Source: Haliea sp.
Lineage (GTDB): Bacteria > Pseudomonadota > Gammaproteobacteria > Pseudomonadales > Halieaceae
NCBI GenBank assembly: GCA_009937575.1
Contig: JAACFI010000004.1
Span: forward strand, 1-38,923
Reading direction: 5' to 3'
DNA: 38,923 nucleotides
Both the position numbers and the translations under genes were made by a program. Position 1 is the stretch's first letter; every line of letters begins with the position of its first letter. Positions 1 through 38,923 of this stretch are shown here, piece after piece. The notes beneath the pieces were generated by a model. That model saw only the letters and a program-made list of their open reading frames with translations, ran no database searches and was not told where the DNA came from.

Positions 1-1523
1 ATCGACACCTCCTCGTCCAGCCCGGCGTCACCCACCTCGATCACCCCGGTGGCCGCGTGGGGCACGAGTTCATCGGGCGTCGTGGCCTCAACGTTGGAGA
101 ACAGCTCCTCGGTGGAGGGCGCGCGCTCCGAGCGGGACAGGGAAAGTCCCAGTTGCCAGTCGGGGGCCAGGCTCCACAGTGCGGAGCCCGACAGGCTGAT
201 GCTGCTGAAGTCCTCGCTGCCGGCGGCCGGGGTATCCGGGTCGCGATCCACCCAGTCGCCGCGGATGCCGACCTCCCAGGTCCAGTCCCCGCGGTGAAAG
301 TCCTCCACCAGAAACAGGCCAATCTCGGTGCTCTCAGTCTCGGGCACATAAGCCTCCTCGCCAATTGCCGAGAATTCGTCGTCGCGCCACTGCAGGCCGA
401 GGACACCGTGGGCGCCGCCGATGGGGTCGTGCACCAGTTCCAGGCGGCTCTCCCAGGTCTCCCGGTCGAAGCGGGTGCCGACCTCGGCGCCCTCCAGTTC
501 CTTGTGTTCGTAATCCGTGTAGGTCAGGAAGCCGCGGGCCACCTCGATACCCGGGAAGGGCTCGTGCAGGTGCAGTATGCCGTCGTAGCGGGTCTGCTCC
601 ATGTCCAGGCGCACGAACTCCTCGCCCTCCTCTTCGTGTTCCTCTTCGTGCTCTTCCTCGTGCTCCTCTTCATGATGACCGTGGGCGCCGGGGGGAATAC
701 CGTACTCGGTCTCCAGGTGGCTGACCGCCAGGCCGGCGAATCCCTGCTGGCCGAAGTGGTAGCTGATACCGCCGGTGATGTTGTCCGCGTCGCTGTCGGT
801 GTTGGCGATATAGCCGTCGGTGTTCTCGATCTCCTCCCCGTGCTCCTCGCCTTCTTCATGACCACCGCCGGTGAGCTCCTCCTGCTCCTCCACCGCGGAC
901 TCGTCGATAGCTTTGCCGGGGATATCCAGGTCATCGGTCTCCCGGGTGCTGCCGCTCAGGTGAAAGGCCAGGGTACCGTTGCCCCCCTCCAGCCTGAACA
1001 CTCCGCTGTCCATGCCCGGGGCGTCGTCGTAACGGTATTCCAGGCCACCCTGCACGCCCTCCAGCGGTGTGCGGGGAATGCGGTTGTCGATGATATTGAC
1101 CACGCCGCCGATGGCGCCGCCGCCGTAGAGCAGGGTCGAGGGTCCGCGCAGTACCTCGATACTCTCCGCCAGCAACGCCTCCACGGCGACGCTGTGATCG
1201 GGGCTGAGGCTGGAGACGTCGGCACTGAGGGTGCCGTTCTGCAGGGTCAGGGCCCTGGGGCCCTGCTGGCCGCGTATCACCGGGCGCCCGACCCCGGGGC
1301 CGAAGGAGGCACTGGCAATGCCGGGGCGGTTACCCAGGGTTTCCCCGATGGTGGTGGCGGCCTGGCGCTGTAATTCATCGCCGGTCAATACGGTGACGGG
1401 CAGGGCGGTTTCCGCCTGCTTCTTGTGCAGGGGCACCGATACGAGTACGTGTTCCATGGGCAGCTGCTCGGCAGCCGCGTTGGCGGTGGCAAGGGCCACC
1501 GCCAGTGATGCGATACGTTTCAT
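1..1523 (-). CDS. TonB-dependent outer-membrane receptor, ZnuD-like (3' end outside window)
   Basis: Reading the minus strand from an ATG at 1523 gives an open frame of 507 codons that runs off the left edge. It starts with a signal peptide (MKRIASLAVALATANAAA), then a plug domain: 'PVTVLTGDELQRQ' near residue 45, 'GRPVIRGQQGPRALTLQNG' near 80, and the typical 'IEVLRGPSTLLYGGGAIGGV' segment near 130. Beta-barrel strands follow. Residues about 205-235 and 281-302 are very rich in His and Glu, an arrangement known from zinc receptors of the ZnuD type. The last plug and barrel features are characteristic of siderophore/metal receptors powered by TonB-ExbB-ExbD. The gene lies 38 nt downstream of a small HDH/CxxC protein and is probably co-transcribed with it. 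Zinc as substrate is inferred; copper or nickel are alternatives. Confidence 0.9.
   Translation of the reverse strand, partial: MKRIASLAVALATANAAAEQLPMEHVLVSVPLHKKQAETALPVTVLTGDELQRQAATTIGETLGNRPGIASASFGPGVGRPVIRGQQGPRALTLQNGTLSADVSSLSPDHSVAVEALLAESIEVLRGPSTLLYGGGAIGGVVNIIDNRIPRTPLEGVQGGLEYRYDDAPGMDSGVFRLEGGNGTLAFHLSGSTRETDDLDIPGKAIDESAVEEQEELTGGGHEEGEEHGEEIENTDGYIANTDSDADNITGGISYHFGQQGFAGLAVSHLETEYGIPPGAHGHHEEEHEEEHEEEHEEEGEEFVRLDMEQTRYDGILHLHEPFPGIEVARGFLTYTDYEHKELEGAEVGTRFDRETWESRLELVHDPIGGAHGVLGLQWRDDEFSAIGEEAYVPETESTEIGLFLVEDFHRGDWTWEVGIRGDWVDRDPDTPAAGSEDFSSISLSGSALWSLAPDWQLGLSLSRSERAPSTEELFSNVEATTPDELVPHAATGVIEVGDAGLDEEVS
618..683 (-). repeat. Tandem HEEE-coding 12-nt repeats in the receptor gene
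   Basis: On the minus strand this stretch codes for HGHH followed by three EEEH-like units and an acidic tail, residues 281-302 of the receptor. The 12-nt units are near-identical and in frame, so gain or loss of a unit would keep the gene open. The segment probably lies in an extracellular loop that gathers divalent metal ions. Confidence 0.8.
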
Positions 1524-1561
1524 GACTATTTCCTGAAGCTGGTGAACGGATTGGTGTCAGT

Positions 1562-1876
1562 TCAGGAAAGTGTCGGGGGACCTCGCGCGGGAAACCGGAA
1601 GGGATCGGCCAGGTCGGGGGCGAGCACAGGGCCGGCGCTGAACGGGGCAACCGCAGCGGCCGCCGTGGGCACCAAAGGCAGCGAGTGCAGCAGGGATTCG
1701 CCGAAATTCTGGCAGGTCAGGCACTGGGCAAAGCCCTCCTCCGACCCGTGGTCGTGCACCAGCTCCTGCACCTGCAGGGCGTTGAGGCACAGCGCCAGGG
1801 CCAGGGCGAGAACCCCGGTCATCCGACGGCTGCCTCGCCATACGGCGAATGGGCGGCTGGCGCTCGACTTCAACAT
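1562..1876 (-). CDS. Small exported or membrane protein with HDH and CxxC motifs (DUF2946-like)
   Basis: This 104-residue protein has a basic N-terminus, one hydrophobic segment (about residues 19-35, 'MTGVLALALALCLNAL'), then 'ELVHDHGSEEGFAQCLTCQ', i.e. a His-Asp-His cluster followed by a CxxC pair. The rest is a low-complexity Ala/Pro-rich tail. Met19 is a possible alternative start. Small proteins of this kind are often found just upstream of metal-type TonB receptors, and the family resembles DUF2946. I infer a role in metal binding or delivery at the envelope; no enzymatic function is visible. It sits 38 nt upstream of the receptor gene and 55 nt downstream of gltS, all on the minus strand. 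No obvious Zur or Fur operator was seen in the 55-nt gap. Confidence 0.7.
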   Translation of the reverse strand: MLKSSASRPFAVWRGSRRMTGVLALALALCLNALQVQELVHDHGSEEGFAQCLTCQNFGESLLHSLPLVPTAAAAVAPFSAGPVLAPDLADPFRFPARGPPTLS

Positions 1877-1931
1877 GGCCCGCAGTTTATCAGGCAGGGA
1901 CGGGTGCTGGCGAGGGTATCGGTACAGTCAT

Positions 1932-3125
1932 TCAGCCGAACCAGTGAAGCAGCAGGTTAATGATCATGGCATTGGCCAGGTCGATAAAGAAGGCTCCCAC
2001 CAGGGGCACCACCACGAACGCCCGGGGGGCGGGACCGAGGGACTTGGTCACCGCGGTCATGTTGGCGATGGCCGTGGGGGTCGCCCCCAGGGCCAGGCCG
2101 GAGTAACCAGCGCACATCACCGCCGCCTCGTAGGTGCCCCCCAGGATGCGGAACACCACGAACACGGTAAAGCTGAAAATCAGCACCACCTGCACCAGCA
2201 GCAGGAGCAGCATGGGCCCGGCGAGATCCGCCAGCATCCACAACTGCAGGCTCATCAGGGACATGGACAGGAACAGGCCGAGGCTGAGGTCCGAGACCAG
2301 CGCCAGGGAACGAGACCCGGTGGGCCACTGGTACTTGGGCAGAAGATGCGGCACCGTGTTGGTGAGAATGATGCCGGCGAACAGGCAGGCCACGAAGTCC
2401 GGGAGCATAACGCCAAAGGATTCCAGCAGGTCATTCATGTGCACTCCGAGGCCGATGGCGATGGCCACCACCAGCAGTACCCGCAGGATGCCGTCCACGT
2501 CTATGATCTCGTGTTCCTTGTAGCGGAAACCGATGGTGAGGTCGCCCTCCCCCCCGGTCGACAACTTGTGCTTCCATACCAGGAAATGGGCGATCGGCCC
2601 TCCCACCAGGCCGCCGAAGATCAGCCCGAAGGTGGCACAGGCCAGCCCGATCTCCATGGCGAAGGGCAACCCGTGGTGCTGGGCGAAGGTGGGCGCCCAG
2701 GCTATGGCGGTACCGTGACCGCCGCTCAGGCTCACCGAACCCGCCAGCAATCCCAGGGAGGGGGGTTTGCCGGCGACGCTGGCAACCCCGATACCAATCA
2801 GGTTCTGCACCATCAGGTAGCCCACCGCCAGTCCCAGCAGGATCACCAGCATGCGACCGCCCTTGCGCAACACGTCCAGCCGGGAGGACAGGCCGATGGT
2901 GGTAAAAAACACCACCAGCAGCATATCCCGGTTGCCCATGTGGAAGTTGATCTCCAGGTTGGTCAACCAGTACACCAGCCCCACCAGCAGCGAGGCCAGC
3001 AGCCCGCCGGTCACCGGCTCGGGGATGTTGTATTCGCGAAAAAAAGCGACACGGTCATTGAGAAAACGGCCCAGGAAAAGCACCAGGATGGCGACGATAA
3101 GGGTTGTGCGCGGTTCCAGTTCCAC
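1932..3125 (-). CDS. gltS: Sodium/glutamate symporter GltS
   Basis: The 397-residue product matches the GltS family in length (E. coli about 401) and pattern. It has about ten hydrophobic helices, an N-terminal 'YNIPEPVTGGLLASL' segment and the two glycine-rich re-entrant motifs, including 'GSVSLSGGHGTAIAWAP' near residues 130-145 and 'GYSGLALGATPTAIANM' near 345-360. It imports glutamate with sodium across the inner membrane. Translation probably begins at the GTG at 3125 (MELEPRTTL). The 58-nt gap to the SnoaL-like gene upstream is small, so it may be read with that group or have its own promoter; no well-spaced -35/-10 pair could be assigned. Confidence 0.95.
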   Translation of the reverse strand: MELEPRTTLIVAILVLFLGRFLNDRVAFFREYNIPEPVTGGLLASLLVGLVYWLTNLEINFHMGNRDMLLVVFFTTIGLSSRLDVLRKGGRMLVILLGLAVGYLMVQNLIGIGVASVAGKPPSLGLLAGSVSLSGGHGTAIAWAPTFAQHHGLPFAMEIGLACATFGLIFGGLVGGPIAHFLVWKHKLSTGGEGDLTIGFRYKEHEIIDVDGILRVLLVVAIAIGLGVHMNDLLESFGVMLPDFVACLFAGIILTNTVPHLLPKYQWPTGSRSLALVSDLSLGLFLSMSLMSLQLWMLADLAGPMLLLLLVQVVLIFSFTVFVVFRILGGTYEAAVMCAGYSGLALGATPTAIANMTAVTKSLGPAPRAFVVVPLVGAFFIDLANAMIINLLLHWFG

Positions 3126-3183
3126 GAGATGGGCTATCCCCGGAGGATTCTTATACCATCACTATAGACCATGCCCCCTCGAA

Positions 3184-3570
3184 TCAGCCCGCCGAGAGAC
3201 TCTCCAACATAGCCTTCATCCTGCCGTGTAGCAGGTTGACGGCCTTGAGGGGGCGGACCATCACCTTGAATTCGCAGATCTTCCCCTGCTCGTCAAATGT
3301 CATGATATCCACGCCGTTCACCGTGATGCCATCCATGTCGCAGCTGAATTCCAGCACCGCGTGTTGCGGGGTGACCACTTCCTTCACGTAGTGGAAACTG
3401 TCGTTGAACACGTGAAAGGCACCGGTCAGGTAGAATTTGGTGATCTCGCGGCCCTCCTGCGGGGTGTGCACAATCGGCGAGTGGAAAACGCAATCCTCCG
3501 CCAGTACCTCGTCGAGACGGTTCGGGTCTCGCTGTTCAAGCATGTCGTGCCAGAGTTCCAGTGTATTCAC
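3184..3570 (-). CDS. SnoaL-like / NTF2-fold protein
   Basis: A 128-residue product with the pattern of the SnoaL/NTF2-like alpha+beta barrel: 'LELWHDMLEQRDPNRLDEVLAEDCVFHSPIVH' style N-terminal helices and strand, a central 'YVKEVVTPQHAVLEFSCDMDGITVNGVDIMTFDEQGKICEF'-like region (described in pieces: ligand-pocket strands with repeated D and E), and 'KVMVRPLKAVNLL' at the end. Members bind or isomerise small hydrophobic molecules, but no catalytic residue is sure. I chose the GTG at 3570 (VNTLELWH) over the longer start at 3639, because the longer version would overlap the hydrolase by 29 nt and adds an unstructured tail. It lies 40 nt after the hydrolase gene, so the two are probably one transcript. 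Confidence 0.8.
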   Translation of the reverse strand: MNTLELWHDMLEQRDPNRLDEVLAEDCVFHSPIVHTPQEGREITKFYLTGAFHVFNDSFHYVKEVVTPQHAVLEFSCDMDGITVNGVDIMTFDEQGKICEFKVMVRPLKAVNLLHGRMKAMLESLSAG

Positions 3571-3610
3571 GGTCGCTTTACGTCCTTCAGTTTTGGGAAT
3601 CGATGGGGTG

Positions 3611-4483
3611 TCAGTTGTCGAGCTCGCCCAGGAAGGCATCTATCGCCACCAGTGACGCCGGCTCGGTCAGGGTAGGTGCATGACCACGGTGGGGAATCTC
3701 CGCCACCTGCAGGTCGGGTTTGCGCTCCAGCATGCCCTGCACACAACCCATGGCGAGGATATCAGACTCGGCACCGCGCACCACCAGCATGGGGATACCG
3801 GCGATACTTTCGAAAACCGGCCACAGGTCCGGTGGCACCGCCCCGGAGTCCTCCTCCGCCATGGGTTGTGCAATGGCGGGATCATAGGCCAGTACCGGCA
3901 CTCCGTCCTCCTCCCGGTAGATACCTCGGGTGAATTCCAGCCACTCACGGTCGCTGAAATCCCGGAAGGCGACCTCATTGATGGCCCGGCACTGGGCCAC
4001 CGCCTCCTCCCAGGTAGTCACAGGCGCTGCCTTGCCGACGTAGCCGTTGATCCGCTCGAGGCCGCGGGGATCCACTTCCGGGCCGATGTCGTTGATTATC
4101 ATGGCGCGAAACCGACCGGGCTGGGTGGTGCCCATCAGGAAGGACATCAGCCCGCCCATGGAGGTTCCCACCAGAATGACCTCCTCCAGGCCCAACCGGT
4201 CCAGCAGGGTGAACATATCGCTCACGTAAGTGAAGGGTGTGTAGTTGCTCACCTCACTGTCGTACTCAGAGCGACCCCGGCCGCGCTGGTCCACGGTGAT
4301 CACCCGGTAGCGCTCGCACAGGTGATCTGCCAGACCGGCGAAATCGGCGCAGTTGCGGGTCAATCCGTGCATACACAAAACGCTCGCCGGATCCTCCCGA
4401 TCCGGGTCGCGGCAGGCATAATCCCGGGCGTACAGCCGCAGTCCATCCTCGCTGTGATACCAGCAGTCCACAAAGTTATCCAT
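3611..4483 (-). CDS. Alpha/beta hydrolase
   Basis: A 290-residue alpha/beta-fold hydrolase. The oxyanion HG turn is at residues 39-40 (LCMHGLTRN), the nucleophile elbow GTSMGG has Ser108, the acid is probably Asp241 (GAESDIL) and the catalytic His is 268 (IPHRGHAPTL). 'DQRGRGRSEYD' after strand 4 is typical of the esterase/lactonase/haloperoxidase group. No signal peptide, so cytoplasmic. The substrate cannot be told from sequence. It stands between a small unknown gene (14-nt gap upstream) and the SnoaL-like gene downstream, and probably forms an operon with both. Confidence 0.9.
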   Translation of the reverse strand: MDNFVDCWYHSEDGLRLYARDYACRDPDREDPASVLCMHGLTRNCADFAGLADHLCERYRVITVDQRGRGRSEYDSEVSNYTPFTYVSDMFTLLDRLGLEEVILVGTSMGGLMSFLMGTTQPGRFRAMIINDIGPEVDPRGLERINGYVGKAAPVTTWEEAVAQCRAINEVAFRDFSDREWLEFTRGIYREEDGVPVLAYDPAIAQPMAEEDSGAVPPDLWPVFESIAGIPMLVVRGAESDILAMGCVQGMLERKPDLQVAEIPHRGHAPTLTEPASLVAIDAFLGELDN

Positions 4484-4497
4484 GATTGTTGTCCCCG

Positions 4498-4845
4498 TTA
4501 CAATTCCACTTCCTGACGGAATTCACGCTCTATCTGCTGCTGCAACTCGTAGCGGGCGATGCCCCGACAGCTGCCGGAATCGTGCATACGCTGCTGAAAG
4601 CGCTGCCGGCGATAGTGGGCCACCAGGCGGGGAAAACGTTCCGCCTCGGTTTCGCCGGCAATTAATTCCTCGATGAAGGCAATATCTATCCCCACTCGAT
4701 AGGCGATACGACTGGGTCGGATCTTGTGGGCGTGGTACTCCGCCACGATATGAATCTGCTCTTCCCGGGAGTGGGTACATTCCCGGGAATACCCGTAGGG
4801 CGGCGATGGGGTCCGGCTATCGCCGTTGCTTTCTCGACTGCTCAT
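4498..4845 (-). CDS. Small protein of unknown function with HTH-like segment
   Basis: A 115-residue, strongly charged soluble protein that I do not recognise. The N-terminus is Ser/Pro-rich and likely disordered. Residues about 30-65 ('EEQIHIVAEYHAHKIRP' then 'SRIAYRVGIDIAFIEEL') look like a helix-turn-helix of the kind found in small regulators: a helix, a 'GIDIAF' turn and a second helix. The C-terminal half is Arg/Gln-rich with three Cys/His positions. I took the ATG at 4845; a TTG two codons upstream is also possible. It is the first gene of a likely operon with the hydrolase and the SnoaL-like protein, which would fit a local regulator, but that is inference. Confidence 0.6.
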   Translation of the reverse strand: MSSRESNGDSRTPSPPYGYSRECTHSREEQIHIVAEYHAHKIRPSRIAYRVGIDIAFIEELIAGETEAERFPRLVAHYRRQRFQQRMHDSGSCRGIARYELQQQIEREFRQEVEL

Positions 4846-4930
4846 AACCAATTATTAGCAGTTGCCCCGGGGATTGCCAAGCTGGATGCCCAGGACAGGG
4901 AATCTGGCCAGATATAACCTGCTTTTGTGA

Positions 4931-4959
4931 TTAAATTTTGTTCAATGGGAGTCTATACT
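4931..4959 (+). promoter_or_regulatory. Candidate sigma70 promoter for the aldehyde dehydrogenase
   Basis: TTAAAT (4931-4936), a 17-nt spacer and TATACT (4954-4959) lie 60 nt before the ATG at 5019. The -10 is good, the -35 weak. Found by eye only. Confidence 0.4.
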
Positions 4960-5018
4960 CGCCGGTTCACCCATGGAAACCACCTGAATTCACCCTGAGG
5001 CAGTCGAGGAACGAGACC

Positions 5019-6479
5019 ATGAATGCACCTGAACAACTACCCGTAGAGGGCGATATCGAATCCCGGATGCAGGCCGTACTGGAGGCCCAGCGGTCAGACT
5101 ACCTGAAAGAGGGTGTGGTCAGTGCCGAGACCCGCATCGACCGACTGAACCGCGCTATCGATATCCAGATCAAGCACCAGGCGCGGCTGGTCGAAGCCTT
5201 GAACAGCGACTTCAGCTGTCGCTGCAGGGAAGTGACGCTGCTGACCGATGTCGGCGCCGGCATCGCCCCCATGAAGCACGCGAAGAAGCACCTGCGCAAG
5301 TGGATGAAAGCACAAAAGAGACCGACCATCTTTCCCCTGAACCTGCTGGGAGGCCGCTCGCGCATCGAGTACCAACCACTCGGCGTGGTCGGCGTGATCG
5401 CGCCCTGGAACTTTCCGGTCAACATGGTTTTCAGCCCCCTGGCAGGGGTACTGGCGGCCGGTAACCGGGCCATGATCAAGCCGTCGGAGTTTACCCCGGC
5501 CACTTCCGAAGTATTGTCCGAGATGATCGCTGAAGCCTACGATACCAATGAGGTCGCCATGTTCACCGGTGGCCCCGAGGTGGGCCAGGCCTTCTCCGGG
5601 CTGGCCTTCGACCACATGATCTTCACCGGGGCCACCTCTATCGCCCGGCACATCATGGCAGCAGCCTCCCGCAACCTGGTGCCGGTCACCCTGGAACTGG
5701 GGGGCAAGTCGCCGGTAGTTATCTCCCGCAGCGCGGATATCGCCAAGAGCGTGGGCCGGGTAATGGTCGGCAAGACGCTGAATGCAGGCCAGATCTGCCT
5801 GGCCCCGGACTACCTGCTGGTACCGGAGGAAAAGCTGCACGAAGTGATCGACGCCGCGCAGGATGCGGTAGCCGGCATGTATCCCACCATTCTCGACAAC
5901 CCGGAATACACCTCGGTTGTCAACGAGCGCCACTACCAGCGCCTGACGGGCTACCTGGCGGAAGCCGAGGAGCGCGGCGAGAAGGTCATTGCCATCAACC
6001 CCGCCAACGAGGACTTCGGCCAGCAACAGGGCACTCACAAGATTCCCCCGACCCTGATCCCGGAACCCTCCGACGACCTGAAGATGATGGAAGAGGAATT
6101 GTTCGGGCCCCTGCTGCCCATCCGCACCTACCGGGAATTCGAGGAGACCATCGAGTACATCAACAGCAAACCCCGCCCGCTGGCCGCCTACTATTTCGGC
6201 GAAGACCGCCAGGAAGAGCAGGCCATGCTGAAGCGCACCACCTCTGGCGGGGTGTGCATCAACGATGTGATCATGCACGTGATGCAGGAGGACCTGCCGT
6301 TTGGTGGGGTGGGTCCCAGTGGCATGGGCGCTTACCACGGTTTCAAGGGCTTCCAGACATTCAGCCACGCCAAGTCGATCTACCGGCAGGCCAGGGTCAA
6401 CGTGGCCAAGCTGGGTGGTATGCTGCCCCCCTACAGCAAGGCCACCGAAAGCACTATCAAAATGCAGTTAAAAAATTAA
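5019..6479 (+). CDS. Coniferyl-aldehyde-type NAD(P) aldehyde dehydrogenase
   Basis: The 486-residue product is an aldehyde dehydrogenase of the coniferyl aldehyde dehydrogenase subgroup. Key sites are visible: Asn131 in APWNFPVN, Lys154 in IKPSEFTP, Glu226 in TLELGGKSP and the catalytic Cys260 in GQICLAPDYLL; 'PFGGVGPSGMGAYHG' near the end is also typical. It oxidises an aldehyde (aromatic or long-chain aliphatic) to the acid in the cytoplasm. I chose the ATG at 5019 (MNAPEQLP), which has a GAGGA-type site 8 nt before it; a longer frame from 4938 would include the promoter region. A small lipoprotein gene follows after 9 nt. Confidence 0.93.
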   Translation: MNAPEQLPVEGDIESRMQAVLEAQRSDYLKEGVVSAETRIDRLNRAIDIQIKHQARLVEALNSDFSCRCREVTLLTDVGAGIAPMKHAKKHLRKWMKAQKRPTIFPLNLLGGRSRIEYQPLGVVGVIAPWNFPVNMVFSPLAGVLAAGNRAMIKPSEFTPATSEVLSEMIAEAYDTNEVAMFTGGPEVGQAFSGLAFDHMIFTGATSIARHIMAAASRNLVPVTLELGGKSPVVISRSADIAKSVGRVMVGKTLNAGQICLAPDYLLVPEEKLHEVIDAAQDAVAGMYPTILDNPEYTSVVNERHYQRLTGYLAEAEERGEKVIAINPANEDFGQQQGTHKIPPTLIPEPSDDLKMMEEELFGPLLPIRTYREFEETIEYINSKPRPLAAYYFGEDRQEEQAMLKRTTSGGVCINDVIMHVMQEDLPFGGVGPSGMGAYHGFKGFQTFSHAKSIYRQARVNVAKLGGMLPPYSKATESTIKMQLKN

Positions 6480-6488
6480 GGAGAACAC

Positions 6489-6752
6489 GTGAAACTTGTA
6501 CTGATTATCAGCGGCGCCCTGTTACTGGCTGCCTGCAGTGCCGAGCCCGGCAGTGCCAAATGGTGCGAGGCGAAAAACGAGCAGCCAAAGTCCGAATGGA
6601 GCGGATCGGACCTGGCCACCTACACCAAGAACTGCCTGATCGACGGCACCGAGGTGGGATCCGAGGGCTGGTGTGAAGACCTGTCCGGCAAGCCCAAGGG
6701 TGAATGGACCGCCGACGAAACCAAGACCTACGCCAAACACTGCGTCATGTAG
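6489..6752 (+). CDS. Small lipoprotein with two DUF3012-like repeats
   Basis: An 87-residue protein starting at a GTG with a clear AAGGAG site. It has a type II signal peptide with lipobox LLAAC (lipidated Cys16). The mature part is two copies of one 31-residue unit, about residues 21-51 and 57-87; both read GSxxWCE...KPK/xEW......YxKxC, so each unit has two Cys that could form a disulfide. The unit resembles DUF3012, whose function is unknown and which I recall mostly as a single copy. It probably sits in an envelope membrane. It follows the aldehyde dehydrogenase by 9 nt and overlaps the convergent VOC gene by 8 nt. Confidence 0.85.
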   Translation: MKLVLIISGALLLAACSAEPGSAKWCEAKNEQPKSEWSGSDLATYTKNCLIDGTEVGSEGWCEDLSGKPKGEWTADETKTYAKHCVM

Positions 6753-7431
6753 CCGCTTCTATCAACAGGGTCGGCAGGCCCAGGCAGTGGCTTTTTACGG
6801 TCGCGACCCGCGTTCCCGGTTTGCGACCGTCGCGAATTTCGGAAAGCGCGACACCGCTGGCCAGTAATCGCTTTGCGGTGAGTTCGATATCACCACACTG
6901 GTAGGCGATCCCCCAGAATACGTCCTGTTCGATCTCGTCAGAGGCAATAATCTCCAGTGTCAGTTGCCCCGTCCGAAAAAACAGCATGCGCCCTCCCCAC
7001 TCGGGAACAGTTTTGTCCAGGGCCAGGCGAATACCCAGTCGCCCGCCAAACAGGTCGATGCAGCCCTGGGCATCCGCCGTACGCAATACCAGGTGGTCCA
7101 CCCGGAGCCCGGGCACCTGCGACTGTTCACGCCGAAACGGGACGAGGGCAGCGCCGTCTGAGAGATGCAGGTCCAGGTCCTTTTGATTGGCCACCGGGCC
7201 CGAATCGCCTTCACCGCCCGGGACGGAAAACACGATGCCGGTAATAGCCGCTTCGCCAATGGAACCCCGCTGCAACTGCACTACCGTGTTGCCCAGGTCG
7301 AACCACAGCACTTTGCCTGCATCCGACAACTCCGCTGGGAACGGCTCTACTCCGATCAGGCTTCGATACTCGTCGGCGGCCTCCCCGATTTCCGGTACGG
7401 AGATAATTATCCGCTCAAATCCAGTGACCAA
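6745..7431 (-). CDS. VOC (glyoxalase/bleomycin-resistance fold) protein
   Basis: A 228-residue cytoplasmic protein made of two vicinal-oxygen-chelate half-barrels. The first begins 'FERIIISVPEIGEAADEYRSLIG' (a betaalphabeta start, residues 5-27) and the second 'RVDHLVLRTADAQGCIDLFG' (about 109-128), with 'LTLEIIAS' as the late strand. His in VDHLVL and Glu in LEIIA are plausible metal ligands, while the first half lacks an obvious His. Length and layout fit uncharacterised VOC proteins rather than true glyoxalase I. It is convergent with, and overlaps by 8 nt, the DUF3012 lipoprotein gene. Confidence 0.85.
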   Translation of the reverse strand: MVTGFERIIISVPEIGEAADEYRSLIGVEPFPAELSDAGKVLWFDLGNTVVQLQRGSIGEAAITGIVFSVPGGEGDSGPVANQKDLDLHLSDGAALVPFRREQSQVPGLRVDHLVLRTADAQGCIDLFGGRLGIRLALDKTVPEWGGRMLFFRTGQLTLEIIASDEIEQDVFWGIAYQCGDIELTAKRLLASGVALSEIRDGRKPGTRVATVKSHCLGLPTLLIEAAT

Positions 7432-7476
7432 GACGCCTCCACCCGCACGGCAAAGATGGTCAGCCTATAAAAGGTT

Positions 7477-7505
7477 TTGGTTTATCCACCAAACAGACTT
7501 ACACT
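7477..7505 (+). promoter_or_regulatory. Candidate promoter of the solute-binding protein gene
   Basis: TTGGTT (7477-7482), 17-nt spacer, TACACT (7500-7505), giving a leader of about 90 nt before the ATG at 7601. The spacer and -35 include a short inverted repeat (TTTGG / CCAAA), which could be an operator. Confidence 0.45.
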
Positions 7506-7600
7506 TACCGCGCTAACGTATTTTTTCAAAGGGCATTACAGCTCACTGCGCTCGGAAATACCACAGCAGCGACCCAATATCATTCGAGGAGAAACACCCT

Positions 7601-8410
7601 ATGTCTATTGCAATCAAGCGCCTGATCGCCGGCGGCCTGTTGGCCCTGGCAGCGGCCCTGCCACTGAATGCCCTGGCCGGCGAAACCCTGAGTCGCGTGG
7701 TCGATTTCAGGGTCCTCAAGGTGGGCATGTCCGGAAGCCAGCCGCCCATGAACACGGTCAACCGCGACGGCGCACTGATGGGACTGGACGTGGACCTCGC
7801 CAGGGCCCTGGCATCGGCGATGCGCGTCCAGTTGGAAATCAAGAGAATGCCCTTCGGCGAACTGATGACCGCGCTCGAGGAAGACAAGGTCGATATGGTG
7901 ATTTCCGGCCTGGCGATCACCCCGGAGCGTACCGAGATGGCCTCTTTCGTGGGCCCCTACATGGTGTCCGGCAAGTCCATCCTTACCAAAGATTCGGTCC
8001 TTTCCAAGATATCGGCACTGGAAGAGGCAAATCGCGATAACCTGAAACTGGCCGCCCTGGAGAACTCCACCAGCGCATCTTTCGTTTCCACAGTGGCCCC
8101 TGAGGCCAGCCTGGTGGAGATCAAGGAATATTCCGAGGGCATTGCCATGCTCAGGGAAGGCAAGGTCGATGCCATGGTGGCGGACATGCCCATCTGCCAG
8201 CTTTCCGTCATGCGCTACCCGGACGCAGGTTTTATCACCCTGGAGCGCCCGCTGACCGTCGAGCCCATCGGTATCGCCGTCAGCAAGGACGACCCCCAGT
8301 TCCTCAACCTGGTGCAGAATTACCTGGACGGATACACCAAGCTGGGCGTAATGAGGAAACTGCACGAGAAATGGTTCGAGGACAGTTCCTGGATCGCCGC
8401 CCTGCCCTGA
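7601..8410 (+). CDS. Periplasmic amino-acid-type solute-binding protein (SBP family 3)
   Basis: A 269-residue exported protein. The signal peptide ends near residue 26 (NALA/GET). The two-lobed type 3 binding-protein pattern is clear: 'LKVGMSGSQPPMN' for the first strand, 'GLDVDLARALASAM' for the family signature, 'MPFGELMTALEEDKVDMVIS' and 'ITPERTEMASFVGPY' around the hinge, 'AMLREGKVDAMVADMP' in lobe 2. It binds a small polar solute, probably an amino acid or a related compound. Start has a GAGGAG site 9 nt upstream. No permease or ATPase gene is nearby, so it is an orphan here; enzymatic relatives (cyclohexadienyl dehydratase-like) are a less likely alternative. Confidence 0.9.
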   Translation: MSIAIKRLIAGGLLALAAALPLNALAGETLSRVVDFRVLKVGMSGSQPPMNTVNRDGALMGLDVDLARALASAMRVQLEIKRMPFGELMTALEEDKVDMVISGLAITPERTEMASFVGPYMVSGKSILTKDSVLSKISALEEANRDNLKLAALENSTSASFVSTVAPEASLVEIKEYSEGIAMLREGKVDAMVADMPICQLSVMRYPDAGFITLERPLTVEPIGIAVSKDDPQFLNLVQNYLDGYTKLGVMRKLHEKWFEDSSWIAALP

Positions 8411-8437
8411 TAATACCCAACCATGTTCAATTGCTCC

Positions 8438-8474
8438 AAAAAGGGCGCGGATTCAGTATCCCGCCCTTTTTTTT
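8438..8474 (+). terminator. Rho-independent terminator after the binding-protein gene
   Basis: AAAAAGGGCG (8438-8447) pairs with CGCCCTTTTT (8462-8471) and is followed by a run of eight T. It starts 27 nt after the stop codon. It also overlaps what would be the signal-peptide coding part of glpQ; see that gene. Confidence 0.75.
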
Positions 8475-8483
8475 ATCCTCCCG

Positions 8484-9485
8484 GTGGTGATGATGGCCGG
8501 CGCAAAGGCGGCTGACCCCATCGTCATTGCCCACCGCGGCGCCAGCGGCTATCTGCCCGAGCATACCCTGGCGGCGAAAGCTGCCGCCCACGCCATGGGG
8601 GCAGACTACATCGAGCAGGATGTGGTCCTGAGCAGGGATGGCGTACCCGTCGTGCTACACGATATCTATCTGGACAGTACCACTGACGTGGCCCGGTGCT
8701 TTCCCGGCCGCGCCAGGGCAGACGGGCGCTACTACGCACTGGACTTCGACCTCGACGAGATCCGGCAATTGCGTGCCCACGAGCGCTTGATGCAGGGCGC
8801 CGAGGGATCCCCGGTCACCAACTACCCCCGGCGCTTCCCCGGAGACATAGCCATGTTCAGGGTTCCCACCCTGGCAGAGGAAATCGACCTGATCAGCGGC
8901 ATGAATGCCAGCCGGGAGCGCACTACCGGGCTGTACGTCGAGTTCAAGGCACCCAACTGGCACCGCGCCCAGGGCCATGACCTGGTGGCCGCAGTCATGT
9001 CGGTGCTGCAGGACAAGGAATATGCCGACCGTCCGCAACAGGTATTCCTGCAGTGTTTCGACGACCGCACCCTGCGTCGTCTGCGCCATGAACTCAAGAC
9101 CCCTCTGCCCCTGATCCAGCTTATCGCGGAAAACGACTGGGGCGAAGACAGCGCCGTGGACTACGACTACCTACAGACCCAGGAGGGCCTGGCCGACGTC
9201 GCGAGCTACGCGGACGGCATCGGCCCCTGGATCAGGCAGGTCTATCTCGGCATGGATGAATCCGGTGCCACTGAACTGAGTGAACTGGTGAACCACGCCC
9301 ACGAGAAGGGACTGGTGGTCCACCCCTACACCTTCCGCAGTGATGAACTACCCGAGGGTGTCACCAGTTTTGACCGGCTGCTGGACATCTTCCTGCAACA
9401 GGCGCAGGTAGACGGCCTGTTTACCGATTTCCCCGACAAGGCGCGCCAGTATATCGATCGCCAACGACAGATAGCGTTACAATAA
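8484..9485 (+). CDS. glpQ: Glycerophosphodiester phosphodiesterase GlpQ, start uncertain
   Basis: Cleaves glycerophosphodiesters to glycerol-3-phosphate and an alcohol, normally in the periplasm. The body is a close GlpQ match: 'IAHRGASGYLPEHTLAAK' (catalytic His and Arg), 'ADYIEQDVVLSRDGVPVVLHD' (metal Glu/Asp, second His), 'LYVEFKAPNW', 'DGIGPWIRQV' and 'VDGLFTDFPDKA'. The N-terminus is odd. From the GTG at 8484 only 'VVMMAGAKA' precedes the mature protein. The same frame stays open upstream and codes KRARIQYPALFFILP, so the two together form a full signal peptide, but this frame has no ATG, GTG or TTG. An ATG at 8423 would join it if one A of the run at 8438-8442 were missing. Frameshift, sequencing error or non-standard start are all possible. 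Confidence 0.88.
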   Translation: MVMMAGAKAADPIVIAHRGASGYLPEHTLAAKAAAHAMGADYIEQDVVLSRDGVPVVLHDIYLDSTTDVARCFPGRARADGRYYALDFDLDEIRQLRAHERLMQGAEGSPVTNYPRRFPGDIAMFRVPTLAEEIDLISGMNASRERTTGLYVEFKAPNWHRAQGHDLVAAVMSVLQDKEYADRPQQVFLQCFDDRTLRRLRHELKTPLPLIQLIAENDWGEDSAVDYDYLQTQEGLADVASYADGIGPWIRQVYLGMDESGATELSELVNHAHEKGLVVHPYTFRSDELPEGVTSFDRLLDIFLQQAQVDGLFTDFPDKARQYIDRQRQIALQ

Positions 9486-9493
9486 ACCTCCGA

Positions 9494-9519
9494 GGCCTGC
9501 CCCGACACGCGGGGAGGCC
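9494..9519 (+). promoter_or_regulatory. Strong GC hairpin upstream of pyruvate kinase
   Basis: GGCCT (9494-9498) and CCCCG (9500-9504) pair with CGGGG (9510-9514) and AGGCC (9515-9519), one bulged G, loop of five. No T-run follows, so it is not a standard terminator. The only purine-rich ribosome-binding-like stretch before the pyruvate kinase gene (GGGGAGG, 9511-9517) is buried in the 3' arm. It could be an mRNA-end stabiliser for glpQ or a leader control element. Confidence 0.6.
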
Positions 9520-9535
9520 ACCCTCGCATAGCACA

Positions 9536-10996
9536 GTGGACAGCATCGTGACCCCCAAGGTAAATCGCAGAACCAAGATCGTCGCCACCATCGGGCCCGG
9601 TAGCGAATCGGACGACATGATCGCAAAGCTGATAACAGCGGGTGTCAACGTGTTCCGCCTCAACTTCAGCCACGGGACCGCCGAACATCACGCGCGGGTT
9701 GCCGTGAGGATCCGCAAGCAGGCAAACATCGCCGGTCAGTACGTCGGTATCCTGGCTGACCTGCAGGGTCCCAAAATCAGGATCAGCAGCTTTCGCAACG
9801 ACTCCGTGGAACTGGCCAATGGCGACCGCTTTCGCCTGGACCTCAACCTGGGAGAGGGCGAGGGCGATATTCGCGGCGTGGGACTGGATTACCAGGAGCT
9901 GTGCAGCAGTGTCTCCCGCGGTGACACCCTGCTGCTGGATGACGGTCGCATCCGCCTGCGGGTAGACGACGTGGAGACCAGCGCCGTGGACTGCACCGTG
10001 CTGGTGGGTGGAAAACTCAGCTCACGCAAGGGTATCAACCGCCTGGGCGGCGGCCTTGCGGCCCCCGCCCTCACCACCAAGGACCTGACCGACATCGACA
10101 GCCTGGCGGAAGTGAGGCCCGACTTCGTGGCGGTCTCTTTTGTTTCCAACGCCGACGACATCTACCAGACACGGGATCTGCTGGACCAGCACAAATTGGC
10201 CCCGGCCATCATCGCCAAGATCGAACGCGCCGAGGTGGTTGCTGATGAGGATACCCTGAACGGAATTCTCAATGCTGCCGCCGGCATCATGGTAGCCCGC
10301 GGCGACCTGGGGGTAGAGGTGGGGGATGCCCAACTCATCGGCATACAGAAGGAACTTATTTCCCGATCGCGGCGCATGGACCGGGTGGTGATCACCGCCA
10401 CCCAGATGATGGAATCCATGATCAACAACCCGATGCCCACGCGGGCAGAGGTGTTCGACGTGGCTAACGCGGTACTGGACGGCACCGACGCGGTCATGCT
10501 GTCGGCGGAAACTGCTGTCGGCAATTACCCGGTTGAGGTGGTGGCCTCGATGGCAGATGCAGCCCTCGGCGCCGAGCGACAGTCGGTTGCCAGGACTTCC
10601 CGCTACCGGCTGGACAGGCAATTCACAAGCGCCCAGGAAACGATTGCAATGTCTGCCATCTACGCCGCCAATCACTACAGCAATGTGCGGGGTATCGCCT
10701 GCCTCACGGAATCCGGCACCACACCGCTGACGATGTCCCGGCTCAGTTCCGGGCTGCCGATATTCGCTCTCAGCCACCAAAGCGAGACCCTGCAGAAGCT
10801 GTGCCTGTGCCGCGGCGTGGTCCCGCTGTTTTTTGACGCCACTGCCTTTGATCACGACAGCGTCGAAGCCAGGGCCATCGAGTTCCTGCTGGACGGCGGC
10901 TACCTGCTCAAGGGGGATTCGATCCTGCTCACCAAGGGCGAGATCATGGGTCAGGCGGGCTCCACTAATATCATGAAGATCCTGCCGGTCAGCTGA
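9536..10996 (+). CDS. pyk: Pyruvate kinase
   Basis: Transfers phosphate from phosphoenolpyruvate to ADP at the end of glycolysis. The 486-residue product has the full pattern: 'RRTKIVATIGPGS' at the N-terminus, 'NVFRLNFSHG', 'LADLQGPKIRI', a B domain, 'VSFVSNADD', catalytic Lys in 'AIIAKIERAEV', 'IMVARGDLGVEV', 'VITATQMMESMI' and 'AVMLSAETAVGNYP', then the C-terminal regulatory domain. It belongs to the PykA (type II) side by its look. The start may be the GTG at 9536 or the GTG at 9548 (four codons later), neither with a clear ribosome-binding site. Glucokinase begins 3 nt after the stop, so both are surely one operon. Confidence 0.96.
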   Translation: MDSIVTPKVNRRTKIVATIGPGSESDDMIAKLITAGVNVFRLNFSHGTAEHHARVAVRIRKQANIAGQYVGILADLQGPKIRISSFRNDSVELANGDRFRLDLNLGEGEGDIRGVGLDYQELCSSVSRGDTLLLDDGRIRLRVDDVETSAVDCTVLVGGKLSSRKGINRLGGGLAAPALTTKDLTDIDSLAEVRPDFVAVSFVSNADDIYQTRDLLDQHKLAPAIIAKIERAEVVADEDTLNGILNAAAGIMVARGDLGVEVGDAQLIGIQKELISRSRRMDRVVITATQMMESMINNPMPTRAEVFDVANAVLDGTDAVMLSAETAVGNYPVEVVASMADAALGAERQSVARTSRYRLDRQFTSAQETIAMSAIYAANHYSNVRGIACLTESGTTPLTMSRLSSGLPIFALSHQSETLQKLCLCRGVVPLFFDATAFDHDSVEARAIEFLLDGGYLLKGDSILLTKGEIMGQAGSTNIMKILPVS

Positions 10997-10999
10997 TCG

Positions 11000-11965
11000 A
11001 TGGCGGATCGCGAAACCAAAGCTGTTCGCCTGGTGGCGGATGTAGGTGGTACCAACACCCGCATCGCCCTGTACGATCCCGCCGTCGACGAGTACCGCGC
11101 CCTATCGGTATACCGCAACTGCGACCATACCGGGCTGGAGGAAATCATAGACCCGTGGCTGCAGGCGCTGGAGGAGCCGGCCCCTGCCACTTGCTGCATC
11201 GCCACGGCTGCACCTCCCCCCTCCGGAGAAATTATTCGCATGATCAACATCGACTGGTCCTTCTCCTGTAAGGAACTGGCCCGGCGATTCGGTTTCGAGC
11301 AGGCCGCCTGGCTCAATGATTTCCAGGCCAATGCCTACGCCCTGCCCCATTTCCGCGAAGACGACCGGGTATTGTTGCATTCCGGGAAATCGAGCACGCA
11401 CGCGACCCTGGCCGTAATGGGTCCCGGTACCGGGCTGGGCGGCGCGACCCTGGAGTGGGTGGACGGCCTGCCCCATGCCAGGGACAGTGAACCCGGCCAT
11501 ATGGGACTGTCTCCGGCGACCGAAGAAGAGATGAAAATTTTCGCCCTGCTGCTGCCCCGCTATGGGGAGATCCACGCAGAGCGCCTGGTGTCGGGCTCGG
11601 GTCTGCTGCTGCTGTACCAGGCACTGGCAGATATACACGGCCTCAGCCCGGTCGCCGGAACGCCCGCCGAGGTATCAGACAGCGCATTGCGGGGGGAGGA
11701 CGATGTCAGCGTACGGGCCCTGGAAACCTTCTGTGGGCTGCTGGGCTCCGCCTGCGGCGATTTCGTGCTGGCCAACGGGGCCTACGGCGGCCTGTACCTG
11801 GCGGGAGGCATTGTGCCGCGCATCCTGGCATTCCTTCGCGCCAGCCAGTTCCTGCATAGATTTCAGGAAAAAGGTGCCATGAGATCCCACCTTGAAGCAG
11901 TGCCACTGTACGCCATAACCGCCGACCAACCCGGCCTTATCGGCGCTGCACACGCCCCCCTGTAA
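11000..11965 (+). CDS. glk: Glucokinase
   Basis: Phosphorylates glucose to glucose-6-phosphate with ATP. The 321-residue product (E. coli 321) carries the Glk phosphate loop 'LVADVGGTNTRIAL' (residues 11-24), the catalytic Asp107 in 'WLNDFQANAY', 'GPGTGLGGATLEW' (141-153) and the sugar-binding 'SEPGHMGLSP' (Glu164, His167). 'LAGGIVPRIL' near the end is the adenosine motif. It follows pyruvate kinase by 3 nt and is directly abutted at its stop by the convergent histidine kinase gene, with no intergenic base, so no terminator fits between them. The pairing suggests control of glucose use at both ends of glycolysis. Confidence 0.95.
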   Translation: MADRETKAVRLVADVGGTNTRIALYDPAVDEYRALSVYRNCDHTGLEEIIDPWLQALEEPAPATCCIATAAPPPSGEIIRMINIDWSFSCKELARRFGFEQAAWLNDFQANAYALPHFREDDRVLLHSGKSSTHATLAVMGPGTGLGGATLEWVDGLPHARDSEPGHMGLSPATEEEMKIFALLLPRYGEIHAERLVSGSGLLLLYQALADIHGLSPVAGTPAEVSDSALRGEDDVSVRALETFCGLLGSACGDFVLANGAYGGLYLAGGIVPRILAFLRASQFLHRFQEKGAMRSHLEAVPLYAITADQPGLIGAAHAPL

Positions 11966-13351
11966 TCAGGCGGGCGGAAAGCTCACCCTGGCACAAAAGC
12001 CGGAACCGTCTTCACCGGGAGCCACCCGGAAATGGGCGCCGTGCTGATCGGCAATGCGACTGACAATAGAAAGACCCAGCCCCACACCAAGACCTTGGCT
12101 GCCGGGCACCCGGTAAAACCGATCACAGATAAGGGCAAATTCGCTCTCAGGCAGGGGCGCGCAGTCATTACTTATCTCCAGCGCGACGTCCCCCTCGCAG
12201 TGAAGTGCAATGCGCACTTCAGAGCCCTCCGCTGCGTAGCGAAAGGCGTTGGTGAGCAGGTTGCGCAGCAGGATCGCGAGCGACTCCTCGCTACCGCTTA
12301 CCTCACACTCACACTCCCCTGACAACGCTATCTCCAGCCCCCGGTCAGACGCCAGGTGGGCGGTATCCGCCAGCACGTCCTGCAGCAAACTGCGAAGGCG
12401 CACCAGTGAATCGGGAGGGGGTGCGTCGGGGTCCAGCCGGGCCAGGGTCAATAACTGCTCCACCGAGTGGCTGGCGCGATCGACCCGCAGGGCAATCCGC
12501 GGCAGTATCTGTTCACCGCCAATCCCCTCCAACTGTTTCTGGCACAGTTGCACCTCGGTCTTGATCGCTGCCAGGGGTGTCATCAATTCGTGAGCGGCGT
12601 TAGCGGTGAATCGCCGCTCTCCTTCCAGGGCATATTCCAGCCGATGCAGAAGACGGTTGATGGCGTCGACCACACCGGCAACTTCAACGGGTACCCCCGC
12701 CGTTGCCACCGGGTCCAACAAGCCCGGTTTGCGCCGCGATATCTGTAGGGCGAGATTATTGAGCGGCGTCAGGCCCCGTGAAACCCCGATGTAAAGCACG
12801 GCTATCGTCAGTGGCAGGATGAAAAGCAGCGGCCAGAATTCCCTGCCCAGGGTTGCGAGCATCGACCAGCGGGCCGCACCGAATTCCACGCCCACCCGTA
12901 TCCACAGGTCACTGACTTCGTCGTAGCGGGTGTAGACCCGCCAACGACCACCGTCAGACTTCGACCCCATATAGGAAAACCCCGCAGTCGACGGGCGCTC
13001 AAACTCGGGGGAGCCCTCCATCACCGCAATCAGGGTATCGCCCAGCCAGATATTCACCGCGGGGGTCACACCGGCGATATCTGCAGAATCCACCACCATG
13101 GGCTTCAACCGCAACTGCTCGAGACCGTGCTCCCCCCAGCTCTCGTAAAGTGGCAGTCCCTCATCGATCTGGCGGGCGAATACCCTGGAAATATAGATCA
13201 CCAGGTGGGAATACTGCTCCAGCTGCTGGTCTATCTGCTCCTGAAGGGCACGCCCCACGGAGAAATACGTGACCATCGCCGACGCCAACCACACAAACAG
13301 GGTGAGGCCCAGCAGAATCAGGATCAGTCGCCGCTGCAGGGAGGCTGTCAT
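11966..13351 (-). CDS. Sensor histidine kinase, QseC/PmrB-like
   Basis: A 461-residue inner-membrane kinase. TM1 spans about residues 8-30 and TM2 about 172-190, enclosing a periplasmic sensor of roughly 140 residues. A HAMP-like linker follows (TPLNNLALQIS). The H box 'FTANAAHELMTPLAAIKTE' has the phospho-His at 254; most family members read HELRTPL, so Met replaces Arg here. The N box is 'LLRNLLTNAFRYA' and the G box 'GVGLGLSIV'. It overlaps the response regulator gene by 4 nt (ATGA, 13348-13351), so translation is coupled. The signal is unknown; QseC- and PmrB-like kinases sense envelope stress, metals or cationic peptides. Confidence 0.92.
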   Translation of the reverse strand: MTASLQRRLILILLGLTLFVWLASAMVTYFSVGRALQEQIDQQLEQYSHLVIYISRVFARQIDEGLPLYESWGEHGLEQLRLKPMVVDSADIAGVTPAVNIWLGDTLIAVMEGSPEFERPSTAGFSYMGSKSDGGRWRVYTRYDEVSDLWIRVGVEFGAARWSMLATLGREFWPLLFILPLTIAVLYIGVSRGLTPLNNLALQISRRKPGLLDPVATAGVPVEVAGVVDAINRLLHRLEYALEGERRFTANAAHELMTPLAAIKTEVQLCQKQLEGIGGEQILPRIALRVDRASHSVEQLLTLARLDPDAPPPDSLVRLRSLLQDVLADTAHLASDRGLEIALSGECECEVSGSEESLAILLRNLLTNAFRYAAEGSEVRIALHCEGDVALEISNDCAPLPESEFALICDRFYRVPGSQGLGVGLGLSIVSRIADQHGAHFRVAPGEDGSGFCARVSFPPA

Positions 13352-14004
13352 GCGGGTATGCGATAGCCCACGCCGCGCATGGTTTCGATCAGGGTACTTC
13401 CAAAACGCTTGCGCAACCTGGAGATATAAACCTCCACGGTATTGGAGCCTACCTCCTCGCCCCAGCTGTAGATCCCCTCCTCCAGCCGCTGCCGGGACAC
13501 AAAGCGACCCGCGTTGCGCACCAGGATTTCCAGGATGGCAAACTCCCGGGCGGTGAGATCCAGGCTCTCACCCTGGAATTCAACCAGTTTTTCAGCCGGG
13601 TCCAGGGAGATTGCCGCCACCTCCAGACGTGTGAGCCTCCGGTCTTCTCGGCGCCTGAGGAGCGAGCGAATCCGCGCAAACAGCTCGTCTATCTCGAAAG
13701 GTTTGGTGAGGTAATCGTCGGCGCCTGAATCCAGGCCATCCACCTTGTCTTCAAGGGTATGGCGAGCCGTCAGCAACAATACAGGCAGGGCGTGTTTGTC
13801 GGCTCGCAACTGCCGCAGCACCTGCATGCCCGGCACTCCCGGCAAGCCGAGATCCAGGATCAACAGGTCATAGGGGGTGGCGCCCAGCGTCGCCCGCACC
13901 GGTTCGCCGCTGCGCAACCAATCCACCGCATACTGCTCGAGGCGCAGTGCGGTCTCCAGGGACTCGCCCAGTTGCTCATCGTCTTCTACCAGCAGTACCC
14001 TCAC
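13348..14004 (-). CDS. OmpR/PhoB-family response regulator, QseB/PmrA-like
   Basis: A 218-residue two-domain regulator. Receiver domain: acidic pocket 'LLVEDDEQLGES', phospho-acceptor Asp51 (ILDLGLPG), and 'LTKPFEIDEL' with the conserved Lys. The C-terminal winged helix shows 'LTAREFAILEILVRNAGRFVS' and 'SNTVEVYISRLRKRFG'. I chose the GTG at 14004, preceded by AAGGGAG, because the longer ATG frame from 14127 would read through an upstream terminator and adds 41 residues foreign to the family. It is the first gene of a two-gene operon with the kinase, and a perfect 12-bp palindrome lies 35 nt upstream. Confidence 0.93.
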   Translation of the reverse strand: MRVLLVEDDEQLGESLETALRLEQYAVDWLRSGEPVRATLGATPYDLLILDLGLPGVPGMQVLRQLRADKHALPVLLLTARHTLEDKVDGLDSGADDYLTKPFEIDELFARIRSLLRRREDRRLTRLEVAAISLDPAEKLVEFQGESLDLTAREFAILEILVRNAGRFVSRQRLEEGIYSWGEEVGSNTVEVYISRLRKRFGSTLIETMRGVGYRIPA

Positions 14005-14038
14005 CGCTCCCTTACCTGTGACATTCTTAGGATGGCCT

Positions 14039-14050
14039 AGGGTATACCCT
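14039..14050. promoter_or_regulatory. 12-bp perfect palindrome upstream of the response regulator
   Basis: AGGGTATACCCT reads the same on both strands and lies 35 nt before the regulator's GTG start, in its promoter or leader region. Possible dimer-binding operator, for instance for autoregulation; OmpR-family sites are usually direct repeats, so another regulator is also possible. Confidence 0.4.
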
Positions 14051-14086
14051 GACTCTGCAAGATGAAACCGGACCGTCTGTACACAA

Positions 14087-14115
14087 GAAAAAGGCCAGCA
14101 ATGCTGGCCTTTTAA
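14087..14115 (-). terminator. Terminator downstream of the cytochrome pseudogene
   Basis: AAAAGGCCAGC (14089-14099) pairs with GCTGGCCTTTT (14103-14113), loop ATT-like. On the minus strand the hairpin is followed by TTTTTCTT. It lies 26 nt beyond the ancestral stop of the decayed cytochrome gene and isolates it from the two-component operon; it may act in both directions. Confidence 0.85.
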
Positions 14116-14140
14116 TTCACAGCTCACCGCGTCGACCTGT

Positions 14141-14850
14141 TCACTCGCAGCCGCCGCTCATGCTATTGATCCATTCCTCTATCAGGGCAACGCCTTCTTC
14201 GTGGATCAGTGTGCGCCCGATCTATGGCATGCGCACATCGGGCTCGTTGGAATCCATGCGAAAAGGCGTGATCGATTCATCGGAATAACCGGGAACAATA
14301 TCGAATTGCAGGCCTCCGGAACCACCACCCGCAGCCACAGGGGTCTTACAGATACCGTAGGTTTCATCGACTTCACGCCAGTAGTCCAGGAACAGCGCAG
14401 AGTTACTGGCGAAACCTTCCGGTCGGTGACAGTGGGCGCAGTTGATGTCCAGGTAGCCCTTGGCCCGGTCTTCCAGCGGCGCCGCAGTGTCCTCCCAGTC
14501 GGGCAATTGACTTCCAGGGCCGCGAAGTTCGGCGCAGTGGAACCTTCCTCTGGCGTACACAGTGCGGCAATTTCCTCTTCTGTCGGCGGCTTTTCACCCT
14601 CTTCAATCTCTTCGGGATCGTCCAATTCTACAGGCGGCAACGATGCGTGCGCACAGTCGAAGAATGCCTGGTCTACACTCGCCCCGCCTTCAGCGGTGAA
14701 GATTCCACCGCGGCTCACTTCGGGGATCTCGCGGGCACAGATACGGTCTTCCTGTTCAAAGGGCACGTCCAGTTCCGCATGGCCGTCGTACACGATCCGC
14801 GGCAGGCCTCCCAGGCGGCGTATCCTAGGCCCCGGGAAGACTATTTGGCA
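14141..14850 (-). pseudogene. Remnant of a c-type cytochrome gene (SO2930-like), frameshift plus nonsense
   Basis: Two overlapping minus-strand frames give one protein. The upstream frame covers 'IVYDGHAELDVPFEQED' to 'NFAALEVN' (ending near 14510). The downstream frame continues as 'QLPDWEDTAAPLEDRAKGYLDINCAHCH' (in parts), with one CxxCH heme site, then 'TPVAAGGGSGGLQFDIVPG' and 'RMDSNEPDVRMP'. There an in-frame TAG (14222-14224) interrupts it; the frame resumes as 'IGRTLIHEEGVALIEEWIN' to a TGA at 14141. The joined C-terminus matches the diheme SO2930-type cytochrome family as I remember it. The expected N-terminal part with the first heme is missing. The TAG probably replaced CAG, and the shift looks like loss of one copy of a CAAT repeat. 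Confidence 0.8.
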
Positions 14851-15060
14851 TTGCAGTGACCGCCAAAAGCATGTGTTTCGGCGTCATTACCCAAAGCAAA
14901 TAGCGCAATATTCACAAAATAGTTGCAAAAGCTATTCGGTAAACATGGGATTATGGTGCTACACTCAAAGACGCTGAGAGGTTTCAGCGGTATTTATGCT
15001 CGCGGTCGAAGTTCCATCCAAGATCATCGGTACGTCAACCATAAATAATTATTAACGGAA

Positions 15061-15081
15061 ATGGCGCCTGGACATGGCGCC
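15061..15081 (+). promoter_or_regulatory. Leader hairpin / direct repeat of the cold-shock gene
   Basis: ATGGCGCC occurs twice (15061-15068 and 15074-15081). Because GGCGCC is self-complementary, the copies can form a hairpin with a 7-nt loop, 22 nt before the ATG at 15104. Cold-shock mRNAs often carry structured, temperature-sensitive leaders. The region from 14851 to 15060 is AT-richer, holds no ORF, and should contain the promoter; a weak TACACT -10 is at 14960-14965. Confidence 0.5.
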
Positions 15082-15103
15082 GTCAGCAATACAGGTAACA
15101 TAT

Positions 15104-15310
15104 ATGTCTACTACAACCGGCACTGTTAAATGGTTTAACGAGACCAAGGGATTCGGCTTCATCGAGCGTGAAGACGGACCCGATGTTTTTGTTCATTTCA
15201 GTTCCATCAAAGGTGAAGGCTTCAAGACCCTTTCCGACGGCCAGAAGGTCGAGTTCACTGTTACGGACGGCCAGAAAGGTCCCCAGGCGGAGAATGTTGT
15301 TCCCCTCTGA
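15104..15310 (+). CDS. Cold-shock protein, CspA family
   Basis: A 68-residue single cold-shock domain that binds single-stranded RNA and DNA and melts mRNA secondary structure. The two RNA-binding motifs are intact: RNP1 'KGFGFIERE' (about residues 16-24) and RNP2 'DVFVHFSSI' (about 29-37); '[11 protein letters not shown]' is the standard start. I chose the ATG at 15104 ([10 protein letters not shown]) rather than 15074. The gene stands alone, with a long leader and a strong terminator right after it. Whether it is cold-induced or constitutive cannot be decided. Confidence 0.97.
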
Positions 15311-15331
15311 GGCCTTACAGCCACAGACAAA

Positions 15332-15363
15332 CAAAAAAGGAGCTCATTGAGCTCCTTTTTTTT
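15332..15363 (+). terminator. Strong bidirectional terminator after the cold-shock gene
   Basis: AAAAAAGGAGCTC pairs with GAGCTCCTTTTTTT, loop ATT, starting 22 nt after the stop codon. The A-run on one side and T-run on the other let it also end minus-strand transcripts from the TonB operon. Confidence 0.93.
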
Positions 15364-15378
15364 ATGTCCATGGATGGG

Positions 15379-15419
15379 CCGGGTCGCGATCGACCGGGTC
15401 GCGATCGACCGGGTCGCGA
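15379..15419. repeat. 15-bp tandem repeat, about 2.7 copies
   Basis: The unit CCGGGTCGCGATCGA occurs at 15379-15393 and 15394-15408, with an 11-nt partial third copy to 15419. It lies in the 75-nt gap between the cold-shock terminator and the stop of the TPR gene. Each unit holds TCGCGA and CGATCG palindromes. No coding role is seen. Confidence 0.9.
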
Positions 15420-15435
15420 AGACGGCCTGCCCGTA

Positions 15436-16773
15436 TCAACTCTCAGCCAGTGACCGCTGCCGTTCCAGCTCGGAATCCATGTACTTGATCCACTGGGCGG
15501 CGTACTTCGATGAACGCTCGTCGCGGCTGGCAGCCTTGAAAGCCTCCCGGGCCTTTTCGTACTGCTGGGTGTTGAAGTAGGCCATACCGAGAACCAGGCG
15601 CGCATTGTCCGGGCGCTTAACCCCGCCGCGGGACAGGCCCTTGTTGATGGCGGTGATCGCCTTCTTGAACTGGTCCCCGTCCAGGTAGAGGCTGCCCAGG
15701 CGGGCGTACAGTTCCCCGGTGTCGGACTTCGCCGCCGCCTTTTCCATGGCGGGGATGGACTTATCGACCTCCTGTGCCTGGCGCCAGGCGCTGCCGGCGA
15801 TCTCCCAGTTCTTGGACTTGTCATCGATGGAGCCGTTCTTAAGACCCTTGTCCATCACCTTGGCGGCCTTGTAGGGCACGTCGGCGTTCAGGTAGAGGTA
15901 GGCGATGGTGACCTGCTCGGTACCCTTGTCGAGCATATCCTGCACGTATGCGGTTTCCATCGCCGACAGCTGCTCAGACTCTTTCTTCTGCTCGCCGTAC
16001 ATGTGCGACAGCTGCACCCAGTACTGCTTCTTCGGGTAGTACTTCAGCAGGATTTCCAGGGTGTCCACGGTCTTGTTGATGTCGTTCTTCTCGAAGTAGA
16101 GGAAGCGAGCCAGGTTGTACCACTGTTCCTTGGGAATCTTGTCTTTGGCAAGGTACATATCGATGGCCTTCTCGACATTCAGCAGGGCCTTGTTGTAGTC
16201 CTTGGTCTGGTAGTAGCCCTGGGCCAGCAACACATAAGCGTTGGCATTGGGGTTTTCGGTGACCTTGAACCACTCCAGCAGGGCGTTGATACCTTTCTGC
16301 CACTGCTCCTGCACGAAATAAAGCTGGGCGATGGTGAACTTGGTATTCACCTCCATCGCTAAGGGGATATCCGGTTGCTTCACCACATTCTCGTAGGCCT
16401 GCAGGGCCTTGGCGTAGTTTTCCTGTGAGTAATAGATGAAGGCGTAGAGGTTGTAGACGTTGGCCAGCTCGTAGCTGTTCAGCGCCTTCTTGCCGCCGGA
16501 GGCAATCATGCCATCCAGGATTTTCGCGGCAGTGGCCAGGTCCTTGGCCTCGGCGGCGGCCTGGGCCTCCGCCAGTTTTTCATATACCTTATTGCGCAGT
16601 GCGGGGGTCCTGCGGGTCTCCCGCTGTGGCTTCTTCTCTTCCTGTGCAATTGCGGAGGACAGGGGCGCGTAACCCAGGTCGCCCTGCAGCTGGGACACGG
16701 CCACCTGGGCGGCCACCAGCGGCACTGCCAGCAGGGTAGCGCGGGTCCATGTACTGGATTTAAACAATGTCAT
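15436..16773 (-). CDS. Tetratricopeptide-repeat protein of the TonB2-type operon
   Basis: A 445-residue exported protein. The N-terminus 'RATLLAVPLVAAQVAVS' looks like a signal peptide or anchor with a likely cleavage near AIAQ (residue 44). The rest is a run of TPR-like helical hairpins: 'ANVYNLYAFIYYSQENYAKA', 'NAYVLLAQGYYQTKDYNKAL', 'QWYNLARFLYFEKND', 'GELYARLGSLYLDGDQFKKA' and 'ARLVLGMAYFNTQQYEKARE'. Such a protein is the usual last member of TonB2-type clusters in Shewanella and Vibrio relatives. It probably forms a periplasmic scaffold that links TonB to its partners; this is inference from the neighbourhood. It follows tonB after 14 nt. Confidence 0.88.
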   Translation of the reverse strand: MTLFKSSTWTRATLLAVPLVAAQVAVSQLQGDLGYAPLSSAIAQEEKKPQRETRRTPALRNKVYEKLAEAQAAAEAKDLATAAKILDGMIASGGKKALNSYELANVYNLYAFIYYSQENYAKALQAYENVVKQPDIPLAMEVNTKFTIAQLYFVQEQWQKGINALLEWFKVTENPNANAYVLLAQGYYQTKDYNKALLNVEKAIDMYLAKDKIPKEQWYNLARFLYFEKNDINKTVDTLEILLKYYPKKQYWVQLSHMYGEQKKESEQLSAMETAYVQDMLDKGTEQVTIAYLYLNADVPYKAAKVMDKGLKNGSIDDKSKNWEIAGSAWRQAQEVDKSIPAMEKAAAKSDTGELYARLGSLYLDGDQFKKAITAINKGLSRGGVKRPDNARLVLGMAYFNTQQYEKAREAFKAASRDERSSKYAAQWIKYMDSELERQRSLAES

Positions 16774-16787
16774 AACGCGTTAACCGC

Positions 16788-17393
16788 CTAGTCTTCCAAC
16801 TCGTAGGTGAACTTGTTCTGTACGCCGGCCACCTCGATAGCCTCGCCGTCCACCACGCGGGGCTTGTACTTGAACTTATGGGCAGCCTTGACCGAGGCCT
16901 TCTCAAATACGCCCTGGGGTTGGCAATCGACCGCCACCGGATCCCGGATCGCACCGGAAGTGGTCACGGTGTACTCAACGATACAGTAGCCGGTAATACC
17001 CCGGGTCTGGGCGCGCCGCGGGTAGATAGGGGCAACCTTGACAATGGGCAGGTACTCGCCGTCTCCTGAAGACATTCCGGAAGTACTGATTTGAATTTCG
17101 ACTGAGGCTAGCGGCGCAGTGTTCTGTATGTCGGTATCCATATTGAGATCGATCTGCACCATCTCCATCTCGGGCGGTGGCTCATCGGGGTCTTCAACCT
17201 TTTCCGGCTTCGGCGTTGCAGCCTGCAGCTCTATCTCTTCATCAGGCTGGACGAGGTCTGCAATCTTCGTATTTTTGGTGTCCGGGTTTTCGAACTCGCG
17301 ATCAATCAGGCTGTGCATGATCATAAACAGCCCAACCACCACGGGGATGGCAAACAGTATCGAAACAATCATTCTCACTGGACTATTACCCAT
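16788..17393 (-). CDS. tonB: TonB energy-transducing protein
   Basis: A 201-residue TonB. One N-terminal membrane helix ('MIVSILFAIPVVVGLFMIM', about residues 8-26) is followed by a short acidic Pro-rich spacer ('PKPEKVEDPDEPPPEMEM') and the C-terminal TonB domain: 'VAPIYPRRAQTRGITGYCIV' and 'KASVKAAHKFKYKPRVVDG', which contacts the TonB box of outer-membrane receptors. The spacer is shorter than in E. coli TonB, as is usual for TonB2. The ATG at 17393 was chosen; it lies 5 nt after the exbD stop. The longer frame to 17426 would overlap exbD by 28 nt. Confidence 0.93.
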   Translation of the reverse strand: MGNSPVRMIVSILFAIPVVVGLFMIMHSLIDREFENPDTKNTKIADLVQPDEEIELQAATPKPEKVEDPDEPPPEMEMVQIDLNMDTDIQNTAPLASVEIQISTSGMSSGDGEYLPIVKVAPIYPRRAQTRGITGYCIVEYTVTTSGAIRDPVAVDCQPQGVFEKASVKAAHKFKYKPRVVDGEAIEVAGVQNKFTYELED

Positions 17394-17398
17394 CGCGC

Positions 17399-17830
17399 TT
17401 ACCCCGCCTCTTCGGTGGAAGCACACAGAGGCGCATCCATCAGGGGTTTGATAACGCCCAGCAACTGGCTCAACACAGACGTGGGTGCATCCACGTCCGC
17501 CTGGATTACGAAGTTCGCCTTCGGTGCCTCCTTCTTGGCCGCTTCAGCCAACCGGTAGGCCCGCTCCACTGGTATCTGCTTCTTGTCGTAGAAGATATCA
17601 CCCACAGCAGTAACCGCGAAAATTATGGTACCCCGCTCGCAGGAGTCGGTGGTATACGCCTCGGGTTTGGTAATCTCCGCGCCCGGCTCCTTTACAAAGG
17701 AGGAGGTCACAATAAAGAAGATGAGCATGATGAATACGACATCCAGCATGGGCGTGAGGTCGATTACGCCATCATCACCGCCGCTCTGCGTTCCTGCACG
17801 ACTTCCCGCTGCCATCTGACGCCTGCTCAC
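17399..17830 (-). CDS. exbD: ExbD-family biopolymer transporter (second copy)
   Basis: A 143-residue inner-membrane protein with one transmembrane helix containing the proton-path Asp ('DLTPMLDVVFIMLIFFIV') and a periplasmic domain ending in 'LSQLLGVIKPLMDA'. It works with ExbB to energise TonB. The start is the GTG at 17830: it forms a GTGA overlap with the stop of the other exbD and has GGAGGAAAAGCG just before it; the longer frame to 17851 lies inside the upstream gene. Two Cys (DSCERG and APLCAS) are unusual for the family and could form a disulfide. Confidence 0.93.
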   Translation of the reverse strand: MSRRQMAAGSRAGTQSGGDDGVIDLTPMLDVVFIMLIFFIVTSSFVKEPGAEITKPEAYTTDSCERGTIIFAVTAVGDIFYDKKQIPVERAYRLAEAAKKEAPKANFVIQADVDAPTSVLSQLLGVIKPLMDAPLCASTEEAG

Positions 17831-18240
17831 CGCTTTTCCTCCGCTGGCCAATTGACCTGTTTTACACCGGCTTCGCGTGCGGCATCGCCAACCTCGATCA
17901 AAGTCCCCGCAGTGGCGCCAGCTTCCGTCTTGACCGTAAACGACTGCTCGGGATCCGAGGCCAGCAAGCGCGCAATATTCGCCCTCACTGCGCGGATATC
18001 GATGCGGCGGTTTTCCATCCAGATCTGGTCGTCTCCGGTGATGGTCACAACAATACTGGTTGCGTCAGACTCCGGCGGGTTCTGGTTACTCTCAGGCCGA
18101 TTCACTTCTATACCAGCCTCCTTGAGGAAGGAAGCGACCACGATGAAGAAAATCAGCATGATGAACACCACGTCGAGCATAGGCGTCAAATCAATCTGAG
18201 CCTCATCGGCCTCGGCATCTTGGTTTCTCTTGCGCATCAA
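17827..18240 (-). CDS. exbD: ExbD-family biopolymer transporter (first copy)
   Basis: A 137-residue ExbD/TolR homologue, with 'AQIDLTPMLDVVFIMLIFF' as its single membrane helix including the conserved Asp. The periplasmic part ('DATSIVVTITGDDQIWMENRRI') has the usual alpha/beta fold, and the tail 'AREAGVKQVNWPAEEK' resembles the final strand. It differs clearly from the second ExbD outside the helix, so the two are probably not redundant: a heterodimer or two stator types are possible. It follows exbB by 10 nt and overlaps the next exbD by 4 nt. Confidence 0.93.
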   Translation of the reverse strand: MMRKRNQDAEADEAQIDLTPMLDVVFIMLIFFIVVASFLKEAGIEVNRPESNQNPPESDATSIVVTITGDDQIWMENRRIDIRAVRANIARLLASDPEQSFTVKTEAGATAGTLIEVGDAAREAGVKQVNWPAEEKR

Positions 18241-18250
18241 TCAAGCTCTA

Positions 18251-18778
18251 TCAATGATCAGTGGTCAGGTTGTCTTGCAGGAACTCACTCTCCCGCTGGG
18301 CAATATTGGTGACATAGGTGTTGGCAAAAATCCCGGACAGGGCAGCCACCATACCCGCCATGGTCGGGATTGTGGCCTGCTGGACACCGCCGGCCATTGA
18401 TTTTGCATCGCCACCCCCGGTCACGGCCATGATGTTGAAGACTTCGATCATACCGGTCACGGTGCCAAGCAGGCCCAGCAGCGGGCACAAGGCGACCAGG
18501 GTCTTGATCAGCGGCAGGAATCGATTGATCTGCATGTTGGTCTGCGAAATCAGCATGTTGCGAATCTGCTTTGCCTCCCAGGACTTTCGCTCAGCGCGAC
18601 CTTCCCACCTGGCGATTACCTGGGAAACGTCCTTCTTCCAACCGAACTGCAGATACCATACCCGCTCGAAGATCAACACCCACATCACCAACAACAGAGC
18701 GGCAATCAGCCACAGGACGTCACCGCCCTTGTCCATAAAGCGGAGCAGGACTTCAGGCAAATCTCCTAGTCCACCCAT
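18251..18778 (-). CDS. exbB: ExbB/TolQ-family proton channel (short form)
   Basis: A 175-residue inner-membrane protein with three hydrophobic helices: 'VLWLIAALLLVMWVLIFERVW' (about 19-39, in parts), 'LIKTLVALCPLLGLLGTVTGM' and 'TIPTMAGMVAALSGIFANTY'. 'PLLGLLGTVTGMI' and 'GGVQQATIPTMAGMVAAL' are MotA/TolQ/ExbB signatures. Together with ExbD it forms the proton-driven motor for TonB. The upstream stop and this start form TGAAATG, so translation is almost certainly coupled. Confidence 0.93.
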   Translation of the reverse strand: MGGLGDLPEVLLRFMDKGGDVLWLIAALLLVMWVLIFERVWYLQFGWKKDVSQVIARWEGRAERKSWEAKQIRNMLISQTNMQINRFLPLIKTLVALCPLLGLLGTVTGMIEVFNIMAVTGGGDAKSMAGGVQQATIPTMAGMVAALSGIFANTYVTNIAQRESEFLQDNLTTDH

Positions 18779-18779
18779 T

Positions 18780-20162
18780 TCAAGACCTCAGATTGGCTTC
18801 AGTATGCTCTGCAATCATGCCGGTGGTCTGCTCATCCAGTATGTGAATGACCTTTTGGGCGCGACCATTCACGATCGTGTGCAGAAGCACCGTCGGAATT
18901 GCCACCAGAAGGCCGAGCACGGTGGTAATCAGTGCACCGGAAATACCGCCGGCCATCGCCTTCGGATCGCCCGCACCGAAAATGGTGATCGCCTGGAAGG
19001 TGATGATCATACCGGTCACCGTACCCAGCAGTCCCATCAGGGGGGCCACCGCGGCAATGATCTTCAGCAGGGTCAGGCCGCTCTCCAGCTTGGGAGTCTC
19101 CTTCAGGATACCCTCGGACAGTTTCAACTCGAGGGTCTCGGTGTCCATGGTCGGGTTGTCTTCATGGATCTTCAGAACGCGACCCAGGGGATTGTTCTCG
19201 TTGGCCTTGTCGCTCTTCAGCTGAGAGTTGACCTTACCGCCCACGATCGTGAGGACAAACATCCGGTAGATCGCCAGCAGGAACGCAAAGATACCCACCG
19301 CAGTAATGGCATAGCCAACATAGCCGCCCTGATGCCAGCGCTCTTCCAGGGTCGGTGTATCGATGATCGCCGCCAGGAACGAACCGCCCGTGGGGCCGGT
19401 CGGATCGATGCCGAAGGTATTCAGCCCACCAGTAGCAGCAGCCAAATCTGCAGCCCAGCCTGTATAAGGCCCGGCAGGCTGGCGCGGCAATTCCATCAGG
19501 GTGCCATTGTCATAGCTGAGATAATTGCCGTTGGTATCCACAACGTTGAAGGCACCTACACGGAGAACTTCGCGCTCTGCCCGCTCTCCCGCAGGGGAGG
19601 CCACTTGCGCGGTAAACGTCGTGACAACACCGGTCTCGCGAGTTTCACGCATCAATTCGAACCACACGCGCTCGATCTCCTCGATACTGGGAAGGGTATC
19701 GGCGCCACTCATCTTGCCCACTAACTCGCGCAGGAATGTTTCGCGCCCCGGAAACTGGGCAGAGGCCAGGGACACTTCGATGTTCGAGGCCAGATCTCCC
19801 GAGGCAGAGGTCAGGTGCCCGAACAACTCTGTCAAGGTACCGAGTTTCTCCTGCAGTTGCTTCTGCTTGGCAACAATCAGCAACTCGTTCTCCTCAAACG
19901 CGTCTTCCAGTTCGGCACTGCGCTGTTCCTCGCGGGCACGCTCGGCCTCCGCCTGCTTCAGGGCTGCGGCCTGGTTGGCCTTGTCCTTGGCGAAACGTTG
20001 CTCACGAGCACGATTTTCCTTGGATTCGGCCACCTGGCCCCGCTTGACGAAGTCAAGCAGTTGGTCCAGTGACTGGGCGTCCTGTGCCAGGGCGGAACCG
20101 GCGGACAATGCCAGAGTGCCACACAGTGCCAGGGCGGCGGCTTTTACAATTTTAACGCTCAT
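18780..20162 (-). CDS. TtpC-like long MotA/TolQ/ExbB protein
   Basis: A 460-residue ExbB-type protein with a large N-terminal addition. It has a cleavable-looking signal peptide (LSAGSALA/QDA, residues 1-26), then a charged coiled coil (about 45-115, rich in E, K, R and A) and a periplasmic region. Three membrane helices follow: about 270-292 ('VGYAITAVGIFAFLLAIYRM'), about 365-385 and about 405-430. 'PLMGLLGTVTGMIITFQAI' is the ExbB signature. TtpC is required in Vibrio TonB2 systems; the size and neighbourhood match. Its ATG overlaps the DUF3450 stop by one base (TGATG). Confidence 0.9.
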   Translation of the reverse strand: MSVKIVKAAALALCGTLALSAGSALAQDAQSLDQLLDFVKRGQVAESKENRAREQRFAKDKANQAAALKQAEAERAREEQRSAELEDAFEENELLIVAKQKQLQEKLGTLTELFGHLTSASGDLASNIEVSLASAQFPGRETFLRELVGKMSGADTLPSIEEIERVWFELMRETRETGVVTTFTAQVASPAGERAEREVLRVGAFNVVDTNGNYLSYDNGTLMELPRQPAGPYTGWAADLAAATGGLNTFGIDPTGPTGGSFLAAIIDTPTLEERWHQGGYVGYAITAVGIFAFLLAIYRMFVLTIVGGKVNSQLKSDKANENNPLGRVLKIHEDNPTMDTETLELKLSEGILKETPKLESGLTLLKIIAAVAPLMGLLGTVTGMIITFQAITIFGAGDPKAMAGGISGALITTVLGLLVAIPTVLLHTIVNGRAQKVIHILDEQTTGMIAEHTEANLRS

Positions 20163-20947
20163 CAGTTAGCCTCCGGGGCCGAAACAGGCATCGTCAACAA
20201 TTCAATAGTGGCCTGCTTCTTCGCAATACGGATACCCTTGCGAATAGCGGCTTCATACTCTCCCGCGGGAAGGTCTACCCAGGCTCCGGCACTCTTGTCC
20301 CATGCACCGGAGATGGCACCATCAGTGGTCTGGTAAACCAGGGTGATACGGCCTACCCGAAGGAAGTCGACATCACGCGGCGACCCATTGAGTTCTATCG
20401 TGCCCCGGTAGGTATCTACACCTCGACCATATTGCAGTTCGATATTGTAGGCCTCCAGTACACCGCGAAACTTCTCAGCCACAGTGACATCGGCACGATC
20501 GAGGTTGTCGCGAAGGAACTGTATACGCTGCAACCGTTCCTCTTTCTGGAATGGCACGTCCAGTTCAACGAACTGCTCAAGGCCATCGATCATGCGAATC
20601 ACCAGCGGTGTCATCTGACGCTGGATGACCGTCACCTGGGAGATGGACTCATCGATCGACGCCACTCGCTTCATCTGGTTTTCGATCTGGCTCTCCAGGC
20701 GGGCATTGTAAACCTTGAGGCCGTCGATCTGCTTGACCACGGTCTTGTAGTCACTCAGCAGGTCGCGGGTCTCGTCAGCCAGGCGATCTATCTTCACCTG
20801 CGACTTGCGCGCCGCCTGGTTCTTGGCCTCTCCAACCGCCAGGATGGAGTCCAGTGTACTGGCCTGCACGGCGGCCACGGTACCCACAAGGGCGCCCGTG
20901 GAAACCAGCGCAGCGATCAACACGTTTTTCAATCGATGCATAGTCAT
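20162..20947 (-). CDS. DUF3450 exported coiled-coil protein
   Basis: A 261-residue protein that begins the TonB2-type operon. It has a signal peptide ('NVLIAALVSTGALVGTVAAV', cleavage near VQA/S), then a long coiled coil (about 45-110: 'DETRDLLSDYKTVVKQIDGL', 'YNARLESQIENQMKRVASID'). A compact domain follows ('FLRDNLDRADVTVAEKFRGV', 'RVGRITLVYQTTDG'). DUF3450 proteins are almost always encoded next to a TtpC/ExbB/ExbD/TonB cluster, and probably act in the periplasm with TtpC. The biochemical role is unknown. The start may be the ATG at 20947 or the one two codons later. Confidence 0.9.
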   Translation of the reverse strand: MTMHRLKNVLIAALVSTGALVGTVAAVQASTLDSILAVGEAKNQAARKSQVKIDRLADETRDLLSDYKTVVKQIDGLKVYNARLESQIENQMKRVASIDESISQVTVIQRQMTPLVIRMIDGLEQFVELDVPFQKEERLQRIQFLRDNLDRADVTVAEKFRGVLEAYNIELQYGRGVDTYRGTIELNGSPRDVDFLRVGRITLVYQTTDGAISGAWDKSAGAWVDLPAGEYEAAIRKGIRIAKKQATIELLTMPVSAPEAN

Positions 20948-20993
20948 GGGAATCGTGTTCCTATAGTCCTTCAGGGTTGTTTATTGAGCTGAT

Positions 20994-21011
20994 AAAAAAA
21001 GACTCGGTCTT
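20994..21011 (-). terminator. Terminator between folA and the TonB operon
   Basis: On the minus strand AAGAC-CGA-GTCTT is followed by a T-run of seven. The stem is short. It would stop the folA transcript, or truncate the TonB-operon mRNA near its 5' end; see the promoter next to it. Confidence 0.5.
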
Positions 21012-21014
21012 ATT

Positions 21015-21043
21015 TATATAGTGGAAAATCCGGAGTCGGTAAA
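21015..21043 (-). promoter_or_regulatory. Candidate promoter of the TonB2-type operon
   Basis: On the minus strand TTTACC (21043-21038), 17-nt spacer, TATATA (21020-21015), about 70 nt before the DUF3450 start. The expected start site falls right at the adjacent terminator-like hairpin. No clear Fur box was seen in the 244 nt between this operon and folA. Confidence 0.35.
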
Positions 21044-21191
21044 CCGAGGGAGCGAATTTAAACCAAATCACGGGCGCTTTTCAATTAAAGCCACTTGGCA
21101 AATACGGTAGAAAACCAGTCTGTGTATTTTGGTGACACTTTGGCCCAGGGGCACTCACAGAGGTAACACACGGTCTTGCACAAATGCGCAG

Positions 21192-21701
21192 CTATTTCGC
21201 GCGCCGCTCGTAGACCACGAAACTGTAATCGTACGGGTTGTTACCTTCTGCGGCATGCCGCTCACGTTGCACTTCACGCCAGTCAGCCCAGTCGATTTCC
21301 GGCAACCACGCATCACCCTCGATGCTGGCGTGAACTTCCGTGAGGTAAAGGCGCTGTGCAAGGGGTAACGCCTCCCGGTAGATTTCGGCACCCCCGATGA
21401 CCACCAGCTCTTCAACTCCATCGACCAGGGCGATATCTTCGGCCAGTCGCAGGGCCGCCGCCAGGGACTCCACTACCCGGATACCCTCGGCACTGAAGTC
21501 CGGGTTCCGCGTGATGACCACATTGGTGCGCCCCGGTAGCGGCCTGCCGATCGATTCAAAGGTCTTTCGACCCATCAGGATGGGCTTTCCCATGGTGACC
21601 CGCTTGAAATACTGCAGGTCCCCCGGCAAGTGCCAGGGCAGGGCATTGTTCCTGCCGATCAGACCGTTCTCAGCGGCGGCGACGATGATTGCCAGGTGCA
21701 T
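21192..21701 (-). CDS. folA: Dihydrofolate reductase
   Basis: Reduces dihydrofolate to tetrahydrofolate with NADPH. The 169-residue product shows 'IVAAAENGLIGRNNALPWHLPGD' (split here: Asp28 is the active-site acid), 'MGRKTFESIGRPLPGRTNVV' for NADPH binding and 'VIGGAEIYREALPLAQRLYL'. It lies 17 nt after thyA in the same direction; thymidylate synthase makes dihydrofolate, so the pair closes one metabolic loop. Trimethoprim-type inhibitors target this enzyme family. Confidence 0.96.
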   Translation of the reverse strand: MHLAIIVAAAENGLIGRNNALPWHLPGDLQYFKRVTMGKPILMGRKTFESIGRPLPGRTNVVITRNPDFSAEGIRVVESLAAALRLAEDIALVDGVEELVVIGGAEIYREALPLAQRLYLTEVHASIEGDAWLPEIDWADWREVQRERHAAEGNNPYDYSFVVYERRAK

Positions 21702-21718
21702 CTTCTGCCCGGCTGCCC

Positions 21719-22552
21719 CTACACCGCCACCGGGGCGGCGATATTGGGATGGGGGTCATAGTCCAGCAATTCGAAATCCTCGAAACGGTAGTCGTAGATG
21801 CTGTCGGGCCGGCGCAGGATTTTAAGTCGCGGCAAGGAGCGCGGTTCCCGGGACAACTGCTGCTTCACCTGCTCCATGTGATTGCTGTAGATATGGGAGT
21901 CACCGGTACAGATGATGATCTCTCCCGGCTCCAGGTCGCATTGTTGGGCCAGCATCATGGTCAGTACCGCCAGGCTGGCGGTATTGTAGGGCAGTCCCAG
22001 GAACGAATCGCTGGAGCGGATCAGCAACTGGGAGGACAGCTTCCCCCCCGCCACGTAAAACTGGTACAGCAGGTGGCAGGGCGGCAGTGCCATGCGCCCG
22101 GCCCTCACGTTGTCCTGGGGGCTGACGCCCTCGTTCGGCAGGTACTCCACGTTCCAGCCGTGAAACAGGATGCGCCTGCTGTCGGGGTTGTTGCGCAGGC
22201 AGTCCACCACATAATCGATCTGGTTGATACTGCCGCCGTCCCGGGTGGGCCAGGCGGTCCACTGGGCACCGTAAATGGGGCCCAGGTCACCCTCTTCCGT
22301 GGCCCACTCGTCCCAGATCGAGACGCCGTTTTCCTTCAGCCAGCGAATGTTGGTATCACCCCTGAGAAACCAGATCAGCTCATTGACGATGCTCTTGAGG
22401 TGCAGTTTCTTGGTGGTCAGCAGGGGAAAACCCTGCGCCAGGTCGTGGCGATACTGCCGCCCGAAAACCGACAGGGTGCCGGTGCCCGTGCGATCGTTCT
22501 TGCGCGCCCCGTTGTCCAGGATATCCTGCAGCAGGTCGAGATATTGCTTCAT
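21719..22552 (-). CDS. thyA: Thymidylate synthase
   Basis: Makes dTMP from dUMP and methylene-THF. The 277-residue protein has '[19 protein letters not shown]', '[19 protein letters not shown]', the catalytic Cys159 in '[14 protein letters not shown]' and '[16 protein letters not shown]'. It is 13 residues longer than E. coli ThyA because of an insertion between the RRI strand and the Cys loop (about residues 138-151), as seen in a subgroup of bacteria. Its ATG overlaps the lgt stop by 4 nt (ATGA), so the two are coupled. Confidence 0.97.
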
Positions 22553-23367
22553 TTATTCTTCCCCGCGCCCCGGGATGCCGCAGTACCGGCCCCGCGATAG
22601 GCGATAAATATCAGGTACAGGCCCAACGCGATCATCGGCAGGCACAACAGTTGGCCGCGGGTCACCCAGCCCAGGGCCTCAAAGCCGATGTGCTGGTCCG
22701 GTTCGCGGAAAAACTCCACGGCAAAGCGCAGGCAACCATAACCGAGGGAAAACACCCCGGCAACCGCCCAGGTCGGTCGGGGCCTGGCAGAGAACCACAG
22801 CAGCACCAGGAACAGCAGCACACCCTCCAGTGCGAACTGGTAGAGCTGGGAGGGATGCCGGGCCAGTTGCAGTGGATCCCTGGGGAACACCATTGCCCAG
22901 GGGACGTCGCTGGGGCGCCCCCACAACTCCTGGCCGATAAAGTTGCCCAGCCTTCCCAGGGCCAGGCCCACCGGCACCAGCGGCGCCACAAAATCCAGCA
23001 ATGGCCCGAAACCAATGCGGTGTCTGCGGGCAAACAGGTACATGGCAAAAATAACGCCGAGGAAACCGCCGTGAAACGACATTCCCCCCTGCCAGACCCG
23101 CAGAATCCAGGCCGGGTCTTCCAGCAACCGGTCGCCGCCGTAAAACAGGCTGTAACCCAGGCGGCCACCCAGGACTACCCCCAGCGCGGCGTAGAAAATA
23201 AGGTCGTCGACCTGGTTTCGCTTCAGCGGCGACCAGGCTTGCCCCGAGCGGCGGGCCGCCAGCCACCAGGCAAAGGCCAGCCCCGCCAGGTAGGTCAGCC
23301 CATACCAGTGGACCTTGACCGGGCCAAGGGCAAAGGCGACCGGATCGATTTCAGGATAGGGCAGCAT
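22549..23367 (-). CDS. lgt: Prolipoprotein diacylglyceryl transferase
   Basis: Attaches diacylglycerol to the lipobox Cys of prolipoproteins at the inner membrane; the DUF3012 lipoprotein at 6.5 kb is a likely substrate. The 272-residue product has seven hydrophobic segments and the family signatures '[17 protein letters not shown]', '[11 protein letters not shown]', '[11 protein letters not shown]' and the Lgt motif '[20 protein letters not shown]' (Asn and Glu essential in E. coli). '[16 protein letters not shown]' follows. It begins the lgt-thyA-folA operon. Confidence 0.96.
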
Positions 23368-23495
23368 CTGTCAGTGAAAGCCTTAGCGTGCAGAGAACGG
23401 CCGGCAACGGTAACCGGCTATAAAAAAGAGGTATTATCATGCACCCTCAGGGGATTCACAATTGTTTCCCCCACAGTCGGAGACTGGACACCCCT

Positions 23496-24278
23496 ATGTG
23501 CCTGTTGATCTTTGCCCACCGGGTAGCCGACGGCTACCCCCTGGTACTCGCCGCCAACCGGGACGAGTTCTACAACCGGCCGACGGCCCCGGCGCAATTC
23601 TGGCCGGACCATCCCGAGCTGCTGGCCGGGCGGGACCTGGAACAGGGCGGCACCTGGATGGGCGTCACGCGGGGGGGACGATTCGCCGCCATCACCAATT
23701 ACCGGGACCCCGCCCGCACCGCCCCCGCACCCCGCTCCAGGGGTGAGTTGCCCCTGGGTTTCCTCACCGGGAACAACACCCCCGCGGCTTACATGGCACA
23801 GCTGCGCACCGACGCCGGGCACTATGCGGGTTTCAACCTGCTGCTGGGGGATGCCGGGGAGCTCTGGTATTTCACCAACAGCGGCCGGGGGGCGGACCAG
23901 GAGCCAACATGCCTGGAACCGGGTATCTACGGGTTGAGCAACGACCAGCTGGACACCCCCTGGCCCAAGGTCGATGCGGGCAAAAGGAAACTGCAGGCCG
24001 TGCTGGACAGCGCTTCACCCCCCGATCACGATGCCCTGGGGCAGGTGGTGGGAGACCGCCAGCAGGCCAGCCCCAGGGCCCTCGCCCGGCAGGGCCTGGA
24101 GGGGGAAATGGATCAGTTGTTGTCTGCCCAATTTATCGTCACCGGGCTCTATGGCACCCGCTCTACCACCTCACTGTGGCTCGACGCCCGGGGCGGGGTG
24201 GACTGGCGGGAAGTGAGTTTCAACGACCGGGGAGAGCTGAACGGTACGCAGCAGGTCGCCTTTCGACTTTCAGACTGA
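23496..24278 (+). CDS. NRDE-family (TANGO2-like) protein
   Basis: A 260-residue cytoplasmic protein that begins MCLLIFAHR; Cys2 would be the N-terminal nucleophile if the protein is an Ntn-type hydrolase. The name-giving motif is intact: 'LVLAANRDEFYNRPTAPAQF', followed by 'LAGRDLEQGGTWMGVTRGGR', 'GFNLLLGDAGELWYFTN' and 'TGLYGTRSTTSLWL'. The eukaryotic relative TANGO2 affects lipid and haem handling, but the bacterial role is unknown. The ATG at 23496 was chosen because the Cys must be second; an upstream start at 23439 is less likely. It is inserted, on the opposite strand, between the usual neighbours ptsP and lgt, and ends 9 nt from ptsP. Confidence 0.9.
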   Translation: MCLLIFAHRVADGYPLVLAANRDEFYNRPTAPAQFWPDHPELLAGRDLEQGGTWMGVTRGGRFAAITNYRDPARTAPAPRSRGELPLGFLTGNNTPAAYMAQLRTDAGHYAGFNLLLGDAGELWYFTNSGRGADQEPTCLEPGIYGLSNDQLDTPWPKVDAGKRKLQAVLDSASPPDHDALGQVVGDRQQASPRALARQGLEGEMDQLLSAQFIVTGLYGTRSTTSLWLDARGGVDWREVSFNDRGELNGTQQVAFRLSD

Positions 24279-24287
24279 GAGGCAGTC

Positions 24288-26555
24288 CTACTCCACAGGA
24301 TTGTGGATGAATTTCTCCATGCCGTGCTCGGTCAGGAACCGCTCCAGGTGCTGGTGCACCTCCCCGGCCCGATCCAGGCTCATCACCTCCTCCAGCAGGT
24401 CACGGGCCTCCCCCAGGTGGACATTGCGCAGGGCTTTCTTGACCTTGGGCAGGCTGGTGGCATTCATAGACAGAACGTCATAGCCCATGGCCAGAAGTAG
24501 AACGGCGCCCTCCGGGTCGCCGGCCAATTCTCCGCAGATACCGATGGGGACGTTCTCCTCCCTGCTGGCCTCCGCCACAGCGGCCAGCGCCTGCAGTACC
24601 GCCGGGTGCAGGGAGTGGTAAAGGTCAGCGACCCGGGCGTTATTGCGATCCACCGCCAGCAGGTACTGGGTCAGGTCGTTGCTGCCCACCGACATAAAAT
24701 CCACCCGCCTGGCCAGTGCGCGGGCCTGGTAGACCGCCGCCGGCACTTCCACCATTACCCCGATGGGAGGCAGTTCGCCCTCCACACCCTCCTGCACCAC
24801 CTCCCGATGGCTGCGGTGAATCAGCTCCATGGCCTCTTCCAGTTCGGGCACATTGCAGACCATGGGCAGCATGATGCGCAGGTTGTTCAGCCCTTCGTTG
24901 GCCTTCAACATGGCGCGGATCTGCGCCAGGAAAATCTCCGGGTGGTCCAGGGTGACCCGGATCCCGCGCCATCCCAGGAAGGGATTGTCCTCCTCGATGG
25001 GGAAATAGGGCAGGGATTTGTCGCCGCCGATATCCAGGGTACGCATGGTCACGGGTCGCGGCGCGAAGGCCTCGAGCTGATTGCGGTAGATCTGCCGCTG
25101 TTCCTCCTCGCTGGGAAAGCGGTCCCGCAGCAGGAAGGGTATCTCGGTGCGATACAGGCCCACTCCCTCGGCGCCCTGTTCCAGCGAGCGAGTGACATCC
25201 GCCATCAGTCCGGTGTTCACCCACAGGGGCATGCGGTGGCCGTCCAGTGTCTCACAGGGCAGGTCACGCAGGGATTCCAGGTCCAGGGTCAGGGCGAGAT
25301 CTTCATCCAGTACCTCCTGGAATCGCTGTTTGACCTCGGGCAGGGGATTGAGATGCACGGTGCCGTTGTAGCCGTCGATGACGACTTCCCGGTCCTGCAG
25401 TCGCGTGTAGGGAAGGTCCACCGCGCCCATGACTGTGGGTACACCCATTGCACGGGCGAGAATCGCCACATGGGAATTACCGGAACCGCGCACGGAGATC
25501 AGGCCGGCCAGTTTCTCCCGGGGTATCTCCCCAAGGGAGGACGCGGTCAGCTCCTCCCCCACCAGGATGGTCTGGTCCGGAAAGCTGCGCTCTTCCTTGT
25601 CAGCCTCCTGGAGGTAAGCGAGCACTCGCGTACCCAGATCCTTCACGTCTACGGCACGTTCCTTGAGATAACTGTGCTCCATGCGCTCAAAGTGGCGAAT
25701 GTGCTCTATCATCACCTGGCTCAGGGCGCCCTGGGCCCACTGGCCGGCCCTGATCAGCCCGACCACTTCCGCACCTATGGCGGAGTCATCCAGAATTCCC
25801 AGGTACACGTCGAACAGGGCATGGTCCTCGGGACTGAGCTGCGAACCGAGGTTGTCGGCCACCGCCTGGACATCCCTGGTTACACTCTGCAGCGCCTCCC
25901 GGAAAGCCCGCAACTCCTGGCGACGGTCCTCTGCCTGGCGTTGCGGCACGGCGTAGAGATCGGCGATCGGTGAAACCACGACCGCGGTGCCGATGGCGAT
26001 TCCCGGCGCGCCGGGGACACCGCCGATCTTGGCCGGCGCACCCTCCCCGGGAGAGATATCCTCCTGCACCGCCCCGGTCACCTGGGCGTGTGCAATGACT
26101 CCCGCCAGCTGAGCGGACATGGTGACAAGGAACGCCTCGTCGCTCTCGTCGAAGCGTCGCCGGTGCGCCTGTTGCACCACGAGTACGCCGAGTACATCCC
26201 GCTGGTGGATGATGGGCACGCCGAGGAAAGCATGGTAGCGTTCCTCGCCGATGTCGGGCAGGAACTGGAAGCTGGGGTGGTTCTCGGCATTCTCCAGGTT
26301 GACCGGCTCCTCTCGCTCGGCCACCAGCCCTACCAGGCCCTCTCCGGCGGCCAGGCTGGCGATGCCTACCTGCTCCTCGTTCAGCCCCTCAGTGGCGCGG
26401 AACACGTAGCGCCCGGTATTGGCGTCACGCATATAGACGCTGCAAACCTCGGTGCCCATGGCCTCGCGCACCCGGCGCACAATGATATCCAGGGCATCGT
26501 CCAGGCCCTCGGCGGCATTGACCTCCTGGACGATATGGCGGAGGGTCTCAAGCAT
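24288..26555 (-). CDS. ptsP: Nitrogen-PTS enzyme I, PtsP
   Basis: Takes phosphate from phosphoenolpyruvate and passes it to NPr in the nitrogen-related PTS, which reports nitrogen and carbon state. The 755-residue product has an N-terminal GAF domain (about 1-160, '[17 protein letters not shown]'), a linker, then the enzyme I domains: phospho-His362 in '[16 protein letters not shown]', the PEP-binding barrel with '[12 protein letters not shown]', '[15 protein letters not shown]', '[11 protein letters not shown]' and '[20 protein letters not shown]', and active-site Cys in '[12 protein letters not shown]'. It overlaps rppH by 8 nt, as in the conserved rppH-ptsP pair. Confidence 0.96.
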
Positions 26556-27060
26556 TCCCCTGGCGCCCCGCCCACTTCTCGGTATGTCTTCCCAGAGGCA
26601 GGGCCAGCTCTTTCATGGCCCGGCGGTACACTTCCCGCTTGAATGAAATCACCTGGTTAAGTGGGTACCAGTAGCTGACCCAGCGCCAGTGATCAAATTC
26701 GGGTTTGTCGTTGATATCCAGCTTCACCGCTTCATCGTCCGCCAGCATGCGCAGCAGAAACCATTTCTGTTTCTGGCCGATACAGACCGGATTCTGCCGC
26801 TTGCGAACAAATCGACTGGGCAGCCGGTAGCGCAACCAGCCCCTGGTGGCGGCCAGGACTTCCACGGCTTCGGGATCCAGCCCCACTTCTTCATGCAATT
26901 CGCGGTAGAGGGCCTGTTCGGGGGTTTCCCCGTCGTTTATTCCCCCCTGGGGAAACTGCCAGGCGTCCCGGCCACCCACCCGGCGAGCCCACAGCACCTG
27001 CCCCCTGTCATTGGCCAGGACTATGCCTACATTCGCTCTGAAGCCATCTGAATCGATCAC
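26548..27060 (-). CDS. rppH: RNA pyrophosphohydrolase RppH (Nudix)
   Basis: Removes pyrophosphate from the 5' end of mRNAs to start decay. The 170-residue product has the Nudix box '[20 protein letters not shown]' plus VGL, and the RppH-specific 'WQFPQGGIN' and '[10 protein letters not shown]' segments; '[11 protein letters not shown]' and '[13 protein letters not shown]' follow the family pattern. I took the GTG at 27060 ([12 protein letters not shown]), which gives the usual length; the longer frame to 27408 reads through the divergent gene's promoter and coding start. Confidence 0.95.
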
Positions 27061-27121
27061 GTGGGGGCATCTACTGTTATTCGAACGGGTTATTGTTCCA
27101 CACTTTGCAGCCCCTGAGAAA

Positions 27122-27150
27122 TTTACTATCCGTCGGGCAGCGGCTATGCT
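27122..27150 (+). promoter_or_regulatory. Candidate promoter of the HAD phosphatase gene
   Basis: TTTACT (27122-27127), 17-nt spacer, TATGCT (27145-27150), 27 nt before the GTG start. The 117-nt gap is shared with the divergent rppH promoter. Confidence 0.45.
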
Positions 27151-27177
27151 GGCCGCCCGCAAACAGAGGACCTCGCG

Positions 27178-27831
27178 GTGACACTGGCCATTTTCGACCT
27201 CGACAACACGCTTATCGGCGGTGACAGCGATCACCTGTGGGGCTGTTTTGTCTGCGAGCGCGGGCTGGTAGACGGCGAGGACTTTGCCGCCCGCAACGAG
27301 CAGTTCTACGAGGACTACAAGTCGGGAAAGCTGGATATAGACGCCTACCTGCGCTTCGCCCTCTCTCCCCTGGTGGGCCACCCACGGGAACAACTCGATG
27401 CCTGGCACCGGGATTTCATGGCCACCAAGATCGAGCCGATCATGCTACCCAAGGCGGCCGAGCTGATCGACAGCCACCGGCAACGGGGCCATGAATTGCT
27501 GATTGTCACGGCCACCAATTCCTTTATCACCCGGCCCATCGCCCACACCCTGGGAATCGACGAACTGCTGGCCTGTGAGGGGGAGATCATCGACGGTATG
27601 TACACGGGAGAACCCCAGGGCGTCCCCTCCTACCACGCGGGCAAGGTGACCAGGTTGAACCAGTGGCTGGAACAGCGGGACACGACGCTGGAGGGGGCCT
27701 GGTTCTACAGTGACTCCCACAACGACCTGCCGCTGCTGGAACTGGTGGACAATCCGGTGGCGGTAGACCCGGACGACATTCTGTTGGCCAGGGCGCGGGA
27801 GGCTGGCTGGCCCGTGATTTCCCTTCGTTAG
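27178..27831 (+). CDS. HAD-family phosphatase, subfamily IB
   Basis: A 217-residue cytoplasmic HAD hydrolase. Motif I is '[19 protein letters not shown]' with the nucleophile Asp and the second Asp; motif II is the Thr in '[12 protein letters not shown]'; motif III/IV are '[13 protein letters not shown]' and '[15 protein letters not shown]'. It matches the SerB-like/CicA group that often sits divergent from rppH. The substrate is probably a small phosphomonoester, perhaps phosphoserine or a nucleotide, but that cannot be read from sequence. GTG start preceded by GAGGA. Confidence 0.9.
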
Positions 27832-27919
27832 ATTCCGAGGCAATATCCATAAAATTTGCTACCTTATTATTGGCACGCCCGTGGTTTTTAATGAGCTCAT
27901 CCGAGTTAAGGACGCTGAC

Positions 27920-28732
27920 ATGGATTTTTACCGACTTTGTGGCACTACTGCCTGCGCGGCTCTCATGGCTTTTTCACTCACTGCCCGGACGCAGGAAACC
28001 TACCTGCCGGGAGACAAGTTTTCCCATGACCTGATTGATGGCGGCAACGGGCCGGAGATGGTGGTTTTGCGCGAGGGCAAGTTTGTATTCGGCGGCGGCC
28101 GGGTGGGGGAAGACCCCGAGGACCTGGTTATCGAGATTTCCCGGCCCTTCGCCATCAGCACCACGGAAATCACGGTGGGTTTGTATCGCCAGTTTCTCAA
28201 GGCGAGTCAGTCCGGCGACCTGAAGACTTTTGATGTTGCCAACGACAGCCTACCCATATCGGGTATCAGCTGGGACCGGGCGGAAGCCTTTATCAGCTGG
28301 CTCAACTACCAGACGGGCTACCACTACAGCCTGCCCAGTTCCACCCAGTGGGAGTACGCGGCGAGAGCGGGCTCCCAGAAGACTTACAGCTGGGGCAACG
28401 AGGTCGGCAAGGGCAACGCCAACTGCATGGAATGCGGGGTGGCCTTCGAGGGTATGACGGCACCAGTAGCAAGTTTCAAAGCCAATGCCTGGGGCATCTA
28501 TGACATGGAGGGCAATGTCTGGGAGTGGACCAAGGACTGCCTGGACGCCAACAGCAAACCTCCCCTCAACGGCATGCCCCAGTTGTTCGGCAACTGCGAC
28601 ACCCGTGAATTGCGCGGCGGCTCGGCCCAGTCAGATGCCTGGTCAATCCGCATCAATTCCCGCGCTTCCGCACCGCGCCAGTCACGCAACTCGGACGCGG
28701 GAATACGGGTGGTGATGCAATTACCCCGGTAG
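27920..28732 (+). CDS. Exported SUMF1/FGE-fold protein
   Basis: A 270-residue protein with a signal peptide ('ACAALMAFSLTARTQ', cleavage about residue 25) and an FGE-sulfatase-type domain: 'FAISTTEITVGLYRQFLK', 'PISGISWDRAEAFISWLN', 'RLPS-like LPSSTQWEYAARAGS', 'WGIYDMEGNVWEWTKDC' and 'ELRGGSA'. Where formylglycine-generating enzymes carry their copper-binding Cys pair after the GGS motif, this protein has 'SAQSDAW', so enzyme activity is unlikely; the 'NCMECG' pair is a different, structural site. It may bind ligands in the periplasm. The ATG at 27920 has AAGGA 9 nt upstream. It overlaps the convergent methyltransferase gene by 12 nt. Confidence 0.87.
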   Translation: MDFYRLCGTTACAALMAFSLTARTQETYLPGDKFSHDLIDGGNGPEMVVLREGKFVFGGGRVGEDPEDLVIEISRPFAISTTEITVGLYRQFLKASQSGDLKTFDVANDSLPISGISWDRAEAFISWLNYQTGYHYSLPSSTQWEYAARAGSQKTYSWGNEVGKGNANCMECGVAFEGMTAPVASFKANAWGIYDMEGNVWEWTKDCLDANSKPPLNGMPQLFGNCDTRELRGGSAQSDAWSIRINSRASAPRQSRNSDAGIRVVMQLPR

Positions 28733-29920
28733 TTTCACCGCGAACACCGCTTTCAGGTACTCGGTTTCGGGGATCGCAGGGTGAACCGGGTGATCCGGGC
28801 CCTGGGCGCCCTGCTCCACCACGCGTAATTGGCAATCCGCGCGCACGGCGGCCTGTTGCAAGGCACCCATCAGCTCCGCGCGGGACAGGTGCATGGAGCA
28901 GGAACCGGCCACCAGCAGGCCGCCGGGAGTCAGCAGTTTCAGGCCCAGCTCGTTGATGCGTCGGTAGGCGGTGGTGCCTTTCTTGAGATCTTTCTTGCGC
29001 TGGATGAAGGCGGGTGGGTCCAGGATGACCACATCGAACTGCAGGCCCTCGTGACGCATGGCGGCCATGGTCTCGGGTGCGGAGCCACGGCGGGTAGTGA
29101 CATGGACTGCCACCTTGTTGAGCGCCGCGTTGGCCATTACCCCTTCCAGGGCCTGGGCGGAGCTGTCCAGGCAACACACTTTGCCGGCGCCGAAGGCGGC
29201 GGCCTGTATGCCCCAACCACCGATATAACTGTACACGTCGAGCACGGATTTACCGGGCACCCAGGGCCTGAGGCGGGCGCGGGACATCCGGTGATCGTAG
29301 AACCAGCCGGTTTTCTGGCCGCTGTAGACCGGGGCAAGGAAGTCCACACCGTTTTCCCGCAGGGGTAACTGCTCCGGCACGTCTCCGTGAACAATTTCGA
29401 TTTGCTCCGCCAGGCCCTGCTGGCGCCTGCTGCGGGAATCACCGCGCAGCAGCACTCCTGTGGGTTGCAGAGTAGTGACCAGTGCCGCCACCAGGGGGTC
29501 GCGATAGCGCTCTATGCCGGCGTTGTTCAGCTGGGCGACCAGGTAATCCCCGAAGCGGTCCACCACCACGCCCGGAAGACCGTCGCTGTCACCGTAGACC
29601 AGTCGATAACAGGGTTCGTCGAAAACCCTCTGGCGCAGGTTCAGGGCGACCTGCAATCGCTCGATAAACAGGGATTGGTCCAGCGGGCGCTGCTCACCTG
29701 GGGCATACAGCCTGGCGCAGATAAGTGACTGGGGCTCCATGTAGGCGCAACCCAGTATACGGCCGTCGGCGCTCCTGACCTGCACGGCATCGCCGGCCTG
29801 GTAATGGCCCAGGGGAGTGCTGTCAGTGTCGACTTCGTTGGAATAGACCCAAAGGTGGCCACCGCGCAGACGCCGGTCGGCGCCCCTGCGCAGGACCAGC
29901 TCAGCCACGGGGCTATGCAC
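28721..29920 (-). CDS. rlmI: Class I SAM-dependent rRNA methyltransferase, RlmI-like
   Basis: The 399-residue product has an N-terminal PUA-like domain ('RRLRGGHLWVYSNEVD', 'AGDAVQVRSADGRILGCAYM'), a linker with 'YGDSDGLPGVVVDRFGDYLV' and a Rossmann methyltransferase domain: 'GWFYDHRMSRARL', SAM-binding 'VLDVYSYIGGWGIQAAAFGA', 'DVVILDPPAF' and the 'VAGSCSMHLS' Cys. E. coli RlmI methylates C1962 of 23S rRNA, so this is the probable function. I chose the GTG at 29920 (20 nt after gcvH), which gives the family length; a second GTG at 29908 is possible, and the frame from 30052 would run into gcvH. Confidence 0.9.
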   Translation of the reverse strand: MHSPVAELVLRRGADRRLRGGHLWVYSNEVDTDSTPLGHYQAGDAVQVRSADGRILGCAYMEPQSLICARLYAPGEQRPLDQSLFIERLQVALNLRQRVFDEPCYRLVYGDSDGLPGVVVDRFGDYLVAQLNNAGIERYRDPLVAALVTTLQPTGVLLRGDSRSRRQQGLAEQIEIVHGDVPEQLPLRENGVDFLAPVYSGQKTGWFYDHRMSRARLRPWVPGKSVLDVYSYIGGWGIQAAAFGAGKVCCLDSSAQALEGVMANAALNKVAVHVTTRRGSAPETMAAMRHEGLQFDVVILDPPAFIQRKKDLKKGTTAYRRINELGLKLLTPGGLLVAGSCSMHLSRAELMGALQQAAVRADCQLRVVEQGAQGPDHPVHPAIPETEYLKAVFAVKLPG

Positions 29921-29939
29921 GCTTATTGACGGGCGGCGC

Positions 29940-30329
29940 TTACTCGTCGTCGCACTGTTTTTGGTAGTCCTCTGCCGACAACAGACCGTCCAACTCGCTG
30001 GTGTCACTGGGCTGCAGCTTGAAAAACCAGCCATCATTATAGGGGTCGGCATTCACGGTTTCGGGCTCGTCTTCCAACTGCTCGTTGATCGCGATCACCT
30101 CGCCACCCACCGGTGCGTAGATATCAGAGGCCGCCTTGACAGACTCCACCACCCCGGCATCGTCACCAGCCGCGAGCGTCGCGCCCACTTCCGGCAGTTC
30201 GACGAAAACCACGTCTCCCAGTGCGTCCTGGGCGTGGTCGGTGATGCCGACGGTGACCGTGCCACCCTCTTCCAGCCGCGCCCACTCGTGGCTGCTGGCG
30301 TATTTCAGTTCACTGGGGGTCTGGCTCAT
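29940..30329 (-). CDS. gcvH: Glycine cleavage system H protein
   Basis: The 129-residue lipoyl carrier of the glycine cleavage complex. '[21 protein letters not shown]' marks the start, the lipoyl-Lys is 65 in '[19 protein letters not shown]', and the C-terminus '[12 protein letters not shown]' is typical. It moves the aminomethyl group between GcvP and GcvT. Here it stands alone between ubiI and the RlmI-like gene; in many relatives gcvT, gcvH and gcvP lie together downstream of ubiI. Its partners must be encoded elsewhere, or it serves as a lipoyl relay. Confidence 0.95.
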
Positions 30330-30425
30330 GTCGAATCCTCTGGTGCTGTTTCAGTTGGCGACGTGCCGGCGGCCACCATTCTAACTGGCGGGCGATGAAA
30401 AACAATAATCCACGGGGTAGCGCGG

Positions 30426-31643
30426 TCAACCCAGCCCCATGGCATGGCGGATCAACTGCTGTTTCAGCGGCGCTATCTGGTCAACTCCGCGCATGCCCAC
30501 GTTGCGCAGCCAGCGAAGCGGCAAGGCCTGCTGCTCGAACAGGCGCTTGAAACCGTCCATGGCGGCCATCATCAGCAGGTTTTCCCCCTTGCGGCGCCGT
30601 TGGTAGCGACGCAGCAGGGCCAGCTCACCCGGGCTGGTACCCCGCTCGCGACCGGCGAGGATTTCCTCCGCCAGCACTGCCACGTCCTGCAGGCCCAGGT
30701 TGATCCCCTGGCCTGCCAGGGGGTGGATGGTATGGGCAGCATCGGCCACCAGGGCAATACCCGGCTGTACGTAATCAACCGCGTGACGTTGGCGCAGGGG
30801 AAAGGCGAATCGCGGCGAACTGCCGAAAATTCCACCCAGGCGGCCCTCGATCGCCTGTTCCAGCTCCCGGCAGAATGCCGCCTCTTCCAGGGCCAGCAGA
30901 TCGTCCACCAGTTCCTCTCGCAGGGACCAGACAATGGAACAGTAGTGCCTCTGCCCATCCCCGGGCAGCGGCAAAAAAGCGAGGGGTCCGGAGGGCAGGA
31001 AGCGCTGCCAGGCCGTCTCCCGGTGGCTGTGCTCCAGCTCCACTGAGGCGACGATGGCGCGGTGGCCGTAGTCCCACTCCCGGGTTTCGAAGCCCGCCAT
31101 TTCCCTCACCCGGGACAGGGCACCGTCGGCCGCCACCAGCAGGTCCGCCTGTAGCGACTCGCCACCCTCCAGGCCGATCTGCACCGGTCGGTCATCGCCG
31201 CCATCACAGGCAGCCAGGCGCGCCGGGTTGTAGAGGGCGATATCCGGCGCCCCCTGTACCCGCGACAGCAAAGCCTTGACGATCGCCCGGTTCTCCACGA
31301 TATACCCCAACGCCGGCGCGTCCACCTCGCTGCAATCGAACTCGATCTGGCCGGTGCCCTCCGCATCCCATACGGTCATGTGCCGGTAGGGGAGCTGGCG
31401 GTACCCGGCGATCGATCGCCAGGCATCCAGATCCTCCAGCAATCGCCGGGATCGGGGTGTCAGGGCGCTTACCCTCGCGTCGAAATACTCCAGGCCGATA
31501 CCGGCCGGCAGTTCCTCTTCCGCCAACGGCATGGCCTCCACCAGGGCGATGCGCATTCCGCGGCCACTGAGGGAGGCGGCCAGTGCGCTACCGGCGATAC
31601 CGGCACCGATCACCGCCACATCGTACTGTCCCGTTTCAGCCAC
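30426..31643 (-). CDS. ubiI: Ubiquinone biosynthesis FAD hydroxylase UbiI-type
   Basis: A 405-residue flavin hydroxylase of the UbiH/COQ6 family, acting on the aromatic ring of ubiquinone precursors at the inner membrane. 'DVAVIGAGIAGSALAASLSG' binds FAD, 'LLVAADGALSRVR' is the DG motif and 'VADAAHTIHPLAGQGINLGL' the second FAD motif. The tail 'MMAAMDGFKRLFEQ' fits UbiI/VisC rather than UbiH. UbiI adds the C5 hydroxyl in E. coli. It overlaps the upstream ubiH by 8 nt. Confidence 0.92.
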   Translation of the reverse strand: MAETGQYDVAVIGAGIAGSALAASLSGRGMRIALVEAMPLAEEELPAGIGLEYFDARVSALTPRSRRLLEDLDAWRSIAGYRQLPYRHMTVWDAEGTGQIEFDCSEVDAPALGYIVENRAIVKALLSRVQGAPDIALYNPARLAACDGGDDRPVQIGLEGGESLQADLLVAADGALSRVREMAGFETREWDYGHRAIVASVELEHSHRETAWQRFLPSGPLAFLPLPGDGQRHYCSIVWSLREELVDDLLALEEAAFCRELEQAIEGRLGGIFGSSPRFAFPLRQRHAVDYVQPGIALVADAAHTIHPLAGQGINLGLQDVAVLAEEILAGRERGTSPGELALLRRYQRRRKGENLLMMAAMDGFKRLFEQQALPLRWLRNVGMRGVDQIAPLKQQLIRHAMGLG

Positions 31644-32886
31644 TGGCCCGTTCTCCCAGTTCCGCCACGCCTGCGGCGTAGCGCACGAATTCCCGCTTCA
31701 ACGGCGGCAGGATGTCCAGCCCCGCCAGGGCCATATCCCGGGCCAGGCCCAGCACCGGGTCACTGTGCATGAACAACGAGGGCACCCGGTCACTGAAGCC
31801 GATGGTGCGCTCCTGGTCGGGCAACTGGCGCTTCTGGTAGCGCTGCAGCATGGCCAGGTCGCCCGGTGCGACACCTGCAGCCACCCCCTCGGACAGCACC
31901 GCCGCCAGTTCCGCCACGTCCCGCAGGGCCAGGTTATAGCCCTGCCCCGCTACCGGGTGCAGCGCGTGGGCGGCATTGCCCATCACCACCACCCCCTGGC
32001 GCACCTGTTCGGCTGACTGCACCAGGGCCAGTGGATAGCTGTGCCTGTCGCCCACCTGCTGCAGGCGGCCCAGGCGGTAGCCGTAGCGCTGCTGCAGCTC
32101 ACGTAAAAATTCATCCTCCGGACATGCCTGTAAATGTTCTGCCCGTTCCGGCGGCAGAGTCCACACCAGCGCACTGCGATTTTCTCCACCCGGCGCTGGC
32201 AACAGGGGAAGCAGCGCCAGGGGACCCTCGTCGGTAAAGCGCTCGTAGGCGCAGCCCCGGTGGGGCTGGGCGGTGGCGATATTGGCGATCAGGGCGTGCT
32301 GGCGATAGGGTTTTTCCTCCACCGCCACCCCCAGGGCATCCCTCAGCCCCGAATTGGCGCCATCGGCCACCAGCAGCAGGGACGCTTCTATTTCGTCCTC
32401 GACATCACCCTCCAGGCGCAGGCGCACCCCGTCACCGGAAGGGGAGGCATTCACTACCCTGGCTGGGCTGCGAACTTCTACCCGACCCTGTCGGTAGAGC
32501 GCCTGGATCAGGGTGTTCCCCAGCCAGGCATTTTCCACCACGTAGCCCAGAGCCGGCCAGCCATAGTCACCCGCCAGCATCAGGGTACTGCCGAAGCGTC
32601 CCCGGCTGGAAACGTGGATGCTCTCGATAGGGCACAACCACTGCTGCAGGTCTTCCCACACCTGCATCTGCTCGTAGATCAGCCGGGTGCTGTAACTGAG
32701 CGCGGTGGAGCGGGCGTCAAACGACGGGTGGTACTCGGGCCTGCCATCGGCACTGACCTTGGGAAAGGGAAAACCCTCCACCAGGCAGATACTGGTCTCA
32801 TCCGGCATCAGCCTGGCCAGTTGCAGGGCCAGGCTGATGCCCACCATGCCACCCCCCGCGATGACAATGTCTCTGTGCCCACTCAT
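31636..32886 (-). CDS. ubiH: 2-octaprenyl-6-methoxyphenol hydroxylase UbiH
   Basis: A 416-residue FAD hydroxylase. 'DIVIAGGGMVGISLALQLAR' binds FAD; 'LLLVADGANSGLRDALG' is the DG motif; 'VVMGNAAHALHPVAGQGYNL' has GN in place of GD, as in E. coli UbiH. It also keeps 'FDARSTALSYSTRLIYEQM'. UbiH hydroxylates C1 of the ring in ubiquinone synthesis. It lies between pepP (4-nt gap) and ubiI (8-nt overlap), the same order as in E. coli. Confidence 0.94.
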   Translation of the reverse strand: MSGHRDIVIAGGGMVGISLALQLARLMPDETSICLVEGFPFPKVSADGRPEYHPSFDARSTALSYSTRLIYEQMQVWEDLQQWLCPIESIHVSSRGRFGSTLMLAGDYGWPALGYVVENAWLGNTLIQALYRQGRVEVRSPARVVNASPSGDGVRLRLEGDVEDEIEASLLLVADGANSGLRDALGVAVEEKPYRQHALIANIATAQPHRGCAYERFTDEGPLALLPLLPAPGGENRSALVWTLPPERAEHLQACPEDEFLRELQQRYGYRLGRLQQVGDRHSYPLALVQSAEQVRQGVVVMGNAAHALHPVAGQGYNLALRDVAELAAVLSEGVAAGVAPGDLAMLQRYQKRQLPDQERTIGFSDRVPSLFMHSDPVLGLARDMALAGLDILPPLKREFVRYAAGVAELGERASG

Positions 32887-32890
32887 AGCA

Positions 32891-34204
32891 TTATCCGGCC
32901 ATCAGGGCCTCGATCTCCTCCACGGTTTTGGGCAGGCCCGCAGTGATCACTTCACAGCCCTCGTCGGTCACCACCACGTTATCCTCTACGCGGATACCTA
33001 TGCCGCGCCACTTTTTCGCCACCCTGGTGTTATGGGGCGCCACATAGATACCTGGCTCCACGGTCATCACCATTCCCGGTTCCAGCATCCTCCACTCGCC
33101 GCCGACCCGGTAATCACCCACGTCGTGCACATCCATCCCCAGCCAGTGGCCCACCCGGTGCATATAATAGCTGCGGTGGGCCTCCCGTTTAACCAGGTTG
33201 GCCACACGGCCTTTCAACAGGCCCAGCTCAACCAGACCCTCCGTTATCACCCGCACGCTGGCGTCGTGGGGCTGGTTCCAGTGGTTGCCGGGCCTGATCT
33301 GGGCGATCGCTGCCGCCTGGGCCTTCAATACCAGTTCATACAGGGCCCGCTGCTCCCGGCTGAATCGGCCATTGACCGGGAACGTGCGTGTCACGTCAGA
33401 GGCGTAGTATTCCAGCTCACAACCGGCGTCGATCAGGACCATGTCGCCGTCGCGCATTTTGCCGCTGTTCTCGACGTAGTGAAGGATACAGCCGTTTTCC
33501 CCACTGCCCACGATGCTGTTGTAGGCCGCGTGCCGGGCCCCGCCGCTGGCAAATTCATGCTGCAGCTCCGCCTCCAGCTGGTACTCGTACATACCGGGGC
33601 GACAACTGCGCATGGCCCGCTGGTGCGCCCGCACGGTGATCTGGCCGGCCCTGCGCAACAGGCGCAACTCGGCGGCGCTCTTGAACAGGCGCTGCTCGTG
33701 CAGCATGTGATCCAGGTCGGTGAATTCTCCGGGGGGAACCGCGCCACTGCTCTCCTTGCTGCGGATACTGTTGACCCAGCCCATGATCTGTCGGTCGAAC
33801 TCGGCGCTGCGGCCCATCGAGTAATAGACCCGGTCCCGCCCTTCGATCAGGCCCGGCAGGATGTCATCGATATCGCCGACAGGGAAAGCGTCGTCCGCAC
33901 CGTGGCGCTCGCAAACCCCCTCAGGACCGGCTCGGTAACCGTTCCACAGTTCCATACCGGGGTCGCGCTCCCGGCAGAATACGATGAACTGACCGTGGCG
34001 GCGCCCCGGCAGCAATACCAGCACCGCGTCCGGCTCACTAAAGCCGGACAAATAGTAGAAATCGCTGTCCTGGCGGAACGGGTACTCGGTGTCACGGCTG
34101 CGCACCTGCTCCCGGGAGGAGGGAATAATAGCGATGCTGTTGGGCTCCATCTGGGCCATCAGGTTTTTCCGCCGCCTGGCGAACTCGGTTTTACTGATGC
34201 TCAT
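32891..34204 (-). CDS. pepP: Xaa-Pro aminopeptidase P
   Basis: A 437-residue metallopeptidase that removes N-terminal residues before proline. The N-terminal domain 'FARRRKNLMAQM', 'SDFYYLSGFSEPDAVLVLLP' and the C-terminal pita-bread fold with dinuclear metal ligands are seen: Asp in 'VLIDAGCELEYYASDVTRTF' (two), His in 'HRVGHWLGMDVHDVGDYRV', Glu in 'TVEPGIYVA' and 'IRVEDNVVVT'. The ATG at 34204 (MSISKTEF) was chosen; the same frame is open to 34735 but that part lies inside the ygfB gene. It overlaps ygfB by 14 nt. Confidence 0.95.
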   Translation of the reverse strand: MSISKTEFARRRKNLMAQMEPNSIAIIPSSREQVRSRDTEYPFRQDSDFYYLSGFSEPDAVLVLLPGRRHGQFIVFCRERDPGMELWNGYRAGPEGVCERHGADDAFPVGDIDDILPGLIEGRDRVYYSMGRSAEFDRQIMGWVNSIRSKESSGAVPPGEFTDLDHMLHEQRLFKSAAELRLLRRAGQITVRAHQRAMRSCRPGMYEYQLEAELQHEFASGGARHAAYNSIVGSGENGCILHYVENSGKMRDGDMVLIDAGCELEYYASDVTRTFPVNGRFSREQRALYELVLKAQAAAIAQIRPGNHWNQPHDASVRVITEGLVELGLLKGRVANLVKREAHRSYYMHRVGHWLGMDVHDVGDYRVGGEWRMLEPGMVMTVEPGIYVAPHNTRVAKKWRGIGIRVEDNVVVTDEGCEVITAGLPKTVEEIEALMAG

Positions 34205-34769
34205 GACTGTCGGCTGAAACACTGTCCATGAAAACATTGAGCGTGGCGAATCGCAGGTATTCGACCAGTTCGAAATAACTGTCCTCGGATTCTTCCTCGC
34301 TGTCCTGCTCGTCCACGCCGGCCTTGGCGATGGAGGCGAAATCCCTGAGAATCTCACTGCTGTCCTCAGACAGTACCGGCGCGGGCCGCCCGGCACCCAC
34401 GCTGCTGTGGGCGAACCCGGCAAGGAAGCCCTTGCACCAGTCCGCGAGCGCCTCGGTGCGCGCAACGACATCCACGTCATCATCAGGCAGTAGCGGGTGG
34501 AAGTCGAATTCCTCGTCCTGCAGGGCAGCGGCAGTAACCTGGTACAGCTGCATGACCTGGCCTGCGAGATCACCGTGAAGGACCAGCTCCAGCGCCTGGG
34601 CCAGCGCTTCCAGGCAGAACTCTCCTTCCCGGGGGGCGCCTGCCGCCAACAGGCCGCACAGGCAGCCGTGCAGTGCCGAGGGAGAGGACTGCTGGCCCTG
34701 TTCGAGCAGATGGTTGGCCAGCTCCTCGACGTCAAAAACCCCGGTGTCGCCCTGGAATTCGTCGTACAC
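34191..34769 (-). CDS. ygfB: UPF0149 protein YgfB
   Basis: A 192-residue acidic, mostly helical cytoplasmic protein of the UPF0149/YgfB family. 'SPSALHGCLCGLLAAG' near the start and 'ALADWCKGFLAGFAH' in the middle are the family landmarks. In Pseudomonas YgfB is linked to control of the AmpDh3/beta-lactam response, but the role is not settled. I chose the GTG at 34769 because AGGAGA lies 7 nt before it; an ATG at 34784 and an upstream start at 34814 are less likely. It begins the ygfB-pepP-ubiH-ubiI operon. Confidence 0.88.
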   Translation of the reverse strand: MYDEFQGDTGVFDVEELANHLLEQGQQSSPSALHGCLCGLLAAGAPREGEFCLEALAQALELVLHGDLAGQVMQLYQVTAAALQDEEFDFHPLLPDDDVDVVARTEALADWCKGFLAGFAHSSVGAGRPAPVLSEDSSEILRDFASIAKAGVDEQDSEEESEDSYFELVEYLRFATLNVFMDSVSADSHEHQ

Positions 34770-34874
34770 TCTTACGTCTCCTGCCATCGACAGCCCGGCA
34801 CAGCTTTGCTGCACACTTCCACCGATAGCTGTAAAAAGCTAGGCAGGCTATTGATATTTATAAGTTTTGTGTCG

Positions 34875-34903
34875 TTGACCTCGCTGGCGCACGACACTAT
34901 AGT
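34875..34903 (+). promoter_or_regulatory. Promoter of the ZapB-like/zapA operon
   Basis: TTGACC (34875-34880), exact 17-nt spacer, TATAGT (34898-34903), 33 nt before the ATG at 34937. The best-looking sigma70 promoter of the window; its -10 sits in an inverted repeat. Confidence 0.7.
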
Positions 34904-34908
34904 AGTGT
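34894..34908. repeat. Inverted repeat covering the -10 of the zapA operon promoter
   Basis: ACACTA-TAG-TAGTGT, perfect 6-bp arms, overlapping the -10 box. With one mismatch it extends to GCAC...GTGC. It could be an operator, or a small hairpin at the 5' end of the RNA. Confidence 0.6.
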
Positions 34909-34936
34909 GCCAATAATACCACTCTAGTGCAGCTTC

Positions 34937-35137
34937 ATGGCGGAAAACCAACTCAAGGCTCTCGAACAGAAGATCGACGAGCTGATAACACTCTGCAGCG
35001 AGCTCAACCGCGAAAACCAGTCGCTCAAGGCCGACAGCGCCAACTGGCACCGGGAGCGGCAGGACCTCATCGACAAGAATGAACTGGCGCGCTCCAAAGT
35101 CGCGGCCATGATCGACCGCCTGCGGGCCATGGAGTGA
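34937..35137 (+). CDS. ZapB-like coiled-coil cell-division protein (TIGR02449 type)
   Basis: A 66-residue protein that is one continuous coiled coil ('ALEQKIDELITLCSELNREN', 'HRERQDLIDKNELARSKV'). Such proteins, annotated as TIGR02449, almost always precede zapA in gammaproteobacteria and probably act in Z-ring assembly, as ZapB does. It ends 4 nt before the zapA GTG, with the GGAG of its last codons serving as the zapA ribosome-binding site. Confidence 0.9.
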   Translation: MAENQLKALEQKIDELITLCSELNRENQSLKADSANWHRERQDLIDKNELARSKVAAMIDRLRAME

Positions 35138-35141
35138 ACTC

Positions 35142-35459
35142 GTGAACCAGCCTCACACCGTCACCGTCAAGATTCTCGACAAGGAATACCAGGTAGCCTG
35201 CCCGGAAGAGCAGGAGGCAGACCTGATCGTGTCCGCCAAGTACCTGGACAAGCAGATGCGCGATATCCGCGATACCGGCAAAGTCATCGGCCTGGAACGC
35301 ATCGCCGTGATGGCTGCCCTCAACATCAGTTACGAGCTGTTGCAGGCCTCGGAACAGTCCGGGACCGGCAGCGCTCCCCCCGAGGGCGAATCGGTGGGGC
35401 GCCTCAACCGCAAGCTGGATGATGCCCTCTACCAGCTGCGACAACTGGAAATCGGCTGA
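35142..35459 (+). CDS. zapA: Cell division protein ZapA
   Basis: A 105-residue protein that bundles FtsZ filaments at midcell. 'VTVKILDKEYQVACPEEQEA' and 'LIVSAKYLDKQMRDIRDTGK' followed by 'ERIAVMAALNISYELLQ' are the ZapA pattern: a small N-terminal globular head and a C-terminal coiled coil. The start is a GTG. The order zapB-like, zapA, 6S RNA, fau is the same as the zapA-ssrS-fau order of E. coli. Confidence 0.95.
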   Translation: MNQPHTVTVKILDKEYQVACPEEQEADLIVSAKYLDKQMRDIRDTGKVIGLERIAVMAALNISYELLQASEQSGTGSAPPEGESVGRLNRKLDDALYQLRQLEIG

Positions 35460-35495
35460 TTCAGTTAACTGTCCCCTTAAATCCAATTCCCGGGC

Positions 35496-35501
35496 TATAA
35501 T
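35496..35501 (+). promoter_or_regulatory. -10 box of the 6S RNA gene
   Basis: Consensus TATAAT with the predicted RNA start about 7 nt downstream. No good -35 is present at 16-18 nt, so an upstream element or activator may help. Confidence 0.6.
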
Positions 35502-35507
35502 TAAGGT

Positions 35508-35688
35508 GGATCCCTGGCGTATGCGCCAGGCAGACAGTCCTCGAGCCGATAAATTTGTAACCGGAGGTCTCTCGTTGCTGTTGGTGTGCATGTCCGGCGC
35601 AGCCGGGAAGCCTGATACAGTGCAGGGGCCGCCACCTTGAACCGTCGGGTTCAAGGGCAGTTCTGTCAGCGGTATGCCGGGAATCCAA
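35508..35688 (+). ncRNA. ssrS: 6S RNA
   Basis: Binds sigma70 RNA polymerase and acts as a promoter decoy in stationary phase. Location between zapA and fau is that of ssrS. Segments match E. coli 6S RNA: 'CGAGCCGATA', 'GTTGGTGTGCATG', 'CCGGGAAGCCTGATA' and 'CCACCTTGAACCGTCGGGTT' followed by CAAGGG. The ends (GGATCCCTGGCGTATGC and GCGGTATGCCGGGAATCC) pair to form the closing stem. About 181 nt, against 184 in E. coli. Exact ends are estimated. Confidence 0.9.
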
Positions 35689-35695
35689 CTCCACC

Positions 35696-36292
35696 ATGTC
35701 TGACCCCAGTGAAAACAAGGCCCGATTGCGCGAAGCGCTCCGCCGGCAAAGGCGGGCACTGAGCGACGCCGAGCAACAGGCGGCGGCAGAGGCGGCCGTC
35801 GACCACGTCGGGACCCTACCCCATTGGCAACAGGCTGAACGCGTCGCCCTGTATCTGTCCGCCGATAGCGAACTCGACACCGGGCCGCTGTCGACCTTTA
35901 GTCGAACACAGGGGAAAAGTCTCTACCTGCCGGTTATCCGCGAGGACGACAGCCTGGAATTCGCCCTGTGGGCCAGCGATGAAAGCCTGGTGGTCAACCG
36001 CTATGGCATCCCCGAGCCGCCACCAGCAGCGGCACGACACAGTGCCAACGAGCTGGATATCATTTTCCTGCCCCTGGTGGGCTGGGACGAGTTTGGCAAT
36101 CGCCTGGGTATGGGCGGGGGCTTCTACGATCGCAGCCTGGCGGGTGTGCGCCAACCGCTTCTGGTGGGCCTGGCACACGACTGCCAGCGCGCAGAACGGG
36201 TTCCACGGGAAGCATGGGATATTTCAATGGATTTCGTGGCGACAGGTTCTACCCTGGTCCGATGCCAGGGAGCCTCGCCGGAGGACCGGTAA
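35696..36292 (+). CDS. fau: 5-formyltetrahydrofolate cyclo-ligase
   Basis: Recycles 5-formyl-THF to methenyl-THF with ATP. The 198-residue product has the basic N-terminus ('ARLREALRRQRRALSDAEQQ'), the substrate strand 'DIIFLPLVGWDEFGNRLGMG' and the signature 'GGGFYDRSLAG'. In E. coli this gene (ygfA) is processed from the 6S RNA transcript; here the ATG lies 8 nt after the estimated end of the RNA. It joins folA, thyA and gcvH as a folate-related gene of the window. Confidence 0.94.
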   Translation: MSDPSENKARLREALRRQRRALSDAEQQAAAEAAVDHVGTLPHWQQAERVALYLSADSELDTGPLSTFSRTQGKSLYLPVIREDDSLEFALWASDESLVVNRYGIPEPPPAAARHSANELDIIFLPLVGWDEFGNRLGMGGGFYDRSLAGVRQPLLVGLAHDCQRAERVPREAWDISMDFVATGSTLVRCQGASPEDR

Positions 36293-36315
36293 GCGCCAGG
36301 GTGGCCCTGGCCGGG

Positions 36316-36462
36316 TCACTCCCGGATAATGACGCCCGCCTGTAACTCGGAGGCCGGTGCTGCCACGGTGTCATTGGCGGCCATTGGCATCAACAGTGTG
36401 ACTGCCACGCCTATTCCAAACGCCACCATGAGTATCAGCAAAAAGTCTGGTTTACGCTTCAC
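36316..36462 (-). CDS. 48-residue single-span membrane protein
   Basis: A short minus-strand frame from a GTG at 36462 to TGA at 36316. The N-terminus is 'VKRKPDFLLILMVAFGIGVA' (basic start then one membrane helix to about residue 27), followed by 'MAANDTVAAPASELQAGVI'. A GAGAG purine stretch lies 9-10 nt before the start. Similar tiny proteins beginning MKRKPDxLL are, as I recall, present near ilvA in pseudomonads, so it is probably a real gene and not noise. The function is unknown. It converges on fau with a 23-nt gap and lies downstream of ilvA on the same strand. Confidence 0.65.
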   Translation of the reverse strand: MKRKPDFLLILMVAFGIGVAVTLLMPMAANDTVAAPASELQAGVIIRE

Positions 36463-36545
36463 TTGTTATTTCTCTCGCCACGTCCCGGGTTGCACTCTCT
36501 TCGGAGTACTTCCCTTAATATCGCCCAATAAGGGCAACCCCTAAT

Positions 36546-36566
36546 TTTTGTTATTTTTTAACAAAA
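36546..36566. repeat. AT-rich perfect inverted repeat downstream of ilvA
   Basis: TTTTGTTA (36546-36553) and TAACAAAA (36559-36566) with a T5 loop. It lies in the 178-nt gap between ilvA and the small membrane protein gene. It may be an ilvA terminator (A/T-rich, weak) or a binding site for the small gene's promoter. A GGGTTGC / GCAACCC pair (about 36487-36540) frames the rest of the gap. Confidence 0.55.
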
Positions 36567-36640
36567 TCAAGGGAAGTCTATACCACCACAAATCAAATGG
36601 AAACCCCCGAAGTCCACGGAATCAGTGGCTTTGCGCGGAA

Positions 36641-38170
36641 TCAGGCCTGTCGCTGCCCGAGGTACAGCTGGTAGGCCCGATTTTCGGTCTCGTCCCAGTA
36701 GCGATAGTTGATCGCATCCAGCACCTGCTCGAAAATACGTCGCTCGCCGCGGGGTACCTGCACCCCCACCAGAATGCGTCCGTAGGCTGCGCCGTGATTG
36801 CGATAGTGGAACATGGAAATATTCCACCGCTGGCCCAGGCCCGAGAGAAATTTAAGCAGGGCGCCAGGGCGCTCGGGAAATTCCACCCGATAGACTCTCT
36901 CATCGTCCACCACCGCCGGTGCGTGCCCTCCCACCATGTAGCGGATATGCAGTTTGGCCACTTCATTATCGGTCATGTCCTCGGTGGTATAACCGCGCCG
37001 CTCGAGGTCCGCCAGCAATTCGACCAGGTCCTGGCCCCCGGGCACCACTGACAGGCCCACGAACACCTGGGCGGAACTCGCATCTGCGTAGCGGTAGTTG
37101 AATTCCGTAATATTCCGGCGACCCAGCACGCCGCAGAATTTGCGGAAGCTGCCCGGCTGTTCCGGGATGGTGACACTGATCACCGCCTCCCGGTGTTCAC
37201 CGATCTCGGTGCGTTCCGAGATATAGCGCAGGCGGTCGAAATTGGTGTTGGCACCGCTGACAATAGCCAGCAACTGCTGTCCGTGGGTACCGTTACTTTC
37301 CACGTATTTCTTCATTCCCGCCAGGGCCAGGGCACCGGCGGGCTCGGCAATGCTGCGGGTGTCCTCGAAAATGTCCTTGATTGCGGCGCACATTTCGTCG
37401 GTGGAGGCGGTGATCACCTCGTCCACAGTGTCGCGAATCACCCGGAAGGTCTCCCTGCCTATCTGGGCAACGGCGCAGCCATCAGCAAACAGGCCGACCT
37501 CCCGCAGGGTCGCCCGCCGACCACGCTCCATGGCCAGCTGAAGACAGGCTGCATCCTCGGGTTCCACCCCGACGATGCGCGTTTGCGGCCAGACGTATTT
37601 CACATATGCTGCGACTCCTGCCAGCAGGCCGCCACCGCCTACCGGAACGAACAGAACATCCAGTGGCCGCTGGCACTGGCGCACGATCTCCATGCCGATG
37701 GTGCCCTGACCGGCAATTACGTCCGGGTCATCGAAGGGATGCACGTAGGTCATGTCCTTCTCTTCTACCAGTTTCGCTGCGTGTTCGGCCGCCTCGTCGA
37801 AGGAGTCGCCGTGCAACAGCACCCGGGCGCCGCGCCCGCGCACCGCATCCACCTTGATCTGCGGCGTGGTGCGGGGCATGACGATAATGGCCTTCACATT
37901 CATCTTCTGGGCGGCCATGGCCAGGCCCTGTGCGTGGTTGCCGGCGGAGGCTGCCACCACACCCCGGCGCCGCTGCTCGTCGCTGAGGCGGTGCATCTTG
38001 TTATAGGCGCCGCGCAGCTTGAAAGAGAAAACCGGCTGCAAGTCCTCGCGTTTCAGCCACACCTGGTTATCCAGCCGGTGCGACATCAGCACCGCCTCTT
38101 CCACGGGGGTCTCCCGGGCAACATCGTAGACCCGCGCATCGAGAATGCGTTTGATATAGGACTGTGGCAT
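36641..38170 (-). CDS. ilvA: Threonine deaminase (biosynthetic)
   Basis: Deaminates threonine to 2-oxobutanoate, the first step to isoleucine. The 509-residue product (E. coli 514) has the PLP Lys51 in 'LQPVFSFKLRGAYNKM', 'AASAGNHAQGLAMAAQKM', the Gly-rich phosphate loop 'VPVGGGGLLAGVAAYVK' and 'ISGANTNFDRL'-like sequence 'VSGANTNFDRLRYISER'. Two ACT-like regulatory subdomains follow (about 320-410 and 415-509), so feedback by isoleucine is expected. The ATG at 38170 (MPQSYIKRIL) is family-like; the frame to 38335 adds an implausible extension over the rpiA promoter. Confidence 0.96.
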   Translation of the reverse strand: MPQSYIKRILDARVYDVARETPVEEAVLMSHRLDNQVWLKREDLQPVFSFKLRGAYNKMHRLSDEQRRRGVVAASAGNHAQGLAMAAQKMNVKAIIVMPRTTPQIKVDAVRGRGARVLLHGDSFDEAAEHAAKLVEEKDMTYVHPFDDPDVIAGQGTIGMEIVRQCQRPLDVLFVPVGGGGLLAGVAAYVKYVWPQTRIVGVEPEDAACLQLAMERGRRATLREVGLFADGCAVAQIGRETFRVIRDTVDEVITASTDEMCAAIKDIFEDTRSIAEPAGALALAGMKKYVESNGTHGQQLLAIVSGANTNFDRLRYISERTEIGEHREAVISVTIPEQPGSFRKFCGVLGRRNITEFNYRYADASSAQVFVGLSVVPGGQDLVELLADLERRGYTTEDMTDNEVAKLHIRYMVGGHAPAVVDDERVYRVEFPERPGALLKFLSGLGQRWNISMFHYRNHGAAYGRILVGVQVPRGERRIFEQVLDAINYRYWDETENRAYQLYLGQRQA

Positions 38171-38290
38171 AGCGGTACTTCTTCCGGCAGAACAGGCGAA
38201 CCGGCCATGGTAATGAAAGCGCGCTGGTTTTTCAGCCCCGCGGGTGGCCGTGATTCGGGTATTTTTGATGATAGCGACCAGGCCCTGCCC

Positions 38291-38296
38291 TATAAT
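38291..38296 (+). promoter_or_regulatory. -10 box upstream of rpiA
   Basis: Consensus TATAAT, 37 nt before the rpiA ATG. The nearest -35-like TTGATG (38264-38269) is spaced 21 nt, so the -35 is uncertain. The 163-nt gap also must hold the divergent ilvA promoter. Confidence 0.5.
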
Positions 38297-38333
38297 GACA
38301 CGGCCTTCCCCCGACAATGCGCAAGGACCGACC

Positions 38334-38923
38334 ATGAGCCAGGACGAATTGAAGCAGGCGGTTGCCGATGCGGCCCTGGATTACATCCGTCCGAAACTGG
38401 ACGACGACACGGTGCTGGGAATCGGTACCGGCTCTACCGCCAACCTGTTTATCGACAACCTGGCATCCATCCGCGGCTACCTAAACGCCACGGTGGCCAG
38501 CTCCGAGGCTTCGGCAGAGCGCCTGCGCAACCACGGCATCCCGGTCTACGACCTGAACACGGTAAACCAGGTGGATTTCTACGTGGACGGCGCGGACGAG
38601 AGCAACGCTGCCCTGCAGCTGATCAAGGGTGGCGGCGCGGCCCTGACCCGCGAAAAGATCATCACCGCTGTGGCCCGGGAATTTATCTGTATCGCGGATG
38701 AGAGCAAGCTGGTTCACACCCTGGGAAAATTTCCCCTGCCGGTCGAGGTCATCCCCATGGCCCGCAGTCACGTGGCCCGCGAACTGGTCAAACTGGGCGG
38801 CGACCCGGTCTACCGGGAGGGTGTGGTCACGGACAATGGCAATGTCATCCTGGACGTCTACAACTTCTCCATTCCCCAGCCGCTGGCGACCGAAGAGAAG
38901 ATCAACAATATCACCGGGGTGGT
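38334..38923 (+). CDS. rpiA: Ribose-5-phosphate isomerase A (3' end outside window)
   Basis: Interconverts ribose-5-phosphate and ribulose-5-phosphate in the pentose phosphate pathway. The visible 196 residues show the family pattern: '[17 protein letters not shown]' for phosphate binding, '[18 protein letters not shown]', the catalytic Asp in '[13 protein letters not shown]' and '[19 protein letters not shown]', then '[20 protein letters not shown]'. The ATG at 38334 has AAGGA 8 nt before it. The C-terminal 20-25 residues lie beyond the right edge. Divergent from ilvA. Confidence 0.96.

Follow-up and report, generated by a model that had tools for sequence, protein, structure and literature searches.

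The operon and its genes

The window analysed here is a stretch of 38,923 nucleotides from Haliea sp. (contig JAACFI010000004.1), in which seven adjacent genes on the minus strand (15436-20947) encode TtpB (a DUF3450 protein), TtpC, ExbB, two ExbD proteins, TonB and TtpD (a TPR protein). The seven open reading frames lie at the positions given in the original prediction, and each gene either overlaps the next or is separated from it by no more than about 15 nt. The first gene, ttpB (20162..20947, minus strand), encodes a protein of 261 aa that matches Pfam DUF3450 (E 5.6e-85; AlphaFold2 model, pLDDT 90.3) and consists of an apparent signal peptide, read by eye with cleavage near VQA-S, followed by a long helix and five strands. 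It has 1 base in common with ttpC (18780..20162, minus strand), whose product (MotA_ExbB, E 1.5e-29; AlphaFold2 pLDDT 88.9) holds an apparent signal peptide, a DUF3450-like periplasmic domain (residues ~27-270) and a MotA/TolQ/ExbB membrane core (~271-460).

On the same strand there follow exbB (18251..18778), for a short ExbB of 175 aa (MotA_ExbB, E 2.4e-20); exbD1 (17827..18237), for a first ExbD of 136 aa (ExbD, E 8.3e-24); exbD2 (17399..17830), for a second ExbD of 143 aa with two Cys (ExbD, E 4.7e-18); and tonB (16788..17393), for a TonB of 201 aa (TonB_C, E 1.6e-14). Their likely starts were picked by eye for exbD1 (ATG, 18237), exbD2 (GTG, 17830) and tonB (ATG, 17393). The last gene, ttpD (15436..16773, minus strand), encodes a TPR protein of 445 aa with an apparent signal peptide (by eye), for which TPR_2 is the best of the TPR families (E 2.3e-14). 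Downstream of its 3' end, an inverted repeat with a stretch of Ts behind it (15333..15361, minus strand) resembles a terminator, as judged by reading the sequence.

Pfam thus finds every component of the complete TonB2/Ttp operon that had been proposed, and the set recurs in relatives, so that a chance assembly is ruled out. The gene order is also that of Ttp/TonB2 systems, with the DUF3450 gene first, ttpC directly downstream, and the TPR gene last, after ExbB, ExbD and TonB.

The same operon in relatives and in known systems

The loci analysed are a chosen portion of those located in genome searches. Operons were located via DUF3450, and those repeating the last 180 TtpB residues of one already kept were removed (318 to 259 operons; 378 to 316 TtpB-TtpC pairs); requiring at least 5.2 kb downstream of the DUF3450 gene left 198 operons, among which the family and order of the window are over-represented. 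The order TtpB-TtpC-ExbB-ExbD-TonB-TtpD (U-C-B-D-T-P) is found in 152 of these 198, and ttpD is the usual final gene; odd strings such as UDCBTP and UCBTDP probably reflect over-extended or unlabelled ORFs. The window departs from the single ExbD of Ttp/TonB2 systems in encoding two, a trait common to 35/198 operons, in which the two ExbD genes are adjacent; the second ExbD is treated here as a variant trait and not as one that defines the system. An overlap of at least 1 base between ttpB and ttpC is present in 78/107 pairs when starts are trimmed to that of the window, and in 199/250 when the longest ORFs are used.

Ttp systems are widespread, with DUF3450 matches at E<=1e-20 in 236/390 genomes of the order and in 57/398 genomes sampled across the phylum. 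A record from Salinivibrio kushneri (Vibrionaceae) has the six genes annotated and in order, and one from Pseudoalteromonas has an identical six-gene layout, its final gene annotated merely as hypothetical. Among the tblastn matches listed, TtpC shows 33-38% identity to Vibrionaceae records.

Motors of this kind were first studied in Vibrio, and among the closest known counterparts is the TonB2 system of Vibrio vulnificus (ttpB2-ttpC2-exbB2-exbD2-tonB2-ttpD2), which has the same six components, with DUF3450 first, TtpC second and TPR last, but lacks the second ExbD of the window. In this bacterium, TtpB2, TtpC2 and TtpD2 are needed for TonB2-dependent siderophore uptake (PMC6957404), which rules out that nothing is known of the DUF3450 and TPR proteins. 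The original statement that both are without a defined biochemical role thus applies to their mode of action, and not to their importance, since they are reported to be essential for siderophore uptake in V. vulnificus (PMC6957404). The TonB2 and TonB3 clusters of the marine gammaproteobacterium Teredinibacter turnerae also comprise ttpB, ttpC, exbB, exbD, tonB and ttpD, and the available excerpt of that account makes no mention of a second ExbD such as that of the window (PMC10734418).

Homology of TtpB and the TtpC periplasmic domain

TtpB and the periplasmic domain of TtpC are homologous, a point absent from the original prediction. In hhalign, both align colinearly over 194 columns (probability 96.7%, E 3.2e-10), and still match when the coiled coil is removed (93%, E 3.5e-7), while three reversed controls gave 3.2% or less; the alignments A1 and A2 were built from 73 out of 107 TtpB-TtpC pairs. 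The order of helices and strands also matches between the two AlphaFold2 models. With duplicate loci counted, an HMM built only from TtpC matches 196/318 TtpB ORFs and one built only from TtpB matches 29/315 TtpC ORFs (E<=1e-4). TtpB passes the curated DUF3450 score (PF11932; 284.9 vs 32.6 bits); the TtpC periplasmic domain stays under this cut-off (17.8 vs 32.6 bits, E 0.0021) and is not classed in that Pfam family.

A fold search of the PDB with the TtpB model returned no match at E<=0.001, and in the TtpB profile search nearly all matches fall in the coiled-coil part, among the 60 of 138 matches listed. For the TtpC model, TolQ/ExbB are the best fold matches, and profile matches to TolQ/ExbB are confined to the membrane core (319-441). 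The long ExbB of Serratia marcescens, which forms a pentamer with two ExbD helices, similarly carries a signal sequence and a periplasmic extension, as far as the available excerpt goes, but that extension is proline-rich and at most 150 residues long within its group, unlike the ~240 residues of coil plus sheet in TtpC; the same excerpt names neither DUF3450 nor TtpC (PMC9008036).

Covariation between the two coiled coils

It had been proposed that the coiled coils of TtpB (~45-110) and TtpC (~45-115) bind each other. These coils are covered by the long helices of the AlphaFold2 models (TtpB 4-129, including the signal peptide; TtpC 32-107), and the contact is supported by covariation in paired operons, within limits set by depth, split samples and control pairs. 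Couplings were calculated by mean-field DCA, with 80% reweighting as the sole correction for phylogeny; the gap filter discarded no rows (251/251 and 316/316 kept). A parallel coil band, defined after an initial coupling result and covering ~2.9% of all residue pairs, takes in all of the top 5 couplings in a set of 251 pairs, 6 of the top 10, 8 of the top 20 and 10 of the top 40. In the set of 316 pairs, 70 of which come from loci added later, the counts are 4, 5, 8 and 14, so that the increase is confined to the top 40, and the top 5 and top 10 each lose one; the effective depth of this set is 231, below its 480 columns. A best-band scan of the 316 pairs at the top 40 gives a -log10 p of 8.3, against at most 2.35 in seven shuffles.

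Along each of the two helices, the coupled residues cluster with a period of 3.5 (p 0.008 and 0.004). Opposite charges exceed expectation at TtpB-TtpC positions 85-73 (130 vs 81.5), 99-91 (73 vs 38.8) and 78-70 (88 vs 60.8), and like charges are below expectation at the same positions; of the 14 pairs in the band, two behave otherwise, with no excess of opposite charges at 59-64 and a deficit at 42-42. When TtpB-TtpC pairings were shuffled, the band held none of 12 listed pairs in each of four shuffles and at most one of the top 20 in each of six. By whole-matrix band count, one in six shuffles of the 251 pairs approached the real data (5 vs 6 of the top 10, 8 vs 10 of the top 20), though with none in the coil band. 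The strongest couplings favour coils that run parallel and nearly in register, a pattern that shuffled pairings lack, which supports the contact.

The same data have been weighed against a rather unlikely alternative, in which each of the two proteins would form homo-oligomers of its own, or TtpB would do no more than help TtpC to fold or assemble, and the covariation would be indirect or due to shared operon ancestry. Since both proteins are homologous, each could self-pair in an identical manner. Split samples recover just part of the pattern: one of four random halves has no band pairs in the top 10, and the band holds one of the top 20 in the half from the same order and three in the half from other orders, these clade halves being assigned by locus number (search of origin) and not from a tree. 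Control protein pairs, among them pairs with TonB, were compared in 200 common rows from operons with all six parts. Raw coupling of TtpB-TtpC there (1.45) is equalled or exceeded by TtpB-ExbD (1.50), ExbB-ExbD (1.86) and TtpC core-ExbD (2.05), and best diagonal band counts at the top 20 do not separate the protein pairs. In the best-band scan, TtpB-TtpC has a clear lead only at the top 5, where it scores 5.6 and no other pair more than 1.97. It is close to TtpB-ExbD at the top 10 and 20 (4.52/4.23 vs 4.31/4.02), and at the top 40, where it scores 3.73, three of the ten control pairs surpass it (5.58, 4.23 and 4.07). Against this alternative stand the top couplings, which lie on one parallel diagonal inside both coils and on a single helical face, the opposite-charge pairing at several of them, and 17 shuffled pairings (4 + 6 + 7) without a comparable coil-band signal.

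Two ExbD proteins and the pore

The membrane segment LTPMLDVVFIMLIFFI is identical in exbD2 and exbD1. The placement of both in an ExbD tree argues against exbD2 as a recent tandem copy of exbD1: exbD1 clusters with the first and single ExbD copies of relatives, and in the family of the window the 19 first ExbDs form one clade (100/100, 0.64) and the 19 second ExbDs a separate one on a long stem (100/100, 1.51). A weakly supported group (84/86) gathers 25/27 second copies, which is insufficient for a single origin because few columns are available and long branches meet, as the tool warned. The Ton systems of Xanthomonas campestris and others, which in the available excerpts similarly combine ExbD1 and ExbD2 in one system, are not known to have TtpB, TtpC or TtpD.

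The pore Thr of TtpC and ExbB, which we take from an alignment by eye to correspond to E. coli ExbB T148/T181, is retained in at least 197/200 TtpC and ExbB proteins, and the membrane Asp is present in 199/200 first ExbDs. Two ExbB-type proteins with retained pore threonines, together with two ExbDs, could suggest two motors per operon, one of the ExbDs serving TtpC and the other the short ExbB. This is unlikely, as 152/198 operons combine TtpC and ExbB with one ExbD, so that a second ExbD is unnecessary for two ExbB-types, and one locus (L075) consists of TtpB-TtpC-ExbD-ExbD, that is, TtpC with two ExbDs and without short ExbB or TonB. Because ExbD1 and ExbD2 agree fully in the membrane segment and diverge in their periplasmic domains, they most likely act as a heterodimer within a single pore.

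Regulation and uptake context

Regulation by Fur and iron is reported for the Vibrio system, with a potential Fur site upstream of ttpB2 (PMC6957404), whereas in the window no Fur box is recognisable within 300 nt upstream, the best site scoring 10/19 and all 60 shuffles being equally good. Of 29 related loci, including one from Oleispira, none has a clear Fur box; across 111 loci scored, four reach at least 14/19, with 18/19 in L108. These results, the housekeeping neighbours folA-thyA-lgt, and the best NCBIfam matches of TtpC, ExbB and both ExbDs (TolQ or TolR, all far under cut-off) would fit a Tol-like action on the envelope instead of nutrient uptake, which is nevertheless very improbable here given the TonB C-terminal domain and full Ttp gene set, 57 TonB-dependent receptor matches above cut-off in the genome (fragments counted), and the siderophore uptake demonstrated by Vibrio genetics (PMC6957404).

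Proposed mechanism

By the mechanism known for this family, ExbB-type subunits together with ExbD draw on the proton gradient to drive TonB, and TonB in turn opens the TonB-dependent transporters of the outer membrane. The best explanation of the locus, moderately probable when taken as a whole, is a Ttp (TonB2-type) energy transducer with parallel pairing of the TtpB and TtpC coils. Its gene content and order, the TtpB-TtpC homology, the match in model topology and the covariation pattern come from this analysis. In the proposed motor, TtpC would be an ExbB-type core bearing a large periplasmic DUF3450-like domain, and TtpB a secreted homologue of that domain; both would bind directly through a heteromeric coiled coil whose helices run parallel and nearly in register, building a periplasmic stalk or collar on the motor. 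TtpD is probably a scaffold for the remaining parts, and an ExbD1/ExbD2 heterodimer would occupy a single pore. The stoichiometry, the geometry of the stalk and the substrates are likewise what we infer for this transducer. A more specific version is put forward tentatively: an ancient duplication, or else a fusion, may have given rise to TtpB and TtpC, which would form an obligate stalk of parallel, heteromeric coils. This stalk would stand on a motor that mixes TtpC and ExbB and whose axle would here be a heterodimer of ExbD1 and ExbD2.

The TtpB-TtpC homology and the coil coupling pattern are apparently new with respect to the published literature found. They bear on the mechanism of a protein, DUF3450/TtpB, that is essential for uptake in Vibrio, including why TtpB2 is not exchangeable between species: in V. 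vulnificus, TtpC2 from another species functions and foreign TtpB2 fails (PMC6957404), a difference that simple pairwise matching of TtpB and TtpC does not explain. The predicted interface, given at residue level, makes the question of the TtpB mechanism directly testable. If the more specific version is true, this would be a Ton motor with a periplasmic force-transmitting superstructure made of paralogous proteins.

Organization and distribution of the ttp operon

The ttp genes lie on the minus strand from 20947 to 15436 in the order DUF3450 protein (TtpB), TtpC, short ExbB, two ExbDs, TonB and TPR protein (TtpD), and these seven genes bear out the original prediction of a complete TonB-motor gene set in a single operon. 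With starts picked by eye, the two ExbD genes share four bases and the remaining neighbours nearly abut. A terminator-like repeat stands 3' of ttpD, and beyond it a convergent cold-shock gene was located by eye on the plus strand (about 15104-15310). Between ttpD and the terminator, three near copies of CGCGACCCGGTCGAT form a short GC-rich tandem repeat (15375-15420, by eye). Two overlapping minus-strand frames at 14206-14793, one of them with a CAHCH haem-type motif (by eye), look like remnants of a broken cytochrome-like gene, and the left edge of the window holds a TonB-dependent receptor fragment (6-521).

The six-gene counterpart of this layout is known from Vibrio vulnificus, whose tonB2 operon, according to the available part of PMC6957404, opens with ttpB2 (DUF3450, 255 aa) and ends with ttpD2 (TPR, 425 aa); both proteins are reported to be essential for siderophore uptake there. 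The genome that contains the window is Halieaceae-like. Among 30 named or MAG loci, identity to the TtpB of the window reaches 91% in Halioglobus, 84-85% in two Seongchinamella and 72-75% in Haliea. Of 369 genomes sampled across the class, 87 have DUF3450 above the Pfam cut-off; at E<=1e-20 it is present in 236 of 390 sampled from the order and 57 of 398 from the phylum. The order TtpB-TtpC-ExbB-ExbD-TonB-TtpD was found in 152 of 198 de-duplicated operons with enough downstream DNA, and an adjacent ExbD pair in 35 of them; as this sample was collected via DUF3450, the counts are silent on the frequency of TtpC without DUF3450. In a plasmid collection that includes chromids, TtpB and TtpC each match 22 records with identical genus tallies, and 19 records are common to the best 20 of 22 for each query. 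One Salinivibrio record is annotated with all six genes in order, one from Pseudoalteromonas shows this layout too but labels the final gene hypothetical, and in one from Vibrio the region carries no annotation.

Some relatives depart from this scheme. In loci L075 and L080, a second TtpB-TtpC-ExbD set (with two ExbDs in L075) adjoins the full operon, and neither a short ExbB nor a TonB was recognised in these second sets within the stretch examined. Three two-ExbD operons (L068, L111, L262) have an extra TtpC-sized ExbB-type ORF 3' of ttpD, and in three loci (L044, L117, L118) the ttpC frame is in two pieces, through sequencing error or a genuine break.

Homology between TtpB and TtpC

The profiles of TtpB and TtpC (73 sequences each) align colinearly over 194 columns with 96.7% probability (E 3.2e-10). 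The match persists without the coiled coil (93%, E 3.5e-7), while the coils by themselves give 19.6%, three reversed controls at most 3.2%, and the TtpB profile against the membrane part of TtpC 0.2%. AlphaFold2 models (pLDDT 90.3 for TtpB and 88.9 for TtpC) have in common a succession of a long helix, two shorter helices, five strands and a helix, the long helix of TtpC being interrupted near 108; since pTM is about 0.63 for both, the placement of coil against sheet is uncertain.

A review describes TtpC as homologous to TolR (available text of PMC5524678), whereas the TtpC of the window is of the ExbB/TolQ type by Pfam and NCBIfam. In the accessible part of a paper on MotAB evolution (PMC12505986), ExbB-like subunits are described as bearing DUF3450 as an appendage at the N-terminus, of unknown function there, so that DUF3450 on ExbB-like proteins is already on record. 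In the open literature on TtpB/TtpC/TtpD, TtpC interactions, TonB2 and DUF3450, no paper was found whose title concerns homology or contact between TtpB and TtpC, subscription literature being mostly outside this scope.

Predicted contact between TtpB and TtpC

The coil binding of DUF3450 and TtpC that had been proposed is supported as likely by covariation, since the top couplings form a parallel diagonal within both coils. In a first mean-field DCA run on 200 complete operons, the five strongest couplings (TtpB-TtpC residues 85-73, 95-91, 49-46, 99-91 and 78-66, numbered as in the proteins of the window) form this diagonal. A test band (TtpB minus TtpC from -6 to 14 within the coils) was set after that result. 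With 251 pairs, 5 of the top 5 couplings, 6 of the top 10, 8 of the top 20 and 10 of the top 40 fall inside it; with 316 pairs the figures are 4, 5, 8 and 14. The band is absent from 17 shuffles, and antiparallel order and other offsets inside the coil block yielded scattered pairs at most. In both helices, the coupled residues cluster with heptad periodicity. A clear excess of opposite charges, together with a deficit of like charges, is seen at three pairs; among 14 band pairs, one lacks the opposite-charge excess and one has a deficit.

Other operon pairs were compared at 200 rows; the 316-row set covers TtpB-TtpC. In the same 200 rows, several exceed TtpB-TtpC in raw coupling score, and a best-band scan sets TtpB-TtpC apart only at the top 5: TtpB-ExbD comes near it at the top 10 and 20, while at the top 40 TtpB-TtpC is surpassed by three pairs, ExbB-ExbD, TtpC periplasmic-core and TtpC-ExbB. 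Random and clade splits retain single pairs and the band only in part, with 85-73 ranking first in one clade set and 49-46 in the other. From these sequence covariations, TtpB and TtpC are likely in direct contact. In V. vulnificus, native TtpB2 cannot be replaced by that of other species, while TtpD2 and TtpC2 can (PMC6957404, available part); TtpC of V. anguillarum is not replaceable by that of V. cholerae, per the review (PMC5524678, text as accessible).

The second ExbD

Two ExbDs occur in 18 of 28 related loci and one in 10 (L112-L138 and L140, without L139 and the truncated L141). The membrane segments of ExbD1 and ExbD2 are identical in the window and almost so in relatives, and within the window's family each of the second copies has two cysteines. 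The tree speaks against a recent duplication as their source and does not fix their origin. The alternative to a shared pore is that the two ExbDs serve two motors; the simplest reading is an ExbD1/ExbD2 heterodimer in one shared pore.

Regulation and genomic context

Upstream of the operon, folA is present in 28 of 30 related loci (L112-L141), the exceptions being L127, cut at a contig end, and L139, an Oleispira locus without any of the neighbours. A potential Fur site is reported for V. vulnificus (PMC6957404, in the part available), whereas a search of the window for sites resembling a Fur box found none. Sites scoring at least 14/19 were found in 4 of 111 relatives, upstream of ttpB (L108, 18/19; L051 and L035, 15/19; L036, 14/19), which makes iron regulation possible there; judged by these motifs, some relatives may be iron-regulated.

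The same genome holds 57 receptor matches above the cut-off, five TonB_C and seven ExbD matches, and a second ttp operon of six genes with one ExbD (L032, G000:C145:30000-42816), which encodes a longer TPR protein (591 aa) than that of the window and lies near a gene for a 786-aa TonB-dependent receptor. Two clusters of the Ttp kind are also reported in Teredinibacter turnerae (PMC10734418, available part). It is plausible that the system of the window serves many receptors constitutively. This system is a known machine with a new ExbD variant, and the predicted TtpB-TtpC interface offers a testable handle on the least understood parts of that machine.
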